From Candidatus Poribacteria bacterium (GTDB taxonomy: Bacteria > Poribacteria > WGA-4E > WGA-3G): DNA of 50,458 nucleotides. The notes beneath the pieces are model-generated. The model was not told the DNA's origin. It made no database searches and worked only from the letters and a program-made list of their open reading frames with translations. The DNA lies in contig JAAXHO010000139.1 in the NCBI GenBank assembly GCA_012270795.1, positions 1 to 50,458 on the forward strand, written 5' to 3'. The translations under genes and the position numbers were made by a program. Every line of letters begins with the position of its first letter. Within the stretch, counting starts at the first letter, position 1. Positions 1 to 50,458 of the stretch are shown here, piece after piece.

Positions 1-60
1 TGTAATTAACTGGCACAAGTCGTTATGTAGGAATATTCTACCTACAAAAGGAAATTAACT

Positions 61-1656
61 ATGAACAACAACGGAAATGCAGAAAGTAATTTTAGGCTTC
101 TCATTGGTATAGTTATCGCTATTGTTGTCGGTACACTTGTTGGTGGGTTTGCCCCAGGAATTGCTGTTTACACAGAAGTATTAGGTGACATATTCTTGAC
201 CTTACTGAAGATGGTTGTAGTACCCCTTGTGATCTTCTCAATGGTCGTAGGAATTACAAACCTGGGGGATATACGCAACCTCGGTTCCATTGGGGGACGC
301 ACCGTCCTTTATTATATGGCAACGACTGCCATTTCTGTCATCATTGGAATGATTCTCGTTAACATTATCGCACCTGGAAAAGGGATAGAGTTATCAAAAG
401 AGGGTGACCAATATCCCCAACTCTCTTATACGCTGGGTGGGGAGAATAACCTCACGGTAACATTACCCGAGGGCGAAATTGAAAAAGACTATTCCAATAA
501 ATTTATAATCACACTCGTTGATCAAAATTTGGTTGGGGAAATTGAATCTATTGAAGGCAACGAAGTAACTGTAGAAAACTGGCAAGACTTGTCTGGTGAA
601 ATTGATTACATAATAACAGAGAATGGTAAAACGTTGTTGATCGCAAAAAACCAATTTACCGATCTAAAAGTTGACCCATCAGGGACTGGTATTGAAATTG
701 CGCTACCGAAAGTTTCCGAGGTAAAAGGGAAAGAAAACCGCACGATGGGGCAGACCATCATGGAAGTGTTCTTAGGTAACAAGGAAACTGATAAACAGGG
801 CATGATTCCAGAAAACATCTTTATGGCGATGGCGAATATGGATATCTTGCCGCTTATCTTTTTCTCACTCATCATGGGGGCTGCTTTGTCAGTAATTGGG
901 GATGTCGGCAAACCAGCGATTGGCATCTTTAACGCCTTTAATGAAGCCGTAATGAGGATCGTCAACTGGATTATGATCCTTGCACCTGTAGGCATTTTCG
1001 GGTTAATTGCAGGCAGAATAGGGGAAGCAGGAGGTTTCGCTGAATTCCTACCAGAATTAGCAGCCGTCGGTAAATACAGTATGACAGTGATTATAGCACT
1101 TGGATTCCATGGTTTCGTTGTACTACCAACATTGCTATTCCTTTTAGGACGACGGAACCCAGTTGAATATGCAAAAGGAATGGGAACAGCGTTACTTAAT
1201 GCTTTCTCTACTGCAAGTTCAAGTGCCACACTACCGTTAACTATGGAAAATGTTGAGGAACAAAATGGCATCTCTAATCGGACAGCAAGTTTTGTGTTAC
1301 CGTTAGGGGCTACTATTAATATGGATGGTACTGCACTTTACGAGGCAGTTGCTGTAATGTTCATTGCACAAGTGTATGGCATTACAATGGGACCAGCAGA
1401 ACAACTCATCATCGTCCTGACTGCGACACTCGCAGCAATCGGTGCTGCGGGAATACCTGAAGCAGGACTCGTTACGATGGTTATCGTCCTAAAGGCTGTC
1501 GGACTACCCATAGAAGGTGTCGCATTGATACTTTCAATTGACTGGCTACTCGACAGATTCCGTACAACCGTCAACGTTTGGGGCGACAGTGTCGGTGCTG
1601 GTATCATTGAAACTTTTGAGACAAATGATGCCACAGAAGCTCCAGCAGCAACTTAG
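61..1656 (+). CDS. Dicarboxylate/amino acid:cation symporter (DAACS, SLC1-like) with large TM3-TM4 insertion
   Basis: Inner-membrane symporter predicted to take up acidic amino acids or C4-dicarboxylates with Na+ or H+. Seen: the serine-rich HP1 hairpin (STASSSATLP, about residues 382-392), the TM7 motif NMDGT (about 420-424), the HP2 region AAIGAAGIPEAG, and TM8 with DRFRTTVN (D498, R501, N505). In the family the TM8 arginine reads the substrate side-chain carboxylate, so aspartate or glutamate is the best guess. The protein has 531 residues against about 420 for GltP/GltPh; the excess lies between TM3 (ends near residue 107) and TM4 (begins near 248) as a polar, beta-prone segment of about 140 residues. 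The start ATG follows AAAGGAAA at a normal distance. It stands alone; a palindromic repeat follows. The family is certain, the exact substrate is not. Confidence 0.93.
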   Translation: MNNNGNAESNFRLLIGIVIAIVVGTLVGGFAPGIAVYTEVLGDIFLTLLKMVVVPLVIFSMVVGITNLGDIRNLGSIGGRTVLYYMATTAISVIIGMILVNIIAPGKGIELSKEGDQYPQLSYTLGGENNLTVTLPEGEIEKDYSNKFIITLVDQNLVGEIESIEGNEVTVENWQDLSGEIDYIITENGKTLLIAKNQFTDLKVDPSGTGIEIALPKVSEVKGKENRTMGQTIMEVFLGNKETDKQGMIPENIFMAMANMDILPLIFFSLIMGAALSVIGDVGKPAIGIFNAFNEAVMRIVNWIMILAPVGIFGLIAGRIGEAGGFAEFLPELAAVGKYSMTVIIALGFHGFVVLPTLLFLLGRRNPVEYAKGMGTALLNAFSTASSSATLPLTMENVEEQNGISNRTASFVLPLGATINMDGTALYEAVAVMFIAQVYGITMGPAEQLIIVLTATLAAIGAAGIPEAGLVTMVIVLKAVGLPIEGVALILSIDWLLDRFRTTVNVWGDSVGAGIIETFETNDATEAPAAT

Positions 1657-1712
1657 GTATATGCAAAAAAGTGATATTATTGGACAAGTTGAACATTGCG
1701 AAACCCATAGGC

Positions 1713-1839
1713 GTAAACTTAAGAGCCTTATACATTATTGACATTGTTGGCGGGGTTTCTAACCCCGATTTCTTGAGCCAAAACCTGTCCAATCGGGGTT
1801 AGAAACCCCGCCAACAGTGTATAAGGTTCTTAAGTTTAC
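1713..1839. repeat. Palindromic repeat, family A (GGGGTTTCTAACCCCGATT core)
   Basis: Long imperfect inverted repeat in the 330-base gap between the symporter and the AI-2E-like gene. The outer arms are GTAAACTTAAGAGCCTTATA and its near-complement ending at 1839; the inner arms are GGCGGGGTTTCTAACCCCG and complement. The same core recurs at 18630-18776 and twice at 40119-40300. It could form a strong hairpin in RNA but has no T-tract, so it is better read as a dispersed element than as a simple terminator. I see no gene in 1657-1986. Confidence 0.85.
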
Positions 1840-1986
1840 ACTTAATGGATTTGAATATTGCGAAACCCTACTAACGCCTTATACGTATCTATTAACATAG
1901 ATTCACTACGTGTTTTTTGTAAACGTATTCACTCACCTTGTCAAAAGTGATTCTTCAGGGAAGGAATCAACCTCTCCAAACACAAT

Positions 1987-4287
1987 ATGAACTCTCAGCA
2001 CAATATGAATTCTCAGAACGATACAACCCCTCAACAATCTGGTATCACTGGTGAAACTTCACTGGCAATCATAAGTGTTGCACTCGCTGCGTTATGGATC
2101 GCATTTGCTTTCTACCACGGTGCAACCACCGAGGTAGATGGCAATCGAATACTCTTATTACATCCACTCGTCCCGATTGCACTCATTGCGATGCTCATCC
2201 GTATTTACAGATGGGTCGGTATCAAATTTATCGTTCATCTTGAAATCATCATGATCGGTCTCTGGATATTTGTCAGAATGCTAGGCGTTTTCATGCCCTT
2301 CATTCTCGGTTTTGGATTTGCATATCTCTTTAGGTTCCTTTGGCGTGCCCTACCATTCAAGAAATATTATCAACGCGCAATCGCAACAGTTCTGATTGTA
2401 GTTGTTTGTGGTGTAGGGTTAACTTATACTGGATTCAGAGTTGGTGACCAAGTTAGGCAAATGGCAAGGGGATTACACAAATTCTATCATGAAAGGTTAC
2501 TCCCTTTAGTTGAAGGGGATGAGTATACGGCTTTTGCGGTTGATCAAACCGGTGACACTGAAACCCTCATTCTCGGCACGAAACACGGAATCTATTTCTT
2601 AAAAAACGAAAAGAAAAGTAAAGATAATCAACCGAAAAATGAACCGGCTCAAATTGGTATCACAAACGGTGAACTGGTCGGAAAACCGATTGATCAGGTT
2701 ACAGTAGGTAATAAATATATCTATGCAATCGCTGAAAATGAAATATATCGTTGTAACAAAGCCGTTATTCCTACGGCTCCAGGCAAGACCAAAAGATCTT
2801 TAATCGCACCTCCCGAAGAATTGGAATGGCGTAAATTAAGGACCACATATTTTGTAAATCATACCCTTCAGACAATCCATGCCCCTGCTTGGGATCCTAA
2901 CTTGATCTATGTTGGAACCCCAAAAGGACTCCACCGAAGTAACGATGCAGGGGATAATTGGTCTGAAGAAGATATTGCCGAAGAGAAAGGTAGGTCTATT
3001 CTTAGCATTGATACTATTGAAATATCTGAAGAACCAAGAGAAGCAATTGATGTGCCTCGTAAAAATAGATTTATTTATGTTGTAAGTGCAGCTTCAACGA
3101 ACGGTCAGGAAAACGAAACAAACTCCGATAAGGAACTTGAAACACCAAGTAATATTTCTACTAAAATCCATTCGCGACAATTGAATACGATTAACAAATG
3201 GGACGATCCTCCTCTTAAAACTAAAGATCGTTCTGGAGTTGATATCCACGCATTATTTATTGCAACAAATAGAGCAACCAAAAAAGATAAACTTAGGCTC
3301 TATGCAGGAACAAAAAATGATATATATGAAAAGATTAATCCAATTGAGGGCACTTTGAATTGGGAACAAATGGAGGAATCAGACCTTTTACCACAGTCAG
3401 TTACTCTATTAGTTGCTACTACCGATGGGCTATATGCCGGCGACAAAAACGTCATCCATTTTCGTCCTGAAGGAGGGACATCTACATGGAAACCTTTTAT
3501 GGTTCCGAACGATGGTTTACTTGAACTGAGAAATCAACCATTTGTACAACAATTTCAGGATTATTTGACAGAAAAAATTCCCGGATGGACTGCTAGTGGT
3601 GGAGCTGCAGTCAGATGGTTGTCCGGATTAGCTGGCACTATTGCTTTTCAGTTCGGTGGATTCCTCGCAACTGTTTCTCTTGCATTCATCGTCTTTGTCT
3701 ATGCAAGCCAAGGGTTTGATAAGTATATCCGTAGTTTCATAAACTTAGTTCCTGAAAAACACCGTGATACAACTATGGCATATTTGCGTGAGATTGATAC
3801 AAATATGCACCAGTTTCTCAAAGGACAGTTCACTGTCATCGTAATCGTCTCTATCATCTCTTGTATCGTCTACCGGCTTGTGGGTGTCCCTTTCGCGCTG
3901 CTTGTCGGCATTTTAGCCGGATTCTGCAATGCTATACCAACATTCGGTCCTTTTATCGGTGGTGGTTTCGCGTATATTGCGATGTTGATGGGACTTGCTG
4001 CAGGTGAATTTAGCAGCACTATCGGCTTTCTCATCCGTTGTATATTCGTGTTAGGGGCAGTACTCGGTATTCAAGCGATTGACAACTCGCTCATCTCTCC
4101 AAAAGTGATGAGCAATGCTGTTGATGTTGACCCGCTCCTCATTATGTTCTCGGTGATTGTCGGTGCTTCCATCCTCGGATTTTGGGGTGTATTACTTGCT
4201 ATTCCGATCATAGTTGTGATAAAATCTATCATCGCTGTTTCTCGTTCTGAATTCAATGAGTCGGAAGAACCAGTTGTACAGGAGTAA
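1987..4287 (+). CDS. AI-2E/PerM-family permease with internal Asp-box beta-propeller-like domain
   Basis: Polytopic inner-membrane protein of the AI-2E transporter family (UPF0118: PerM, YdiK, TqsA). Family members export small molecules or act as Na+/H+ exchangers; the substrate here is unknown. Residues 1-175 hold the first membrane segments; residues about 512-766 hold the conserved C-terminal half (FLKGQF, PFALLVGILAGFCNAIPTFG, GGFAYI, then SPKVM and the final helices). Between them, residues about 176-511 form a soluble insertion with repeated strand-like segments (TLILGTKHGIYFL, LIYVGTPKGLHRS, LLVATTDGLYAG) and a clear Asp-box SNDAGDNW at 318-325. The usual length is about 350 residues; this is 766. 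A second ATG lies six codons downstream (2005) and no good ribosome binding site distinguishes them. The stop is 5 bases from the der start, so the two are probably co-transcribed. Confidence 0.88.
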   Translation: MNSQHNMNSQNDTTPQQSGITGETSLAIISVALAALWIAFAFYHGATTEVDGNRILLLHPLVPIALIAMLIRIYRWVGIKFIVHLEIIMIGLWIFVRMLGVFMPFILGFGFAYLFRFLWRALPFKKYYQRAIATVLIVVVCGVGLTYTGFRVGDQVRQMARGLHKFYHERLLPLVEGDEYTAFAVDQTGDTETLILGTKHGIYFLKNEKKSKDNQPKNEPAQIGITNGELVGKPIDQVTVGNKYIYAIAENEIYRCNKAVIPTAPGKTKRSLIAPPEELEWRKLRTTYFVNHTLQTIHAPAWDPNLIYVGTPKGLHRSNDAGDNWSEEDIAEEKGRSILSIDTIEISEEPREAIDVPRKNRFIYVVSAASTNGQENETNSDKELETPSNISTKIHSRQLNTINKWDDPPLKTKDRSGVDIHALFIATNRATKKDKLRLYAGTKNDIYEKINPIEGTLNWEQMEESDLLPQSVTLLVATTDGLYAGDKNVIHFRPEGGTSTWKPFMVPNDGLLELRNQPFVQQFQDYLTEKIPGWTASGGAAVRWLSGLAGTIAFQFGGFLATVSLAFIVFVYASQGFDKYIRSFINLVPEKHRDTTMAYLREIDTNMHQFLKGQFTVIVIVSIISCIVYRLVGVPFALLVGILAGFCNAIPTFGPFIGGGFAYIAMLMGLAAGEFSSTIGFLIRCIFVLGAVLGIQAIDNSLISPKVMSNAVDVDPLLIMFSVIVGASILGFWGVLLAIPIIVVIKSIIAVSRSEFNESEEPVVQE

Positions 4288-4292
4288 CCCCA

Positions 4293-5639
4293 ATGCAAAA
4301 CCAACTTCCTATTGTTGCTATTGTCGGCAGGCCCAATGTTGGGAAATCCTCAATTTTCAATCGTATCGCTGCAGATGCGCGACTAAATTCAACGCACAGA
4401 AAACAAATCGCAGTTGTCAACGATACCCCCGGTGTCACCCGAGATCGAAACTATGCAACTGTAGGGTGGAATGATAAGCACTTTACGATTGTGGATACCG
4501 GTGGCATTGATGTCGACCCGGATGACCCGCTCATTGACAACGTTCAGTTACAGGTTGACCAAGCATTAGCAGAAGCATCCCTGATTCTGTTTGTAGTTGA
4601 TTCCCGCACTGGCATTATGCCACACGATAACGTCGTAGCAGACAAACTCCGCGCATCAGGAAAACAGATCCTACTTGTCGCAAATAAAGCGGATAGTGTC
4701 AAAATTGAGATGGACACTGCCGAATTCTATGCCCTCGGATTGGAAGCACCGGTCTTGACTTCATGTGTTCAAAACATCGGTATCCATCAACTCCTTGACG
4801 AAGTGGCTGAAATTCTCCCTGATACCGAGGAGACTCAAGAAACGTCCACCGCACCAATCAAAATCGCTATTGTGGGTCGTCCAAATGTTGGTAAATCTTC
4901 ACTCCTCAACAACTTACTCGGTGAAGAGCGGATGATTGTTGACAACCGTCCCGGTACAACGCGGGACGCAATCAATATCCGCTTTGAATATCAGAACATC
5001 CCATTTGAACTTGTTGATACTGCTGGTATGCGAAGAAAATCCGCTATTAAGGATAAGCTGGAATCTGCAACTGTTCAAAGTGCAATCCATAGCATCAGAC
5101 AAAGTGATATTGCAGCGTTAGTGTTAGATGTTACACAGGAAGTGGCACAGCAAGATAAGACAATCGCAAATTTCATTGCACGCCACGGTAAAGCATCTGT
5201 GCTGGTGTTAAATAAATGGGATTTAGTGGAAAAGGACAATACGACCCACGGTGAATTTATACAGCATATAGAAGCACAAGTACCACAAATAGACTATGTC
5301 CCAAAAATATTCGTTTCTGCTATCACTGGACAACGTGTTACTAAAATACTTGATGTGGCACTTGAGGTCTACCGCGAGTATTGCACCCGTATTCCAACTC
5401 CGGCACTCAACGATCTGCTTTTGGAATTGCGTAATGCACACCCACCACCACGTGTTAAAGGGACGCGCCCTGCTCTAAAATATATTACACAGGTAGAGAC
5501 AAAACCACCGACTTTCCTGATTTTCGGGCGTAATACACAAAGGATACGTCCGCCCTATACCGCTTATTTGGTAAACAATATACGAAGCGTCTTTGGGTTT
5601 AACGGAACACCCATCCGTATATTCTATAGAAGAAATTGA
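4293..5639 (+). CDS. der: Ribosome biogenesis GTPase Der (EngA)
   Basis: Double GTPase needed for 50S subunit maturation, cytoplasmic. Two G domains are plain: first P-loop GRPNVGKSS at residues 12-20 with [15 protein letters not shown] and NKAD; second P-loop GRPNVGKSS near 195-203 with [15 protein letters not shown] and NKWD. The C-terminal KH-like domain carries [16 protein letters not shown] and ends in RIFYRRN. The length of 448 residues is typical. The Shine-Dalgarno AGGAG (4280-4284) overlaps the end of the upstream permease gene, which argues for translational coupling. Confidence 0.97.
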
Positions 5640-5671
5640 CAATATCGTAACCTTTATCACTGAGGCATTCC

Positions 5672-6649
5672 ATGGCAAACCCTAAAGTCTTTATCACACG
5701 TCCCATTCCCGATTCTGTTCTCGCTCAAATTCAAGATGAATGTGATGCTGAGATGTGGCATACAAGTGCAATACTACCCCCAATTGCTGAAAAAATACCG
5801 CCCCTTGACGGGTTGGTGACCTACGGACATGAACCCGTCACCGACGAGATGTTTGACACCTCACCTAACCTGAAAGTCGTCTCTGTGGTCGGTGTTGGTT
5901 ATGACCATATTGACGTAGATGCAGCACGGGAACGTGGCATTGCACTTGGACATACCCCCGGAGTTCTCAGTGACACAACAGCTGATATGACATGGGCACT
6001 GCTGCTGGCTGCTGCACGCAATGTTGTCCCAGCATACAACCATGTGCAAGTTGACAAGCAGTGGCACTACTACGACCCGAACATCCTTTGGGGGTATGAC
6101 GTACATCACGCAACGATTGGAATTGTCGGTATGGGACGGATAGGATATTCAGTGGCAAAGCGTGCTCTGGGTTTTAATATGAAAGTCCTTTACAACAAAC
6201 GTAATCGCAGACGTGATTGGGAAGCGGAACTCGGTATTGAATATGCTGAGTTGGAACATCTCTTGAAGGTTTCCGATTTCGTGACGCTCCATGTCCCGCT
6301 TACAGAAGAAACAACACACATGATTAGCAAGGCAGAATTGGAATTGATGAAACCCACGGCTATCCTTGTCAACATAGCAAGAGGTCCCGTTGTTGACCAT
6401 GATGCTTTGTATGAAGCACTTACGGAAGGACAGATTGCGGGTGCCGCACTTGACGTAACGGAACCTGAACCAATCAATACTGATCATCCGCTGCTCGGTT
6501 TAAACAATCTACTCATTGCCCCACATCTCGGCAGTACCACAATTCAAACCCGCATGAAAATGGCAACCATGGCAATGGAGAATCTGTTTGCTGGGTTGAA
6601 GGGGGAACGGCTACCTTACGGTGTGCTACATCCAGGTGGTGTTTCATAG
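5672..6649 (+). CDS. D-2-hydroxyacid dehydrogenase (glyoxylate/hydroxypyruvate reductase-like)
   Basis: NAD(P)-dependent reductase of 2-keto acids such as glyoxylate or hydroxypyruvate. Seen: Rossmann motif VGMGRIGYSVAKRA around residues 151-164, the catalytic triad R237 in NIARGPVVD, E266 in DVTEPEP and H285 in APHLGSTT, and the N-terminal substrate lobe with VTYGHEPV and VSVVGVGYDHID. The length of 325 residues is standard. A weak GAGG (5662-5665) precedes the ATG. It starts 32 bases after der and may continue that transcript, although the function is metabolic. The motifs fit the GyaR/GhrB type best; phosphoglycerate or formate dehydrogenase is less likely. Confidence 0.92.
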   Translation: MANPKVFITRPIPDSVLAQIQDECDAEMWHTSAILPPIAEKIPPLDGLVTYGHEPVTDEMFDTSPNLKVVSVVGVGYDHIDVDAARERGIALGHTPGVLSDTTADMTWALLLAAARNVVPAYNHVQVDKQWHYYDPNILWGYDVHHATIGIVGMGRIGYSVAKRALGFNMKVLYNKRNRRRDWEAELGIEYAELEHLLKVSDFVTLHVPLTEETTHMISKAELELMKPTAILVNIARGPVVDHDALYEALTEGQIAGAALDVTEPEPINTDHPLLGLNNLLIAPHLGSTTIQTRMKMATMAMENLFAGLKGERLPYGVLHPGGVS

Positions 6650-6670
6650 GATTAGAAGGAGCAGATCCAC

Positions 6671-7171
6671 ATGATGAAAGAAAATATATCAGGTATTACC
6701 AAGATAGCCGTAAAAGGTTTCAAGTCAATAGCGGAGGGGTGTGAAATTGACATCCGCCCGTTGACGATCCTTGCTGGTGCAAACAGTTCTGGGAAATCCA
6801 GCATCATGCAACCACTACTGATGTTGAAACAAACTCTTGAAGCACCGTACGATCCGGGTCCCCTCAAGATTGACGGGCCGAATGTTCATTTTACTGCAGC
6901 GTGTGCGTGTCGTAGCTGAAACACACAGTTCACTATTACTTTTGGGGATTCAAACACTCGTTGCAGAAGGAAAACTCTCTCCTGAGTTGGTAAAATTGCA
7001 CTGGTTTCACGGAACGAAGATGGTATTACTGAAGTTGATAGCGTGGATTTGGACGAAGCAGGTACTTACGGGGAATGGTCTGTAGATTTTGACGATGTGA
7101 GTCTCAACATACAGAGTCGCTTTCTTGATGCTGTTGATAACGTTAGATTCAGTAAATTGGAGTCCTTGTGA
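6671..7171 (+). pseudogene. Decayed AAA-family ATPase (RecF/SMC-like AAA15/AAA23 type)
   Basis: The first 83 codons read as the start of an ABC-type AAA ATPase: a strand ending VKGFKSI, then IDIRPLTILAGANSSGKSS with a full Walker A, then MQPLLMLKQT. The frame stops at TGA 6917-6919 and again at TGA 6983-6985, yet the same frame carries coding-like sequence afterwards (FTITFGDS, then NEDGITEVDSVDLDEAG, then FDDVSLNIQSRF) to a TGA at 7169-7171. About 165 codons remain of a protein that is normally much longer. The Walker B and signature motifs are missing, so internal sequence has been lost as well. AAGGAG upstream gives a proper start at 6671. The gene is dead as written. Confidence 0.75.
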
Positions 7172-7456
7172 GATCAAGAAATACAAAAAGGTTGGTGATT
7201 GACACAGATGTTGCCCAAGCATCTGGCGATGAGAAAGCAACTGATCCAAGCAGCATTGGAGACTGATAAGACTATCATTTCACTTGATGAAACTGTTCGT
7301 GGATTATTTGCATTAGCAGCTAAGCACGTGGGTGAAATTCAAGGCATCATCTGGGTAAACCCTGAACGAACAACAGAAGAACAACCAATTTCTTGGCTCA
7401 GAAATGGTGCTCCAGCTGAAGCACATCGTCAACTCTCTGCGTATCCCACAGAATAA
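7168..7456 (+). pseudogene. Decayed PIN-domain-like gene downstream of the AAA ATPase relic
   Basis: A GTG at 7168-7170 overlaps the ATPase stop (GTGA) and opens a frame reading RLVIDTDVAQASG, which resembles the first strand and metal-binding Asp of PIN-domain nucleases, then stops at TGA 7264-7266. The neighbouring frame takes over near 7240-7260 and reads AALETDKTIISLDETVR, GLFALAAKH, then IIWVNPER up to a TAA at 7456, which looks like the C-terminal half of such proteins. The middle, with the other acidic residues, is deleted and the halves are out of frame. The family call rests on pattern memory. The four-base overlap with the ATPase suggests the pair was once translationally coupled. 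Confidence 0.55.
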
Positions 7457-7462
7457 AAACAC

Positions 7463-8335
7463 TTAACCACGCCAAGTTGTATCAATACTGGTATACCCGT
7501 GTGTATATTTGTGCAGATGTGGCGGTAAATCCGTTAAAAACTGCTTACCTATATCTGGCATCTCCCACGGAATATCAATGTGGTGATCTCGACTCCGAAA
7601 ACCGATAGCACACGACAACCGAATTTCGTCTATCTGGTTGGGGAAGGCAGCGTGATATGTGTGGTGTGCAAACACAATCATATCACCGGGATTCGTAAAG
7701 AGCGGTACACACTCTGGAACATCAAAATCTGTGTATGCCTTCTCATCTCCACCCACTTTGTAAAATGAGCGTTTGTCTGTTGTTAGGTTAAACCCTTCTG
7801 GTCCCTCCCAATTTTCCACATGAGAATCCGCAATCACACATAAACCACCGTGTTCCGGACGCGAACCTGTTATGTAAAACCATTTGCCTGATGGCCACAT
7901 GCCGCGGTTCAGCACATCACCGGAATTTTTCGGTGCCTCCGTCGAAAATCCACACCAATCGGTATGCCAGGCAACAGGGTGTGATCCGGGCATCCGAATA
8001 ATAGCAGCGGACCGATGCACGGTCAATTCATCGGTGCCAATTAGGTGTCGATGAATTTTCATAAACGGTTCATATTCCAGTAGTTGCCACGCTCCTGAAC
8101 CAGCTTCTATCCAAGCGTGTCGGGTGCGACTCTGCCCATGCCCTAATTCTCTGTTTGGATCTGTGCCATTGAAAACCGCTTGTTTTAGGCTATCAACCAA
8201 TTCATCAGGTAGCACGTCTTTGATAATCGCAAAGCCATGCGCCTCTAAACATTTAGACATGTCAGAAAGTTGATCAATTTCAAACTCGTAAATGTATCCC
8301 AATTCAGGTTTTTGGATTTTTAAATAGTGTTCCAT
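7463..8335 (-). CDS. Phytanoyl-CoA dioxygenase (PhyH) family protein
   Basis: Fe(II)/2-oxoglutarate-dependent oxygenase that hydroxylates an unknown small molecule; the family is greatly expanded in Poribacteria. Seen: iron ligands H124 and D126 in AWHTDWCG, the distal ligand probably H228 in HHTYHAAFPN, and R239 (IRLS) for the 2-oxoglutarate carboxylate. The length of 290 residues fits. The start ATG is preceded by AGGA at 8 bases (TCCT at 8344-8347 on the plus strand), and a promoter with TTGACA and TAGAAT lies just upstream. It converges with the AAA/PIN relic, ending 6 bases from it. The substrate cannot be told from sequence. Confidence 0.93.
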   Translation of the reverse strand: MEHYLKIQKPELGYIYEFEIDQLSDMSKCLEAHGFAIIKDVLPDELVDSLKQAVFNGTDPNRELGHGQSRTRHAWIEAGSGAWQLLEYEPFMKIHRHLIGTDELTVHRSAAIIRMPGSHPVAWHTDWCGFSTEAPKNSGDVLNRGMWPSGKWFYITGSRPEHGGLCVIADSHVENWEGPEGFNLTTDKRSFYKVGGDEKAYTDFDVPECVPLFTNPGDMIVFAHHTYHAAFPNQIDEIRLSCAIGFRSRDHHIDIPWEMPDIGKQFLTDLPPHLHKYTHGYTSIDTTWRG

Positions 8336-8364
8336 AATGAATATCCTGAAAGTATTTATGCGGT

Positions 8365-8393
8365 ATTCTATTATATGTTTACTATCATGTCAA
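8365..8393 (-). promoter_or_regulatory. Sigma-70-type promoter for the PhyH gene
   Basis: Reading the minus strand, TTGACA (8388-8393) and TAGAAT (8365-8370) are separated by 17 bases, about 30 bases before the start codon. Good consensus match; not tested. Confidence 0.6.
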
Positions 8394-8403
8394 CACAATT
8401 TCT

Positions 8404-8706
8404 GGTGCACTGGTGCACGGGTGTGTAAAGTTATTGGCATGTGTCTGAACCAGGATTTTCAGGATTTACAGATTACCAGGATTATGAGTTTGAGGTAGGA
8501 CGCACCATTCATAAGTTGGCATAAAGAGGTAGGACGCACCATTCATAAGTTGGCATAAATCTGTGTAAAAAACTCATAAATCTGTGTAAAAAACTATTGA
8601 TGAGGTAATCCTGAAAATCTGGAAATCCTGAAAATCCTGGTTCAGACAAGTGAAAACAACTTTACTCACAATTCATGCCAAAAACTTTACACACCCCTGG
8701 TGCACT
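8404..8706. repeat. Large inverted-repeat element, 300 bases, with nested direct repeats
   Basis: The outer ends are inverted copies: GGTGTGTAAAGTTATTGGCA at 8419-8438 and its near-complement at about 8672-8695, each flanked by GGTGCAC. Inside, AACCAGGATTTTCAGGAT (8450 onward) is inverted against ATCCTGAAAATCCTGGTT (about 8625-8642). At the centre, a direct repeat of about 35 bases beginning GAGGTAGGACGCACCATT occurs twice (8492 and 8527). No gene is present. Part of the same end sequence occurs at 18826-18850 and, inverted, at about 19895-19925. Confidence 0.75.
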
Positions 8707-8781
8707 AAATTTTGGGGTTGATTAAAAATTCAATCAATTGTATACTAATTTACGTTGAGATTTCGCAATCAAGAATTCTTT

Positions 8782-8938
8782 TACCATTTCTAAAATATAA
8801 TTTCTCATTAGCTGCGGAAAACTGGCAGGAACGATCTCCTTGTCGCGACCAGGAGATCGCTCTTACCGAAGAGATACGCCTCAACCCGCAATAACAGCGG
8901 AATTCCTTAATGAGACAATATTTTTTAGAATTGGTATC
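8782..8938. repeat. MITE-like element, TIR backbone 1, core B
   Basis: About 157 bases with terminal inverted repeats TACCATTTCTAAAATATAAT and, at the other end, the complement of ATACCAATTCTAAAAAATAT. The centre carries a degraded core-B palindrome (GATCTCCTTGTCGCGACC and complement). The right half, reverse-complemented, matches the left half of the copy at 18919 through TCTCATTAAGGAATTCC. The other members are at 14695-14974 and 18919-19079. Confidence 0.8.
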
Positions 8939-9300
8939 ATCATGCATATTTTGTAAAGTATAAAAGCTTGGATGTCGTTTTGTACCACATCTATAAAAAA
9001 TACGAATTTTGAGTTAATAAATAACATAAAATAGGTATGTGCATAATTGTTTAGCAATGCATCAATTTGAGCGGTGCTTTGTAGGCAGATTTTGGTTTGT
9101 AGTCGCGCTATTCATAACCAGAATACATTTCAAAATATGTTGATGGTGTTGAAACTCCTGATGATTGTGTTCAATAGGTTAGGTGTTTCTAATACGATTA
9201 TGTATTTTAAAGTGATGCAACTTATGCACATTCTTAAAAAAACAATAGGAAAAATATAAGATGAAATAATAGATATTAGGCACTATGTATGTGCCAATTG

Positions 9301-9424
9301 GTTGTAAGTGCGCCTGTCCCTCTCCCCTTAAGGGCGTGCTTACAACAGATCGTGATTTGGGTAGGCGCGCTTACCAAATCGCGATTCATAGGTAGTGGTC
9401 TTCGGATCGCTACCTTCGTTTTTT
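9301..9424 (+). other. Three consecutive hairpins, the last terminator-like
   Basis: Hairpin 1 spans 9301-9346 (GTTGTAAG with CTTACAAC); hairpin 2 spans 9349-9385 (ATCGTGATTTGG with CCAAATCGCGAT); hairpin 3 spans 9390-9415 (AGGTAG with CTACCT, a TTCG loop) and is followed by CGTTTTTT, so it reads as an intrinsic terminator on the plus strand. No plus-strand gene precedes it. Hairpins 1 and 2 look like degenerate palindromic repeats. In 8940-9300 I see nothing else that can be supported. Confidence 0.45.
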
Positions 9425-9439
9425 AACTATTAAATGACT

Positions 9440-10162
9440 TCAACAGTTGCAAGCATTTACGGGACATATTCCAGCTGTACAAAGTTCTGGCATTGAGACA
9501 ACAATTTTGGGGAGGGAGGTATCAACTGCTGGATGGCGTAGTTCTTTATATGATGCTTTTAAAATAGAGATCGCGGACTTAAGAAAAATCGCTGTGATGA
9601 GCAAGCCTACAATGATGTCAGGTAGTTTGGATTGTGTGACAGCAACAAGGGCAGCAGCCAACAAGACGCTTGTATTTGCTACGATGTCATTGCGTGAACA
9701 CACCCAAGTTGAATGCATATTTATATCGTCTGTTTTATGTCTGGATAGGAGAAGCAGACAACTTGCATTTGCGATCAGTGCGATAACACTCATTATAAAC
9801 ATGAAGTGAGACTCTGGGATTCCACCAGTGAGAAACCTATATATACTCTGGATCAAGACACCGATCCCAAAGATAGCCATAATACTACCTTTGAGCATTG
9901 CAGAACCTGCACGCCAACGATGGCTCTTGCCAATAGCATAAAGACTGAATCCATAGACCAGCGTATCACTTAGCATGTCAAGCGAATCGGCTTGCAGCGC
10001 AACGGAACCTGCCATTATACCAACGATTAATTCCAAGCAGAACATTGCTCCGTTGATTCCAAGTACAATCCAGAGCATCTTGGATTGTTTTTCTCGGAGT
10101 TTTTGAAGTTCATCTGTTTTATCGTGACAGCAGTTATCCATAACAATCTCGTAATCTAACAT
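9440..10162 (-). CDS. Cation diffusion facilitator-like transporter
   Basis: Inner-membrane efflux protein related to CDF/CzcD transporters, expected to export divalent metal against H+. Seen: about six hydrophobic segments, the TM2 metal-site region ADSLDMLSD, the TM5 region WVCSRNDIVANT with an Asp-Asn pattern, and PDIIVGLLITAIFL for TM6. The usual cytoplasmic C-terminal domain is missing; instead the protein ends in a short cysteine-rich tail (CTAGICPVNACNC), and the N-terminus has NCCHDK, both plausible metal-binding ends. Start alternatives are GTG 10165, ATG 10162 and ATG 10141 (MDNCCH); no strong ribosome site decides. A small inverted repeat lies upstream at 10197-10213. Confidence 0.82.
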   Translation of the reverse strand: MLDYEIVMDNCCHDKTDELQKLREKQSKMLWIVLGINGAMFCLELIVGIMAGSVALQADSLDMLSDTLVYGFSLYAIGKSHRWRAGSAMLKGSIMAIFGIGVLIQSIYRFLTGGIPESHFMFIMSVIALIANASCLLLLSRHKTDDINMHSTWVCSRNDIVANTSVLLAAALVAVTQSKLPDIIVGLLITAIFLKSAISILKASYKELRHPAVDTSLPKIVVSMPELCTAGICPVNACNC

Positions 10163-10196
10163 CACATTTTGTAATGGTCTATTTTGGTGTTATATG

Positions 10197-10213
10197 ATAA
10201 CATTTTCTGTTAT
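10197..10213. promoter_or_regulatory. Short inverted repeat, possible operator
   Basis: ATAACA-TTTTC-TGTTAT lies 30-50 bases upstream of the cation transporter start, where a metal-responsive repressor could bind. A 6-base-arm palindrome in AT-rich DNA can occur by chance. Confidence 0.3.
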
Positions 10214-10230
10214 AAAAATGCCAATTAACT

Positions 10231-11451
10231 TTAAAAATATATCCAAAATGAGGAAAAGAAAAGGTTGGGATATGCCCCAAATTCTGACTGGTACTGAGTT
10301 GTGTCATCCTCTTTTAGAGGTATTCCGATACTGAATAAACCGCCAACAGATATGTGAATATCCTCTGCGATGTTATATCCAATCTGAGAGACAAACCATG
10401 CAGATGTGTCATTTAGATTGAACAGCATTTGTCCACTGCAACTGATAAGCGGTGTGAATTGGTGTGTGACACCAGGGGCAAGATAGTGAACGCCAAGTAG
10501 ATAAACGGAACCCCGATAATATGCGGGTTGTTCAATATTTTCCAGAAAATCTTCAGGTTTGGTTACTCCTGCTCCATTAAAGTGATATTCAATAAATGCA
10601 TAAGTCTCACCATTGAAACTATAATCAAAACCGATTGAGGATCGTAGATAGTTGTCTGATTCTTTTGTCTCGTCAGCAAAAACTTCCGGGAACACATAAG
10701 CAGTTTCCAACCAAAAACCTGCCCCACCAATTCCACGTGTTACATCCAGACCTATTAGCAGATCCCTCTGATATTCCAATAGTAAGATAGAATAATCGGT
10801 TTCAGCTGCATTTAATTGGGTTCGCAGAAAAACTGCGCTTTTGTCAAAATTGAAATTGCTTCCGATGACATATCCAGTGTCTATCTCACCGAGGACACCG
10901 ACCGGAATTCGTATTCGGATCGCATCTACACCAACTCTGTCCTCTGTATCAAGTTGGTCGTACGTATAAGGTGCTATAACATCCGTTGGATTTATTGTCC
11001 TTGCGCTACCCCAAGCAATTGCGTCTCGACCGATAGTGATGTCAGCAAAACTTGTGCTAAACTGCATAGAGGCACGGTCAAGGTTATGATATATGCCAAC
11101 ATTACCAACTAGTTCGCTTTCACTTGGATATAGTTGTGAATCAAAGTCTGAAATGCGATATTTTGATGAGGCAACACCAACAGCAAAAGAGGATTGAGAA
11201 AAGAGGGATGGATCTTGTACACGGGGTGCAAAATCGTAAGCTAAGTTTAGAGAAAATGTGTTTGTTGGTGCATAAGATAGGTTGAGACGTAGTCGATTGA
11301 CCACAGCACTCATTAAAGGTTCGTTTGTGTATTTGGATTTATATGCGGTAAAGAAGTTTTTGTAGTAACCCCCAGCGTTTAATTCCGCTTCAGCAGTATA
11401 AAATAGATGTGTAATAAGTATGCAGAAAAGTAGTGAATAGATTTTTTTCAT
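10231..11451 (-). CDS. Outer-membrane beta-barrel protein, last gene of Lol-like module
   Basis: A signal peptide (MKKIYSLLFCILITHLFYTA, cleaved near AEA) is followed by about 380 residues of alternating amphipathic strands rich in aromatic and Gly-Asn turns (SFNGETYAFIEYHF, YYRGSVYLLGVHYLAPG), ending in a C-terminal phenylalanine (FFSSFWIYF), the usual BAM recognition signal. I do not recognise a named family; it resembles porin-like or DUF1302-type barrels. It lies 12 bases after the ABC ATPase gene on the same strand, so it is very probably co-transcribed with the ATPase and two permeases. It may provide the outer-membrane end of that export route. Barrel: confident. Role: inference. Confidence 0.8.
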   Translation of the reverse strand: MKKIYSLLFCILITHLFYTAEAELNAGGYYKNFFTAYKSKYTNEPLMSAVVNRLRLNLSYAPTNTFSLNLAYDFAPRVQDPSLFSQSSFAVGVASSKYRISDFDSQLYPSESELVGNVGIYHNLDRASMQFSTSFADITIGRDAIAWGSARTINPTDVIAPYTYDQLDTEDRVGVDAIRIRIPVGVLGEIDTGYVIGSNFNFDKSAVFLRTQLNAAETDYSILLLEYQRDLLIGLDVTRGIGGAGFWLETAYVFPEVFADETKESDNYLRSSIGFDYSFNGETYAFIEYHFNGAGVTKPEDFLENIEQPAYYRGSVYLLGVHYLAPGVTHQFTPLISCSGQMLFNLNDTSAWFVSQIGYNIAEDIHISVGGLFSIGIPLKEDDTTQYQSEFGAYPNLFFSSFWIYF

Positions 11452-11463
11452 CTGTTGAAGGTG

Positions 11464-12165
11464 TTATTTTGTCTCGTCAGTGTCAACCTGACCGTCTCTG
11501 AGTGTGATCAAACGTCTTGCCCTATCCATGACCATAGGGTCATGCGTTGAAAAGATGAATGTCATACCTGTTTCATCATTGAGTCGACGCATCATTTCAA
11601 GGAGATCGTTGCCAGTTTTTGAATCAAGGTTTGCGGTCGGTTCATCTGCAAGGATGATTGTAGGTTCAGAGACCATTGCTCGTGCAATTGCTACACGTTG
11701 TTGCTGTCCGCCCGATAGCTGCGTAGGGAGTCTATCCTCCACCCCCTCAAGTCCAACAGCTTTCAACATTTTCTTGACTCTCTCGTGTCGTTCTGCCTTT
11801 GAAACACCAGCTAAAAGCATAATGTATTCAACATTTTCTTCAACTGTCAAGACAGGAATTAGGTTGTACGCTTGGAAGATAAATCCGATGTTATCGCGGC
11901 GAAAATCGGACAATTCATTACCGTTCATTTCAGAAATTATTTTTCCTGAAAGCCAAACTTTGCCTTCTGTGGGTGTATCTAACCCTGAGATGATATTTAG
12001 GAATGTCGTTTTGCCAGAACCGGATGGACCAACAATTGCAGTAAATTCGCCTGATGTGATAGTGAGATCGATACCGTTTAGGGCATTAACGGGAATGCCA
12101 TCCGGATCAAATATTTTCGTTACTTTATCAGTAACAATAACTTCATGATTTTGTGTTTGTTCCAT
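11464..12165 (-). CDS. ABC transporter ATP-binding protein, LolD/MacB type
   Basis: ATPase of the MacB/LolD/FtsE class, cytoplasmic, driving the two FtsX-type permeases upstream. Walker A GPSGSGKTT, Q-loop in FIFQAYNLIPVLT, signature LSGGQQQRVAIARAM, Walker B IILADEPTANLDSKTG and H-loop STHDP are all present and intact. The length of 233 residues is typical. AGGA precedes the ATG, and the start is 9 bases after the second permease stop. The gene set suggests lipoprotein or lipid extraction from the inner membrane rather than nutrient import. Confidence 0.95.
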   Translation of the reverse strand: MEQTQNHEVIVTDKVTKIFDPDGIPVNALNGIDLTITSGEFTAIVGPSGSGKTTFLNIISGLDTPTEGKVWLSGKIISEMNGNELSDFRRDNIGFIFQAYNLIPVLTVEENVEYIMLLAGVSKAERHERVKKMLKAVGLEGVEDRLPTQLSGGQQQRVAIARAMVSEPTIILADEPTANLDSKTGNDLLEMMRRLNDETGMTFIFSTHDPMVMDRARRLITLRDGQVDTDETK

Positions 12166-12174
12166 GGTGTTTTC

Positions 12175-13404
12175 CTAAAAACTGCGCCGCATAGCGTCAA
12201 CAGGTGTCATCTTTGCTACATGCCATGCAGGATATAAACCTGCGATGATAGTAAATAGAAAGACCGCTGCGGGATAAAGTATAAATTGTTGAATGTTGAG
12301 AACAGGAAAAATGTACTCCTGTATTGTAACCCCCATCATCTCAATACCGGTATAGTTCAATCCAAGATGTGCAAACAGTGCGGTTATTCCGAAACCGATG
12401 ATACTTCCTATGGCTATGCTAACTATTGCTAAAGTCCCTGCTTCAAATAAGATGATACGTGCCATGCCAACAGGTCGTGTTCCGACTGCGCGTAACACGC
12501 CAAACTCAAACATACGTTCATAGAGTGACATAAAAAGTGTGTTGATAATACCAAAGATAACGACTCCGAATAACACGACTCCCATAATGTATTTGCTATA
12601 TTTGGACATGTCCAATATAATCTTCAATTGTGGCAGTATTTCAGCCCAACTTAACACTTCATTGCCATATTGGGAATATGTTTTCCAAAAAGGTAATTCT
12701 CGTTCCTGCGTATATGCAGTTGATGTGAATTTGATTGCAATTTCATGAACATTGTCTCCAATTGCGAACATCTGTTGTGCTTTTTTGATTCGCACAAATG
12801 CCATGCCACTGTTCATTGCTTCGTCAACAAAGTGGAATATACCTGAAACACGAAACCCCTCTTGTGAAAGTTCACCACTTCCCGATTGTGCTACCGTTAC
12901 GACCACACGGTCCTCAATACCAATTTCCAAGTTTTCTGCAAGTTTCGTTCCGATGATGATATCACGACTATCATTGTCTTTGAAATAGACACCTTTCGTA
13001 ATTGCATCGTCAATTTGGGATAAGTATCTTTCTGTAGATGGTTGAACTCCAATGAGGTTAACCGCACTCACATTTGCTGGAGATGTAATCATACCTAAGG
13101 AAAATGTTCTACGTGTAAAATAGTGTACGATTGCTTCTTTTGCCAATTTTGCAGTGACTTTATCAAGTTCCTGAATCGTCAATGATAGCTCTTGTTCGTC
13201 TTGATAACCTTTGCGATGTATTTGTGCATCTCCGAGGAAAGACGCGGTAGCTGTTTTAATCATATTCTGTGTCATTCCAATCATGAGTGCGTCAACAAAG
13301 ATGAGCGCAGCCAGACCGATTCCAATTGCTATTGAGGCAATGATGGTGCGGCGTTTGTTTCGTAAGAGATTTCGCCAAGCGAGCTTAAAGAGGATGAAGA
13401 ACAT
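12175..13404 (-). CDS. ABC transporter permease, FtsX/LolC-type (second)
   Basis: MacB/LolC-type permease: one N-terminal membrane segment (LAWRNLLRNKRRTIIASIAI), a periplasmic MacB-PCD-like domain of about 240 residues, and three C-terminal segments with the FtsX motif YERMFEFGVLRAVGTRP and the ending LYPAWHVAKMTPVDAMR. I chose ATG 13404 because AGG lies 8 bases upstream of it; a GTG at 13413 has no such site. The gene begins 12 bases after the first permease. The two permeases differ clearly in sequence and probably form a LolC/LolE-like heterodimer. Confidence 0.92.
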   Translation of the reverse strand: MFFILFKLAWRNLLRNKRRTIIASIAIGIGLAALIFVDALMIGMTQNMIKTATASFLGDAQIHRKGYQDEQELSLTIQELDKVTAKLAKEAIVHYFTRRTFSLGMITSPANVSAVNLIGVQPSTERYLSQIDDAITKGVYFKDNDSRDIIIGTKLAENLEIGIEDRVVVTVAQSGSGELSQEGFRVSGIFHFVDEAMNSGMAFVRIKKAQQMFAIGDNVHEIAIKFTSTAYTQERELPFWKTYSQYGNEVLSWAEILPQLKIILDMSKYSKYIMGVVLFGVVIFGIINTLFMSLYERMFEFGVLRAVGTRPVGMARIILFEAGTLAIVSIAIGSIIGFGITALFAHLGLNYTGIEMMGVTIQEYIFPVLNIQQFILYPAAVFLFTIIAGLYPAWHVAKMTPVDAMRRSF

Positions 13405-13416
13405 ATTTATCACCTA

Positions 13417-14631
13417 TCAGTGTGTACGCATTGCTTTTGCGGGTAATATACGTGCTGCTTTTATCGCTGGAAAAAGACTTACTATGATTGCTGACAACAT
13501 TACTGTAACTGCTGGAATGATTAGACTTCGCATGTTCACTTCTGTATACATAGTACCAAATTTCATGCCACCATAAGTGAATTCTTGTGGTAGTTTTATT
13601 CCGTTAATAGAGAGCAGATAATTGATTAAAATTCCGAGTATCGCACCGACACAGATGCTTGCAATAGCAATGATTATCACCTCAGTCACGACCAACGAGA
13701 AGATTTGCCGTGGCTTTGTGCCAAGTGCCTTCAGTACACCGTATTCCCGTGTTCTTTCCAACACTGACATAAGGACTGTATTGAGAACCCCGATAGCGAC
13801 GATCAGCATGATAATTACGCGACCGATTGCATCCCCTTGCTGATCAGCCTTCATAGCCTTGTAGAAGGATTTTGCTACTACTTGCCATGGGGACACCTCA
13901 AGCAAAGGATCATTTATACGAGTTCTGATGTTCTCTGTTACCATAGCAACTTTATTAATTTTTGACACGGTAATAACAATCTCGTGTACACGTCCCTCCA
14001 ATACAAAAAGTTGCTGTGCATCTTCTATGTGCAAGTAGCATGCGACCCGATCTGTTATGGCATTCCCACTCTCCATAATGCCGACAACTTCGTACAGGTC
14101 ATTTGCGATAGAACCGTCTGCAGCTTGTGAAAAAATAACAAGCTCACTCCCAACCGTTGCAGCAAGTATTTTGGCAAGACCTTTTCCTATGACGGCTTGA
14201 CCTGAAGCTGTTTCGGCTAAAGTTGTTCCTTCTATTACCTTCTTGTCAAATTGGGTTGCTTTGGTTTCACGTGCCACATCAATTCCGATGATCTGAACAG
14301 CGGTACTTTTCTCGTTTACTGAACCGATTCCTGATGTGAACAAACGTGGTGACCATGCTTCAACCTCTGGAATACTTTGTATCGCCTCACCGACGGTAGA
14401 AACATTATCTATAGTTTTGTAAAGCGAAGGTTTATCAAGATATCCCTTACTATGCACCTGAATGTGTCCGATTCGATTGCCAGTAAATGTTGTAATTATG
14501 TTGGAATATGTGCCATCAGACCAGCCGATGAAGACTGAGGAGAGTGTAAAGCCAACAATCATCGCGAGTGCGGTTAAGATGGTCCGACGCTTTTGTCGGA
14601 ATATGTTTCGAAATGCGATTTTTAGTATCAT
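13417..14631 (-). CDS. ABC transporter permease, FtsX/LolC-type (first)
   Basis: First gene of the permease-permease-ATPase-barrel run. Topology is one N-terminal segment (IAFRNIFRQKRRTILTALAM), a large periplasmic domain, then three segments with LERTREYGVLKALGTKPRQIF and the terminal SLFPAIKAARILPAKAMR typical of FtsX/LolC/MacB permeases. The length is 404 residues. With the ATPase it should pull a lipid-anchored or amphipathic substrate out of the inner membrane. Upstream is a 500-base repeat region, so this gene probably has its own promoter, though none is clear. Confidence 0.92.
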   Translation of the reverse strand: MILKIAFRNIFRQKRRTILTALAMIVGFTLSSVFIGWSDGTYSNIITTFTGNRIGHIQVHSKGYLDKPSLYKTIDNVSTVGEAIQSIPEVEAWSPRLFTSGIGSVNEKSTAVQIIGIDVARETKATQFDKKVIEGTTLAETASGQAVIGKGLAKILAATVGSELVIFSQAADGSIANDLYEVVGIMESGNAITDRVACYLHIEDAQQLFVLEGRVHEIVITVSKINKVAMVTENIRTRINDPLLEVSPWQVVAKSFYKAMKADQQGDAIGRVIIMLIVAIGVLNTVLMSVLERTREYGVLKALGTKPRQIFSLVVTEVIIIAIASICVGAILGILINYLLSINGIKLPQEFTYGGMKFGTMYTEVNMRSLIIPAVTVMLSAIIVSLFPAIKAARILPAKAMRTH

Positions 14632-14694
14632 AACTCAAGTTGCTACATAGGTAGCACGAACTTTATGAAGATTAACTTATTCTTTCGGTAATTC

Positions 14695-15094
14695 TAATAC
14701 CATTTCTAAAAAATAAGATGCCATTTGTCAAAATGTTCTGGTAGGAGCGACCTCAAGGTCGCGACCAGAAAATCAAGAAATCAACGGTATGAATGCTATA
14801 TAGCATTCCCCCAAATCAACGCTACAAATGCCATTTAGGCATTTGGCGGGTATGAATGCCTTATGGCATTCCCCGGGTCGCGACCTGGAGGTCGCTCCTA
14901 CCGAAAAGAGGTAACCCAACCAGCAATAAAAGTGGAATTCCTTAATGGGACAATATTAATTTGAATTGGTATTACATTATTTCGTAGGTCGGGTAGAGCT
15001 TGCGAAACCCGACAGGCACTAGACGTGTCGGGTTTCGCAAGCTCTACCCGACCTACGATAGGTTATGACAATTTGTCAATTAGAAATGGTATTA
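14695..15094. repeat. Composite MITE-like element: TIR backbone 1 with cores B and C
   Basis: Three copies of the same terminal sequence lie in 400 bases: TAATACCATTTCTAAAAAAT at 14695, its complement ending GGTATTA at 14974, and another complement ending GGTATTA at 15094. Between the first two lie split core-B arms (GTAGGAGCGACC at 14741, GGTCGCTCCTACC at 14890) enclosing short GAATGCC/GGCATTC palindromes. Between the last two lies a 77-base core-C palindrome, 14982-15058, with arms TCGTAGGTCGGGTAGAGCTT and complement. This reads as one element inserted next to, or into, another. Confidence 0.8.
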
Positions 15095-15132
15095 TTTTTA
15101 AACTTCACCGTATAAACAAAAAGAAGTACTGC

Positions 15133-16755
15133 TTATTTTGAAATCAACATTGTTACCTGATGTGGTTCAGTATTAGAACGGTGATAGATGAGAATGTCTT
15201 TTTTGTTGTCCCTATTGATGTCAACTAACCTGATATTTCGCTCGTCTTCAGGCATAGTGATTTTCATTTTTTGTGGTTGCTTCATAAAAAGATGTTCTCC
15301 TTGAATACCAAGAAAGACGTGCATTTCATTCCAGTTTTTCCCTGTAAGTAAGTCCAAACGACCATCCCCGTTTACATCTCCTATCAGTACCGCTGGGAAA
15401 AAGACTCTTTCTGTTTCAAAGATGTCAAGTTTAGGTCTAATTTTACGTATCGTCGCGGGTTGGTCTGGATATGTTCCATCTTTCATACGATAAAGCTCAA
15501 TGTCTATTGCTATGGACTTGCCGACCATTGCGCGCGTCATCCCACCGATAGCGGTTTTCACATCATTGAACATAACATCAATTTCACCATTACCATCAAA
15601 ATCCTGCATTACCACAGATGAATAGCCCCATGGCATCAACGCGCCTGCTTGACCTCGCGGTTTGATTGTCATACCAATATCTTTTTCAAATGCTATTCCA
15701 TTTGCCGTAGCTGCACCGAGATGTATCTCGTATATGCTGCGATGTTTTCCGATACTACGTCCCTGTAATGAGTGAATTACCATATCCACTACACCATCAC
15801 CGTTTATATCGCGGAAAGTGTGTAATACTTTGCGTTCGGTATTTTCTCTGAAACCGAAGATAAGTGAGAACATGTTCTCATCACTGAATCCAAATGCGAT
15901 TGAATATGCACCGTCAGTGTCAAATGGTACGTCTGTGGTGAAAGTAACAGGCGTAGTAGAAAACCCTCCCTCACTGTTTTGGAGATAAACATCAAAGTGA
16001 TCTCTGTTCCAGAATACAATATCGCTTCGTCCATCTTGGTTGTAGTCCATTTGATGCACACGACTGAGATACCATTGAACAGTCATTCGGTTAATCCCAA
16101 CTTCTCGGTAAATAATTCCATCTTCCAATGAGATAGCATCAAGGAATGCATCAGGAGGACCAACTTTTATTGGTGTTGTGAAGGTGCCATTGTTCAATTG
16201 TGTAGAAATCCAATAACCATCAACATCTGGTAAAATGAGGTCTTCAAGTCCGTCACTATTCAAGTCACGGGTGATGTCAACATGAGGTATTTCATTTACG
16301 TTGATAGGATTGAAATTGGTTGTGATGCTCATCAGTTCGCGTTCCATCAAAGAATCAGTATCGAACCAACTTATACGCCCGGGTTGATATGTGATGAGTC
16401 TGTCACGTCCATCAATCGGGACAATATCAACGAACAACACTTTTTCGTTTAATTTATTGTCAACACTCAGGCCCCATTGATTGTCTCTGAAAGTATAGAT
16501 ATGTAAATTGGGTATTTTGTTCTTGTCAACACTCACTACGACAAGATCCGCGAAATCACCTCCCAGAAGAAAACCGGTCAGGACGGTTTTCTGGTGTTTG
16601 TTAGTTCCGATGCTAACTTTATGCTGTTCAAAAGAGAACGGTTTGCCGGTATCTGGTTTTGCCTCTTCTCGGATGGTCTTTGCACAACCCAAGAAGCACA
16701 CGTAGAGAACCGTTATAGAAAACATGTGAAGAGAAAGCGAACTAAAAATATGCAT
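15133..16755 (-). CDS. FG-GAP/VCBS-repeat lipoprotein
   Basis: Probable exported lipoprotein: a hydrophobic N-terminus ends in CFLGC followed by AKTIREE. The rest is an FG-GAP/VCBS beta-propeller with calcium-binding-like loops DLNSDGLEDL, DYNQDGRSDI, DINGDGVVDM, DFDGNGEIDV, DVNGDGRLDL and DINRDNKKDI spaced about 60-90 residues apart. I chose ATG 16755 because AGG lies 5 bases upstream; a GTG at 16767 is possible. Either start overlaps the end of the upstream barrel gene (stop at 16742), so the two are coupled. Function is unknown; such propellers usually bind ligands or proteins at the cell surface. Confidence 0.85.
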   Translation of the reverse strand: MHIFSSLSLHMFSITVLYVCFLGCAKTIREEAKPDTGKPFSFEQHKVSIGTNKHQKTVLTGFLLGGDFADLVVVSVDKNKIPNLHIYTFRDNQWGLSVDNKLNEKVLFVDIVPIDGRDRLITYQPGRISWFDTDSLMERELMSITTNFNPINVNEIPHVDITRDLNSDGLEDLILPDVDGYWISTQLNNGTFTTPIKVGPPDAFLDAISLEDGIIYREVGINRMTVQWYLSRVHQMDYNQDGRSDIVFWNRDHFDVYLQNSEGGFSTTPVTFTTDVPFDTDGAYSIAFGFSDENMFSLIFGFRENTERKVLHTFRDINGDGVVDMVIHSLQGRSIGKHRSIYEIHLGAATANGIAFEKDIGMTIKPRGQAGALMPWGYSSVVMQDFDGNGEIDVMFNDVKTAIGGMTRAMVGKSIAIDIELYRMKDGTYPDQPATIRKIRPKLDIFETERVFFPAVLIGDVNGDGRLDLLTGKNWNEMHVFLGIQGEHLFMKQPQKMKITMPEDERNIRLVDINRDNKKDILIYHRSNTEPHQVTMLISK

Positions 16756-17293
16756 GTATACCTGCACTCACATAAACGCCAGCGAGTCCTTTTGATTGAG
16801 AATTACTATTTTCCCTACCAATACCTTGACCAATACCCACGTTCAAGCCGAGTGGAATCCCTCCAAGTGAAAACACAAGTTCACCACCAAAAGCAATTCC
16901 AGCTGCCAGTGTTGAGGTATTAACAGTTTCATTCTGCATATTCATCTCGGATTGATATCGCCACCCACCTTCCAATGTGAAGTATAACCGTGCTTGGTTC
17001 CACTTTCCGTGATGCTCATATATTGCATAGGAAACCCCGGTGCCTAACATGTGGTCACCAACCTGATCGTTCAGGATAAAACGTCCTACAGCTTGAAGGT
17101 ATACAGGTTTAAGTCCATTATATTTGAAACTAATGCCGCCAAATGCGGGGGTAGCACCTTGAGAACCGATACCGAAGTTCTTGGTTAGGTTCGATGTTTG
17201 TGCTTGAGCTGAGAAAATAAGAAACAGGCTCATTAAGAATATGAATCTTGAAACGGCAACTATCTGTTTTTTTCGTTTTGTATTGTAATTCAT
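16742..17293 (-). CDS. Small outer-membrane beta-barrel protein
   Basis: 183 residues: a signal peptide (hydrophobic FIFLMSLFLIFSAQA, cleaved near AQA/QTS), then alternating strands (GGISFKYNGLKPVYLQAVGRF, split by polar turns; ARLYFTLEGGWRY; LAAGIAFGGELVFSLGGIPL) and a C-terminal phenylalanine (GIHAYF). This fits an eight-stranded barrel of the OmpW/OmpA-barrel size class; I cannot assign a family. The 3' end overlaps the FG-GAP lipoprotein start by 14 bases. No Shine-Dalgarno precedes the ATG. An A-rich leader (minus strand) of about 430 bases separates it from the LolA-like gene. Confidence 0.78.
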   Translation of the reverse strand: MNYNTKRKKQIVAVSRFIFLMSLFLIFSAQAQTSNLTKNFGIGSQGATPAFGGISFKYNGLKPVYLQAVGRFILNDQVGDHMLGTGVSYAIYEHHGKWNQARLYFTLEGGWRYQSEMNMQNETVNTSTLAAGIAFGGELVFSLGGIPLGLNVGIGQGIGRENSNSQSKGLAGVYVSAGIHAYF

Positions 17294-17731
17294 TGGAATC
17301 TATATTGAATACAGAGGAATTCAATTGTCAAAATGTACTCTTGGAGTAGGTTTTTCAAACTGGATTTTCCTTGTCTACAGAAGCATCCTATTGTTACCGG
17401 GTGATTTCTCGGCAATTGATTGCTTCCGGTTTTTGTATTTTGTCCTCATCGTAGAATTTTTTAGTTGTTTTTTGTCGTGTTTTTCGCGTTTTTTTATAAG
17501 TGTTCTCGATCGTGTCGTAGTATGGGTTTATGAAGGTTTTGTGAATTTACGAAATTTTGAAAAAAACAACTAAATGGCTTTTTTTCGTTTTTTGTGTTGT
17601 GTTTTCTGTTTTTGAGAACAATAGATATCATGTATAATCTATTGGGGTTCTATTGTTGTAATGTTTTCCAGCAAAGATACTTCGTGACGATTGAATACCT
17701 CTGATATTGGATAATCTGATGTGGGAAATTG
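17294..17731 (-). other. Strand-asymmetric spacer, A-rich on the minus strand
   Basis: 438 bases without a convincing gene. The plus strand is extremely T-rich (many TTTTT runs, for example 17455-17500 and 17575-17600), so a minus-strand transcript joining the flanking genes would carry an A-rich, unstructured leader. A short inverted pair ACAATAG/CTATTGT occurs near 17620-17660. The open frame on the plus strand here encodes only Phe/Leu/Val-rich sequence, as expected from T-runs, and I do not count it as a gene. Confidence 0.5.
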
Positions 17732-18535
17732 TCATCTTCGTTTTTGCAGATTTCGGCGTGTGAAGATATTATCGTCGACCTTTGAATTGAACGTAGCTTT
17801 GGACCAGCGAATGACTGTTTTATGTCCTTTCTTGTTTTGTGGTATCATCTCCATGACCGAAGGAATCGTTTTTGTACCAAAAGTTTTTATCTCTTTATAA
17901 TTGAGAACACGCATTAATACATCTTTTTCGTCGTAAAAATGCTGCCATACCGGTAAGTAGTCGTTTTTTTTGACAGCCGTGATTATTCTGCCCCATACGA
18001 TTGCGGTGTCCTCTTTTGGAATAAGTTCGACATATTGCAAATTGGGGACTGCCTCTTCAGGTGTTATCATTTGGTAGGTGTAGTCGTCAAGCATAGACGA
18101 TTCTTTGACTAAATCATCATTGGTGAAATCGGACCCCATCCAAGATCCCATCATCATGGATGGTGAAATCTTTATGACCTTATTGACTTTGGGTAGATAA
18201 TTCCACATCTGTTTTCCGATGCGTAATGTAGCGACATTTTCCTCTTTTTTTGGTGCGGTAATTCGGATAAAAGTTTTGTCCATCCCCTTTGTCCAAATCA
18301 ACATCTTCAATGTACGTTCGTAATTTGGTGTGACAATACGCATCTCCATGTCAGCATGACTTGTATTACTGCGGTAAAGTTGATCTATATGTTTGATTAT
18401 TTCTTCAACTTTGGTATCGGCTGCTGCGTTTGAATGCGTTAAAAAGCAGGAAGTAGCAAATGACACAATAAAAAGTATTAACAATGTAAAGTGCTTTGGC
18501 TGCATTGTTATAATTGTGGAATTTTTGGACCGCAC
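17732..18535 (-). CDS. LolA-like outer membrane lipoprotein-sorting protein
   Basis: Periplasmic carrier of the LolA/LppX-fold family (outer membrane lipoprotein-sorting type). Seen: a signal peptide (HFTLLILFIVSFATSC, cleavage near SNAAA/DT), ADMEMRIVTPNYERTLKMLI, the characteristic LRIGKQMWNYLPKVNKVIKI, SPSMMMGSWMGSDFTNDDLV and PVWQHFYDEKDVLMRVLNYK. I prefer the GTG start at 18535 because GGAGGAA lies 8 bases upstream of it; an in-frame ATG at 18550 overlaps that ribosome site. Proteins of this type often sit beside FtsX-type ABC permeases or MmpL exporters and a barrel, as here, and may ferry lipids or lipoproteins across the periplasm. Confidence 0.92.
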   Translation of the reverse strand: MRSKNSTIITMQPKHFTLLILFIVSFATSCFLTHSNAAADTKVEEIIKHIDQLYRSNTSHADMEMRIVTPNYERTLKMLIWTKGMDKTFIRITAPKKEENVATLRIGKQMWNYLPKVNKVIKISPSMMMGSWMGSDFTNDDLVKESSMLDDYTYQMITPEEAVPNLQYVELIPKEDTAIVWGRIITAVKKNDYLPVWQHFYDEKDVLMRVLNYKEIKTFGTKTIPSVMEMIPQNKKGHKTVIRWSKATFNSKVDDNIFTRRNLQKRR

Positions 18536-18576
18536 AGTTATTTCCTCCATCTACATAAGATTTGACTTCAGATATG

Positions 18577-18606
18577 ATTATACAATTATATTAACCTAAG
18601 TTGCAA
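18577..18606 (-). promoter_or_regulatory. Promoter for the LolA-like gene
   Basis: On the minus strand TTGCAA (18601-18606) and TATAAT (18577-18582) are separated by 18 bases, about 40 bases before the GTG start. The -35 sits in the terminal repeat of the family A element at 18589-18796, so that element may supply part of the promoter. Confidence 0.5.
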
Positions 18607-18796
18607 CCTACTTTAGAATACTCTTGTTGGAGGGGTTTCTAACCCCGATTTATGACAATTCGCATCAAAATTCGTTGTTTTTCTGTTTATTGTTATCAAT
18701 CGGGGTTAGAAACCCCTCCAACAAATAATCTGTTTATTGTTATCAATCGGGGTTAGAAACCCCTCCAACAAATAATAGGTAGCAACTTGGGTTATA
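18589..18796. repeat. Family A element with terminal inverted repeats and 47-base internal duplication
   Basis: The ends are inverted: AACCTAAGTTGCAACCTACT on the left and the near-complement AGGTAGCAACTTGGGTTATA on the right. Inside is the core GGAGGGGTTTCTAACCCCGA (from about 18630) and its complement. A 47-base unit beginning CTGTTTATTGTTATCAATCG is repeated in direct tandem at 18683 and 18730, so the right arm exists twice. Confidence 0.8.
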
Positions 18797-18918
18797 TTAC
18801 TCTAAAATGATTTACAGTGCAATGTTAATTAGGTGTGTAAAGTTTTTGTCATTATATATTCTGAGTGTGTGTAAATTTCTTGTTCAATATAAAATTCTAT
18901 TTCGTTTTTTTGGTAGTG

Positions 18919-19079
18919 TAATACCAATTCTAAAAAATAATGTCTCATTAAGGAATTCCACTGTTATTGTTGGTTTAGGGGCATCTCTTCGGTAGGAGCG
19001 ACCTCCCGGTCGCGACCGGGAGGTCGCTCCTACCGTATTTCTGCAACTAATGAGACATTATCAATTAGAAACGGTATAA
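18919..19079. repeat. MITE-like element, TIR backbone 1, intact core B
   Basis: About 160 bases. The left terminal repeat is TAATACCAATTCTAAAAAAT and the right end is the complement of TTTATACCGTTTCTAATTGA. The centre is a perfect core-B palindrome (GGTAGGAGCGACCTCCCGGT and complement, about 18991-19034). It matches the reverse complement of the 8782-8938 copy over most of one half. Confidence 0.82.
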
Positions 19080-19120
19080 ATATCGTTTTGTCTGCAATTT
19101 TTCGTTAGCTCAGATTCTCC

Positions 19121-19164
19121 AAAACATACCACGTGGTATGAAATAACATACCGTGGTATGTTTT
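19121..19164. repeat. Nested palindrome with two CATACC/GGTATG pairs
   Basis: CATACCACGTGGTATG (a perfect 16-base palindrome at 19125-19140) and CATACCGTGGTATG (19147-19160) together form a larger palindrome bounded by AAAACATACCA and TGGTATGTTTT. This may be a protein-binding site or a hairpin; no adjacent gene starts nearby. Confidence 0.55.
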
Positions 19165-19358
19165 GGAAATTGACTTTCAATCCAGTCTGAGTAAGGTCTG
19201 AAAGGCTTTTTTTTCAAAAACAAGTATTTTTTCTGAGTATTTTAGTTTGTCTGTTTTTTATTTGGTTTCGTTGCTTTATGTTTTACTCCTTTTTGTGTGA
19301 GGAATAACTGCAAAATTTTTGTGTATTTTTTTAGATTTCATAAGAATTTTCTACTTTT

Positions 19359-19499
19359 AAAACCGTACCGTATGGTACGGTTTTTTCGGTTTACGGTACG
19401 GTTTTGTTAATTCGTTATGCGTCCAGTTTTCATAAAGCTTCATGGGAGTTTTTGTAGTGTTTTTTTGGTAAAATTTTTGTCGGTTTTTGGTACGGTTTT
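19359..19499. repeat. GGTACGGTTTT repeats
   Basis: A hairpin AAAACCGTACC-GTAT-GGTACGGTTTT lies at 19359-19384 and ends in a T-run, so it looks like a plus-strand terminator. The half-site GGTACGGTTTT recurs at 19395-19405 and 19489-19499. The surrounding 19190-19620 is very T-rich and holds no gene I can support. Confidence 0.55.
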
Positions 19500-19616
19500 T
19501 TGTGTTAGGATTTTGGTTTTGCATAGTGTTCTTGTTGTGTGCTTATTTTTGTATATATTATACGTGATTTTTAGTGCATTTTGTAGTTTTTTGGGTGTCT
19601 GTTTATTGGGATTTCC

Positions 19617-19775
19617 AATATATGGTGAATTATTGAAATAATTATACACCTCTTCTGTAGGAGCGACCTTTGGTCGCGACCGTGCGGGCTCTTCTGTAGG
19701 AACGGACCCCGGGCGCGACCAAAGGTCGCTCCTACAACTCAAAATGTAGAATTAATTGTATAATCTACCATATAT
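19617..19775. repeat. MITE-like element, TIR backbone 2, core B
   Basis: The ends are inverted: ATATATGGTGAATTATTGAA and, on the right, the complement of ATATATGGTAGATTATACAA. The centre carries two core-B stretches (GTAGGAGCGACCTTTGGTCG at 19658; complement ending CGCTCCTAC near 19735). The whole is the reverse complement of the outer element at 21971-22290, sharing AATTATTGAAATAATTATAC and the CTCTTC spacers. Confidence 0.82.
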
Positions 19776-19992
19776 CCAATGGGTTTCAGTAGTCGGTTAT
19801 CAGCTGATAGCGCGGATTTGGGTACAGAATCGTGGAAGGCTCGGTGTGTGCGGAATCACGCCGCGTCCTCCGCGAAATCCGTGATTCAGACAAAAAGAGT
19901 GACACAAACTTTACACCCCCATGTTAATTCGTCTTGAAAATTATCATCTGATATGATAATATATTCAACGGAAATAGCAAAAATATTATTAA

Positions 19993-20115
19993 CAGGACCT
20001 ACGCATTTTTTCTTAAAGTCCCACTGATAAGGGGGATTTAGGGGGTTAATTCACTGAAATAACGGTTTTTTAACCCCCCTAACCCCCCTTATCAAGGGGG
20101 GATGCGTAAGTCCTG
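19993..20115. repeat. Inverted-repeat element, core D (AAGGGGGATTTAGGGGGTTA)
   Basis: The outer arms CAGGACCTACGCATT and its complement AATGCGTAAGTCCTG-like end enclose GATAAGGGGGATTTAGGGGG and complement. It ends about 40 bases before the PorV-like start. Related C/G-rich arms occur at 34293-34335 and 34966-35010. Between 19776 and 19992 I see only degenerate repeat ends. Confidence 0.75.
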
Positions 20116-20153
20116 ATTAAATCAAGGCATCTGTTATCCAAAAAAATACATAA

Positions 20154-21119
20154 ATGAACGAAATTATGAATATTTTTATGAACCCTTATAAAACCCTTAC
20201 ATTGCATTCGCTTATAATTGTCATCCTTATCCTAATTTCCACACATGTATATGCAGACAGTACAGATATTCATGAAAACGCAGGCACACGCGCTATGACC
20301 TTTCTGAAAATAGGCGTTGGAGCAAAAGCCATGGGTATGGGAGAGGCACAAGTCGCAGCAACGAATGACCTCTATGCATCATTCTGGAATCCTGCTGGTT
20401 TAGGCGCGCTACAAAAACCTCAAATTGCCCTTATGCATAATGAATGGTTTGCAGAAATAAATCACGAGTTTGTTGGATTTGCTTTTCCTATAGGAAATAA
20501 TACTGTCGGAGCAAGCGCAAATTTTTTGTCATTTGGAGATATACAAGGACGCGATCAAGAAGGTAATGAAACAATGATATTCCGTCCTTACGATCTTGCG
20601 GTTGCTGTTTCGTATGCACGCAGAATCGGTGAACCGTTAGCATTAGGCGTGAACGCAAAAGTTTTGCGCGAACAGATTGCTGACGACAGTGGGAGTGGAA
20701 TTGCTTTTGATCTTGGTGGATTATATAATTTTTCGAATATTCCGCTCTCATTCGGTATCAACGCACAACATATAGGACCGCGTGTACAGTACGTTGAGGA
20801 CGCATTTGAACTGCCTTTCACATTGAGAATCGGTGCCGCGTATAGACTTTGGAAAGAGGCAGCAATTCTAACGATGGATTTTATACGTCCTACAGATAAC
20901 GACAATTCTATCGCGGTCGGTGCAGGATATACAATAGCAAATATCTTACAACTTCGGACAGGATATATCTATAAATTTGGTGGAAACGATTTAGGTGCAA
21001 CTTCGGGGCTCAGAGGGGGGTTCGGATTGACGTTGCGAAGATTCCAAGTTGACTATGCAGTTGTGCCTTTCGGGGATTTGGGTTTGACACACCGTTTCTC
21101 TTTGCTTGCGAATTTTTAA
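20154..21119 (+). CDS. PorV/PorQ family outer-membrane protein
   Basis: Outer-membrane barrel of the PorV/PorQ type, related to FadL. Seen: a signal peptide with hydrophobic LIIVILILISTHVYA and cleavage before DST; the family signature after it, TFLKIGVGAKAMGMGEAQVA, split here as GVGAKAMGMGEA and LYASFWNPAGLG; repeated amphipathic strands; and a C-terminal phenylalanine (SLLANF). In Bacteroidota PorV serves type IX secretion, but PorV/PorQ-type proteins occur widely elsewhere with unknown function, and no other T9SS gene is visible here. Start ATG 20154 has in-frame alternatives at 20166 and 20178, with no clear ribosome site for any. A bidirectional terminator follows. Confidence 0.9.
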   Translation: MNEIMNIFMNPYKTLTLHSLIIVILILISTHVYADSTDIHENAGTRAMTFLKIGVGAKAMGMGEAQVAATNDLYASFWNPAGLGALQKPQIALMHNEWFAEINHEFVGFAFPIGNNTVGASANFLSFGDIQGRDQEGNETMIFRPYDLAVAVSYARRIGEPLALGVNAKVLREQIADDSGSGIAFDLGGLYNFSNIPLSFGINAQHIGPRVQYVEDAFELPFTLRIGAAYRLWKEAAILTMDFIRPTDNDNSIAVGAGYTIANILQLRTGYIYKFGGNDLGATSGLRGGFGLTLRRFQVDYAVVPFGDLGLTHRFSLLANF

Positions 21120-21143
21120 TTTTTTTCATAAATCTTGTAGCTT

Positions 21144-21178
21144 AAAGGTCTGGTAGAGTTTTGTGCTGCCAGACCTTT
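21144..21178. terminator. Bidirectional intrinsic terminator
   Basis: AAAGGTCTGG (21144-21153) pairs with CCAGACCTTT (21169-21178) across a 15-base loop, and the stem extends inward by wobble pairs. It sits between the convergent PorV-like and PuuD-like genes. Confidence 0.75.
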
Positions 21179-21197
21179 ATTGTAGTTATTGATGGTC

Positions 21198-21944
21198 TTA
21201 TCTTTTTGCTGCCTTTATGAATGCTTCAAAGAGTTTGCGTCTGTGTTCAAGGAATTCTTTATTTTTTCTCATTCGTTCAGGATGGTATTGCACCCCTATC
21301 ACAAACCTTTTTGATGGCTTCTCAATTGCCTCTATTACACCGTCTTCTGACCTTGCAGTAATGATAAAACCATTAGCAATTAAGTCAATTGATTGATGAT
21401 GTGACGAATTGACGACATCATGATTTGTCCCAACGATTTCGCTCAGTCTACTATTAGCATCTATCTCAATTGTATGTTGTGTATCTTTGTCTTTCTCAAC
21501 GTGTTTGTGCGGTAATGGATTTTGAACCTGTAAAGGCGTATCTTGATATAAGTTCCCTCCCATTGCAACATTCATAGTTTGTATGCCTCGACATATTCCG
21601 AATACAGGTATATCCGTTTTCAAAGCCTCTTGACATAATCTTAATTCTAATGCATCACGTGATCTGCTAACACCTTGGTTAACCTTCATATCTATCTCTG
21701 TACCATCCCAACCCTTGAATTTATCCCGCTCTTGAAAATAAATACATGGGTTGATGTCACCGCCGCCTGGTAATAGTAGTCCATCTATGTTTTTTAAGTA
21801 TTCAGGAATTGCAATTAGATGTTCGGGGATTGTTCTTTCTAAAGAGCCGATGACATAAGGTTTTCCTCCAAATTCGTTGACAGCATCAATATAGTTTTGC
21901 ATCGCTGAAGGGTATTTACATGTAATTGCTATAACAGGTTTCAT
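21198..21944 (-). CDS. Gamma-glutamyl-gamma-aminobutyrate hydrolase-like amidotransferase (peptidase C26)
   Basis: Class I glutamine-amidotransferase fold, PuuD/YvdE type, cytoplasmic; PuuD removes glutamate from gamma-Glu-GABA in putrescine breakdown. Seen: oxyanion loop LLPGGGDINP, nucleophile C118 in VFGICRGIQ, and the catalytic pair H221 and E223 in GVQYHPERM. I chose ATG 21944 because AGGAG lies 9 bases upstream; an in-frame ATG three codons earlier abuts that site directly. The length of 248 residues is typical. No other putrescine genes are nearby, so the substrate could be another gamma-glutamyl compound. Confidence 0.92.
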   Translation of the reverse strand: MKPVIAITCKYPSAMQNYIDAVNEFGGKPYVIGSLERTIPEHLIAIPEYLKNIDGLLLPGGGDINPCIYFQERDKFKGWDGTEIDMKVNQGVSRSRDALELRLCQEALKTDIPVFGICRGIQTMNVAMGGNLYQDTPLQVQNPLPHKHVEKDKDTQHTIEIDANSRLSEIVGTNHDVVNSSHHQSIDLIANGFIITARSEDGVIEAIEKPSKRFVIGVQYHPERMRKNKEFLEHRRKLFEAFIKAAKR

Positions 21945-21970
21945 AAATTCCATCTCCTAACAAAATTGTA

Positions 21971-22290
21971 TTTATGGTAGATCATACAATTATAGTAAAA
22001 TCTAAAATTATCTTTACACGGTTGTAGCACAACCTGTTAGGTTGTGCAGAAGCGGAGCACAACCTAACAGGTTGTGCTACAACACACGCAGTCCGCTAGG
22101 TTCGTTAAACGCACAGATCAAAGTGTTCAGGTAATTCTAAAATCTACTATAATTCTACATTCTGAGTTGTAGGAGCGACCTTTGGTCGTGACCAAAGGTC
22201 GCTCCTACAGAAGAGACCGCACGGTCGCGACCGGGATGTCGCTCCTACCGAAGAGGTGTATAATTATTTCAATAATTCACTATAAAAAGG
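21971..22290. repeat. Outer MITE-like element, TIR backbone 2, core B, interrupted by a second element
   Basis: The left end is ATGGTAGATCATACAATTAT (from 21974) and the right end is the complement of TTTTTATAGTGAATTATTGA (to about 22288). Core-B palindromes lie at about 22167-22207 and 22218-22247. The sequence is the reverse complement of the 19617-19775 element, except that its left end is split by the insertion at 21991-22151. No gene is present in 21954-22435. Confidence 0.78.
21991..22151. repeat. Inner element inserted in the outer one, core E
   Basis: 161 bases bounded by TATA on both sides, with terminal inverted repeats TATAGTAAAATCTAAAATTA and the complement of TATAGTAGATTTTAGAATTA. 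The core is a perfect 27-base inverted repeat (22021-22047 and 22057-22083; arm begins GTTGTAGCACAACCTG) with a 9-base loop. Removing it restores a continuous copy of the outer element's left end. Confidence 0.75.
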
Positions 22291-22365
22291 ATACCATAAT
22301 TTAGTATGGATTCCCAATTCAATATGAGTGCAAAGTTTTTGGTAGAACAAAGTGTCCAAAATTAT

Positions 22366-22395
22366 TTGACAGAAAAAGGTTAATTATGGTATCAT
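22366..22395 (+). promoter_or_regulatory. Promoter upstream of the membrane protein gene
   Basis: TTGACA (22366-22371), an 18-base spacer and TATCAT (22390-22395). The predicted start of transcription is near 22402, ahead of both candidate start codons of the following gene. Confidence 0.55.
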
Positions 22396-22435
22396 AAGGA
22401 AGATATGTGAAAGACTTCATCACCTGAATATTGTT

Positions 22436-23659
22436 TTGACCAAATTACAAACGGGCATTCAAAGTTCAAGAATTCTCATTAAAAATGTAGCGAACAACAT
22501 GGATAATTTTCACTTCAACTACCGAGATATTTTCAAAATTAGCCGTTTAGGTTTTAGTGGGCGTAAGATAAGTGTACACCTAATAGGACTATTACTCGGC
22601 TACCTAATCTATGAAACTTTAGTATATCTAAGTCTCTTGATTTCAGGAGGCGCAGGAGTGAAAACATATTGGGAATCTTATGGACTATTGCCTGTTGCAC
22701 CATTTCTTAGTTTGGAAGGTTTGGAAGTTCCTCTAATCACATCAATTGCAATGTGGTTGGGTTTTGTAACACTCGCCGCAATCTTTTTCCTAACAAGTAC
22801 TATGACATCTAAGATCACCATTGAGCAATTACGTGGTGATGTTTTCTTTTCAGTTGGAAAATCCCTCAGTTTCATCAAAGAGAAATGGAAAACTGTCTTA
22901 GGAGCATTTATCGGTTTACCTTTTCTCATACTGCTACTCTTGCTTATCCCGGTTACCATTGCATTGCTTGGAAAAATTCCGATGATCGGTCAACCGATTC
23001 TGGTCTTTACTTCCCTATTTACGCCTTTTGGATTTTTACTCGGCTTACTTATTGCCTTTTTGGGAGTTGCTTGTTTTTGCAGTTTGTTTTTTGTTCCAGC
23101 AATTGTTGCGACTACAGGTGCTGATGCGTTTGAAACAGTCTATCAGGTATTTGCGATTCTTTGGAATCAACCCTGGCGGTTGATAGGTTATGGTATTCTT
23201 TTATTTGTATTGAAACTAATTCTTTTGCCGTTTTGGATAATTTTTTGCTTTGCTGGTTTTTCAATTGCAATATTGCCCATACAGGGCTTACATCCTGAAA
23301 TTATTCAAAGTTCTATAGGAATTACAAATAAGTGGTTAGGTGATGCCCTAAAAGGGTTAAGTGACTCGGTTCAAAAAATCGCTGGTATTTTTTTTGAAAA
23401 TGGCATTCCTTTCATTAGCACTGATATTCCTTTACCTATTATTCCCTCTTATCCAGCAACCATCAGTGCGATCTTTATAACAATTACGTTGATATTTGTA
23501 ATAGGTAGTGTAGTGGCTTATCTTTTCTCTCTGGCATCAGTCGGAACAACTATCATATATTCAATAGTGCGAAAACATGTTGAAGGAGACAATGTATTAG
23601 AGGTAGGAGAAACAACTGCATTGGAAGAGTCGCAACCGCAAGATACAGGAGATGAATGA
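22436..23659 (+). CDS. Polytopic membrane protein of unknown function
   Basis: Not recognised as a named family. About six long hydrophobic segments are visible: LIGLLLGYLIYETLVYLSLL; ITSIAMWLGFVTLAAIFFL; the PFLILLLLLIPVTIALLG stretch; PFGFLLGLLIAFLGVACF; the pair LIGYGILLFVLKLILLPFWI and IIFCFAGFSIAILP; and a last one near IFITITLIFVIGSVVAYLFS. The N-terminal region includes DIFKISRLGFSGRKI, and the C-terminus is acidic. The frame opens with TTG 22436; ATG 22499 (MDNFHFNYRD), directly before that conserved-looking block, is an attractive alternative. Neither has a strong ribosome site. It lies 103 bases upstream of secA on the same strand. An ABC-2-like or YhgE-like permease fold is possible but not shown. 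Confidence 0.75.
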   Translation: MTKLQTGIQSSRILIKNVANNMDNFHFNYRDIFKISRLGFSGRKISVHLIGLLLGYLIYETLVYLSLLISGGAGVKTYWESYGLLPVAPFLSLEGLEVPLITSIAMWLGFVTLAAIFFLTSTMTSKITIEQLRGDVFFSVGKSLSFIKEKWKTVLGAFIGLPFLILLLLLIPVTIALLGKIPMIGQPILVFTSLFTPFGFLLGLLIAFLGVACFCSLFFVPAIVATTGADAFETVYQVFAILWNQPWRLIGYGILLFVLKLILLPFWIIFCFAGFSIAILPIQGLHPEIIQSSIGITNKWLGDALKGLSDSVQKIAGIFFENGIPFISTDIPLPIIPSYPATISAIFITITLIFVIGSVVAYLFSLASVGTTIIYSIVRKHVEGDNVLEVGETTALEESQPQDTGDE

Positions 23660-23762
23660 TATTAAACTGGTACATCATTTCAGCATAGATGTAATATGGA
23701 CACACATATAAATCGTATCTATGAAATGACAGTATCGGTGTTTGACATATTCATAATAAATA

Positions 23763-26453
23763 ATGTTTGAAAAAGTAATGACAAAAGTTTTTGGTAGCAA
23801 GGAAGATCGTGATGTCAAACGTTTCCGTGATGTCGTTGAAGCAGTCAACCAACGTGAAGCGGAGATTAAGAAACTTTCTGACGCACAGTTGCAAGCCAAA
23901 ACCCCTTACTTTCGTCAACAATTGGATGCGGGAGCTCCGCTTGATGGTCTGCTACCCGAAGCGTTTGCTGTTGTACGCGAAACAGCAATACGCACATTGA
24001 ATCAAAGGCATTACGATGTTCAAATCATCGGTGGTGCTGCACTTCATCAGGGGTGTATTGCCGAGATGAGAACAGGTGAAGGTAAAACGTTAACATCTAC
24101 ACTTGCAGTCTATCTGAACGCGCTCACTGGCAAAGGTGTTCACCTTGCAACCGTAAATGACTATCTGGCACGTCGCGATGCGGAATGGATGGGACAGATA
24201 TACAATTTTCTTGGCATGTCTGTCGGTTTGACATTGAACCGCATGCCCCACGAACAGAAAAAACTGTCCTACAAAATGGACATCATCTATGGAGTTCACA
24301 GTCAGTTCGGGTTTGATTATCTGAATGACAACCGCGCCCATACAATGGAAACAAAATTGCAACGCGGACATCCTTATGCTATTCTTGACGAAGTTGATAG
24401 TATCCTCATTGACGAAGCCCGTACACCATTGATTATCTCCGACCCTTCTGATAAACCTGCAGAACTCTATCGTAGAATTAACAGCGTTGTGACGCAACTC
24501 AAAAACGAAGAACATTATGAAATTGACCATAAAGGAAAATCACGTGGCACCGTCCATTTAACAGATGAGGGTATAGAAGAGGTACAGCAGCGTCTCGGTA
24601 TAGAAAATTTGTATGATCACAATAATGTCATGATGGTGCATCATATTCAGCAATCATTGGTTGCACACCATCTTTACAAACGGGACATAGACTACCTTGT
24701 TGAGAATGGCGAGGTTTTACTCATAGATGAATTTACCGGTAGAAAACTGGTGGGTCGTCGCTTAACAGAAGGGTTGCATCAAGCTATTGAAGCGAAAGAA
24801 CGGGTTAGAATTGCGCAAGAAGATGAAACATTTGCCAAAATCACTTACCAAAACTATTTCAGAATGTACGATAAACTTGCTGGAATGACAGGTACGGCTG
24901 CAACTGAAGCAGAAGAATTTGCACACATCTATGGGTTAGATGTTGTCGTCGTACCAACCAATGAACCAATGATACGGCTTGATCATCCTGACCAAATCTA
25001 TAGGTCTGAAGAGGCAAAGTATAACGCGGTTTTAGATGACATCGTTGAACAGACCGAAAACGGACGACCTGTTCTTGTAGGTACAATTTCTATTGAAAAC
25101 TCAGAGAGGTTAAGCAAACTCCTCAGATCGAAACATAGAAATATCAAGCACCAAATCCTGAATGCCAAGGAACACGCCCGTGAAGCAGACATCATCGCAC
25201 AGGCAGGAACACCAGGGTCAGTTACGATTGCTACCAACATGGCAGGTAGAGGCGTTGATATTCTACTTGGCGGTAATCCTGAGGGCTTAGCAAAGGAGGC
25301 ACTCCAAAAGAAAAAAGTAGATATAAATGAGTTGACGACAGAATCTGAGGAGTACGCTGCAGCATTTGCTGAAGCTGAAGCAATCTGTAATGCGAATCGT
25401 GAGAAAGTACTAAAAGTGGGTGGGCTGCACATCGTTGGAACAGAACGGCATGATTCCCGACGGATTGATAACCAATTACGTGGTCGTGCAGGAAGACAAG
25501 GTGATCCCGGTTCATCACGGTTCTACCTATCCCTTGAAGATGACCTGATGAAAAAATTCGGTTCGGAAAGACTGCACGGGTTTATGGGACGGGTGGCAAA
25601 GGACGATACCATACCACTTGAACATCCTTGGATTACAAAGTCAATTGAGAAAGCACAAACACGCGTGGAACAGATGAACTTTGATATTCGGAAGAATATC
25701 CTCAAATATGACGATGTCATGGACGCACAACGCAGTACGATCTATTCATTGAGAGACTCAATTATTGCTGAAGAAAATCCAAAAGAAACTGTATGGGAAA
25801 TGATTGATAATGTTGTATATGATAGAATTAGCGAGATTATACCTGAGAAGGGACCGAGAGAGGAAGAAGAATTAGAACAATTTACAAAATGGATGACAAC
25901 GACATTTTCTATCACACCTTCTTATGAAACGCCACTAAATGAAATTGATCCCGATGATCTTCATGCACAAATCTTGTCTGAACTCAAAATATTATATGAA
26001 AATCGTGAAACAGAAATGAGTTCAGAGACAATGCGGTTACTTGAACGGTTACTGCTATTAGATAGAATTGATCATCACTGGAAAGACCATTTGTATAACA
26101 TTGAGTTTATTGAGCAGGAGATGAGGTTGTCCGGTTATGGTGGGAAAGACCCCATCGTTGCTTTCAAAAGCGAAGCACTCGGTATCTTTGAATCCATGTA
26201 TCAAACCATTGAAAGAGAGGTAAGTGAGTATATCTTCAAATCGCGTGTTAATGTAGAAGCACCGCGCCGCATGCCAAATAGACAACCCGCGCGATCACGA
26301 CGAACCCCTCCGCAAAGAACGAGGCCTCAAGATAGTAGAAGTGCAGCAGCGTTTGCATCGCAAGAAGCTATGGGAAACATGCCGAAAGTTGGAAGAAATG
26401 CACCTTGTCCATGTGGAAGTGGGAAAAAGTTCAAAAAATGTCACGGACGCTAA
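23763..26453 (+). CDS. secA: Preprotein translocase ATPase SecA
   Basis: Motor of the Sec pathway, pushing preproteins through SecYEG. Seen: Walker A MRTGEGKT near residue 102, [15 protein letters not shown] near 209, the helicase-like second half with [24 protein letters not shown] and [14 protein letters not shown], the helical wing and scaffold (DHHWKDHLY), and the zinc-binding C-terminus [15 protein letters not shown]. The length of 896 residues is typical. The linker before the zinc tail is Arg-Pro rich. Downstream genes on the same strand begin only 64 bases later. Confidence 0.98.
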
Positions 26454-26517
26454 TCAATGAAAATAAATTATTGAAGATATTTTAAATTTCTTTCGTTTAT
26501 ATCTATGGAGTAATTTC

Positions 26518-26712
26518 TTGAAATCTGATAGACCTTCTACTATATCACAAACATTGCTTGATATTCTTGCATGTCCCGCCTGTAGAGGCAAAATTGAACT
26601 TATAGAAGAAGGACAAAAACTGGTATGTCGGGGTGAATGCCAACGCCGCTATCCGATTCGTGATGGGATACCTGTCATGTTAATTGATGAAGCAGAATTA
26701 CCTTCAAAATAA
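26518..26712 (+). CDS. Trm112-like small zinc-binding protein
   Basis: 64 residues matching the bacterial Trm112 family (YcaR type): LLDILACPACRGKIEL with a CPxC pair, then LVCRGECQRRYPIRDGIPVML with a second Cys pair. Trm112 proteins stabilise methyltransferase partners; the role of the bacterial forms is poorly defined. The start codon is TTG (26518), supported by GGAG at 26507-26510, 7 bases upstream; no in-frame ATG exists. It is placed directly before a glycosyltransferase gene, an arrangement also known around lipid A and cell-envelope genes. Confidence 0.9.
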   Translation: MKSDRPSTISQTLLDILACPACRGKIELIEEGQKLVCRGECQRRYPIRDGIPVMLIDEAELPSK

Positions 26713-26728
26713 TAAGTGCAAACAGCTA

Positions 26729-27964
26729 ATGCGTATTCTATTCTTGAGTTTAAGATGTCCATATCCACCACAACGTGGCGATCGAATTCGTTCATACAAT
26801 TTTATAAAACAACTATCTAAACGGCACGAAATTACTTTAGTCTTTTTTGCTGAATCAGATTCGGACATTGCGTCTGTTAAACACCTTGAACCTTTCTGCA
26901 AGCGGATTGAGTGGGTAAGGTTTCATCGCTATTATGCAACATTAAACACAGCAATACACTGTTTGTCACGTACGCCTATGCAGGTGCATTATTGGTATTC
27001 TCCTCAAATGCAAAACAAAATTAACACGCTTTTAGATGAGGAGGATTTTCAACTTATCCATGCACAGCTTTTTCGGATGGGACAGTATGTAACAAAAGCA
27101 AAGGGAATAAAAAAGGTTTTGGATTTGTGTGATTCGTTAGCACTCAATTTGAAACGTCGAGCAGAATTAGATTGCACACCAAAACGGTTTTTGGTAAAAT
27201 TGGAGGAAAAACGGGTTAGACGTTATGAAGTTGAGATTATGAAAGAGTTTGACTGTGGAACTGTTGTCGCGCAGTTTGATCATGACTATCTATTAAAACA
27301 GGACGACAGTTTGAATTTATCAGTTGTTCCTATGGGAGTAGACCTCACTTATTTCAAACCACAACCCCTAAATAGTGGAAGTGATGCAGATACGGAGCAC
27401 CAGGCATCAACATGTAAAAAAGAACTCACACAGGAGAGGGCAAAAAACTTGCTGTTTACGGGGACAATGAACTATTTTCCGAACTCTGACGCAGTTATCT
27501 ATTTCTGCAAAAGCATTTTCCCATTGATACAAAAACGTCATCCCGACACAACATTTTATATTGTAGGTAATCATCCAACAGAACAGGTTCGCCGTCTCGC
27601 GGATCAGAAAGGTGTCGTTGTCACAGGTTATGTTCCCGACATTCGTCCATATTTTGAGAAGGCATCCGTTTTTGTAGCACCTTTACGCGCAGGTTCAGGT
27701 ATTCAAACAAAGAACTTAGAAGCAATGGCTATGACATTGCCAGTTGTTACAACTTCAATCGGGGCAATGGGGATTGCGGCTGAGACAAACACTGAATTAC
27801 TAATCGCTGATACACCTGAAACTTTCGCTGAACGTGTAATGCACCTCATTGAAAATCCTGACTCACGGCAAAAACTTGCTAATGCTGGGCGAAAACGTGT
27901 TGAAGCGAGTTATGATTGGCAAGTACTTGGTGAAAAATTAGAACAGGTTTATGCACAGATATAA
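26729..27964 (+). CDS. Glycosyltransferase family 4 (TIGR03087/PEP-CTERM-type sugar transferase-like)
   Basis: GT-B fold glycosyltransferase. The N-terminus MRILFLSLRCPYPPQRGDRI followed by RSYNFIKQLSKRHEI matches the group linked to XrtA/PEP-CTERM exopolysaccharide loci. The C-terminal donor-binding domain shows NLLFTGTMNYFPNSDAVI, VGNHP, VTGYVPDIRPYFEKASVFVA and the E-x7-E-like PLRAGSGIQTKNLEAMAMTLPVV. I start at ATG 26729, where the conserved N-terminal strand begins; the frame is open back to 26684, inside the Trm112-like gene. It probably adds a sugar during assembly of the exopolysaccharide started by the two genes downstream. No EpsH/XrtA sortase is in the window. Confidence 0.9.
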   Translation: MRILFLSLRCPYPPQRGDRIRSYNFIKQLSKRHEITLVFFAESDSDIASVKHLEPFCKRIEWVRFHRYYATLNTAIHCLSRTPMQVHYWYSPQMQNKINTLLDEEDFQLIHAQLFRMGQYVTKAKGIKKVLDLCDSLALNLKRRAELDCTPKRFLVKLEEKRVRRYEVEIMKEFDCGTVVAQFDHDYLLKQDDSLNLSVVPMGVDLTYFKPQPLNSGSDADTEHQASTCKKELTQERAKNLLFTGTMNYFPNSDAVIYFCKSIFPLIQKRHPDTTFYIVGNHPTEQVRRLADQKGVVVTGYVPDIRPYFEKASVFVAPLRAGSGIQTKNLEAMAMTLPVVTTSIGAMGIAAETNTELLIADTPETFAERVMHLIENPDSRQKLANAGRKRVEASYDWQVLGEKLEQVYAQI

Positions 27965-28050
27965 TTATCAGAACAAAAAACCAAAAGAATAATAATATTA
28001 AGAAAATTTCTTATATCAAAAACAGGATGCAAACAAGCAAAGGAGATAAT

Positions 28051-30030
28051 ATGGAAAAAACCAAGAAAAAATGGAGTTCTTCAATAATAATAGATATTTT
28101 TCTCGTTAATCTTGCATTCATATTAACTTATCTTACATGTAAACAACTCAATTTTGATGTAATAACACAGTTTCAAAAGATCACATTTTTGTCAGAAACC
28201 TCATCTACACAGATATTAGCATGTGTGGCATTGGTTGTAACATTAGCACGTATCACTACTTTCTTTTGCTTTAAGATATATAAACCGATATGGCGATATG
28301 CTGGCGTAAAGGAATTTCGCACCTTTGCTGCAGCAATTTGCGTATCAATTTTAGTCATTATATGTATAGCAGCATTTCTGAAACGGTTTGATACCTGGGG
28401 TTTCTTTTTAGTTGACGGCATATATAGCGCGATCTTTGTTGGAATTGTTAAGTTCTCCTACAGCATTTTTCGAGAAGGCAGACTCAAAGAGGTGGCACCC
28501 CCACGCACCAAAATACTGATTGTCGGTGCAGGAACTGCTGGAATCGGTGTATTAAGAGAATTACGAAGTCATCCCGAAAAGGGATACCTACCGATAGGTT
28601 TTATTGACGATAACACACAAAAAGTTGGTAAAACAATTGCGGGACTTGAAGTCCTTGGAACTACCAGAGACCTAACTTATATCGCACGGAAACGTGAAAT
28701 AGAAGAAGTTATTATCGCAATGCCATCGGCACCGGGTGGAAAAATACGTGATATTATCCGTCAGTGTGAGTACCGAAGGTGTCAATTCAAAATTGTACCA
28801 AATATACATGCTATACTTGATGGACGCGTCAGCATCAGTCATATACGTGAGGTTAAATTAGAAGACCTACTTAACCGATCCACTTCTCCAATAGATTTAG
28901 CCGAGGAGATTTCAAAATACCTCTCTGGTAAGCGCGTGATGGTAACTGGGGCAGGCGGTTCTATCGGTTCTGAATTATGCAGGCAGGTGGCAAAACTTGC
29001 CCCTGAACTTCTAATCCTCTTTGGACGCGGAGAAAATAGCATATATCACATTGACTTGGAACTGCGTGAATCTGACCCACAACTTAACCGTGAATTGATT
29101 ATCGGGGATATACGGGATAACTCAAAAGTCTATCAGATTATTGAAAAGTACCGGCCACATATTATCTTCCATGCAGCTGCACATAAACATGTAAAGTTTA
29201 TGGAAAATCACCCCGATGAAGCAGTGAAGAATAACATTATTGGAACAAAAAACCTTATTGATGCAGCGATAAAGCATCATGTGGAAGCGTTCATACTTGT
29301 ATCATCAGATAAATCTGTCAATCCTACAAGTGTCTATGGAGCATCAAAACGCGTCACCGAAAAACTTATCCAATGCAAAGCAAATCGGAATGGCACAAAA
29401 TTCATCGCGGTTCGGTTCGGCAACGTCATCGGGAGTCGCGCGAGCGTCTTACCAAACTTCAAAAGACAAATTGCTAAAGGCGGTCCAGTGACTGTCACAC
29501 ACCGTGAAGCAACACGCTACTTTATGACGATACCGGAAGCGGTTCAACTGCTCATTCAAGCTGGTGCTATGGGAAATGGTGGAGAAATACTGATGCTGGA
29601 TATGGGAGATCCTATAAAAATCCTTGACCTTGCACGCGACCTTATTAGACTTTCTGGATTAGAATTGGATAGAGACATAAAAATTGATTTCACGGGGTTA
29701 GACCCGGGTGAAAAACTTTATGAAGAACTGCTTACACCACAGGAAGGCGTGACTGCAACCAAACACCAACGCATCTTTGTCGCACAAATGGAAAACATTG
29801 AGGAGGAGCAGCTACTATCGCAAATCAGAGTCCTTTCTGAATTGGCAGACGCACTTGATTCTGAAGGTATAGTTAAAAAATTCCAAGAAATCGTTTCAGC
29901 TTACGAACCCAATCGTCCATTTGCCTCCGATACCGGAGAAGACAAACACGCTGATATTAGAAGACACCTCATCGCTTCCACCAATGAAATGGAAAATGAA
30001 GAATCTGAAGCAACAGATACTGCAATATAG
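28051..30030 (+). CDS. CapD/WbpM-type nucleotide-sugar 4,6-dehydratase, membrane-bound
   Basis: Predicted UDP-N-acetylhexosamine 4,6-dehydratase making precursors for exopolysaccharide or glycan. About four N-terminal membrane helices (residues 10-140), then a first Rossmann domain (ILIVGAGTAGIGVLREL near 155), then the SDR domain with VTGAGGSIGSELC near 297, NNIIGTKNLIDAA and the active-site segment SSDKSVNPTSVYGASKR (Tyr near 429, Lys near 433). In WbpM/PglF-type long dehydratases the Tyr is usually Met; here it is retained. I chose ATG 28051 because AAAGGAG precedes it by 5 bases; an upstream in-frame ATG at 28027 lacks a site. The length of 659 residues is normal. It is followed directly by the sugar-phosphate transferase. 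Confidence 0.94.
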   Translation: MEKTKKKWSSSIIIDIFLVNLAFILTYLTCKQLNFDVITQFQKITFLSETSSTQILACVALVVTLARITTFFCFKIYKPIWRYAGVKEFRTFAAAICVSILVIICIAAFLKRFDTWGFFLVDGIYSAIFVGIVKFSYSIFREGRLKEVAPPRTKILIVGAGTAGIGVLRELRSHPEKGYLPIGFIDDNTQKVGKTIAGLEVLGTTRDLTYIARKREIEEVIIAMPSAPGGKIRDIIRQCEYRRCQFKIVPNIHAILDGRVSISHIREVKLEDLLNRSTSPIDLAEEISKYLSGKRVMVTGAGGSIGSELCRQVAKLAPELLILFGRGENSIYHIDLELRESDPQLNRELIIGDIRDNSKVYQIIEKYRPHIIFHAAAHKHVKFMENHPDEAVKNNIIGTKNLIDAAIKHHVEAFILVSSDKSVNPTSVYGASKRVTEKLIQCKANRNGTKFIAVRFGNVIGSRASVLPNFKRQIAKGGPVTVTHREATRYFMTIPEAVQLLIQAGAMGNGGEILMLDMGDPIKILDLARDLIRLSGLELDRDIKIDFTGLDPGEKLYEELLTPQEGVTATKHQRIFVAQMENIEEEQLLSQIRVLSELADALDSEGIVKKFQEIVSAYEPNRPFASDTGEDKHADIRRHLIASTNEMENEESEATDTAI

Positions 30031-30089
30031 TGGGTTTTCATTTTGATTTATTAACGTATTGAAAACGCATTATCGGTTTGGTATGGGAA

Positions 30090-30788
30090 ATGGAAAAAGA
30101 AACTGCTTCCTTAGAAGTTGGAGTGCCTCATCGTTCAAATTGGACAAAACGCACCTTTGACCTACTTTTCTCAACGACTGCTTTCCTAATATTATCTCCC
30201 CTTTTCTTACTCGGTAGTATGCTTGCGAAAATCCAATCACGGGGGCCTGTGTATTATCGTGCAAAACGCGTTGGAATGGGGGGAAAAGTTTTTGAGATGT
30301 ATAAGTTCAGAACAATGGTCGTCAACGCAGACCAAATCGGAATAGGACTCACTACGCATAAAGACCCACGCGTAACCTCTATAGGAAAATTACTAAGGAT
30401 TACAAAACTGGATGAACTGCCAAACCTCATCAATGTCATCAAAGGGGATATGAGTCTCATAGGACCGCGTCCAGAAGCACCGAATTATGTCAAATACTAT
30501 ACCGATGAGCAAAAACGGGTGCTTCAAGTAAAACCCGGTATTTCAGGCCCCTCACAGATAGCCAACCGCAACGAGGAGAAAAAACTACAAGCACAGAAAG
30601 ACCCAGAACAATATTATATCACTGAACTAATGCCACAAAAATTAGCACTTGACCTTCAATATGTTGCCACACAGTGCTTCTTTTCCGATATGGTGTGGTT
30701 ATTCAAAACCTTTTGGGTAATCTTTTTCCCACAAACAGAAAAACAGAATTCTTCTGAATTAACGAAACCAAAACAGACTAACAATTAA
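30090..30788 (+). CDS. Bacterial sugar transferase (polyprenyl-phosphate phosphoglycosyl transferase)
   Basis: Monotopic phosphoglycosyl transferase (PF02397: WcaJ, PglC, WbaP C-terminal domain) that loads the first sugar-1-phosphate onto undecaprenyl phosphate. Seen: one re-entrant N-terminal helix (LLFSTTAFLILSPLFLLGSM), KRVGMGGKVFEMYKFRTM, the catalytic region ITKLDELPNLINVIKGDMSL followed by IGPRPEAP, and VKPGISGPSQIANRNEE. ATG 30090 is chosen; a TTG at 30078 is in frame, and neither has a convincing ribosome site. With the CapD-type dehydratase and the GT4 it makes a minimal start set for a cell-surface polysaccharide. Confidence 0.93.
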   Translation: MEKETASLEVGVPHRSNWTKRTFDLLFSTTAFLILSPLFLLGSMLAKIQSRGPVYYRAKRVGMGGKVFEMYKFRTMVVNADQIGIGLTTHKDPRVTSIGKLLRITKLDELPNLINVIKGDMSLIGPRPEAPNYVKYYTDEQKRVLQVKPGISGPSQIANRNEEKKLQAQKDPEQYYITELMPQKLALDLQYVATQCFFSDMVWLFKTFWVIFFPQTEKQNSSELTKPKQTNN

Positions 30789-30840
30789 TGAGGCAGATAC
30801 CCAAAAAGGATACCTGCCTACAAAATGAAATCGGTGAAAC

Positions 30841-31022
30841 TTATTTTACCTGAATACTTGGATAGAGCACCGTCGGCGTGCCATACGTATTGCCATCCCA
30901 CGGATAGACATAGAGTGTCCAACTACACCACAGCCCCGATGTCACCGCAGGAATAGTATGGCTTATTTCTAAGGTCGTTGTGGTCCGACTGCCACTCACC
31001 CAGCCGCTCACATTCGTCCCCC
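30841..31022 (-). pseudogene. C-terminal fragment of the frameshifted surface protein
   Basis: Minus-strand frame continuing the protein at 31008-32093 after a shift in a five-base C run (31018-31022, G on the coding strand). It reads GTNVSGWVSGSRTTTTLEIS, then TIPAVTSGLWCSWTLYVYPW, and ends at TAA 30841-30843. One extra G in the run would join YLYYG to GTNVSGW smoothly, completing the third Ig-like domain. The shift could be a real mutation or a sequencing error. Confidence 0.65.
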
Positions 31023-32093
31023 ATAATAGAGATACGCCCCATAGATCGGCAAACCACCCGTTGTCACGGTAAAGGTAATCGGATCGCCAGCACGAAACTG
31101 AGATGTCATCCCCGACACCGTCGGCGAAAAAGATAACGGCAACGAGACCGTGACCGTATAACTCACATCAAACGCCTCACCTGTAGCCGCAATCGTTCCA
31201 GAGGCCCTTATCTTATAGTTACCACTCACACCGCTCGGAAACGAATAAGTAAATGCCGATGACAGATTCCCCGAACCATCTATTGACTCTTCAGCACCAA
31301 AATCGGATTCACCCGGATCCTGAACGTACCAAAACACATAACTCGGATAATCACTCAATGACAAATCCGCCCTGTGACTATCCCCTGCTATCGCCTCATA
31401 CTCATTCGGAGACGGAAGCAGCGTCACTGAAACCGGTGTCGTGGGTGTTGTCGTCGGTGTCGTGGGTGTTGTCGGGGTCGTAGGGGTCGTTGACGTGCTA
31501 CGATCCACAGATACCGTATACGAAGCCTCCGCAGCCACACTTGCATCTGACCAATCATAGACAACAGCCGTTATCACATATTCTCCACTCGCGTCCGTAG
31601 GGAAGGTATAGGCCGCACTTGCAGTCGTGAGACTGCCATCGCCATAACTCACATCAAATGCCTCACCACGCCCAGAGACACCCAGCGATGCCACAAACCA
31701 ATCTATCCAACTATACGCGACATCCGAAGAGACCTCCGAAGTATGACTATCCCCCGACAAAATATTGTAAATGCCGCCCAAAGGCCCAATGATCAGCTTT
31801 CCCGAAAACTCCTTGTGGTTCTTGTCCAACACATCCCGCCACGTGTTATGATTACAACGAAAATTCAGACATCTTCTAAAAGGCACCTTACACAAAACAC
31901 CGTTCTTTGTCTTGCCACAGATACGCACCCGATGCTCCTCTCTATCCGCCGAATCACAAATATAATACACGCCACCGCAGCCAGTCGGCGACAACTTGCC
32001 TTTCGGTATAGTTTTGTCTATCGGCAGGTTCGTCAACCTTTTTGTCCCAACCTGCAGGGTGGAAGATGTCAAAGCATGCGGACATATAACCAA
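31008..32093 (-). CDS. Middle part of a surface protein: Cys-rich domain and Ig-like repeats (frameshifted gene)
   Basis: The coding frame is open upstream to about 32186 and there reads CSVLPENKYACGGQCGQKH, so the TTG at 32093 is not a likely true start. It contains a cysteine-rich segment with spaced Cys pairs (CGGVYYIC, RVRICGKTKNGVLC, RRCLNFRC), two similar Ig/PKD-like repeats (both with GDSH, then Y-FP, G-Y-I, then SYTV), a Thr-Pro linker (TTPTTPTTPTTP) and the start of a third domain. Adding one A to the run at 32185-32188 joins it in frame with the signal-peptide-bearing gene upstream. As written it would not be exported. The most likely interpretation is one secreted protein of about 710 residues broken in two places. 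Confidence 0.7.
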   Translation of the reverse strand: MVICPHALTSSTLQVGTKRLTNLPIDKTIPKGKLSPTGCGGVYYICDSADREEHRVRICGKTKNGVLCKVPFRRCLNFRCNHNTWRDVLDKNHKEFSGKLIIGPLGGIYNILSGDSHTSEVSSDVAYSWIDWFVASLGVSGRGEAFDVSYGDGSLTTASAAYTFPTDASGEYVITAVVYDWSDASVAAEASYTVSVDRSTSTTPTTPTTPTTPTTTPTTPVSVTLLPSPNEYEAIAGDSHRADLSLSDYPSYVFWYVQDPGESDFGAEESIDGSGNLSSAFTYSFPSGVSGNYKIRASGTIAATGEAFDVSYTVTVSLPLSFSPTVSGMTSQFRAGDPITFTVTTGGLPIYGAYLYYGGRM

Positions 32094-32098
32094 ATGCT

Positions 32099-32977
32099 CT
32101 ACAGGTGTCCTGTGTTTCTGACCACACTGCCCACCGCACGCATATTTATTCTCCGGTAAAACGGAGCAGTCTTCCAGTGAGGGCTTTTATTTTGAAAAGC
32201 TTCAATCATCTTTGAAGATGCTTCAGAATCGTTCTTCAAGTCATTGACGTGATACCAGTACTTCAGCATGTTCTTCTTGTCCTCGTCATGATACGCGTCT
32301 GCGGCTTTCACAATGTCTTTGATTTCTTGAAGAGACAATGCTGTGACACTGTTATAATCACCTTCATCGCTATAGTCCGGCACACGGACTAAGCCGCCCC
32401 TATGATTTTGCATCTTGTCCAGATAAATATCATACTTAGACTCATAAGTTTTAAAGGCTTTCTCATTCTCCGATATGACCTGGTCCAGAGCAGCAACGGC
32501 AGAATGGAGTGCCAGCACATAGGCAGCACGCTTACTCAAACCATCTGACACGTTCCAAATTTTCTTGCCTGCGTTGATTCCCGAAAGAACAGTAGGTAAG
32601 TGCTCAACAAGCTCTTTCAACCACTCCTCCTTCGTGGCACCGCCATCGTCAGGATCTTTCGTCAGAACCGCTTCCATGATAAGGGAGATAGCAGTCGCTG
32701 CCGCAGCATTTCCAATATCCCAATAGTTGTCTCTAATAGACGTTTCATTCTGATTCCACTCTTTAAAAAGCTCATCTACAGCGGCTTTCGCTCCGTTATA
32801 CTTTTCATTCAATGGCTCTTGACGTTTTTCGATCACGTTCTTGAGGTCAATCTCCGCTTCTTTTAATGCGTCTATCTCAGCTTGTGTGCCACCGTGAGCC
32901 GCTACAAAAGGCACCGCGACGAAAAGCGACACAATAGAAAATATAATCACACATAAAGCAATTTTTCTCATCATCAT
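32099..32977 (-). CDS. N-terminal part of the frameshifted surface protein (signal peptide plus helical domain)
   Basis: Signal peptide IALCVIIFSIVSLFVAVPF with cleavage near VAA/HGG, then a largely helical, charged region (EIDALKEAEIDLKNVIEKRQ; AALDQVISENEKAFKTYESK; LSLQEIKDIVKAADAYHD) likely to be a coiled-coil or bundle. AAGGAGG lies 9 bases before the first of three Met codons. The last 30 or so residues (PHWKTAPFYRR onward) look like out-of-frame reading, since the +1-base frame gives a Cys-rich continuation shared with the next fragment. It starts 14 bases after the membrane-anchored gene at 32992-33798, so they form an operon. Function unknown. Confidence 0.72.
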   Translation of the reverse strand: MMMRKIALCVIIFSIVSLFVAVPFVAAHGGTQAEIDALKEAEIDLKNVIEKRQEPLNEKYNGAKAAVDELFKEWNQNETSIRDNYWDIGNAAAATAISLIMEAVLTKDPDDGGATKEEWLKELVEHLPTVLSGINAGKKIWNVSDGLSKRAAYVLALHSAVAALDQVISENEKAFKTYESKYDIYLDKMQNHRGGLVRVPDYSDEGDYNSVTALSLQEIKDIVKAADAYHDEDKKNMLKYWYHVNDLKNDSEASSKMIEAFQNKSPHWKTAPFYRRINMRAVGSVVRNTGHL

Positions 32978-32991
32978 TGAAAAAATCCTCC

Positions 32992-33798
32992 TTAATATTT
33001 CCAGTCACCGTTCTGTTTCAAGTATGCTCTTCTTTTTGGATCCCCAAAATATTCTGACGGATACGATTCTATATTGCCGCGGCTGTCACTAACAGCAGAC
33101 GCATCACGCAATGCGGGCCACGTAAGATTCATTAAATCCGACTTTCGCGCACCATACGGATATGAGTCAATAGTATCCAGCATTTGACTATAGATATCGC
33201 GAGCCTTAAGGTATTCCTTTGTTTCCATTTCATATTCAGGTGTATCTAACTTTTCATACCCGTAGGTCTGTATATAGTATCTCCACAGATAGACTGCCCT
33301 GGCGAATTCTTGTGCTTCTGTGTCATCGGGCGGGAATGGGGGTATCCATGCCGCGCTCCAATGTCCACGTTCCTCCTGTTGTAAGCGAAGTGCCTTCACG
33401 GGATTCGTTTTCAGCAGCTCTGCGTGAAATGTCAAGGGACCGGTATACAACGCTTTTTTCGGTTTCGGTTTCGGCTCTGCCTTGGGAGGCAGGGGCGGTT
33501 TCACGACAACCGGATGATGAACATGTGCATTCGGTTGACCTATCGGCACTTTGTCCCAGTGGTCGTTATGCCACACCCACTTGAACCCGGGTTCTGTGGG
33601 CGGTGGGTTGTCCTGACTCGGTTTTTGTGCATCCTTTTGTGCTGCTTGTTGTTTTTCCATTCTTTCTATTTTTTGCCGATATGCTTTCCCTTCTTCTTCG
33701 ATCTGCTCAATATCTTGATATTGTTGATAGATCACATAAGAAAAAGCAGCGACAAGTAGGATGAGGGCACCAAGGACCCAATACATTTTTTTACTCAT
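32992..33798 (-). CDS. Membrane-anchored protein with Pro-rich linker, unknown function
   Basis: 268 residues. A single N-terminal membrane helix (VLGALILLVAAFSYVIY) is followed by a short coiled coil (IEQIEEEGKAYRQKIERMEK), a Pro/His-rich stretch (PPPTEPGFKWVWHNDHWDKV; NAHVHHPVVVKPPLPPKAEP) and a soluble C-terminal region (PEYEMETKEYLKARDIYSQM). I do not recognise a family; the W-x-H-N-D-H-W-D element with its histidines may bind metal. The start is firm: AAAGGAG 8 bases upstream of the ATG. It is first in the operon with the broken surface protein and may anchor or process it; that is inference. Confidence 0.75.
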   Translation of the reverse strand: MSKKMYWVLGALILLVAAFSYVIYQQYQDIEQIEEEGKAYRQKIERMEKQQAAQKDAQKPSQDNPPPTEPGFKWVWHNDHWDKVPIGQPNAHVHHPVVVKPPLPPKAEPKPKPKKALYTGPLTFHAELLKTNPVKALRLQQEERGHWSAAWIPPFPPDDTEAQEFARAVYLWRYYIQTYGYEKLDTPEYEMETKEYLKARDIYSQMLDTIDSYPYGARKSDLMNLTWPALRDASAVSDSRGNIESYPSEYFGDPKRRAYLKQNGDWKY

Positions 33799-33935
33799 GA
33801 GTTACACTCCTTTCACTTTATACGAAGTTAGAGGTTGATGCTTTTGCTACACTTAACGTATTGCGTAGCGTTCTAGTTCAGGTGGCACTTCTCCAAATGC
33901 AAAAAGCCCATTCAGTATCAGAATATCCGTGAGCA

Positions 33936-34145
33936 TCACAGAAAAAGATAAGAGAAAAGTACAACGGACCAAAGAATACACAGAAACATTATATAATGTT
34001 TTTTAGATACAAAATGACGAATGAATGGTGCAAGGAGAGCTGCTATCATAGTTATTATAGCGGCGATAAGAACAACAATTATAGAGATCTCCACTCTCCC
34101 TAGCTTCAGTATCATTATGAAGCTCTTAATCGCGACCGCACACAC
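33936..34145 (-). CDS. Possible small two-helix membrane protein
   Basis: 69 codons from a GTG, with two hydrophobic segments (ISIIVVLIAAIITMIAALLA and YIMFLCILWSVVLFSYLFL). The same frame is open further upstream (LKKALRTLILGIVCAVAIKS) to a stop, without a usual start codon, so it may be the remnant of a longer membrane protein. There is no ribosome site at the GTG. The opposite strand also has an open frame here, less protein-like. Weak call. Confidence 0.3.
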   Translation of the reverse strand: MCAVAIKSFIMILKLGRVEISIIVVLIAAIITMIAALLAPFIRHFVSKKHYIMFLCILWSVVLFSYLFL

Positions 34146-34292
34146 AATGCCAAGGATAAGGGTTCGTAATGCTTTCTTTAAGGGATGTTATATAACTTTT
34201 GAAATGAGAAAGATTTTGTAGTGCTGTCTCCTGTTGTGCTTCAATTATATCATGAAGCGGGTTTTATTTATTTAGACAGACTACAGAGCAGC

Positions 34293-34335
34293 TCCCCTTT
34301 ATATCCCCTTGCTTGCGGGGGGATATAAAAGGGGG
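34293..34335. repeat. Palindrome, core D-like
   Basis: TCCCCTTTATATCCCC against GGGGGGATATAAAAGGGGG around a TTGCTTGC-type centre. In the remaining part of 34146-34690 I see one more hairpin, AGGTGC-ATTTTTTAA-GCACCT near 34482-34503, and no gene. Confidence 0.65.
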
Positions 34336-34690
34336 TGAACAATATCAATCCCTGTAAAGGTTGCTGATCTCTACATTCCACATGACATAAAAGTCAATTC
34401 GTGATATGAAAGTCATCAGCTCTGTCGTAATCACACTACGGCAGTACTACGCATCGATAGTGTAGCTGTTCTAAACACTGTAGGTGCATTTTTTAAGCAC
34501 CTCCGACTTAATCCACGCGAACCGTGAATTTTCAATATCTTTGAGTATTATAGCAAAATGTGCAAAAAAAATCAACAAAAAAGTTAGTATTGTACGTTTG
34601 TCCAGTATCCGTAGTATAAAGGGTTATCAAAATTACACCTGTTAATTAATGTGAGGGGTGTGCATAAATATTTTGATGTAAAAAATTAGA

Positions 34691-34778
34691 TCGTAGGTCG
34701 GGTAGAGCGCAGCGAAACCCGACAATACCACTGTTTCGGCATAAATGTCGGGTGTCGCAAGCTCTACCCGACCTACGA
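34691..34778. repeat. Palindrome, core C
   Basis: Arms TCGTAGGTCGGGTAGAGC and complement GCTCTACCCGACCTACGA, with inner GAAACCCGAC and GTCGGGTGTC. The same family as 14982-15058, here with a longer loop and several mismatches. An open frame read through this element is an artefact. Confidence 0.78.
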
Positions 34779-34923
34779 TATAAACTATTAGTAGCACAAA
34801 TAAACGGAAAACTCTTAAAACTGAATAACCCTGTGTTATAACGAAAAAAATATTGACAAATTACGATAATTTTGATAGCATTTTCGAAATCAAGTGTTGG
34901 AGCACTTGCATCATCCAAGACTA

Positions 34924-35076
34924 TTTATAGTAGAATCCATAATTAAGTTTACACACGAAAGACTACCCCCCTTTATCCCGACCCCCCAACCCCCGCAAGC
35001 GGGGGGCTAAGAATAGCAAGCGAGGGGAGATCAGACAGGTGCAAAATGTATAAGTAATTATGATTTCCACTATAAA
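34924..35076. repeat. MITE-like element, TIR backbone 2 type, core D
   Basis: The terminal inverted repeats are about 29 bases long: TTTATAGTAGAATCCATAAT on the left and the complement of TTTATAGTGGAAATCATAAT on the right. The core is CCCCCGCAAGCGGGGG-like with flanking CCCCCCTTTATCCC. It ends 42 bases before sppA. Confidence 0.75.
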
Positions 35077-35118
35077 GGTTTGGCATTACTGCAAAGATGA
35101 ATAAAAAATAACGAAAAA

Positions 35119-35985
35119 ATGAAAAAAAAGATCATAATCATAATCATATCTGTTATCGTAGGATTCTTCTTTCTCTCAATCATCATCAACCTTTTGTTTG
35201 GCGGAATGTCCTTTGGACCAAAGGTGGCTGTCCTTGATATATCAGGAATCATCACAAAATCAGATGCAACCATACAACGTCTCCATATCTATCGGGATGA
35301 CCCAAATGTAAAGGCAATTGTTCTTCGCATCAACACACCGGGAGGAAGTGTCGCCCCTGTTCAGGAGGTATTTGCCGAATTGAACAAGTTGGATAAACCT
35401 ATTGTTGCATCAATGGGGAGTACAGCCGCATCGGGCGGTTATTATATCGCTTGTGCTGCCGACACAATAGTCGCAAATCCCGGAACGCTAACGGGCAGCA
35501 TCGGTGTAATAATGCAGTTTACGAAGATGAAAGGGCTCTACGACAAAGTGGGATTAGAACAACAGATTATCAAAAGTGGGCAATTCAAAGATGCTGGTTC
35601 TGCATTTCGCGACCTCACCGATGAGGAAAAAGCAGCTCTGCAAGAGACCGTAGATGATGTCTATAATCAGTTTGTTGATGCCATCTCACAATCTCGTGTG
35701 GATCATCTCACACGAGACGAGATCGTCCAACTTGCTGACGGTCGCATCTTCTCCGGAAAACAAGCACAGTCACATAAATTGATTGACGAATTAGGGAACT
35801 TGCAGGACGCAATCAAAATTGCTGGTAAACTGGGAAATATAGATGGAACTCCCAAAGTTCTCAGAACACAGAGAAAAAAGTCACTTCTTGAAACTATACT
35901 CGGAATTGAACAGAACCAGCAATTAGATGATATTATTAACTTCTCCGGTGTCTCATTCAGATATGAACTCAGCCTCGGAAATTAG
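35119..35985 (+). CDS. sppA: Signal peptide peptidase SppA, 36K type (S49)
   Basis: Membrane-anchored serine protease degrading leftover signal peptides. One N-terminal helix (IIIIIISVIVGFFFLSIIIN), then the ClpP-like fold: LRINTPGGSV, catalytic serine S105 in GSTAASGGYYIACAAD, and general-base lysine K157 in IKSGQFKDAG, 52 residues apart as in Bacillus SppA. TGSIGVIMQF and the oligomerising C-terminus are present. The length of 288 residues fits the short type. No ribosome site is obvious before the ATG. It is followed by the CLP1/GRC3-like gene 12 bases later. Confidence 0.95.
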   Translation: MKKKIIIIIISVIVGFFFLSIIINLLFGGMSFGPKVAVLDISGIITKSDATIQRLHIYRDDPNVKAIVLRINTPGGSVAPVQEVFAELNKLDKPIVASMGSTAASGGYYIACAADTIVANPGTLTGSIGVIMQFTKMKGLYDKVGLEQQIIKSGQFKDAGSAFRDLTDEEKAALQETVDDVYNQFVDAISQSRVDHLTRDEIVQLADGRIFSGKQAQSHKLIDELGNLQDAIKIAGKLGNIDGTPKVLRTQRKKSLLETILGIEQNQQLDDIINFSGVSFRYELSLGN

Positions 35986-35997
35986 CGGTTATCCTCA

Positions 35998-37146
35998 ATG
36001 TATCGCAAATACCACATTAACTCAGATTGGATGAGAATTGCCAAACAAATTGTATCACCTAACCAGAGAATTTTCGTTCTCGGTGCACCCGATGCGGGAA
36101 AAACAACCTTCTGTAAATTCCTCGTTGATTATGCTTGTGCGTCATCGCTAAAAGTTGCACTTGTTGACGCGGATATTGGACAATCTCAAATCGGGCCTCC
36201 CACCACAATAGGCATGAAACTGTTTGAAGCTTTCAAAGTAGAGGGAACGCTTCAATTACCTTTCGGTGGTTATCAAACTACCCAACAAAACCTTGCCCCA
36301 GTTAACAAATCAGATAAAGATGTTCTAACAACTTCACATGCAAAATTAACGCAAAATGCCGACAGGCTATACTTCATTGGAGCATTGTCCCCTATCCGCA
36401 ATCTGCTGACGGTTTTATCTGGCACTCGTCTAATGGTAGATGCCGTACTTGACACAGATGCTGATGTGACTATAATTGATACAACCGGTTACATCCATGA
36501 ACGCGCTGCTATATACCTAAAGCAGAGCAAAATAGACCTTATCCAACCACACCATATCGTTTGTATCGGCCGGTCCAATGAATTTGAGCAAATCGTCGGC
36601 TGCTACAGGAACCTCAGTTGGGCAACAATACACTATCTTTCGCCACATAAATCAATCCGTACAAAAAGTCGTCCTTTACGAAAACGTAATAGAAAAAATC
36701 TGTTTAAGCAATATTTCTCAGACAGTCAACTCCAAACGATTCCTTTTGAACAAATTCGGGGTGCGCGAACACCTTTCTTTAATGGTAGAATAGCAAACCA
36801 AAAGGAATTAGAGATACTTTCTGGACTGACTGAAATCGAAATTCTACATGCTGAATGGGGACACCGCTCCTTATGTCTAATTGCACGAAGAAAAATACCT
36901 TATACTACATCTAATTACCTAAAAAACTATCTCAGTTTATCCACCGTTTCTTATGAGCGATCAACATATTTTGAACAACGACTTGTGGGTATGCTTGACG
37001 AAACTGGAAATACAGTAGCAATCGGTATAATTGAAAATATTGACTTTGACAAAAAAGAATTTAACATCCGCTGCAAATCGGAAATTGCTGCTAATATAAA
37101 AGTACTGCAGTTCGGTGACTATCAGTTTGTAGATAAAATTAGTTAA
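35998..37146 (+). CDS. CLP1/GRC3-like P-loop protein (putative polynucleotide 5'-hydroxyl kinase)
   Basis: The N-terminal P-loop domain matches the CLP1_P family: Walker A GAPDAGKTTF (G29-T36 region), then VALVDADIGQSQIGPPTTIG near residues 60-78, the hallmark D-x-D-x-G-Q-S segment, YFIGALSP, then VTIIDTTGYIHE (Walker B/switch-like). The C-terminal 150 residues (LIARRKIP, VGMLDETGNTVAIGIIENID) resemble the beta-rich accessory domain of the family. Eukaryotic and archaeal members phosphorylate RNA or DNA 5'-OH ends; bacterial members are little studied. It lies tightly between sppA (12 bases) and the ABC exporter (27 bases), so it is probably in one operon. Kinase activity is inference. Confidence 0.8.
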   Translation: MYRKYHINSDWMRIAKQIVSPNQRIFVLGAPDAGKTTFCKFLVDYACASSLKVALVDADIGQSQIGPPTTIGMKLFEAFKVEGTLQLPFGGYQTTQQNLAPVNKSDKDVLTTSHAKLTQNADRLYFIGALSPIRNLLTVLSGTRLMVDAVLDTDADVTIIDTTGYIHERAAIYLKQSKIDLIQPHHIVCIGRSNEFEQIVGCYRNLSWATIHYLSPHKSIRTKSRPLRKRNRKNLFKQYFSDSQLQTIPFEQIRGARTPFFNGRIANQKELEILSGLTEIEILHAEWGHRSLCLIARRKIPYTTSNYLKNYLSLSTVSYERSTYFEQRLVGMLDETGNTVAIGIIENIDFDKKEFNIRCKSEIAANIKVLQFGDYQFVDKIS

Positions 37147-37173
37147 GTTATCATATAATCAAGGCGATGATTC

Positions 37174-38997
37174 TTGCAACAAAAAAACATCCTTAGACGG
37201 TTTCTCCGTTATCTTACACCATTCACAGTTTCTATTCTCTTAGCGATGGGTTTCGCACTGGTCTTTTCTTTATGCGATTTGGGACGCATGCAGATTTTAG
37301 CCAATACGCTTGATTCCCTCAAAGAATTAGAAAACTTAAATCAATCCACGGAACCTATCTCTATCCGTTTTTTCGAATTAGACAATATATTTGATGGTTT
37401 TGAATTTACACTAACAAATACTGGAGACGCTATCCGTTTCTATATTTGGCTCTTGCTTGGGGTCATCGGTTTGGTATTTGTTATGGGATTGTTCGTCTTT
37501 GGAACTGATTTTCTGATGGAGCGTGTTGGTAATAAACTGAGTTTAGGTTTAAGAAATGATTTATATGCGAAAATAGTTGCAGCACCACTTGGTGTGTTAT
37601 CAGAAAGCCGAAGCGGTGATGTCATGTCACGCATCACCGATGATGTGAGAACCTTGCAACAGGCAGTCGCTGCAACCTCATCTATCATGCAAGCTGTTAT
37701 CAAAGTCATCGTCTTTATTGCGTTTATGCTATACAAAAATATTGAAATGACCATTTACTCCCTGCTTGTTCTACCGTTAATAGCGTATATTATCTCAAGG
37801 ATCGGGGCGCGCGTTCGCGAAGCCAGTTCAGAAATCCAACAACGTAGTTCGGACATCTTCTCTCAACTCAAAGAAACATTGACCGGTATCAATATTATCA
37901 AGAGTTTCACGACTGAAATGACTGAAATGGACAAGTTTCAATCGGTCACATCCAGTCAATATAGAGCGGCAATTCGACGTGCGCTCTATGCTGTACTACT
38001 CCCACCCGTAATTGACTGGATGGCTGCACTTGGAAGTGCAATCGTCTTCGGCCTCGGATGTTGGCAGGTAATAGAAGGAAAGTTGACTATTGGTTGGTTC
38101 ACAACGTTTGTCGTCATGGTCGGACTTTTGTACAAACCTATTAAGACCATTGGGACTCTAAATAATGTCTTACAACAAAGTCTCGCTTCTGCAGAACGCA
38201 TTTTTGTCATTCAGGATATGAAAGATGAACGGACAAGTTTGTCTGAAGGAAAAACGAAACTTACAGATTTACAAGGTACAGTTGAATTCATGAATGTAAC
38301 TTTTGCCTACAATAAGCATCCTGTTATCAAGAATGTCAGTTTTAAAGCAGAAGCAGGACAGATGATCGCACTTGTAGGACCGAGTGGCAGCGGAAAAACA
38401 ACTCTTCTCAATCTGCTGCAACGTTTTTATGCAATTGATTCCGGGGCAATACTAATAGATAATGTGTCAACCGATGATGTCACGTTGAACTCATTAAGAC
38501 GAAATATCGCGCTTGTACCACAAGATACTTTTCTTTTTGACGGTACTGTTCTGGAGAATATTGGATACGGTTCACCCAATGCAAGCAGGCAGCAGATCGT
38601 TGATGCAGCAATAAAGGCAAACGCACATGACTTTATCACGAAAATGCCAAATGATTACGATACACATATTGAGGAAGCGGGGAGTAACCTATCAGGAGGG
38701 GAAAAACAACGTATCTCAATTGCTCAGGCGATCCTCAAAAATGCACCAATTCTCGTACTGGATGAGGCAACCTCCGCACTTGACACGCAATCCGAGGCTA
38801 TCATTCAGGCATCTTTAAAAAACTTGATGAAAGGTAGAACAAGTTTCATTATCGCTCATCGCCTTTCAACTGTTCAACAGGCAGATAAAATTTTAGTTAT
38901 CAGTGATGGGCAAATCGTGGAAAGGGGTGACCATGCAACCTTATTAGAAAAGGGGGGACTCTATAATAAAATGTGCCAACAGCAACTATTCAGTTAA
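37174..38997 (+). CDS. ABC exporter, fused permease-ATPase (MsbA/LmrA type)
   Basis: Half-transporter of 607 residues: six membrane helices in residues 1-340 with an unusually long first periplasmic loop (DSLKELENLNQSTEPISIRF and onward), and a C-terminal ATPase with Walker A GPSGSGKTT, Q-loop ALVPQDTFLFDGTV, signature LSGGEKQRISIAQAIL, Walker B ILVLDEATSALD and H-loop AHRLSTV. The start is TTG 37174 (an ATG six bases earlier is out of frame), with AAGGCG upstream. Typical substrates are lipids, lipid-linked sugars or drugs; lipid A core flipping is plausible but not shown. Confidence 0.93.
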   Translation: MQQKNILRRFLRYLTPFTVSILLAMGFALVFSLCDLGRMQILANTLDSLKELENLNQSTEPISIRFFELDNIFDGFEFTLTNTGDAIRFYIWLLLGVIGLVFVMGLFVFGTDFLMERVGNKLSLGLRNDLYAKIVAAPLGVLSESRSGDVMSRITDDVRTLQQAVAATSSIMQAVIKVIVFIAFMLYKNIEMTIYSLLVLPLIAYIISRIGARVREASSEIQQRSSDIFSQLKETLTGINIIKSFTTEMTEMDKFQSVTSSQYRAAIRRALYAVLLPPVIDWMAALGSAIVFGLGCWQVIEGKLTIGWFTTFVVMVGLLYKPIKTIGTLNNVLQQSLASAERIFVIQDMKDERTSLSEGKTKLTDLQGTVEFMNVTFAYNKHPVIKNVSFKAEAGQMIALVGPSGSGKTTLLNLLQRFYAIDSGAILIDNVSTDDVTLNSLRRNIALVPQDTFLFDGTVLENIGYGSPNASRQQIVDAAIKANAHDFITKMPNDYDTHIEEAGSNLSGGEKQRISIAQAILKNAPILVLDEATSALDTQSEAIIQASLKNLMKGRTSFIIAHRLSTVQQADKILVISDGQIVERGDHATLLEKGGLYNKMCQQQLFS

Positions 38998-39045
38998 GGA
39001 TTTAGGACAAATCATAAGAAAAATGTGACTTCTAAACAAATAAAT

Positions 39046-39074
39046 TTGACAAAACCGTTTACTTGTGTTATAAT
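39046..39074 (+). promoter_or_regulatory. Near-perfect sigma-70 promoter
   Basis: TTGACA (39046-39051), exactly 17 bases, then TATAAT (39069-39074). No plausible protein gene follows on this strand for over 1.3 kb, so it probably drives a non-coding transcript. Confidence 0.7.
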
Positions 39075-39334
39075 CATGTTTACTTGGCTTGGTATGTGTA
39101 CACTATTTTTCTTATATGCCAATCGGGAGATACGGTTGCCTAAACACATCTACGCCTGTAATAGTTTCCATTTAACGTTAAAGGCATAATACATTTTTAA
39201 GAAAAATGCATATTTGTAAACTATTTGGTGTTTATAACGTCATAATACAATGCAAACCGCTTTAGCATTTCTTCATTACATACTCTTTTTTAGCAAGCCC
39301 AGATCGTTACTGTGGTAAGTTTGTCAATTAAAAA
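39075..39334 (+). ncRNA. Candidate non-coding RNA downstream of a consensus promoter
   Basis: About 260 bases without a supported reading frame, beginning at a consensus promoter and ending at a hairpin (39335-39367). It includes the palindrome TTTAACGTTAAA (39171-39182) and local pairs such as TTTTTAAG/TTAAGAAAAA. I compared it by memory with tmRNA, RNase P RNA, SRP RNA and 6S RNA and recognise none. A 37-codon frame from 39076 starts before the expected transcription start and is not credible. Identity and ends are unknown. Confidence 0.35.
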
Positions 39335-39367
39335 CACAACCCCGAACTGAAGATAGTCAGGGTTGTG
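39328..39367 (-). terminator. Intrinsic terminator of the pentapeptide-repeat gene
   Basis: CACAACCC (39335-39342) pairs with GGGTTGTG (39360-39367). On the minus strand the hairpin is followed by TTTTTAATT, 46 bases beyond the stop codon. It could also stop the plus-strand transcript, though no T-run follows on that side. Confidence 0.72.
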
Positions 39368-39412
39368 ACAGAATGTTCTTGTTTAGTAACTTTAGCAAAT
39401 GATCATATAAAA

Positions 39413-39988
39413 TTAGTTTCGTCCCTGTTTAGTAATTGCACCTTCAAGGTCGCTTTCTCGGTAAATAGCTTCAGACAAATCAACTTCGTAGAGGTATGCC
39501 CCTTTGAAATTAGCACCCAATAACACGATACCATCTAATTTGATTTCACCAAAGATTGCTTCTTCTAAGTTTGCATTTTCAAAGGTAGTTAGACTCCCAA
39601 ACTTTTCGGTTGGCACACATGTTGGACAACCCAGTGTAGCCCGACATAAATCTGCACCACGAAAGTTTGTACCAGAGAGAAGACTCCCACTCAAAAATGC
39701 ACCAAATAGATTGGCATTCTCAAGAGTCGCCTCCTTAAGATTAGCACCTACAAGGTAAGTCCGTAACAACACGGCTTCAGAGAGATCAGCACCTTCAAGA
39801 TTAGCATCGTTTAGGTTTGCATCAGTTAAATCTGCATTTTTCAAATTCGCACCACTTAAATTCGCAGCAGAAAAATCTGCACCGACAAGAGATTGGTTCG
39901 CTAAATCTATATTTTCTAAGTTTTCATTCGCAAAAGATTCACCAGCAGAAATACGTTCTACAACATTACTTTGGCTTTTTTCTTGCAT
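39413..39988 (-). CDS. Pentapeptide-repeat protein
   Basis: 191 residues, nearly all A(N/D)LxxA-type repeats forming a right-handed quadrilateral beta-helix: NLSGANLKNADLTDANLNDA, NLEGADLSEA, NLKEATLENANLFGAFLSGS and, after a break, NLEEAIFGEIKLDG and GANFKGAYLYEVDLSEA. The break near residue 123 holds CRATLGCPTCVPTEKFG, with a CxxC that may bind metal or form a disulfide. No signal peptide, so cytoplasmic. The start is firm: GGAGG 7 bases before the ATG, with a promoter further upstream and a terminator behind, making a single-gene unit. Some such proteins bind gyrase (Qnr/MfpA); nothing here shows that. Confidence 0.9.
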   Translation of the reverse strand: MQEKSQSNVVERISAGESFANENLENIDLANQSLVGADFSAANLSGANLKNADLTDANLNDANLEGADLSEAVLLRTYLVGANLKEATLENANLFGAFLSGSLLSGTNFRGADLCRATLGCPTCVPTEKFGSLTTFENANLEEAIFGEIKLDGIVLLGANFKGAYLYEVDLSEAIYRESDLEGAITKQGRN

Positions 39989-40016
39989 AAAATACCTCCA
40001 TTATTGATGTTTGTTT

Positions 40017-40044
40017 AGTATAAAATTCATAAAGTCCTTGACAA
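40017..40044 (-). promoter_or_regulatory. Promoter for the pentapeptide-repeat gene
   Basis: On the minus strand TTGTCA (40039-40044), 16 bases, TATACT (40017-40022), about 30 bases before the start codon. Confidence 0.6.
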
Positions 40045-40118
40045 AGTTCTATATGCACTTTTGAAACGATAATTTAGCACATTTCTTACACAAATTCAAG
40101 TTTCTTTTAATACAACCC

Positions 40119-40300
40119 ATCTCATAAATCGTAGGAGGGGTTTCTAACCCCGATTTACCATACACGCGATGCTGTGAATTTGGACAAAATTGCATTTATG
40201 AAATACGCCTATCTCATAAATCGTAGGAGGGGTTTCTAACCCCGATTTATCATACACGCGATGCTGTGAATTTGGACAAAATTGCATTTATGAAATACGC
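40119..40300. repeat. Two tandem 92-base copies of a family A element
   Basis: Unit 1 is 40119-40210 and unit 2 is 40211-40300; they differ by about one base (TTTACC against TTTATC) plus the last bases. Each unit starts with CTCATAAATC, contains GGAGGGGTTTCTAACCCCGA and ends CATTTATGAAATACG, so its ends are short inverted repeats (TCATAAAT/ATTTATGA). They lie 130 bases ahead of the sigma factor gene. I see no gene in 39989-40429. Confidence 0.88.
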
Positions 40301-40429
40301 TGTAGTTATATGGTGAAGTAAAGAAAAAAGTATAGAGTTCTTTTAAAAGCATTGAGATTGCTTGAAGGCTATGAAAAAACCATCGATTCTGTGATGCAAA
40401 AATATTTGCGTTGACATGAGGAATAAAAA

Positions 40430-42100
40430 ATGAATAACATTTACCCCTCTGATTCAGTCGAATTGGATATGTTCCCAGCAGAGGAGAAAAAAGCGGAGAA
40501 CAACGCCCCTATAAAGGATGAAACCTTCGCTTATCTGCAGACTATAGCTAAAACCCCGTTGTTGGGGCCCGAACAGGAAAAAGCCCTTTTTGTGGAATAC
40601 CAAAAGGGGATACAGGCATTTGCATCAAGCTTTGAATTGCTTCCAAAATGGGTATACACATCATTAGAATACCCAACTAAAAACCAACATAACGGAGCAG
40701 AAAAAGTACTACCACTACAAAAGGAACATGGACAGGTTGTAACGCAGATTACAGCTCAGATACAATCAATTCATGACTTATTTAATAGATTAGAAAATAA
40801 ACGAGATAAATTAGTTCGGTTAAAGACTAAGATTCTCATGGGAAACCTATATCTATTAAAAAAATATGCAAATGAAGCAGATGCCGATATATCCCATGAA
40901 TTAATGCAAGTAGGTTATCTCAGTCTGATAAAAGCCATAGAAACTTGGATGCCAGAAAATGGGAAGAAGTTCAAAACTCATGCAAGAAAAACCATCCGTG
41001 AAGGCATCAATGCTGGCAGAAAATCGCAAGAAATGAACGGTGTAACTCTTTCTGAACAGGAACAGAACCACTTTTCACGAAGCATAGAACGAGAATCAAT
41101 CAACCAGGCAGAACCACTTGAGGAAACGGAGGAAACACTTTTACTTGACACTTTTGCTTACACACAGTATGAATTTGTCCAACTAATGAATAAAATTCCT
41201 GCTGAACTTTTGGAAGAAACAGTGTATTCAAATATGGGTACAACACACGACGTGCAGTGGACTACACGCACCATAGATCCTCTGTTAGAAACGCTTCGCT
41301 CCGAATTGGACTACGTACAGAACCTTCTGACAAAACTCAAAGAGGCGGATAAACTTGCACACGGCACAAAAATGAAAATCGTTGAAGCAAACTTGCGATT
41401 AGTAGCAAGCATCGCAAAACAACACCACTTCAACAAAACAGCTTTGACATTTCTTGACCTAATGCAAGAAGGCAGCATCGGATTGATGAAAGCTGTTGAG
41501 AAATTTGACCATACACTACGGTTTAGGTTCAGCACTTATGCAACTTGGTGGGTGATGCAATCCATAAAACGCGCCATCGATCAGCAAGGACAGATCATTC
41601 GTGTGCCATGCTATATCGGAGAAACCCGACGATTGATAAAACAGGTTCAATCCAATCTCACTACAAAACTCGGACGGGAACCGACTACCAAAGAAATTGC
41701 AAGCGAAGTGAAACTCACTGAGAAAAAGGTAGATGAAATCTTACAAGCAACAAGAGACCCAATTTCGTTGGACGCACCGATAAATGAAGCATCACCAGAA
41801 GTACCAATCCGAGATATGATACCAGACAACTCACAAATCACGCCTGAAACTGAATTAGTCAATTATTCCAAGGTTGAAGTCTTGGAAGAGGTGCTAAACA
41901 GGACGCTCAATCCGCGTGAAACGCATGTCATAGTACTACGCTACGGGTTGATCGATGGCATTGAATATACGCTCGCTGATATCGGCACAAAACTTGAAAT
42001 CAGCCGTGAACGGGTCAGACAAATTGAAGTTGAAGCTCTCAATAAACTCCGTAGACATGAACCGAAAGAATTGTTGATGGATCTATTTCAAAAGTCCTAA
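40430..42100 (+). CDS. Sigma-70 family RNA polymerase sigma factor with apparently duplicated region 2
   Basis: Transcription initiation factor of 556 residues. Region 1.2-like LQTIAKTPLLGPEQEKAL lies near residues 35-52. The canonical region 2 is at about 314-385 (EANLRLVASIAK, LDLMQEGSIGLMKAVEKFD, FRFSTYATWWVMQSIKRAID), region 3 at 385-465 and region 4 at 475-545 (YTLADIGTKLEISRERVRQI). Upstream, residues about 132-200 (LMGNLYLLKKYA, ELMQVGYLSLIKAIETW, GKKFKTHARKTIREGI) align with region 2 in order but are degenerate. In the intact region 2.4 the usual RQAIT is MQSIK, so promoter -12 reading may differ from RpoD; this suggests a group 2-like alternative sigma rather than the housekeeping one. 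GAGGAA precedes the ATG; a terminator pair follows. Confidence 0.9.
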   Translation: MNNIYPSDSVELDMFPAEEKKAENNAPIKDETFAYLQTIAKTPLLGPEQEKALFVEYQKGIQAFASSFELLPKWVYTSLEYPTKNQHNGAEKVLPLQKEHGQVVTQITAQIQSIHDLFNRLENKRDKLVRLKTKILMGNLYLLKKYANEADADISHELMQVGYLSLIKAIETWMPENGKKFKTHARKTIREGINAGRKSQEMNGVTLSEQEQNHFSRSIERESINQAEPLEETEETLLLDTFAYTQYEFVQLMNKIPAELLEETVYSNMGTTHDVQWTTRTIDPLLETLRSELDYVQNLLTKLKEADKLAHGTKMKIVEANLRLVASIAKQHHFNKTALTFLDLMQEGSIGLMKAVEKFDHTLRFRFSTYATWWVMQSIKRAIDQQGQIIRVPCYIGETRRLIKQVQSNLTTKLGREPTTKEIASEVKLTEKKVDEILQATRDPISLDAPINEASPEVPIRDMIPDNSQITPETELVNYSKVEVLEEVLNRTLNPRETHVIVLRYGLIDGIEYTLADIGTKLEISRERVRQIEVEALNKLRRHEPKELLMDLFQKS

Positions 42101-42115
42101 CACAATCACAATCTC

Positions 42116-42149
42116 ATCTTATGAAGGTGTTTTCTCGCCTTCATAAGAT
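42116..42149 (+). terminator. Strong hairpin after the sigma factor gene
   Basis: ATCTTATGAAGG (42116-42127) pairs perfectly with CCTTCATAAGAT (42138-42149); a short TGTAATTT follows rather than a pure T-run. It may act in termination or mRNA protection. Confidence 0.6.
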
Positions 42150-42176
42150 TGTAATTTCTGATACTTACCAGACAAT

Positions 42177-42206
42177 AAAACCCGCAACCACTTAGGGGTT
42201 TTTTAA
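42177..42206 (+). terminator. Intrinsic terminator
   Basis: AAAACCC and GGGGTTTTTT form a short stem ending in a T-run, 77 bases after the sigma factor stop and ahead of larC. Confidence 0.6.
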
Positions 42207-42243
42207 TTTCACCACCTACCATCCATTCAAAGGACATTCACAA

Positions 42244-43461
42244 TTGAAAGTCGCATATTTTGATTGCTTCTCTGGTATTAGTGGCGACATGGTACTCGGT
42301 GCCATTGTAGATGCGGGAGTTGATGCAGAAATTATCACAACTGAATTAGAGAAACTAAATCTCAACGATGAATTCAGTATCCATTTTCAGAAAACTTCTA
42401 AACACAATATCAGTGGAACACAAGCAATAGTTGAGACCGCACACGAACCAGAAAACCATAAGCATTCCCACGGTCCCAGTAGACACCTTTCTGACATTTT
42501 TTCAATATTAGATTGTAGTCAATTTGAAACAGACATTAGAGATACGGCAAAACAGATTTTTGATAAACTTGCATCAGCAGAAGCGAAAGTCCACGACACT
42601 GACAAACATAAGGTACACCTACACGAAGTTAGCGGAATTGATTCAATAGTGGATATAGTCGGTTCTGTTATCGGTTTAAAGCAACTTGGTATTGAAGAAA
42701 TTTATGCCTCTCCCCTTTCCCTGGGGCGCGGTTTTGTTCGTTGTGCACACGGCATGATGCCAGTGCCTGTACCTGGAACAATGGAACTTCTAAACGGTGT
42801 CCCAATTCGTCAAACTGATATACCCCATGAATTAGTCACGCCTACGGGGGCAGCAATCATCACGACACTGGCTAAAGGCTATGGTGTTATGCCCAATATG
42901 ACTGTTGACAAGATCGGCTACGGTGCTGGCACCAGAGATTTGGATACACAACCGAATCTATTGCGTGTATGCATCGGTGAAAAAAATACTATTGATACTA
43001 AATCCGTCGGACACGATTCCAGTTTCGGCATGAGGGAACAGATAGAAATTATAGAAACTAATATAGACGACATGACCCCTGAAATCTCTGGTTATGTCAT
43101 GGAAAAACTTTTTGAAAATGGGGCATTAGATGTCCTTTTTGTTTCAACACTTATGAAAAAAGGTAGACCCGGTATGCAGATAAACGTTCTCTGTTCTTCT
43201 GACAACAGAGCCCCGTTGATCAAAGTTCTTCTCACAGAAACAACAACATTCGGGGTTCGTTATTATACTGCAAACCGTGTCATTCTCAACAGAGATTTTA
43301 CTGAAATGGACACACAATGGGGCGCCATCCGTGTCAAACATGGTTATTTGAACGGTGTTCTCATTAAATCAACACCCGAATATGAAGACTGCAAGTCAAT
43401 CGCAGAAAAAAACAATATCCCAATCCAAACCGTATACCAAACAGCACTAAAAATGATATAA
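42244..43461 (+). CDS. larC: Nickel-pincer cofactor biosynthesis protein LarC
   Basis: Nickel insertase (cyclometallase) that completes the nickel-pincer nucleotide used by lactate racemase and relatives. Seen: N-terminal YFDCFSGISGDMVLGA, a His-rich metal loop (HEPENHKHSHGPSRHLSD), HLHEVSGIDSIVDIVG, HGMMPVPVPGTMELL, ELVTPTGAAI, and the C-terminal domain with TNIDDMTPEISGYVMEKLF and KKGRPGMQINVLCS. The length of 405 residues is the full LarC1+LarC2 fusion in one frame, unlike Lactiplantibacillus plantarum, where a programmed frameshift joins the halves. The start is TTG, supported by AAAGGA 9 bases upstream. No larA, larB or larE lies in the window. Confidence 0.95.
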   Translation: MKVAYFDCFSGISGDMVLGAIVDAGVDAEIITTELEKLNLNDEFSIHFQKTSKHNISGTQAIVETAHEPENHKHSHGPSRHLSDIFSILDCSQFETDIRDTAKQIFDKLASAEAKVHDTDKHKVHLHEVSGIDSIVDIVGSVIGLKQLGIEEIYASPLSLGRGFVRCAHGMMPVPVPGTMELLNGVPIRQTDIPHELVTPTGAAIITTLAKGYGVMPNMTVDKIGYGAGTRDLDTQPNLLRVCIGEKNTIDTKSVGHDSSFGMREQIEIIETNIDDMTPEISGYVMEKLFENGALDVLFVSTLMKKGRPGMQINVLCSSDNRAPLIKVLLTETTTFGVRYYTANRVILNRDFTEMDTQWGAIRVKHGYLNGVLIKSTPEYEDCKSIAEKNNIPIQTVYQTALKMI

Positions 43462-43470
43462 TACATATCA

Positions 43471-45252
43471 TTATACACTATTCTGGCAACACCTATCACA
43501 CGTGCCACATCTGTAATCATCTAAAACATCCTCACCAAAATAACTACGTATGACTCTCATTCTGCATTGATCAGAACCGGCATAACGCACTATTTTATCA
43601 ATTCTACTCTGTTTGTATTTGACATAATCAGAGAATCCCATCTGGTCTTCGGAGAGCGTGTCAAAGAATTCACTATCCTGAAGCAACTCAATCAGCATAA
43701 GGTCGTCCTTGCCCCAGTATTGAAGGCAGCCGTCGTTCTGAAGTTCTGCAAGCTGCTCCATCACGATACGCGGACTCAGGTCAAACTCTTGGCAGAACGT
43801 GATAATGTCCGTAACTTTACGTTGTCCCAGCTGCCTGAGCAATTCAGAATGTGTCGGTGTTGTGGTGGCGTTTGTTGATGTGCGCAAACTCACCGAAATA
43901 CGTGCAGGAACATTGTGCCACCTTTTCAAAAAACCGAGCTTTTCCAAATATGTAAGGGCGACCTGAAGTTTTGCCTCCTTAAAACCGACTTTCATTATCA
44001 ATTCTTCCAGTGCAACCATCCGAAATTGTCCAGCACCTTTTAGATTTTCAATTTCTCGCAGAAGTTTTAACAGTGATGGTTTATCCGGCGCACTCTCTTT
44101 GATAAAGTATTCATGCAAACCCCGGTCATCATGAAAATAGATCAAAATACATTCAGAGTCTTTTTCATCTCTACCAGCACGACCGATTTCTTGGCAATAT
44201 TCCTCAAGTGTACCCGTCATCGTCCAATGAATAATAAACCTTATATTTGGCTTATCAATCCCCATACCAAAAGCATTTGTCGCAACAACGATATCTATTC
44301 CATCGCCGCTATCATCAAAAAACGCTTCTTGTATCCGTTTCCGTTCATACAATTCACGCCCCGCATGGTAATAATCTGCTTTATAACCTTGTTCCCTTAG
44401 ATATTTGGCAATATCCTCAGTTTCACTGCGTCTGCCAGCATAGATAATTCCGTTGCCTTGAAGTGATAACAGGCTCTCATCAAGCAATGTATACTTGTGT
44501 TCTTTATTTTTGCTTTCAAGAACAGATAACTTCAAATTGGGTCTTTCAATGCCTTCAACGAGTACACGTGGGTTGGGAATATCAAGGATGTTGAGAATAT
44601 CCCTACGAATATCGGGTGGAGCAGTCGCTGTGAAAAGTGCAATGGTTCTCGGATATAGTGTGTTAAAGGCATCACAGATACTAAGGTAGGCAGGACGGAA
44701 ATCGCGCCCCCATTGCGAGATGCAGTGTGCTTCATCAATAACGAATAGAGAAATGAGAATAGAATTGAGTAAATCTAAGAACCTTCTGCTACGCAAACGT
44801 TCTGGTGAGATATATAGTAGTTTTGTCTTTCCCTGTTTTAACCGATTGATTTCATACAGATAATCTTCCCAAGACAAAGTACTGTTAATCAATGATACCG
44901 ATTTAACACCACGTGCTTTTAATGCGTCTACCTGGTCCTTCATCAATGAAATCAGTGGTGAAACGACAACCGTTGTCCCTTGCAGCATCAATGCGGGTAA
45001 CTGATAACATAATGATTTACCGTGTCCCGTTGGGAAAACGGCAAATACATTCTCTCCATCTAATATCGCCTCAATAATTTCTCGCTGACCATTTCGAAAA
45101 GTATCGTGATCAAAATGTTGTCTCAATGCCTTAAGTAGTTCATCATCTTGGTCTTCAGGTCGTTCTTCGGGGGGTTGTGTTTCAGACATTTGAGATGAAT
45201 TAAGGATACCATCTACCTCTTTTAGTAACTCCTTTAAATGTCCCATAAGCAT
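43471..45252 (-). CDS. recQ: RecQ-family ATP-dependent DNA helicase
   Basis: 3'-5' DNA helicase for recombination and repair. Seen: motif I FPTGHGKSLCYQLP (His where most RecQ have Gly), motif II DEAHCISQWGRDFRPAY, motif III ATAPPDIRRDI, GIIYAGRRSETEDIA, motif V VATNAFGMGIDKPNIRFIIH and motif VI EYCQEIGRAGRDE. The RecQ zinc subdomain is CRMRVIRSYFGED, then CGTCDRC; no HRDC domain follows. 593 residues. The true start is uncertain: ATG 45252, ATG 45246 or a Met further in (MSETQPPEER), since the first 40 residues are not conserved. It starts 18 bases after the GT2 gene, so the two are probably co-transcribed. Confidence 0.94.
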   Translation of the reverse strand: MLMGHLKELLKEVDGILNSSQMSETQPPEERPEDQDDELLKALRQHFDHDTFRNGQREIIEAILDGENVFAVFPTGHGKSLCYQLPALMLQGTTVVVSPLISLMKDQVDALKARGVKSVSLINSTLSWEDYLYEINRLKQGKTKLLYISPERLRSRRFLDLLNSILISLFVIDEAHCISQWGRDFRPAYLSICDAFNTLYPRTIALFTATAPPDIRRDILNILDIPNPRVLVEGIERPNLKLSVLESKNKEHKYTLLDESLLSLQGNGIIYAGRRSETEDIAKYLREQGYKADYYHAGRELYERKRIQEAFFDDSGDGIDIVVATNAFGMGIDKPNIRFIIHWTMTGTLEEYCQEIGRAGRDEKDSECILIYFHDDRGLHEYFIKESAPDKPSLLKLLREIENLKGAGQFRMVALEELIMKVGFKEAKLQVALTYLEKLGFLKRWHNVPARISVSLRTSTNATTTPTHSELLRQLGQRKVTDIITFCQEFDLSPRIVMEQLAELQNDGCLQYWGKDDLMLIELLQDSEFFDTLSEDQMGFSDYVKYKQSRIDKIVRYAGSDQCRMRVIRSYFGEDVLDDYRCGTCDRCCQNSV

Positions 45253-45270
45253 ATAAGTAATGAAGAAAAT

Positions 45271-45969
45271 CTATGAAAAAAATCTGAACCGAAAGATATG
45301 AAAAATCGCCGCGATACCATCTTTCCAACTAACCGTTTTTCCTTCATGGTAATCCCTACCACGATAACTAATAGGCACATCAACGATTTTGCATTTACGT
45401 CTTGCAAGTTTTGCAGTGATCTCAGGTTCAAAACCGAATCTATCAGAACGAAGGGTAATATCCTTCAAAATGTCCGTTTTAATAACCTTATAGCAGGTTT
45501 CCATATCAGTCAATTTAGTACCATTGACGAGATTTGAAAGAGTGGTGAGAAATCGATTCGCAAGGTAACTACGTAACAAGCCTTCTTGGCGTCCCTTCAT
45601 GAAACGAGACCCATAGACAACATTTGCTTGATTTGTTAGAATCGGTTCAAGCAATTTCGGGTAATCTTTTGGATCGTATTCAAGGTCTGCGTCCTGAATC
45701 AAAGTGATGTCACCGGTGACATGTTGAAAACCTGTTCGTAGTGTAGCCCCTTTGCCCCGATTGATTTCGTGGTAGAAAACTTTTGCTGTATTGTCAGCAG
45801 CGTTCTGTAGTTTCTGAAGGATTTCACGAGTACCATCTGTTGAACAATCATCGACCAGAATCAATTCTTTTTCCATGCCGATATCAACATCTTCAATTTG
45901 GCATAGAATTTCTTCTAAATGTTCTGCCTCGTTGTATATCGGAATCACAATGGATAGTTTTTGTGCCAT
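45271..45969 (-). CDS. Glycosyltransferase family 2 (dolichyl/polyprenyl-phosphate mannosyltransferase-like)
   Basis: GT-A fold enzyme of the DPM1-like group, transferring a hexose from a nucleotide sugar to a polyprenyl phosphate or similar acceptor. Seen: LSIVIPIYNEAEHLEEIL, LVDDCSTDGTREIL, NRGKGATLRTGFQ, the DxD motif in IQDADLEYDPKDYP, VYGSRF and RFGFEPEITAKLARR. There is no C-terminal membrane helix pair, so it is the soluble type; 232 residues. A strong ribosome site GGGGAGGA precedes the ATG by 6 bases. It pairs with recQ in one transcript without an evident functional link. Confidence 0.93.
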   Translation of the reverse strand: MAQKLSIVIPIYNEAEHLEEILCQIEDVDIGMEKELILVDDCSTDGTREILQKLQNAADNTAKVFYHEINRGKGATLRTGFQHVTGDITLIQDADLEYDPKDYPKLLEPILTNQANVVYGSRFMKGRQEGLLRSYLANRFLTTLSNLVNGTKLTDMETCYKVIKTDILKDITLRSDRFGFEPEITAKLARRKCKIVDVPISYRGRDYHEGKTVSWKDGIAAIFHIFRFRFFS

Positions 45970-46114
45970 CCAGATTCCTCCCCAATCTTCATGAATTCTG
46001 ATTTATCTTCATATCTCTCTGTATACGCGACGAGTTAAACCGTATTAATAAAGGATACATCATTATGTTTTATTATGCAAGTTTTTTTGGTGTGAACCCA
46101 ATTCCACAATCTGT

Positions 46115-46143
46115 TTGTAATTTTAGAGTTTATTTGCTATACT
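46115..46143 (+). promoter_or_regulatory. Extended -10 promoter for the TPR/FGE-like/CRTAC1 operon
   Basis: TTGTAA (46115-46120), 17 bases, TATACT (46138-46143) preceded by TGC (extended -10). About 95 bases ahead of the TPR gene. The rest of 45970-46238 holds nothing else I can support. Confidence 0.55.
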
Positions 46144-46238
46144 ATACCCATCAATTCATCAATAGTCGTTATGTAGCAATTTTCATTGTCAGAACTTTTG
46201 AAAAGGTATTGTTTCAATAAAAAATCAGGTTTAAACAG

Positions 46239-47432
46239 ATGCGAAGTTGGTTGATAATATTTATCATATTCTGTTTTGGTTGTTCATTAAATGGACTTTA
46301 TGCCCAAGGCACAGACCATAGTACTTACGTGCAAAACGTAGAAAAAGGATTTATTTCTCTCTTCAAAGGAGAAAATGCAAATGCTGTTAAGGCATTTGAA
46401 GCAGCCCTCGCTATTGAACCTAATCATTATGAAATACTACACTATTTGGGTATGGCGTACGCAGAAAACGAGTCCTGGAATAAAGCAGTTGAAGTTTTTC
46501 AACGTTCTATAGACATAAAACCAGATAATATTGAAGTTCTCTATTCTTTGAGTGTTGTCTATTTCAAACTTAATCAATGGGAGAATGCAGTTGAACCATT
46601 GCAAAAAGTCACCGAATTATCACCACGGCATGCACGCGGATTCGAGTTGTTGGGTAAGTCTTATGTCAAGCTTAGACAGTATGCAAAAGCGATCGATGTT
46701 TTGAAAGAAGCAATAAAACTTAGACCTAACGCTGCGCAGAATTATAATGAAATTGGCACTGCATACCTAAACCTTAAACAGTATACTGATGCTATAGAGA
46801 ACTTTACAAAAGCAGTTAAGTTTGGAACTCCTGACTTTGCCGATCCTCATTTCGGTCTCGGTACAGCATACATGCGTATCGGTGAAAGAGAAAAGAGCAA
46901 AGCAGAAATGCAAATATACCAACGACTACAACAAAACAATGTTGATTATGAAAGATTTACACGACTAACACGTGTAGACCCAAACAATCTTGAAGGGTGG
47001 TCAGGTTTAGCGAAAGTACTTATGCGACAGAAAAAGTATAACCGCGCAATTCTAACCTTACAGACATGCATTGAACTTAGCAAGAAGCAAAAAGCACCAC
47101 CGCAAACACTTGCAGGATTCTACCACGCACTGGGACAAGCATTTATTAACATGAGATATCCTAAATTAGCATTAGAACCTGTATCCAAAGCAGCACAACT
47201 TATGCCAAAAAATGCTCTGTTTTTTAACACACTCGGTAGTGCTTATGCAATGATAGGTGATATAAATAATGCAATTGCAATGTTTGAAAAAGCAGTTGAA
47301 TTAGATCAAGAACAACCCTATTATCATCTGAACCTTTCAAAGCTCTATCAAAGCATTGGCAGACATCAACTTGCTAAGGAACATCAACAACTGTACCAAG
47401 ACTTATTAGCAAAACAGAACAAAACAAAATAA
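46239..47432 (+). CDS. Periplasmic TPR-repeat protein
   Basis: A signal peptide (WLIIFIIFCFGCSLNGLYA, cleavage before QGT) then about nine tetratricopeptide repeats: AVKAFEAALAIEPNHYEILH, YLGMAYAENESWNKAVEVFQ, SLSVVYFKLNQWENAVEPLQ, LLGKSYVKLRQYAKAIDVLK, EIGTAYLNLKQYTDAIENFT and so on to NLSKLYQSIGRHQLAKEHQQ. It is a protein-binding scaffold with no catalytic domain. The FGE-like gene begins 16-31 bases later and the CRTAC1 gene follows, so these three probably work together outside the cytoplasm. The partner is unknown. Confidence 0.93.
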   Translation: MRSWLIIFIIFCFGCSLNGLYAQGTDHSTYVQNVEKGFISLFKGENANAVKAFEAALAIEPNHYEILHYLGMAYAENESWNKAVEVFQRSIDIKPDNIEVLYSLSVVYFKLNQWENAVEPLQKVTELSPRHARGFELLGKSYVKLRQYAKAIDVLKEAIKLRPNAAQNYNEIGTAYLNLKQYTDAIENFTKAVKFGTPDFADPHFGLGTAYMRIGEREKSKAEMQIYQRLQQNNVDYERFTRLTRVDPNNLEGWSGLAKVLMRQKKYNRAILTLQTCIELSKKQKAPPQTLAGFYHALGQAFINMRYPKLALEPVSKAAQLMPKNALFFNTLGSAYAMIGDINNAIAMFEKAVELDQEQPYYHLNLSKLYQSIGRHQLAKEHQQLYQDLLAKQNKTK

Positions 47433-47463
47433 ATCCTATTACATGTAATTGGGAATAAACCTA

Positions 47464-48297
47464 TTGAAAGTTAGATTATTTGGTATAACATTTCTTCTAC
47501 TTCTGTTAACTCTTGCATTTCACATAGAGGGAGATGCTGAGCCCAAAGAGAATAAGATGCTACTGGTTTCCGCAGGTACTTTTACTATGGGAAGTGGCAA
47601 CCGCGCTTTAGACGAAAGACCTGTGCATAAAGTATATCTTGACTCGTTTTATATCAGCAAATATGAGGTGACAAACTCCGAATACTACGAATTCTGGAAA
47701 AGTCTGCAAGAAAAAAATGAAAAAACCGCAGAAGTAAAACCCCAACATACCCCCGAAAATTTTACGCACCTTCCCCATATCGGCAACTGGCCTGAACGTG
47801 CCAAAAAGTTTCCCGATCATCCAGTCGTCGGTGTGTCGTGGCACGATGCAAAAGCTTATGCTCAATGGAAAGGGATGCGGCTGCCAACTGAAGCGGAATG
47901 GGAAAAGGCAGCTCGCGGCTACAGCAATAATTTATGGCCCTGGGGTAATGCATTGAAACCAAACGCAAATACTGCTGAGGATAACGACGGCTTTGATAAT
48001 CGGTTAGCACCCGTTGGAAGTTACCCACAAGGAAAGAGTTTTTTTGGGGCTATGGATATGGCGGGAAATGTCTGGGAATGGACTGCAGATTGGTACAGTG
48101 ATGTCTACTATTTTCACAGTCCAAAACAGAACCCAACTGGACCTACTGAAGGGAGTTGGCGTGTCGTGAGAGGCGGTTCTTGGATTGACAAACTCACCAG
48201 ATGCGGTACAACCTTCCGATTCTATCTCTATCCAACATTAAAAACCTCATTTGTCGGTTTCCGTCTGGCGAAATCGGTTGAAAAAGACAAAAAATAA
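47464..48297 (+). CDS. Formylglycine-generating-enzyme-like (SUMF1/FGE-sulfatase domain) protein
   Basis: Exported protein with a hydrophobic signal (LFGITFLLLLLTLAFH, cleavage near GDA) followed by a complete FGE-sulfatase domain: MLLVSAGTFTMGSG, RPVHKVYLDSFYISKYEVTN, HPVVGVSWHDAKAYAQWKG, RLPTEAEWEKAARG, AMDMAGNVWEWTADWY and WRVVRGGSWIDKLTRCGTTF, then FVGFRLAKS. In true formylglycine enzymes two cysteines follow GGS(Y/W); here the first position is Asp and only the second Cys remains, so sulfatase activation is unlikely. TTG 47464 is preferred, with GGGA 9 bases upstream; TTG 47449 is the alternative. It lies between the TPR and CRTAC1 genes. Role unknown, perhaps binding. Confidence 0.9.
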   Translation: MKVRLFGITFLLLLLTLAFHIEGDAEPKENKMLLVSAGTFTMGSGNRALDERPVHKVYLDSFYISKYEVTNSEYYEFWKSLQEKNEKTAEVKPQHTPENFTHLPHIGNWPERAKKFPDHPVVGVSWHDAKAYAQWKGMRLPTEAEWEKAARGYSNNLWPWGNALKPNANTAEDNDGFDNRLAPVGSYPQGKSFFGAMDMAGNVWEWTADWYSDVYYFHSPKQNPTGPTEGSWRVVRGGSWIDKLTRCGTTFRFYLYPTLKTSFVGFRLAKSVEKDKK

Positions 48298-48321
48298 GTA
48301 TGCGCTCACCGCGGAGTCCTA

Positions 48322-49983
48322 ATGCCTAAATACCTTTTTATCCTTATATTATCCGTTCAATGCATTATATACAGTTCTGCTGCACAACAACCTATCTATG
48401 TAGATGTCACCGAAGAAGCTGGCATTGACTTCAAACACCACAACGGCAAGACCGAACATAAACATATCATTGAGACCATGGGATCCGGTGGTGTCTTTTT
48501 TGATTATGACGGGGATGGAGACGCTGACCTATATTTCGTTAATAGCGGTGTAGTTCCTGTTGATGGTGTTTCTGATAGCACTATTCAAGAGACCGCAAAA
48601 AATATCCTCTACCGAAACGATGGAAACGGACGTTTTACTGATGTCACAGACATTTCTGGTACTGGAGATATTGGATTCGGTATGGCTGCATCCGCAGCGG
48701 ATATTGATAACGACGGTGATGCCGACTTATATATCGCAAACTACAAACAAGATCGGCTTTACCAAAATAATGGGGATGGTACTTTCACTGACATCACTAA
48801 GGAGGCAGGTATAGACAACACACACTGGAGTATTGCTGCCGTATACCTTGACTATGACATAGATGGAGACTTAGATATTTTTGTCGTCAACTATCTGATT
48901 TATGACACATCTATGCCTATCACAAAATATAAAGGCATTATAGGTTATGGACATCCGAGAAGTTATGCAGGAACACCAGATGTACTTTATAAAAACAAAG
49001 GGGACGGTACCTTTACAAATGTTGCCGATACTGCCGGATTGGTAAATCCATCTGAAGGGAGAGGTATGGCTGCCATCGTCTGTGATTATGACAACGACGG
49101 TTACCCAGACATATATGTGGCAAATGACACCTGCCGCAATTTCCTATATCATAACAACCGGGATGGCACTTTTACTGACGAAGCACTGTTCCTCGGTGTC
49201 GGTTATGACGAAAACGGCATAGCAGAAGGATCTATGGGGGTAGACGCTGGTGACTACAATCGAGATGGATGGTTCGACTTTATTGTCGCTAATTCGGAAA
49301 AAGCAACACTCTACAAAAATCAAAATCTCGGAGAAGGTAATCATATCTTTTCTGAAGCAACAGCAGAGAGTAAATTACAACACCCAACGTTACCCTATGT
49401 CGGCTTTAGTCCTCTGTTTATAGACTATGATAATGATGGTTACCTTGACATTTTCTGTGCAAATGGACACCCACAAGCAATCATTGAACAACTCTTAGAT
49501 TACGAAACTTATGCACAACGGGATCAGCTTTTTCATAACAACGGGGATGGTACTTATACAGAAGTCTCTCAAACTTCAGGTGCATATTTTGCTGAAGAAC
49601 TTGTGGGCAGAGCAGCTGCTTCTGCAGACTATGACAATGATGGCGATGTTGACATTGTGGTCATGAATTCCAATCAACGGGCAGTCCTGCTCAGAAATGA
49701 TGGCGGGAACAACAATAACTGGATTGGCATCCAACTCATCGGAACAAAAAGCAACCGCGACGGAATCGGTTCAAAAGTTGAGCTCAAGGTAGGTGAAAAC
49801 ACACAAATTGCAGAAGCAAAAAGCGGTTCAAGTTATGCATCAGGAAGCGAAATACGGTTGTTGTTCGGTTTAGGTAAATCCCCGCAAATTGATAGTATCG
49901 TGGTAAAATGGCAAAGCGGAAATAAACAAAAACTGGAAAATATTCCTGTCAATCAAATATTGAAAATAAAAGAATCTGAGTAA
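48322..49983 (+). CDS. CRTAC1-family protein (FG-GAP/VCBS propeller plus ASPIC/UnbV)
   Basis: Exported propeller protein, 553 residues. A signal peptide (YLFILILSVQCIIYSSA) precedes FG-GAP/VCBS repeats with calcium-type loops DYDGDGDADLY, DIDNDGDADLY, DYDIDGDLDIF, DYDNDGYPDIY, DYNRDGWFDF, DYDNDGYLDIF and DYDNDGDVDIV, each with a YxNxGDGTFTD-like partner strand. The C-terminal ASPIC/UnbV domain is clear (NNNWIGIQLIGTKSNRDGIG, AKSGSSYASGSEIRLLFGLG, VKWQSGNKQKLENI). GGAG lies 5 bases before the ATG. Such proteins bind calcium and sit outside the cell; their function in bacteria is unknown. Last gene of the TPR triad. Confidence 0.95.
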   Translation: MPKYLFILILSVQCIIYSSAAQQPIYVDVTEEAGIDFKHHNGKTEHKHIIETMGSGGVFFDYDGDGDADLYFVNSGVVPVDGVSDSTIQETAKNILYRNDGNGRFTDVTDISGTGDIGFGMAASAADIDNDGDADLYIANYKQDRLYQNNGDGTFTDITKEAGIDNTHWSIAAVYLDYDIDGDLDIFVVNYLIYDTSMPITKYKGIIGYGHPRSYAGTPDVLYKNKGDGTFTNVADTAGLVNPSEGRGMAAIVCDYDNDGYPDIYVANDTCRNFLYHNNRDGTFTDEALFLGVGYDENGIAEGSMGVDAGDYNRDGWFDFIVANSEKATLYKNQNLGEGNHIFSEATAESKLQHPTLPYVGFSPLFIDYDNDGYLDIFCANGHPQAIIEQLLDYETYAQRDQLFHNNGDGTYTEVSQTSGAYFAEELVGRAAASADYDNDGDVDIVVMNSNQRAVLLRNDGGNNNNWIGIQLIGTKSNRDGIGSKVELKVGENTQIAEAKSGSSYASGSEIRLLFGLGKSPQIDSIVVKWQSGNKQKLENIPVNQILKIKESE

Positions 49984-50073
49984 ATTCTCTCTTAATAACT
50001 TTTAGGAACACCAGCAACTGTTTTCGTTTACTATACATCTATCGCTTCTCCGAATACCGACATAATTTTTAAG

Positions 50074-50102
50074 TTGACATTTTTTTACAAATATTATAAT
50101 AT
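50074..50102 (+). promoter_or_regulatory. Promoter with TTGACA and overlapping TATAAT/TAATAT
   Basis: TTGACA at 50074-50079; TATAAT at 50095-50100 gives a 15-base spacer, while TAATAT at 50097-50102 gives 17. It is followed by the structured region below. Confidence 0.55.
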
Positions 50103-50127
50103 AGAGACGTTAGTTAAATAATACAAC

Positions 50128-50199
50128 ATTCGGTTTGACACAAATATCAGGGATTTTTATGCCTTGTAAGGTTTTTAATCCTAAAAACACAAACCGAAT
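50128..50199 (+). other. Structured leader or small RNA element
   Basis: ATTCGGTTTG (50128-50137) pairs perfectly with CAAACCGAAT (50190-50199). Inside, GGATT (50151-50155) can pair with AATCC (50177-50181) and CCTT with AAGG. It starts about 25 bases after the promoter. From 50200 to the window end (50458) I see no gene and no clear ribosome site; the transcribed gene may lie beyond the window. Confidence 0.45.
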
Positions 50200-50458
50200 T
50201 CCAAATACGAAGGATCTGCGCAACGGCAAAATGCACGGATCTGACATTTTCATTTATAGGTTAGTTGAATAGATTCCTACCGAACTCTGAATCTGTTCCA
50301 CATTTACATCAAATTACTGTTGGGTATGAACGTGCAATAAATTATGTGCGTTTTTAGCCAAAAATTGACATTCGTTGTGTTTACCAAGGCATGATATTGA
50401 AATGCCGTCGATTTTTAATGTTCAGACTTGGGGTTTTTAGGACAATGAAAAACCGACA

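Follow-up and report, generated by a model that had tools for sequence, protein, structure and literature searches.

A predicted six-bladed beta-propeller inserted in the AI-2E/PerM-family membrane protein of Candidatus Poribacteria

An open reading frame at positions 1987..4287 of the 50,458-nucleotide stretch of Candidatus Poribacteria DNA analyzed here (the window) encodes a 766-aa AI-2E/PerM-family membrane protein interrupted by a beta-propeller that is predicted to lie in the periplasm. All features given below are on the + strand. Candidatus Poribacteria are often sponge-associated bacteria, and AI-2E proteins occur very widely. In the literature searched, no Poribacteria AI-2E protein with a propeller was described, and this domain architecture is apparently new for a known transporter family. 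The explanation that we favor, and regard as reasonably probable, is that the TM3-TM4 loop of an AI-2E/PerM transporter gained an Asp-box-type propeller, probably once, and that this domain binds a ligand or partner and serves in recognition or gating.

The Pfam model PF01594 (AI-2E_transport) matches the ORF with an E-value of 1.4e-41 and a score of 143.2 bits, above the cut-off of 34.3. The match falls into two stretches, of which the stronger covers residues 551-751. The closest solved relative is TqsA, and the two membrane halves occur in order, the N-terminal half corresponding to TqsA residues 10-109 and the C-terminal half to residues 184-325, in agreement with the first-pass annotation, which had described an AI-2E-type permease with both halves intact. 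The first half of the core, TM1-TM3 (2221..2514), is delimited by the TqsA alignment and by model helices at residues 79-120 and 126-176, with TM3 extending as the long helix 126-176, which exits the membrane in the AF2 model. The second half, comprising an amphipathic helix and TM4-TM8 (3535..4260), is placed by the PF01594 and TqsA matches, and its segment GVPFALLVGILAG..NAIPTFGPFIGG is strongly conserved. A further transmembrane hairpin at the N terminus (residues 22-73, 2050..2205) lies outside the PF01594 core; it is recognized from hydropathy, the orthologue alignment and model helices of low to moderate pLDDT (residues 22-45 and 61-73), and is conserved in orthologues. The protein aligns in full to propeller-less orthologues, and the NCBIfam models for CxpE and YtvI score far below cut-off for it.

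Alignment to the propeller-less orthologues bounds an insertion of ~338 residues (about 177-515) in the extracytoplasmic TM3-TM4 loop of the AI-2E core. According to the structure model this insertion is a six-bladed Asp-box-type beta-propeller (residues 178-515, 2518..3531), placed by AF2, VIA-align and PDB profile matches, with radially arranged blades of antiparallel strands as assigned by DSSP on the AF2 model. The model strands delimit blade 1 (residues 178-229, 2518..2673), blade 2 (230-288, 2674..2850), blade 3 (289-331, 2851..2979), blade 4 (332-414, 2980..3228), blade 5 (415-466, 3229..3384) and blade 6 (467-515, 3385..3531). Several of the blade profiles match one another in HHalign, blade 2 with blade 5 at E 1e-12 and with blade 3 at E 1e-11, and blade 4 weakly; blade 4 also holds a variable loop of low AF2 confidence at about residues 370-390. 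The Asp-box SNDAGDNW and the repeated G-T-x-x-G-I/L-Y strands that had been noticed between the two halves were both located, the former directly in the sequence of blade 3 (residues 318-325, 2938..2961) and the latter at residues 197, 310 and 441. SNDAGDNW is the sole strict Asp-box (S-x-D-x-G-x-x-W) in the protein, and its position is kept in the majority of the 53 homologues; two boxes are present in the deep-branching L075. A Trp closes five of the six blades (residues 281, 325, 405, 459 and 501; blades 2-6) with 92-100% conservation, and these blade-end Trp residues together with the GT/GxY motifs make up the conserved framework of the propeller. Chance does not explain these motifs, given the six blades of the AF2 model, the mutual matches of several blade profiles and the recurrence of the architecture in 61 genomes.

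A first AF2 model gave a confident all-beta structure at residues 180-505 and a poor membrane part. Adding propeller-less and distant AI-2E sequences to the alignment improved the membrane part, and the second model reached a mean pLDDT of 80 and a pTM of 0.73, the pLDDT being 90-96 in most blade segments and over 80 in the greater part of the membrane core. The first-pass annotation had expected a propeller of 5-8 blades and had named a disordered insertion as the finding that would speak against it; six blades are seen, and disorder is ruled out by both models. In the membrane part the second model is helical where expected for a fold like that of TqsA/YdiK. When the entire model was submitted to Foldseek and VIA, propellers filled the lists, and TqsA was not among the matches listed. 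A Pfam scan of the isolated insertion returned zero matches, and because Pfam models miss the region it was studied through homologues, profiles and structure prediction. VIA-align gave Z scores of 21.2-21.9 to the six-bladed propellers of LRP6, Pizza6 and nidogen. YCF48 was the top Foldseek match with the BT4673 sensor near the top, and the alignment profile searched against the PDB matched the BT4673 sensor propeller (3ott) with an E-value of 6e-11, as well as GH74-type enzymes.

The assignment to the Asp-box propellers thus stands; by sequence the domain is nearer to the BNR/Asp-box propellers of GH74 xyloglucanases, the BT4673 sensor and YCF48 than to sialidases. The six blades of the model do not agree with a ten-bladed sortilin/Vps10 propeller. 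Profile matches to GH74 and BNR glycosyl hydrolases speak for an extracytoplasmic glycoside hydrolase or sialidase carried on a transporter. The FRIP/YRIP motif, however, is absent from the insertion and the BNR glycosylhydrolase model NF045728 scores 22.6 against a 175-bit cut-off on the window's protein, making a hydrolase very improbable. NF045728 matches L075 at 5e-17, below the curated cut-off, and PF02012 (BNR) matches homologues only, also below cut-off, with no match in the window's insertion. No ligand-binding or catalytic residues were identifiable in the propeller.

The orientation of the propeller can be predicted from the charge pattern and the topology of the family. The positively charged loop RALPFKKYYQR precedes TM3, so that the far end of this helix should be outside. 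PhoA fusion places the N terminus of an AI-2E family member in the cytoplasm, and its first half is predicted to have three helices (PMC7221264). Because that N terminus is cytoplasmic and the two extra N-terminal helices preserve parity, the propeller is most likely on the periplasmic side, in line with the first-pass annotation, which had seen the insertion where the family usually has a short extracytoplasmic region.

The full architecture is present in 61 of the 84 genomes of the phylum Poribacteria, single-contig chromosomes included, comprising 56 of 58 genomes in the window's family (in two of which contig ends divide the locus), the two f2 genomes and three of nine in family f4. The window's genome itself is in 298 contigs, and a chimera of two genes had been raised as the result that would overturn the annotation. 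Identical junctions in 61 genomes and conserved neighbors rule out an assembly chimera, and the chance of any such artefact, gene fusion included, is negligible; no evidence supporting one was found. In the window's family nearly all genomes are single-copy, with the propeller protein as the sole AI-2E protein, and the same is true of the window's genome. In G062 alone the propeller transporter is encoded twice at full length (G062:C118 and G062:C10). A peptide-pattern scan of genome contigs, limited in reach by the patterns used, gave full-length matches in Poribacteria only. Among the matches listed for two other phyla (14 genomes in the phylum of L090 and 296 in that of L093) none covers the propeller; their AI-2E frames are mostly 340-580 aa, and the longest, of 877 aa, is matched only in its C-terminal half.

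The upstream neighbor is an SDF (sodium:dicarboxylate) symporter gene (61..1656, PF00375) and the downstream neighbor is der (EngA), encoding a GTPase (4293..5639), which starts 5 bases past the AI-2E stop codon. In the complete chromosome of G009 the series runs from a large membrane protein, part of which is methyltransferase-like, through aspS, SDF, AI-2E/propeller and der to a hydroxyacid dehydrogenase and then a larB-like gene, the first and last of these being named by eye. The window's genome agrees with this order, as another contig ends with aspS and the window opens with SDF. The neighbors are mostly housekeeping genes, and the neighborhood is uninformative on function. The 531-aa SDF symporter has ~110 extra residues (about 125-245) between its two Pfam stretches, which are also found in G009.

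Propeller-less orthologues occur in families f3 (453-478 aa), f7 (443 aa), f8 (498 aa) and f10 (frames of 449 and 458 aa). A maximum-likelihood tree built from the membrane cores accounts for the propeller by a single change; the propeller-less f3 is the sister group, and the branch concerned has only moderate support (88/70; 82% of bootstrap trees). A single gain in the history of the clade is thus the simplest reading and probably the correct one, although f3 may instead have lost the propeller. Across three close pairs, the membrane part has omega values of 0.055-0.127 and the propeller has values of 0.30-0.43; both are under purifying selection, and the propeller evolves faster. Mean identity among homologues is 50% in the propeller versus 79% in the membrane part, and strong variation in both length and sequence is seen in the surface loops of the propeller. 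Family f5 (L141-L144) carries a different and shorter insert of about 110 aa in the same loop, which by eye is not propeller-like and in L141 shows an apparent tandem duplication; because of this insert, the TM3-TM4 loop may have taken up inserts on more than one occasion.

TqsA, the solved relative, is an AI-2 exporter. None of the class's 82 genomes yielded LuxS (PF02664), the controls being positive, which weakens an AI-2 exporter reading and makes export of self-made AI-2 unlikely; AI-2 is probably not the substrate of the Poribacteria protein. The Na+(Li+)/H+ antiporter group (UPF0118) has the signature residues R292-R293-E296 and D251 (PMC7221264). At the corresponding motifs D and C the window's protein reads IDNSLISPKVM and NAIPTFGP, and in this comparison by eye the signature residues are absent, so that it was not placed in the antiporter group. 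With both LuxS and the antiport signature absent, neither AI-2 export nor Na+/H+ antiport is supported.

In the model the propeller is flanked by the helix that continues TM3 and by the one preceding TM4. For this reason motion of the propeller would be mechanically coupled to the membrane part, and a bound ligand or partner could affect the transport cycle. We suggest that the propeller binds a glycan, peptide or envelope protein outside the cytoplasm, and that this binding may supply recognition or gate transport. The joining of an ECF sigma factor to an Asp-box propeller in the window's genome counts in favor of this reading as well. A more specific form of this proposal, in which a particular ligand allosterically gates the transporter or selects its substrate in a putative transporter-receptor hybrid, is put forward only tentatively. 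A description of regulation by a ligand-binding propeller was not found for the AI-2E family. The main rival to ligand gating is that the propeller is an envelope scaffold that tethers the transporter to a periplasmic or outer-membrane protein or to peptidoglycan, with no part in sensing or gating. Such a role would also fit the conservation pattern, because conservation in the propeller falls mostly on blade framework and the remainder, including the strongly variable surface loops, evolves quickly; YCF48, the top Foldseek match, is an assembly factor. Apart from the direct connection to TM3 and TM4, which suggests mechanical coupling, nothing specific speaks against a scaffold, and we consider it possible if rather unlikely. 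The protein could also be a pure receptor or sensor with a transport-dead membrane part, as a propeller of the same kind is joined to an ECF sigma factor in the window's genome and the BT4673 sensor propeller (3ott) is part of a two-component system. This is quite improbable given that constraint on the protein is strongest in its membrane part, which retains the family's conserved core, and that no signaling domain is attached to the AI-2E/propeller protein. A putative transporter with an added recognition or gating domain is the preferred reading.

Several other features were observed in this genome and its relatives. The sigma factor protein (G000:C168, L187:1510-4512) is 1001 aa long and combines Sigma70_r2 and r4 domains, a hydrophobic stretch and Asp-box propeller repeats, apparently tying a sigma factor to an extracytoplasmic propeller; many relatives have frames of ~1000 aa with propeller matches. 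A module of ~70 aa with the consensus LLFSxxLxFQSDLDNGxISEELRQxFENNGIxLSQNxTVSIEExGSRWLITDxDNKQTYTVRKEADxLNIY is found in-frame inside many unrelated Poribacteria proteins, including AspRS, YibE/F, UPF0182, a histidine kinase, a phosphoesterase and the f4 AI-2E paralogue, and within the AI-2E propeller of f2 and of one f4 genome (loci L192:11148-13154 for AspRS, L147, L024-L026, L167-L186 and L210-L229). It has 9 matches in the window's genome and 40 in G036, and is absent from the window. AspRS shows a clean empty site in several lineages that lack the module, query residues 5-88 being followed directly by 164-667. In the hosts scanned the module is not covered by any Pfam family, and no significant match to it was found in the PDB. 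It is possibly a proliferating protein-coding element, presumably resembling the Rickettsia in-frame palindromic elements in behavior, and, being possibly more novel than the propeller transporter, deserves its own study. The window also contains a dispersed REP- or MITE-like repeat with long inverted arms at 1701-1851, 18627-18768 and 40132-40244, whose core TTGGCGGGGTTTCTAACCCCG has 7 matches where 0 are expected by chance.

The functions reported for the AI-2E family are disparate, covering AI-2 export, Na+/H+ antiport and drug efflux, with CxpE assigned to chloramphenicol efflux by NCBIfam naming. With a recognition-type external domain on the clade's sole AI-2E protein, the isolated propeller offers a handle for ligand screening, and a ligand would hint at the transporter's substrate or at the signal to which it responds. 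The TM3-TM4 loop evidently tolerates a whole domain, and the propeller-less orthologues are natural controls.

When compared with the six-bladed YWTD/NHL propellers of LRP6, LDLR, nidogen and SOQ1, the insertion is alike in blade number and arrangement (Z 20-22), whereas identity is only 8-15%; the fold alone is held in common, and no evidence for a common function was found. The GTxxGLY motif, the Asp-box and the blade-end Trp are shared with YCF48, the BT4673 hybrid two-component sensor and the GH74 xyloglucanases. In contrast to BNR/Asp-box propellers, the six blades here are part of a transporter and contain one strict Asp-box, and no catalytic motif was found. TqsA, YdiK, YtvI, the UPF0118 antiporter and CxpE have the same membrane core as the Poribacteria protein, in which both halves are present and the C-terminal one is conserved; from these members of the AI-2E/PerM (UPF0118, DUF20) family the Poribacteria protein differs by ~340 extra residues that form a propeller at the TM3-TM4 loop, and further by its additional N-terminal transmembrane hairpin.
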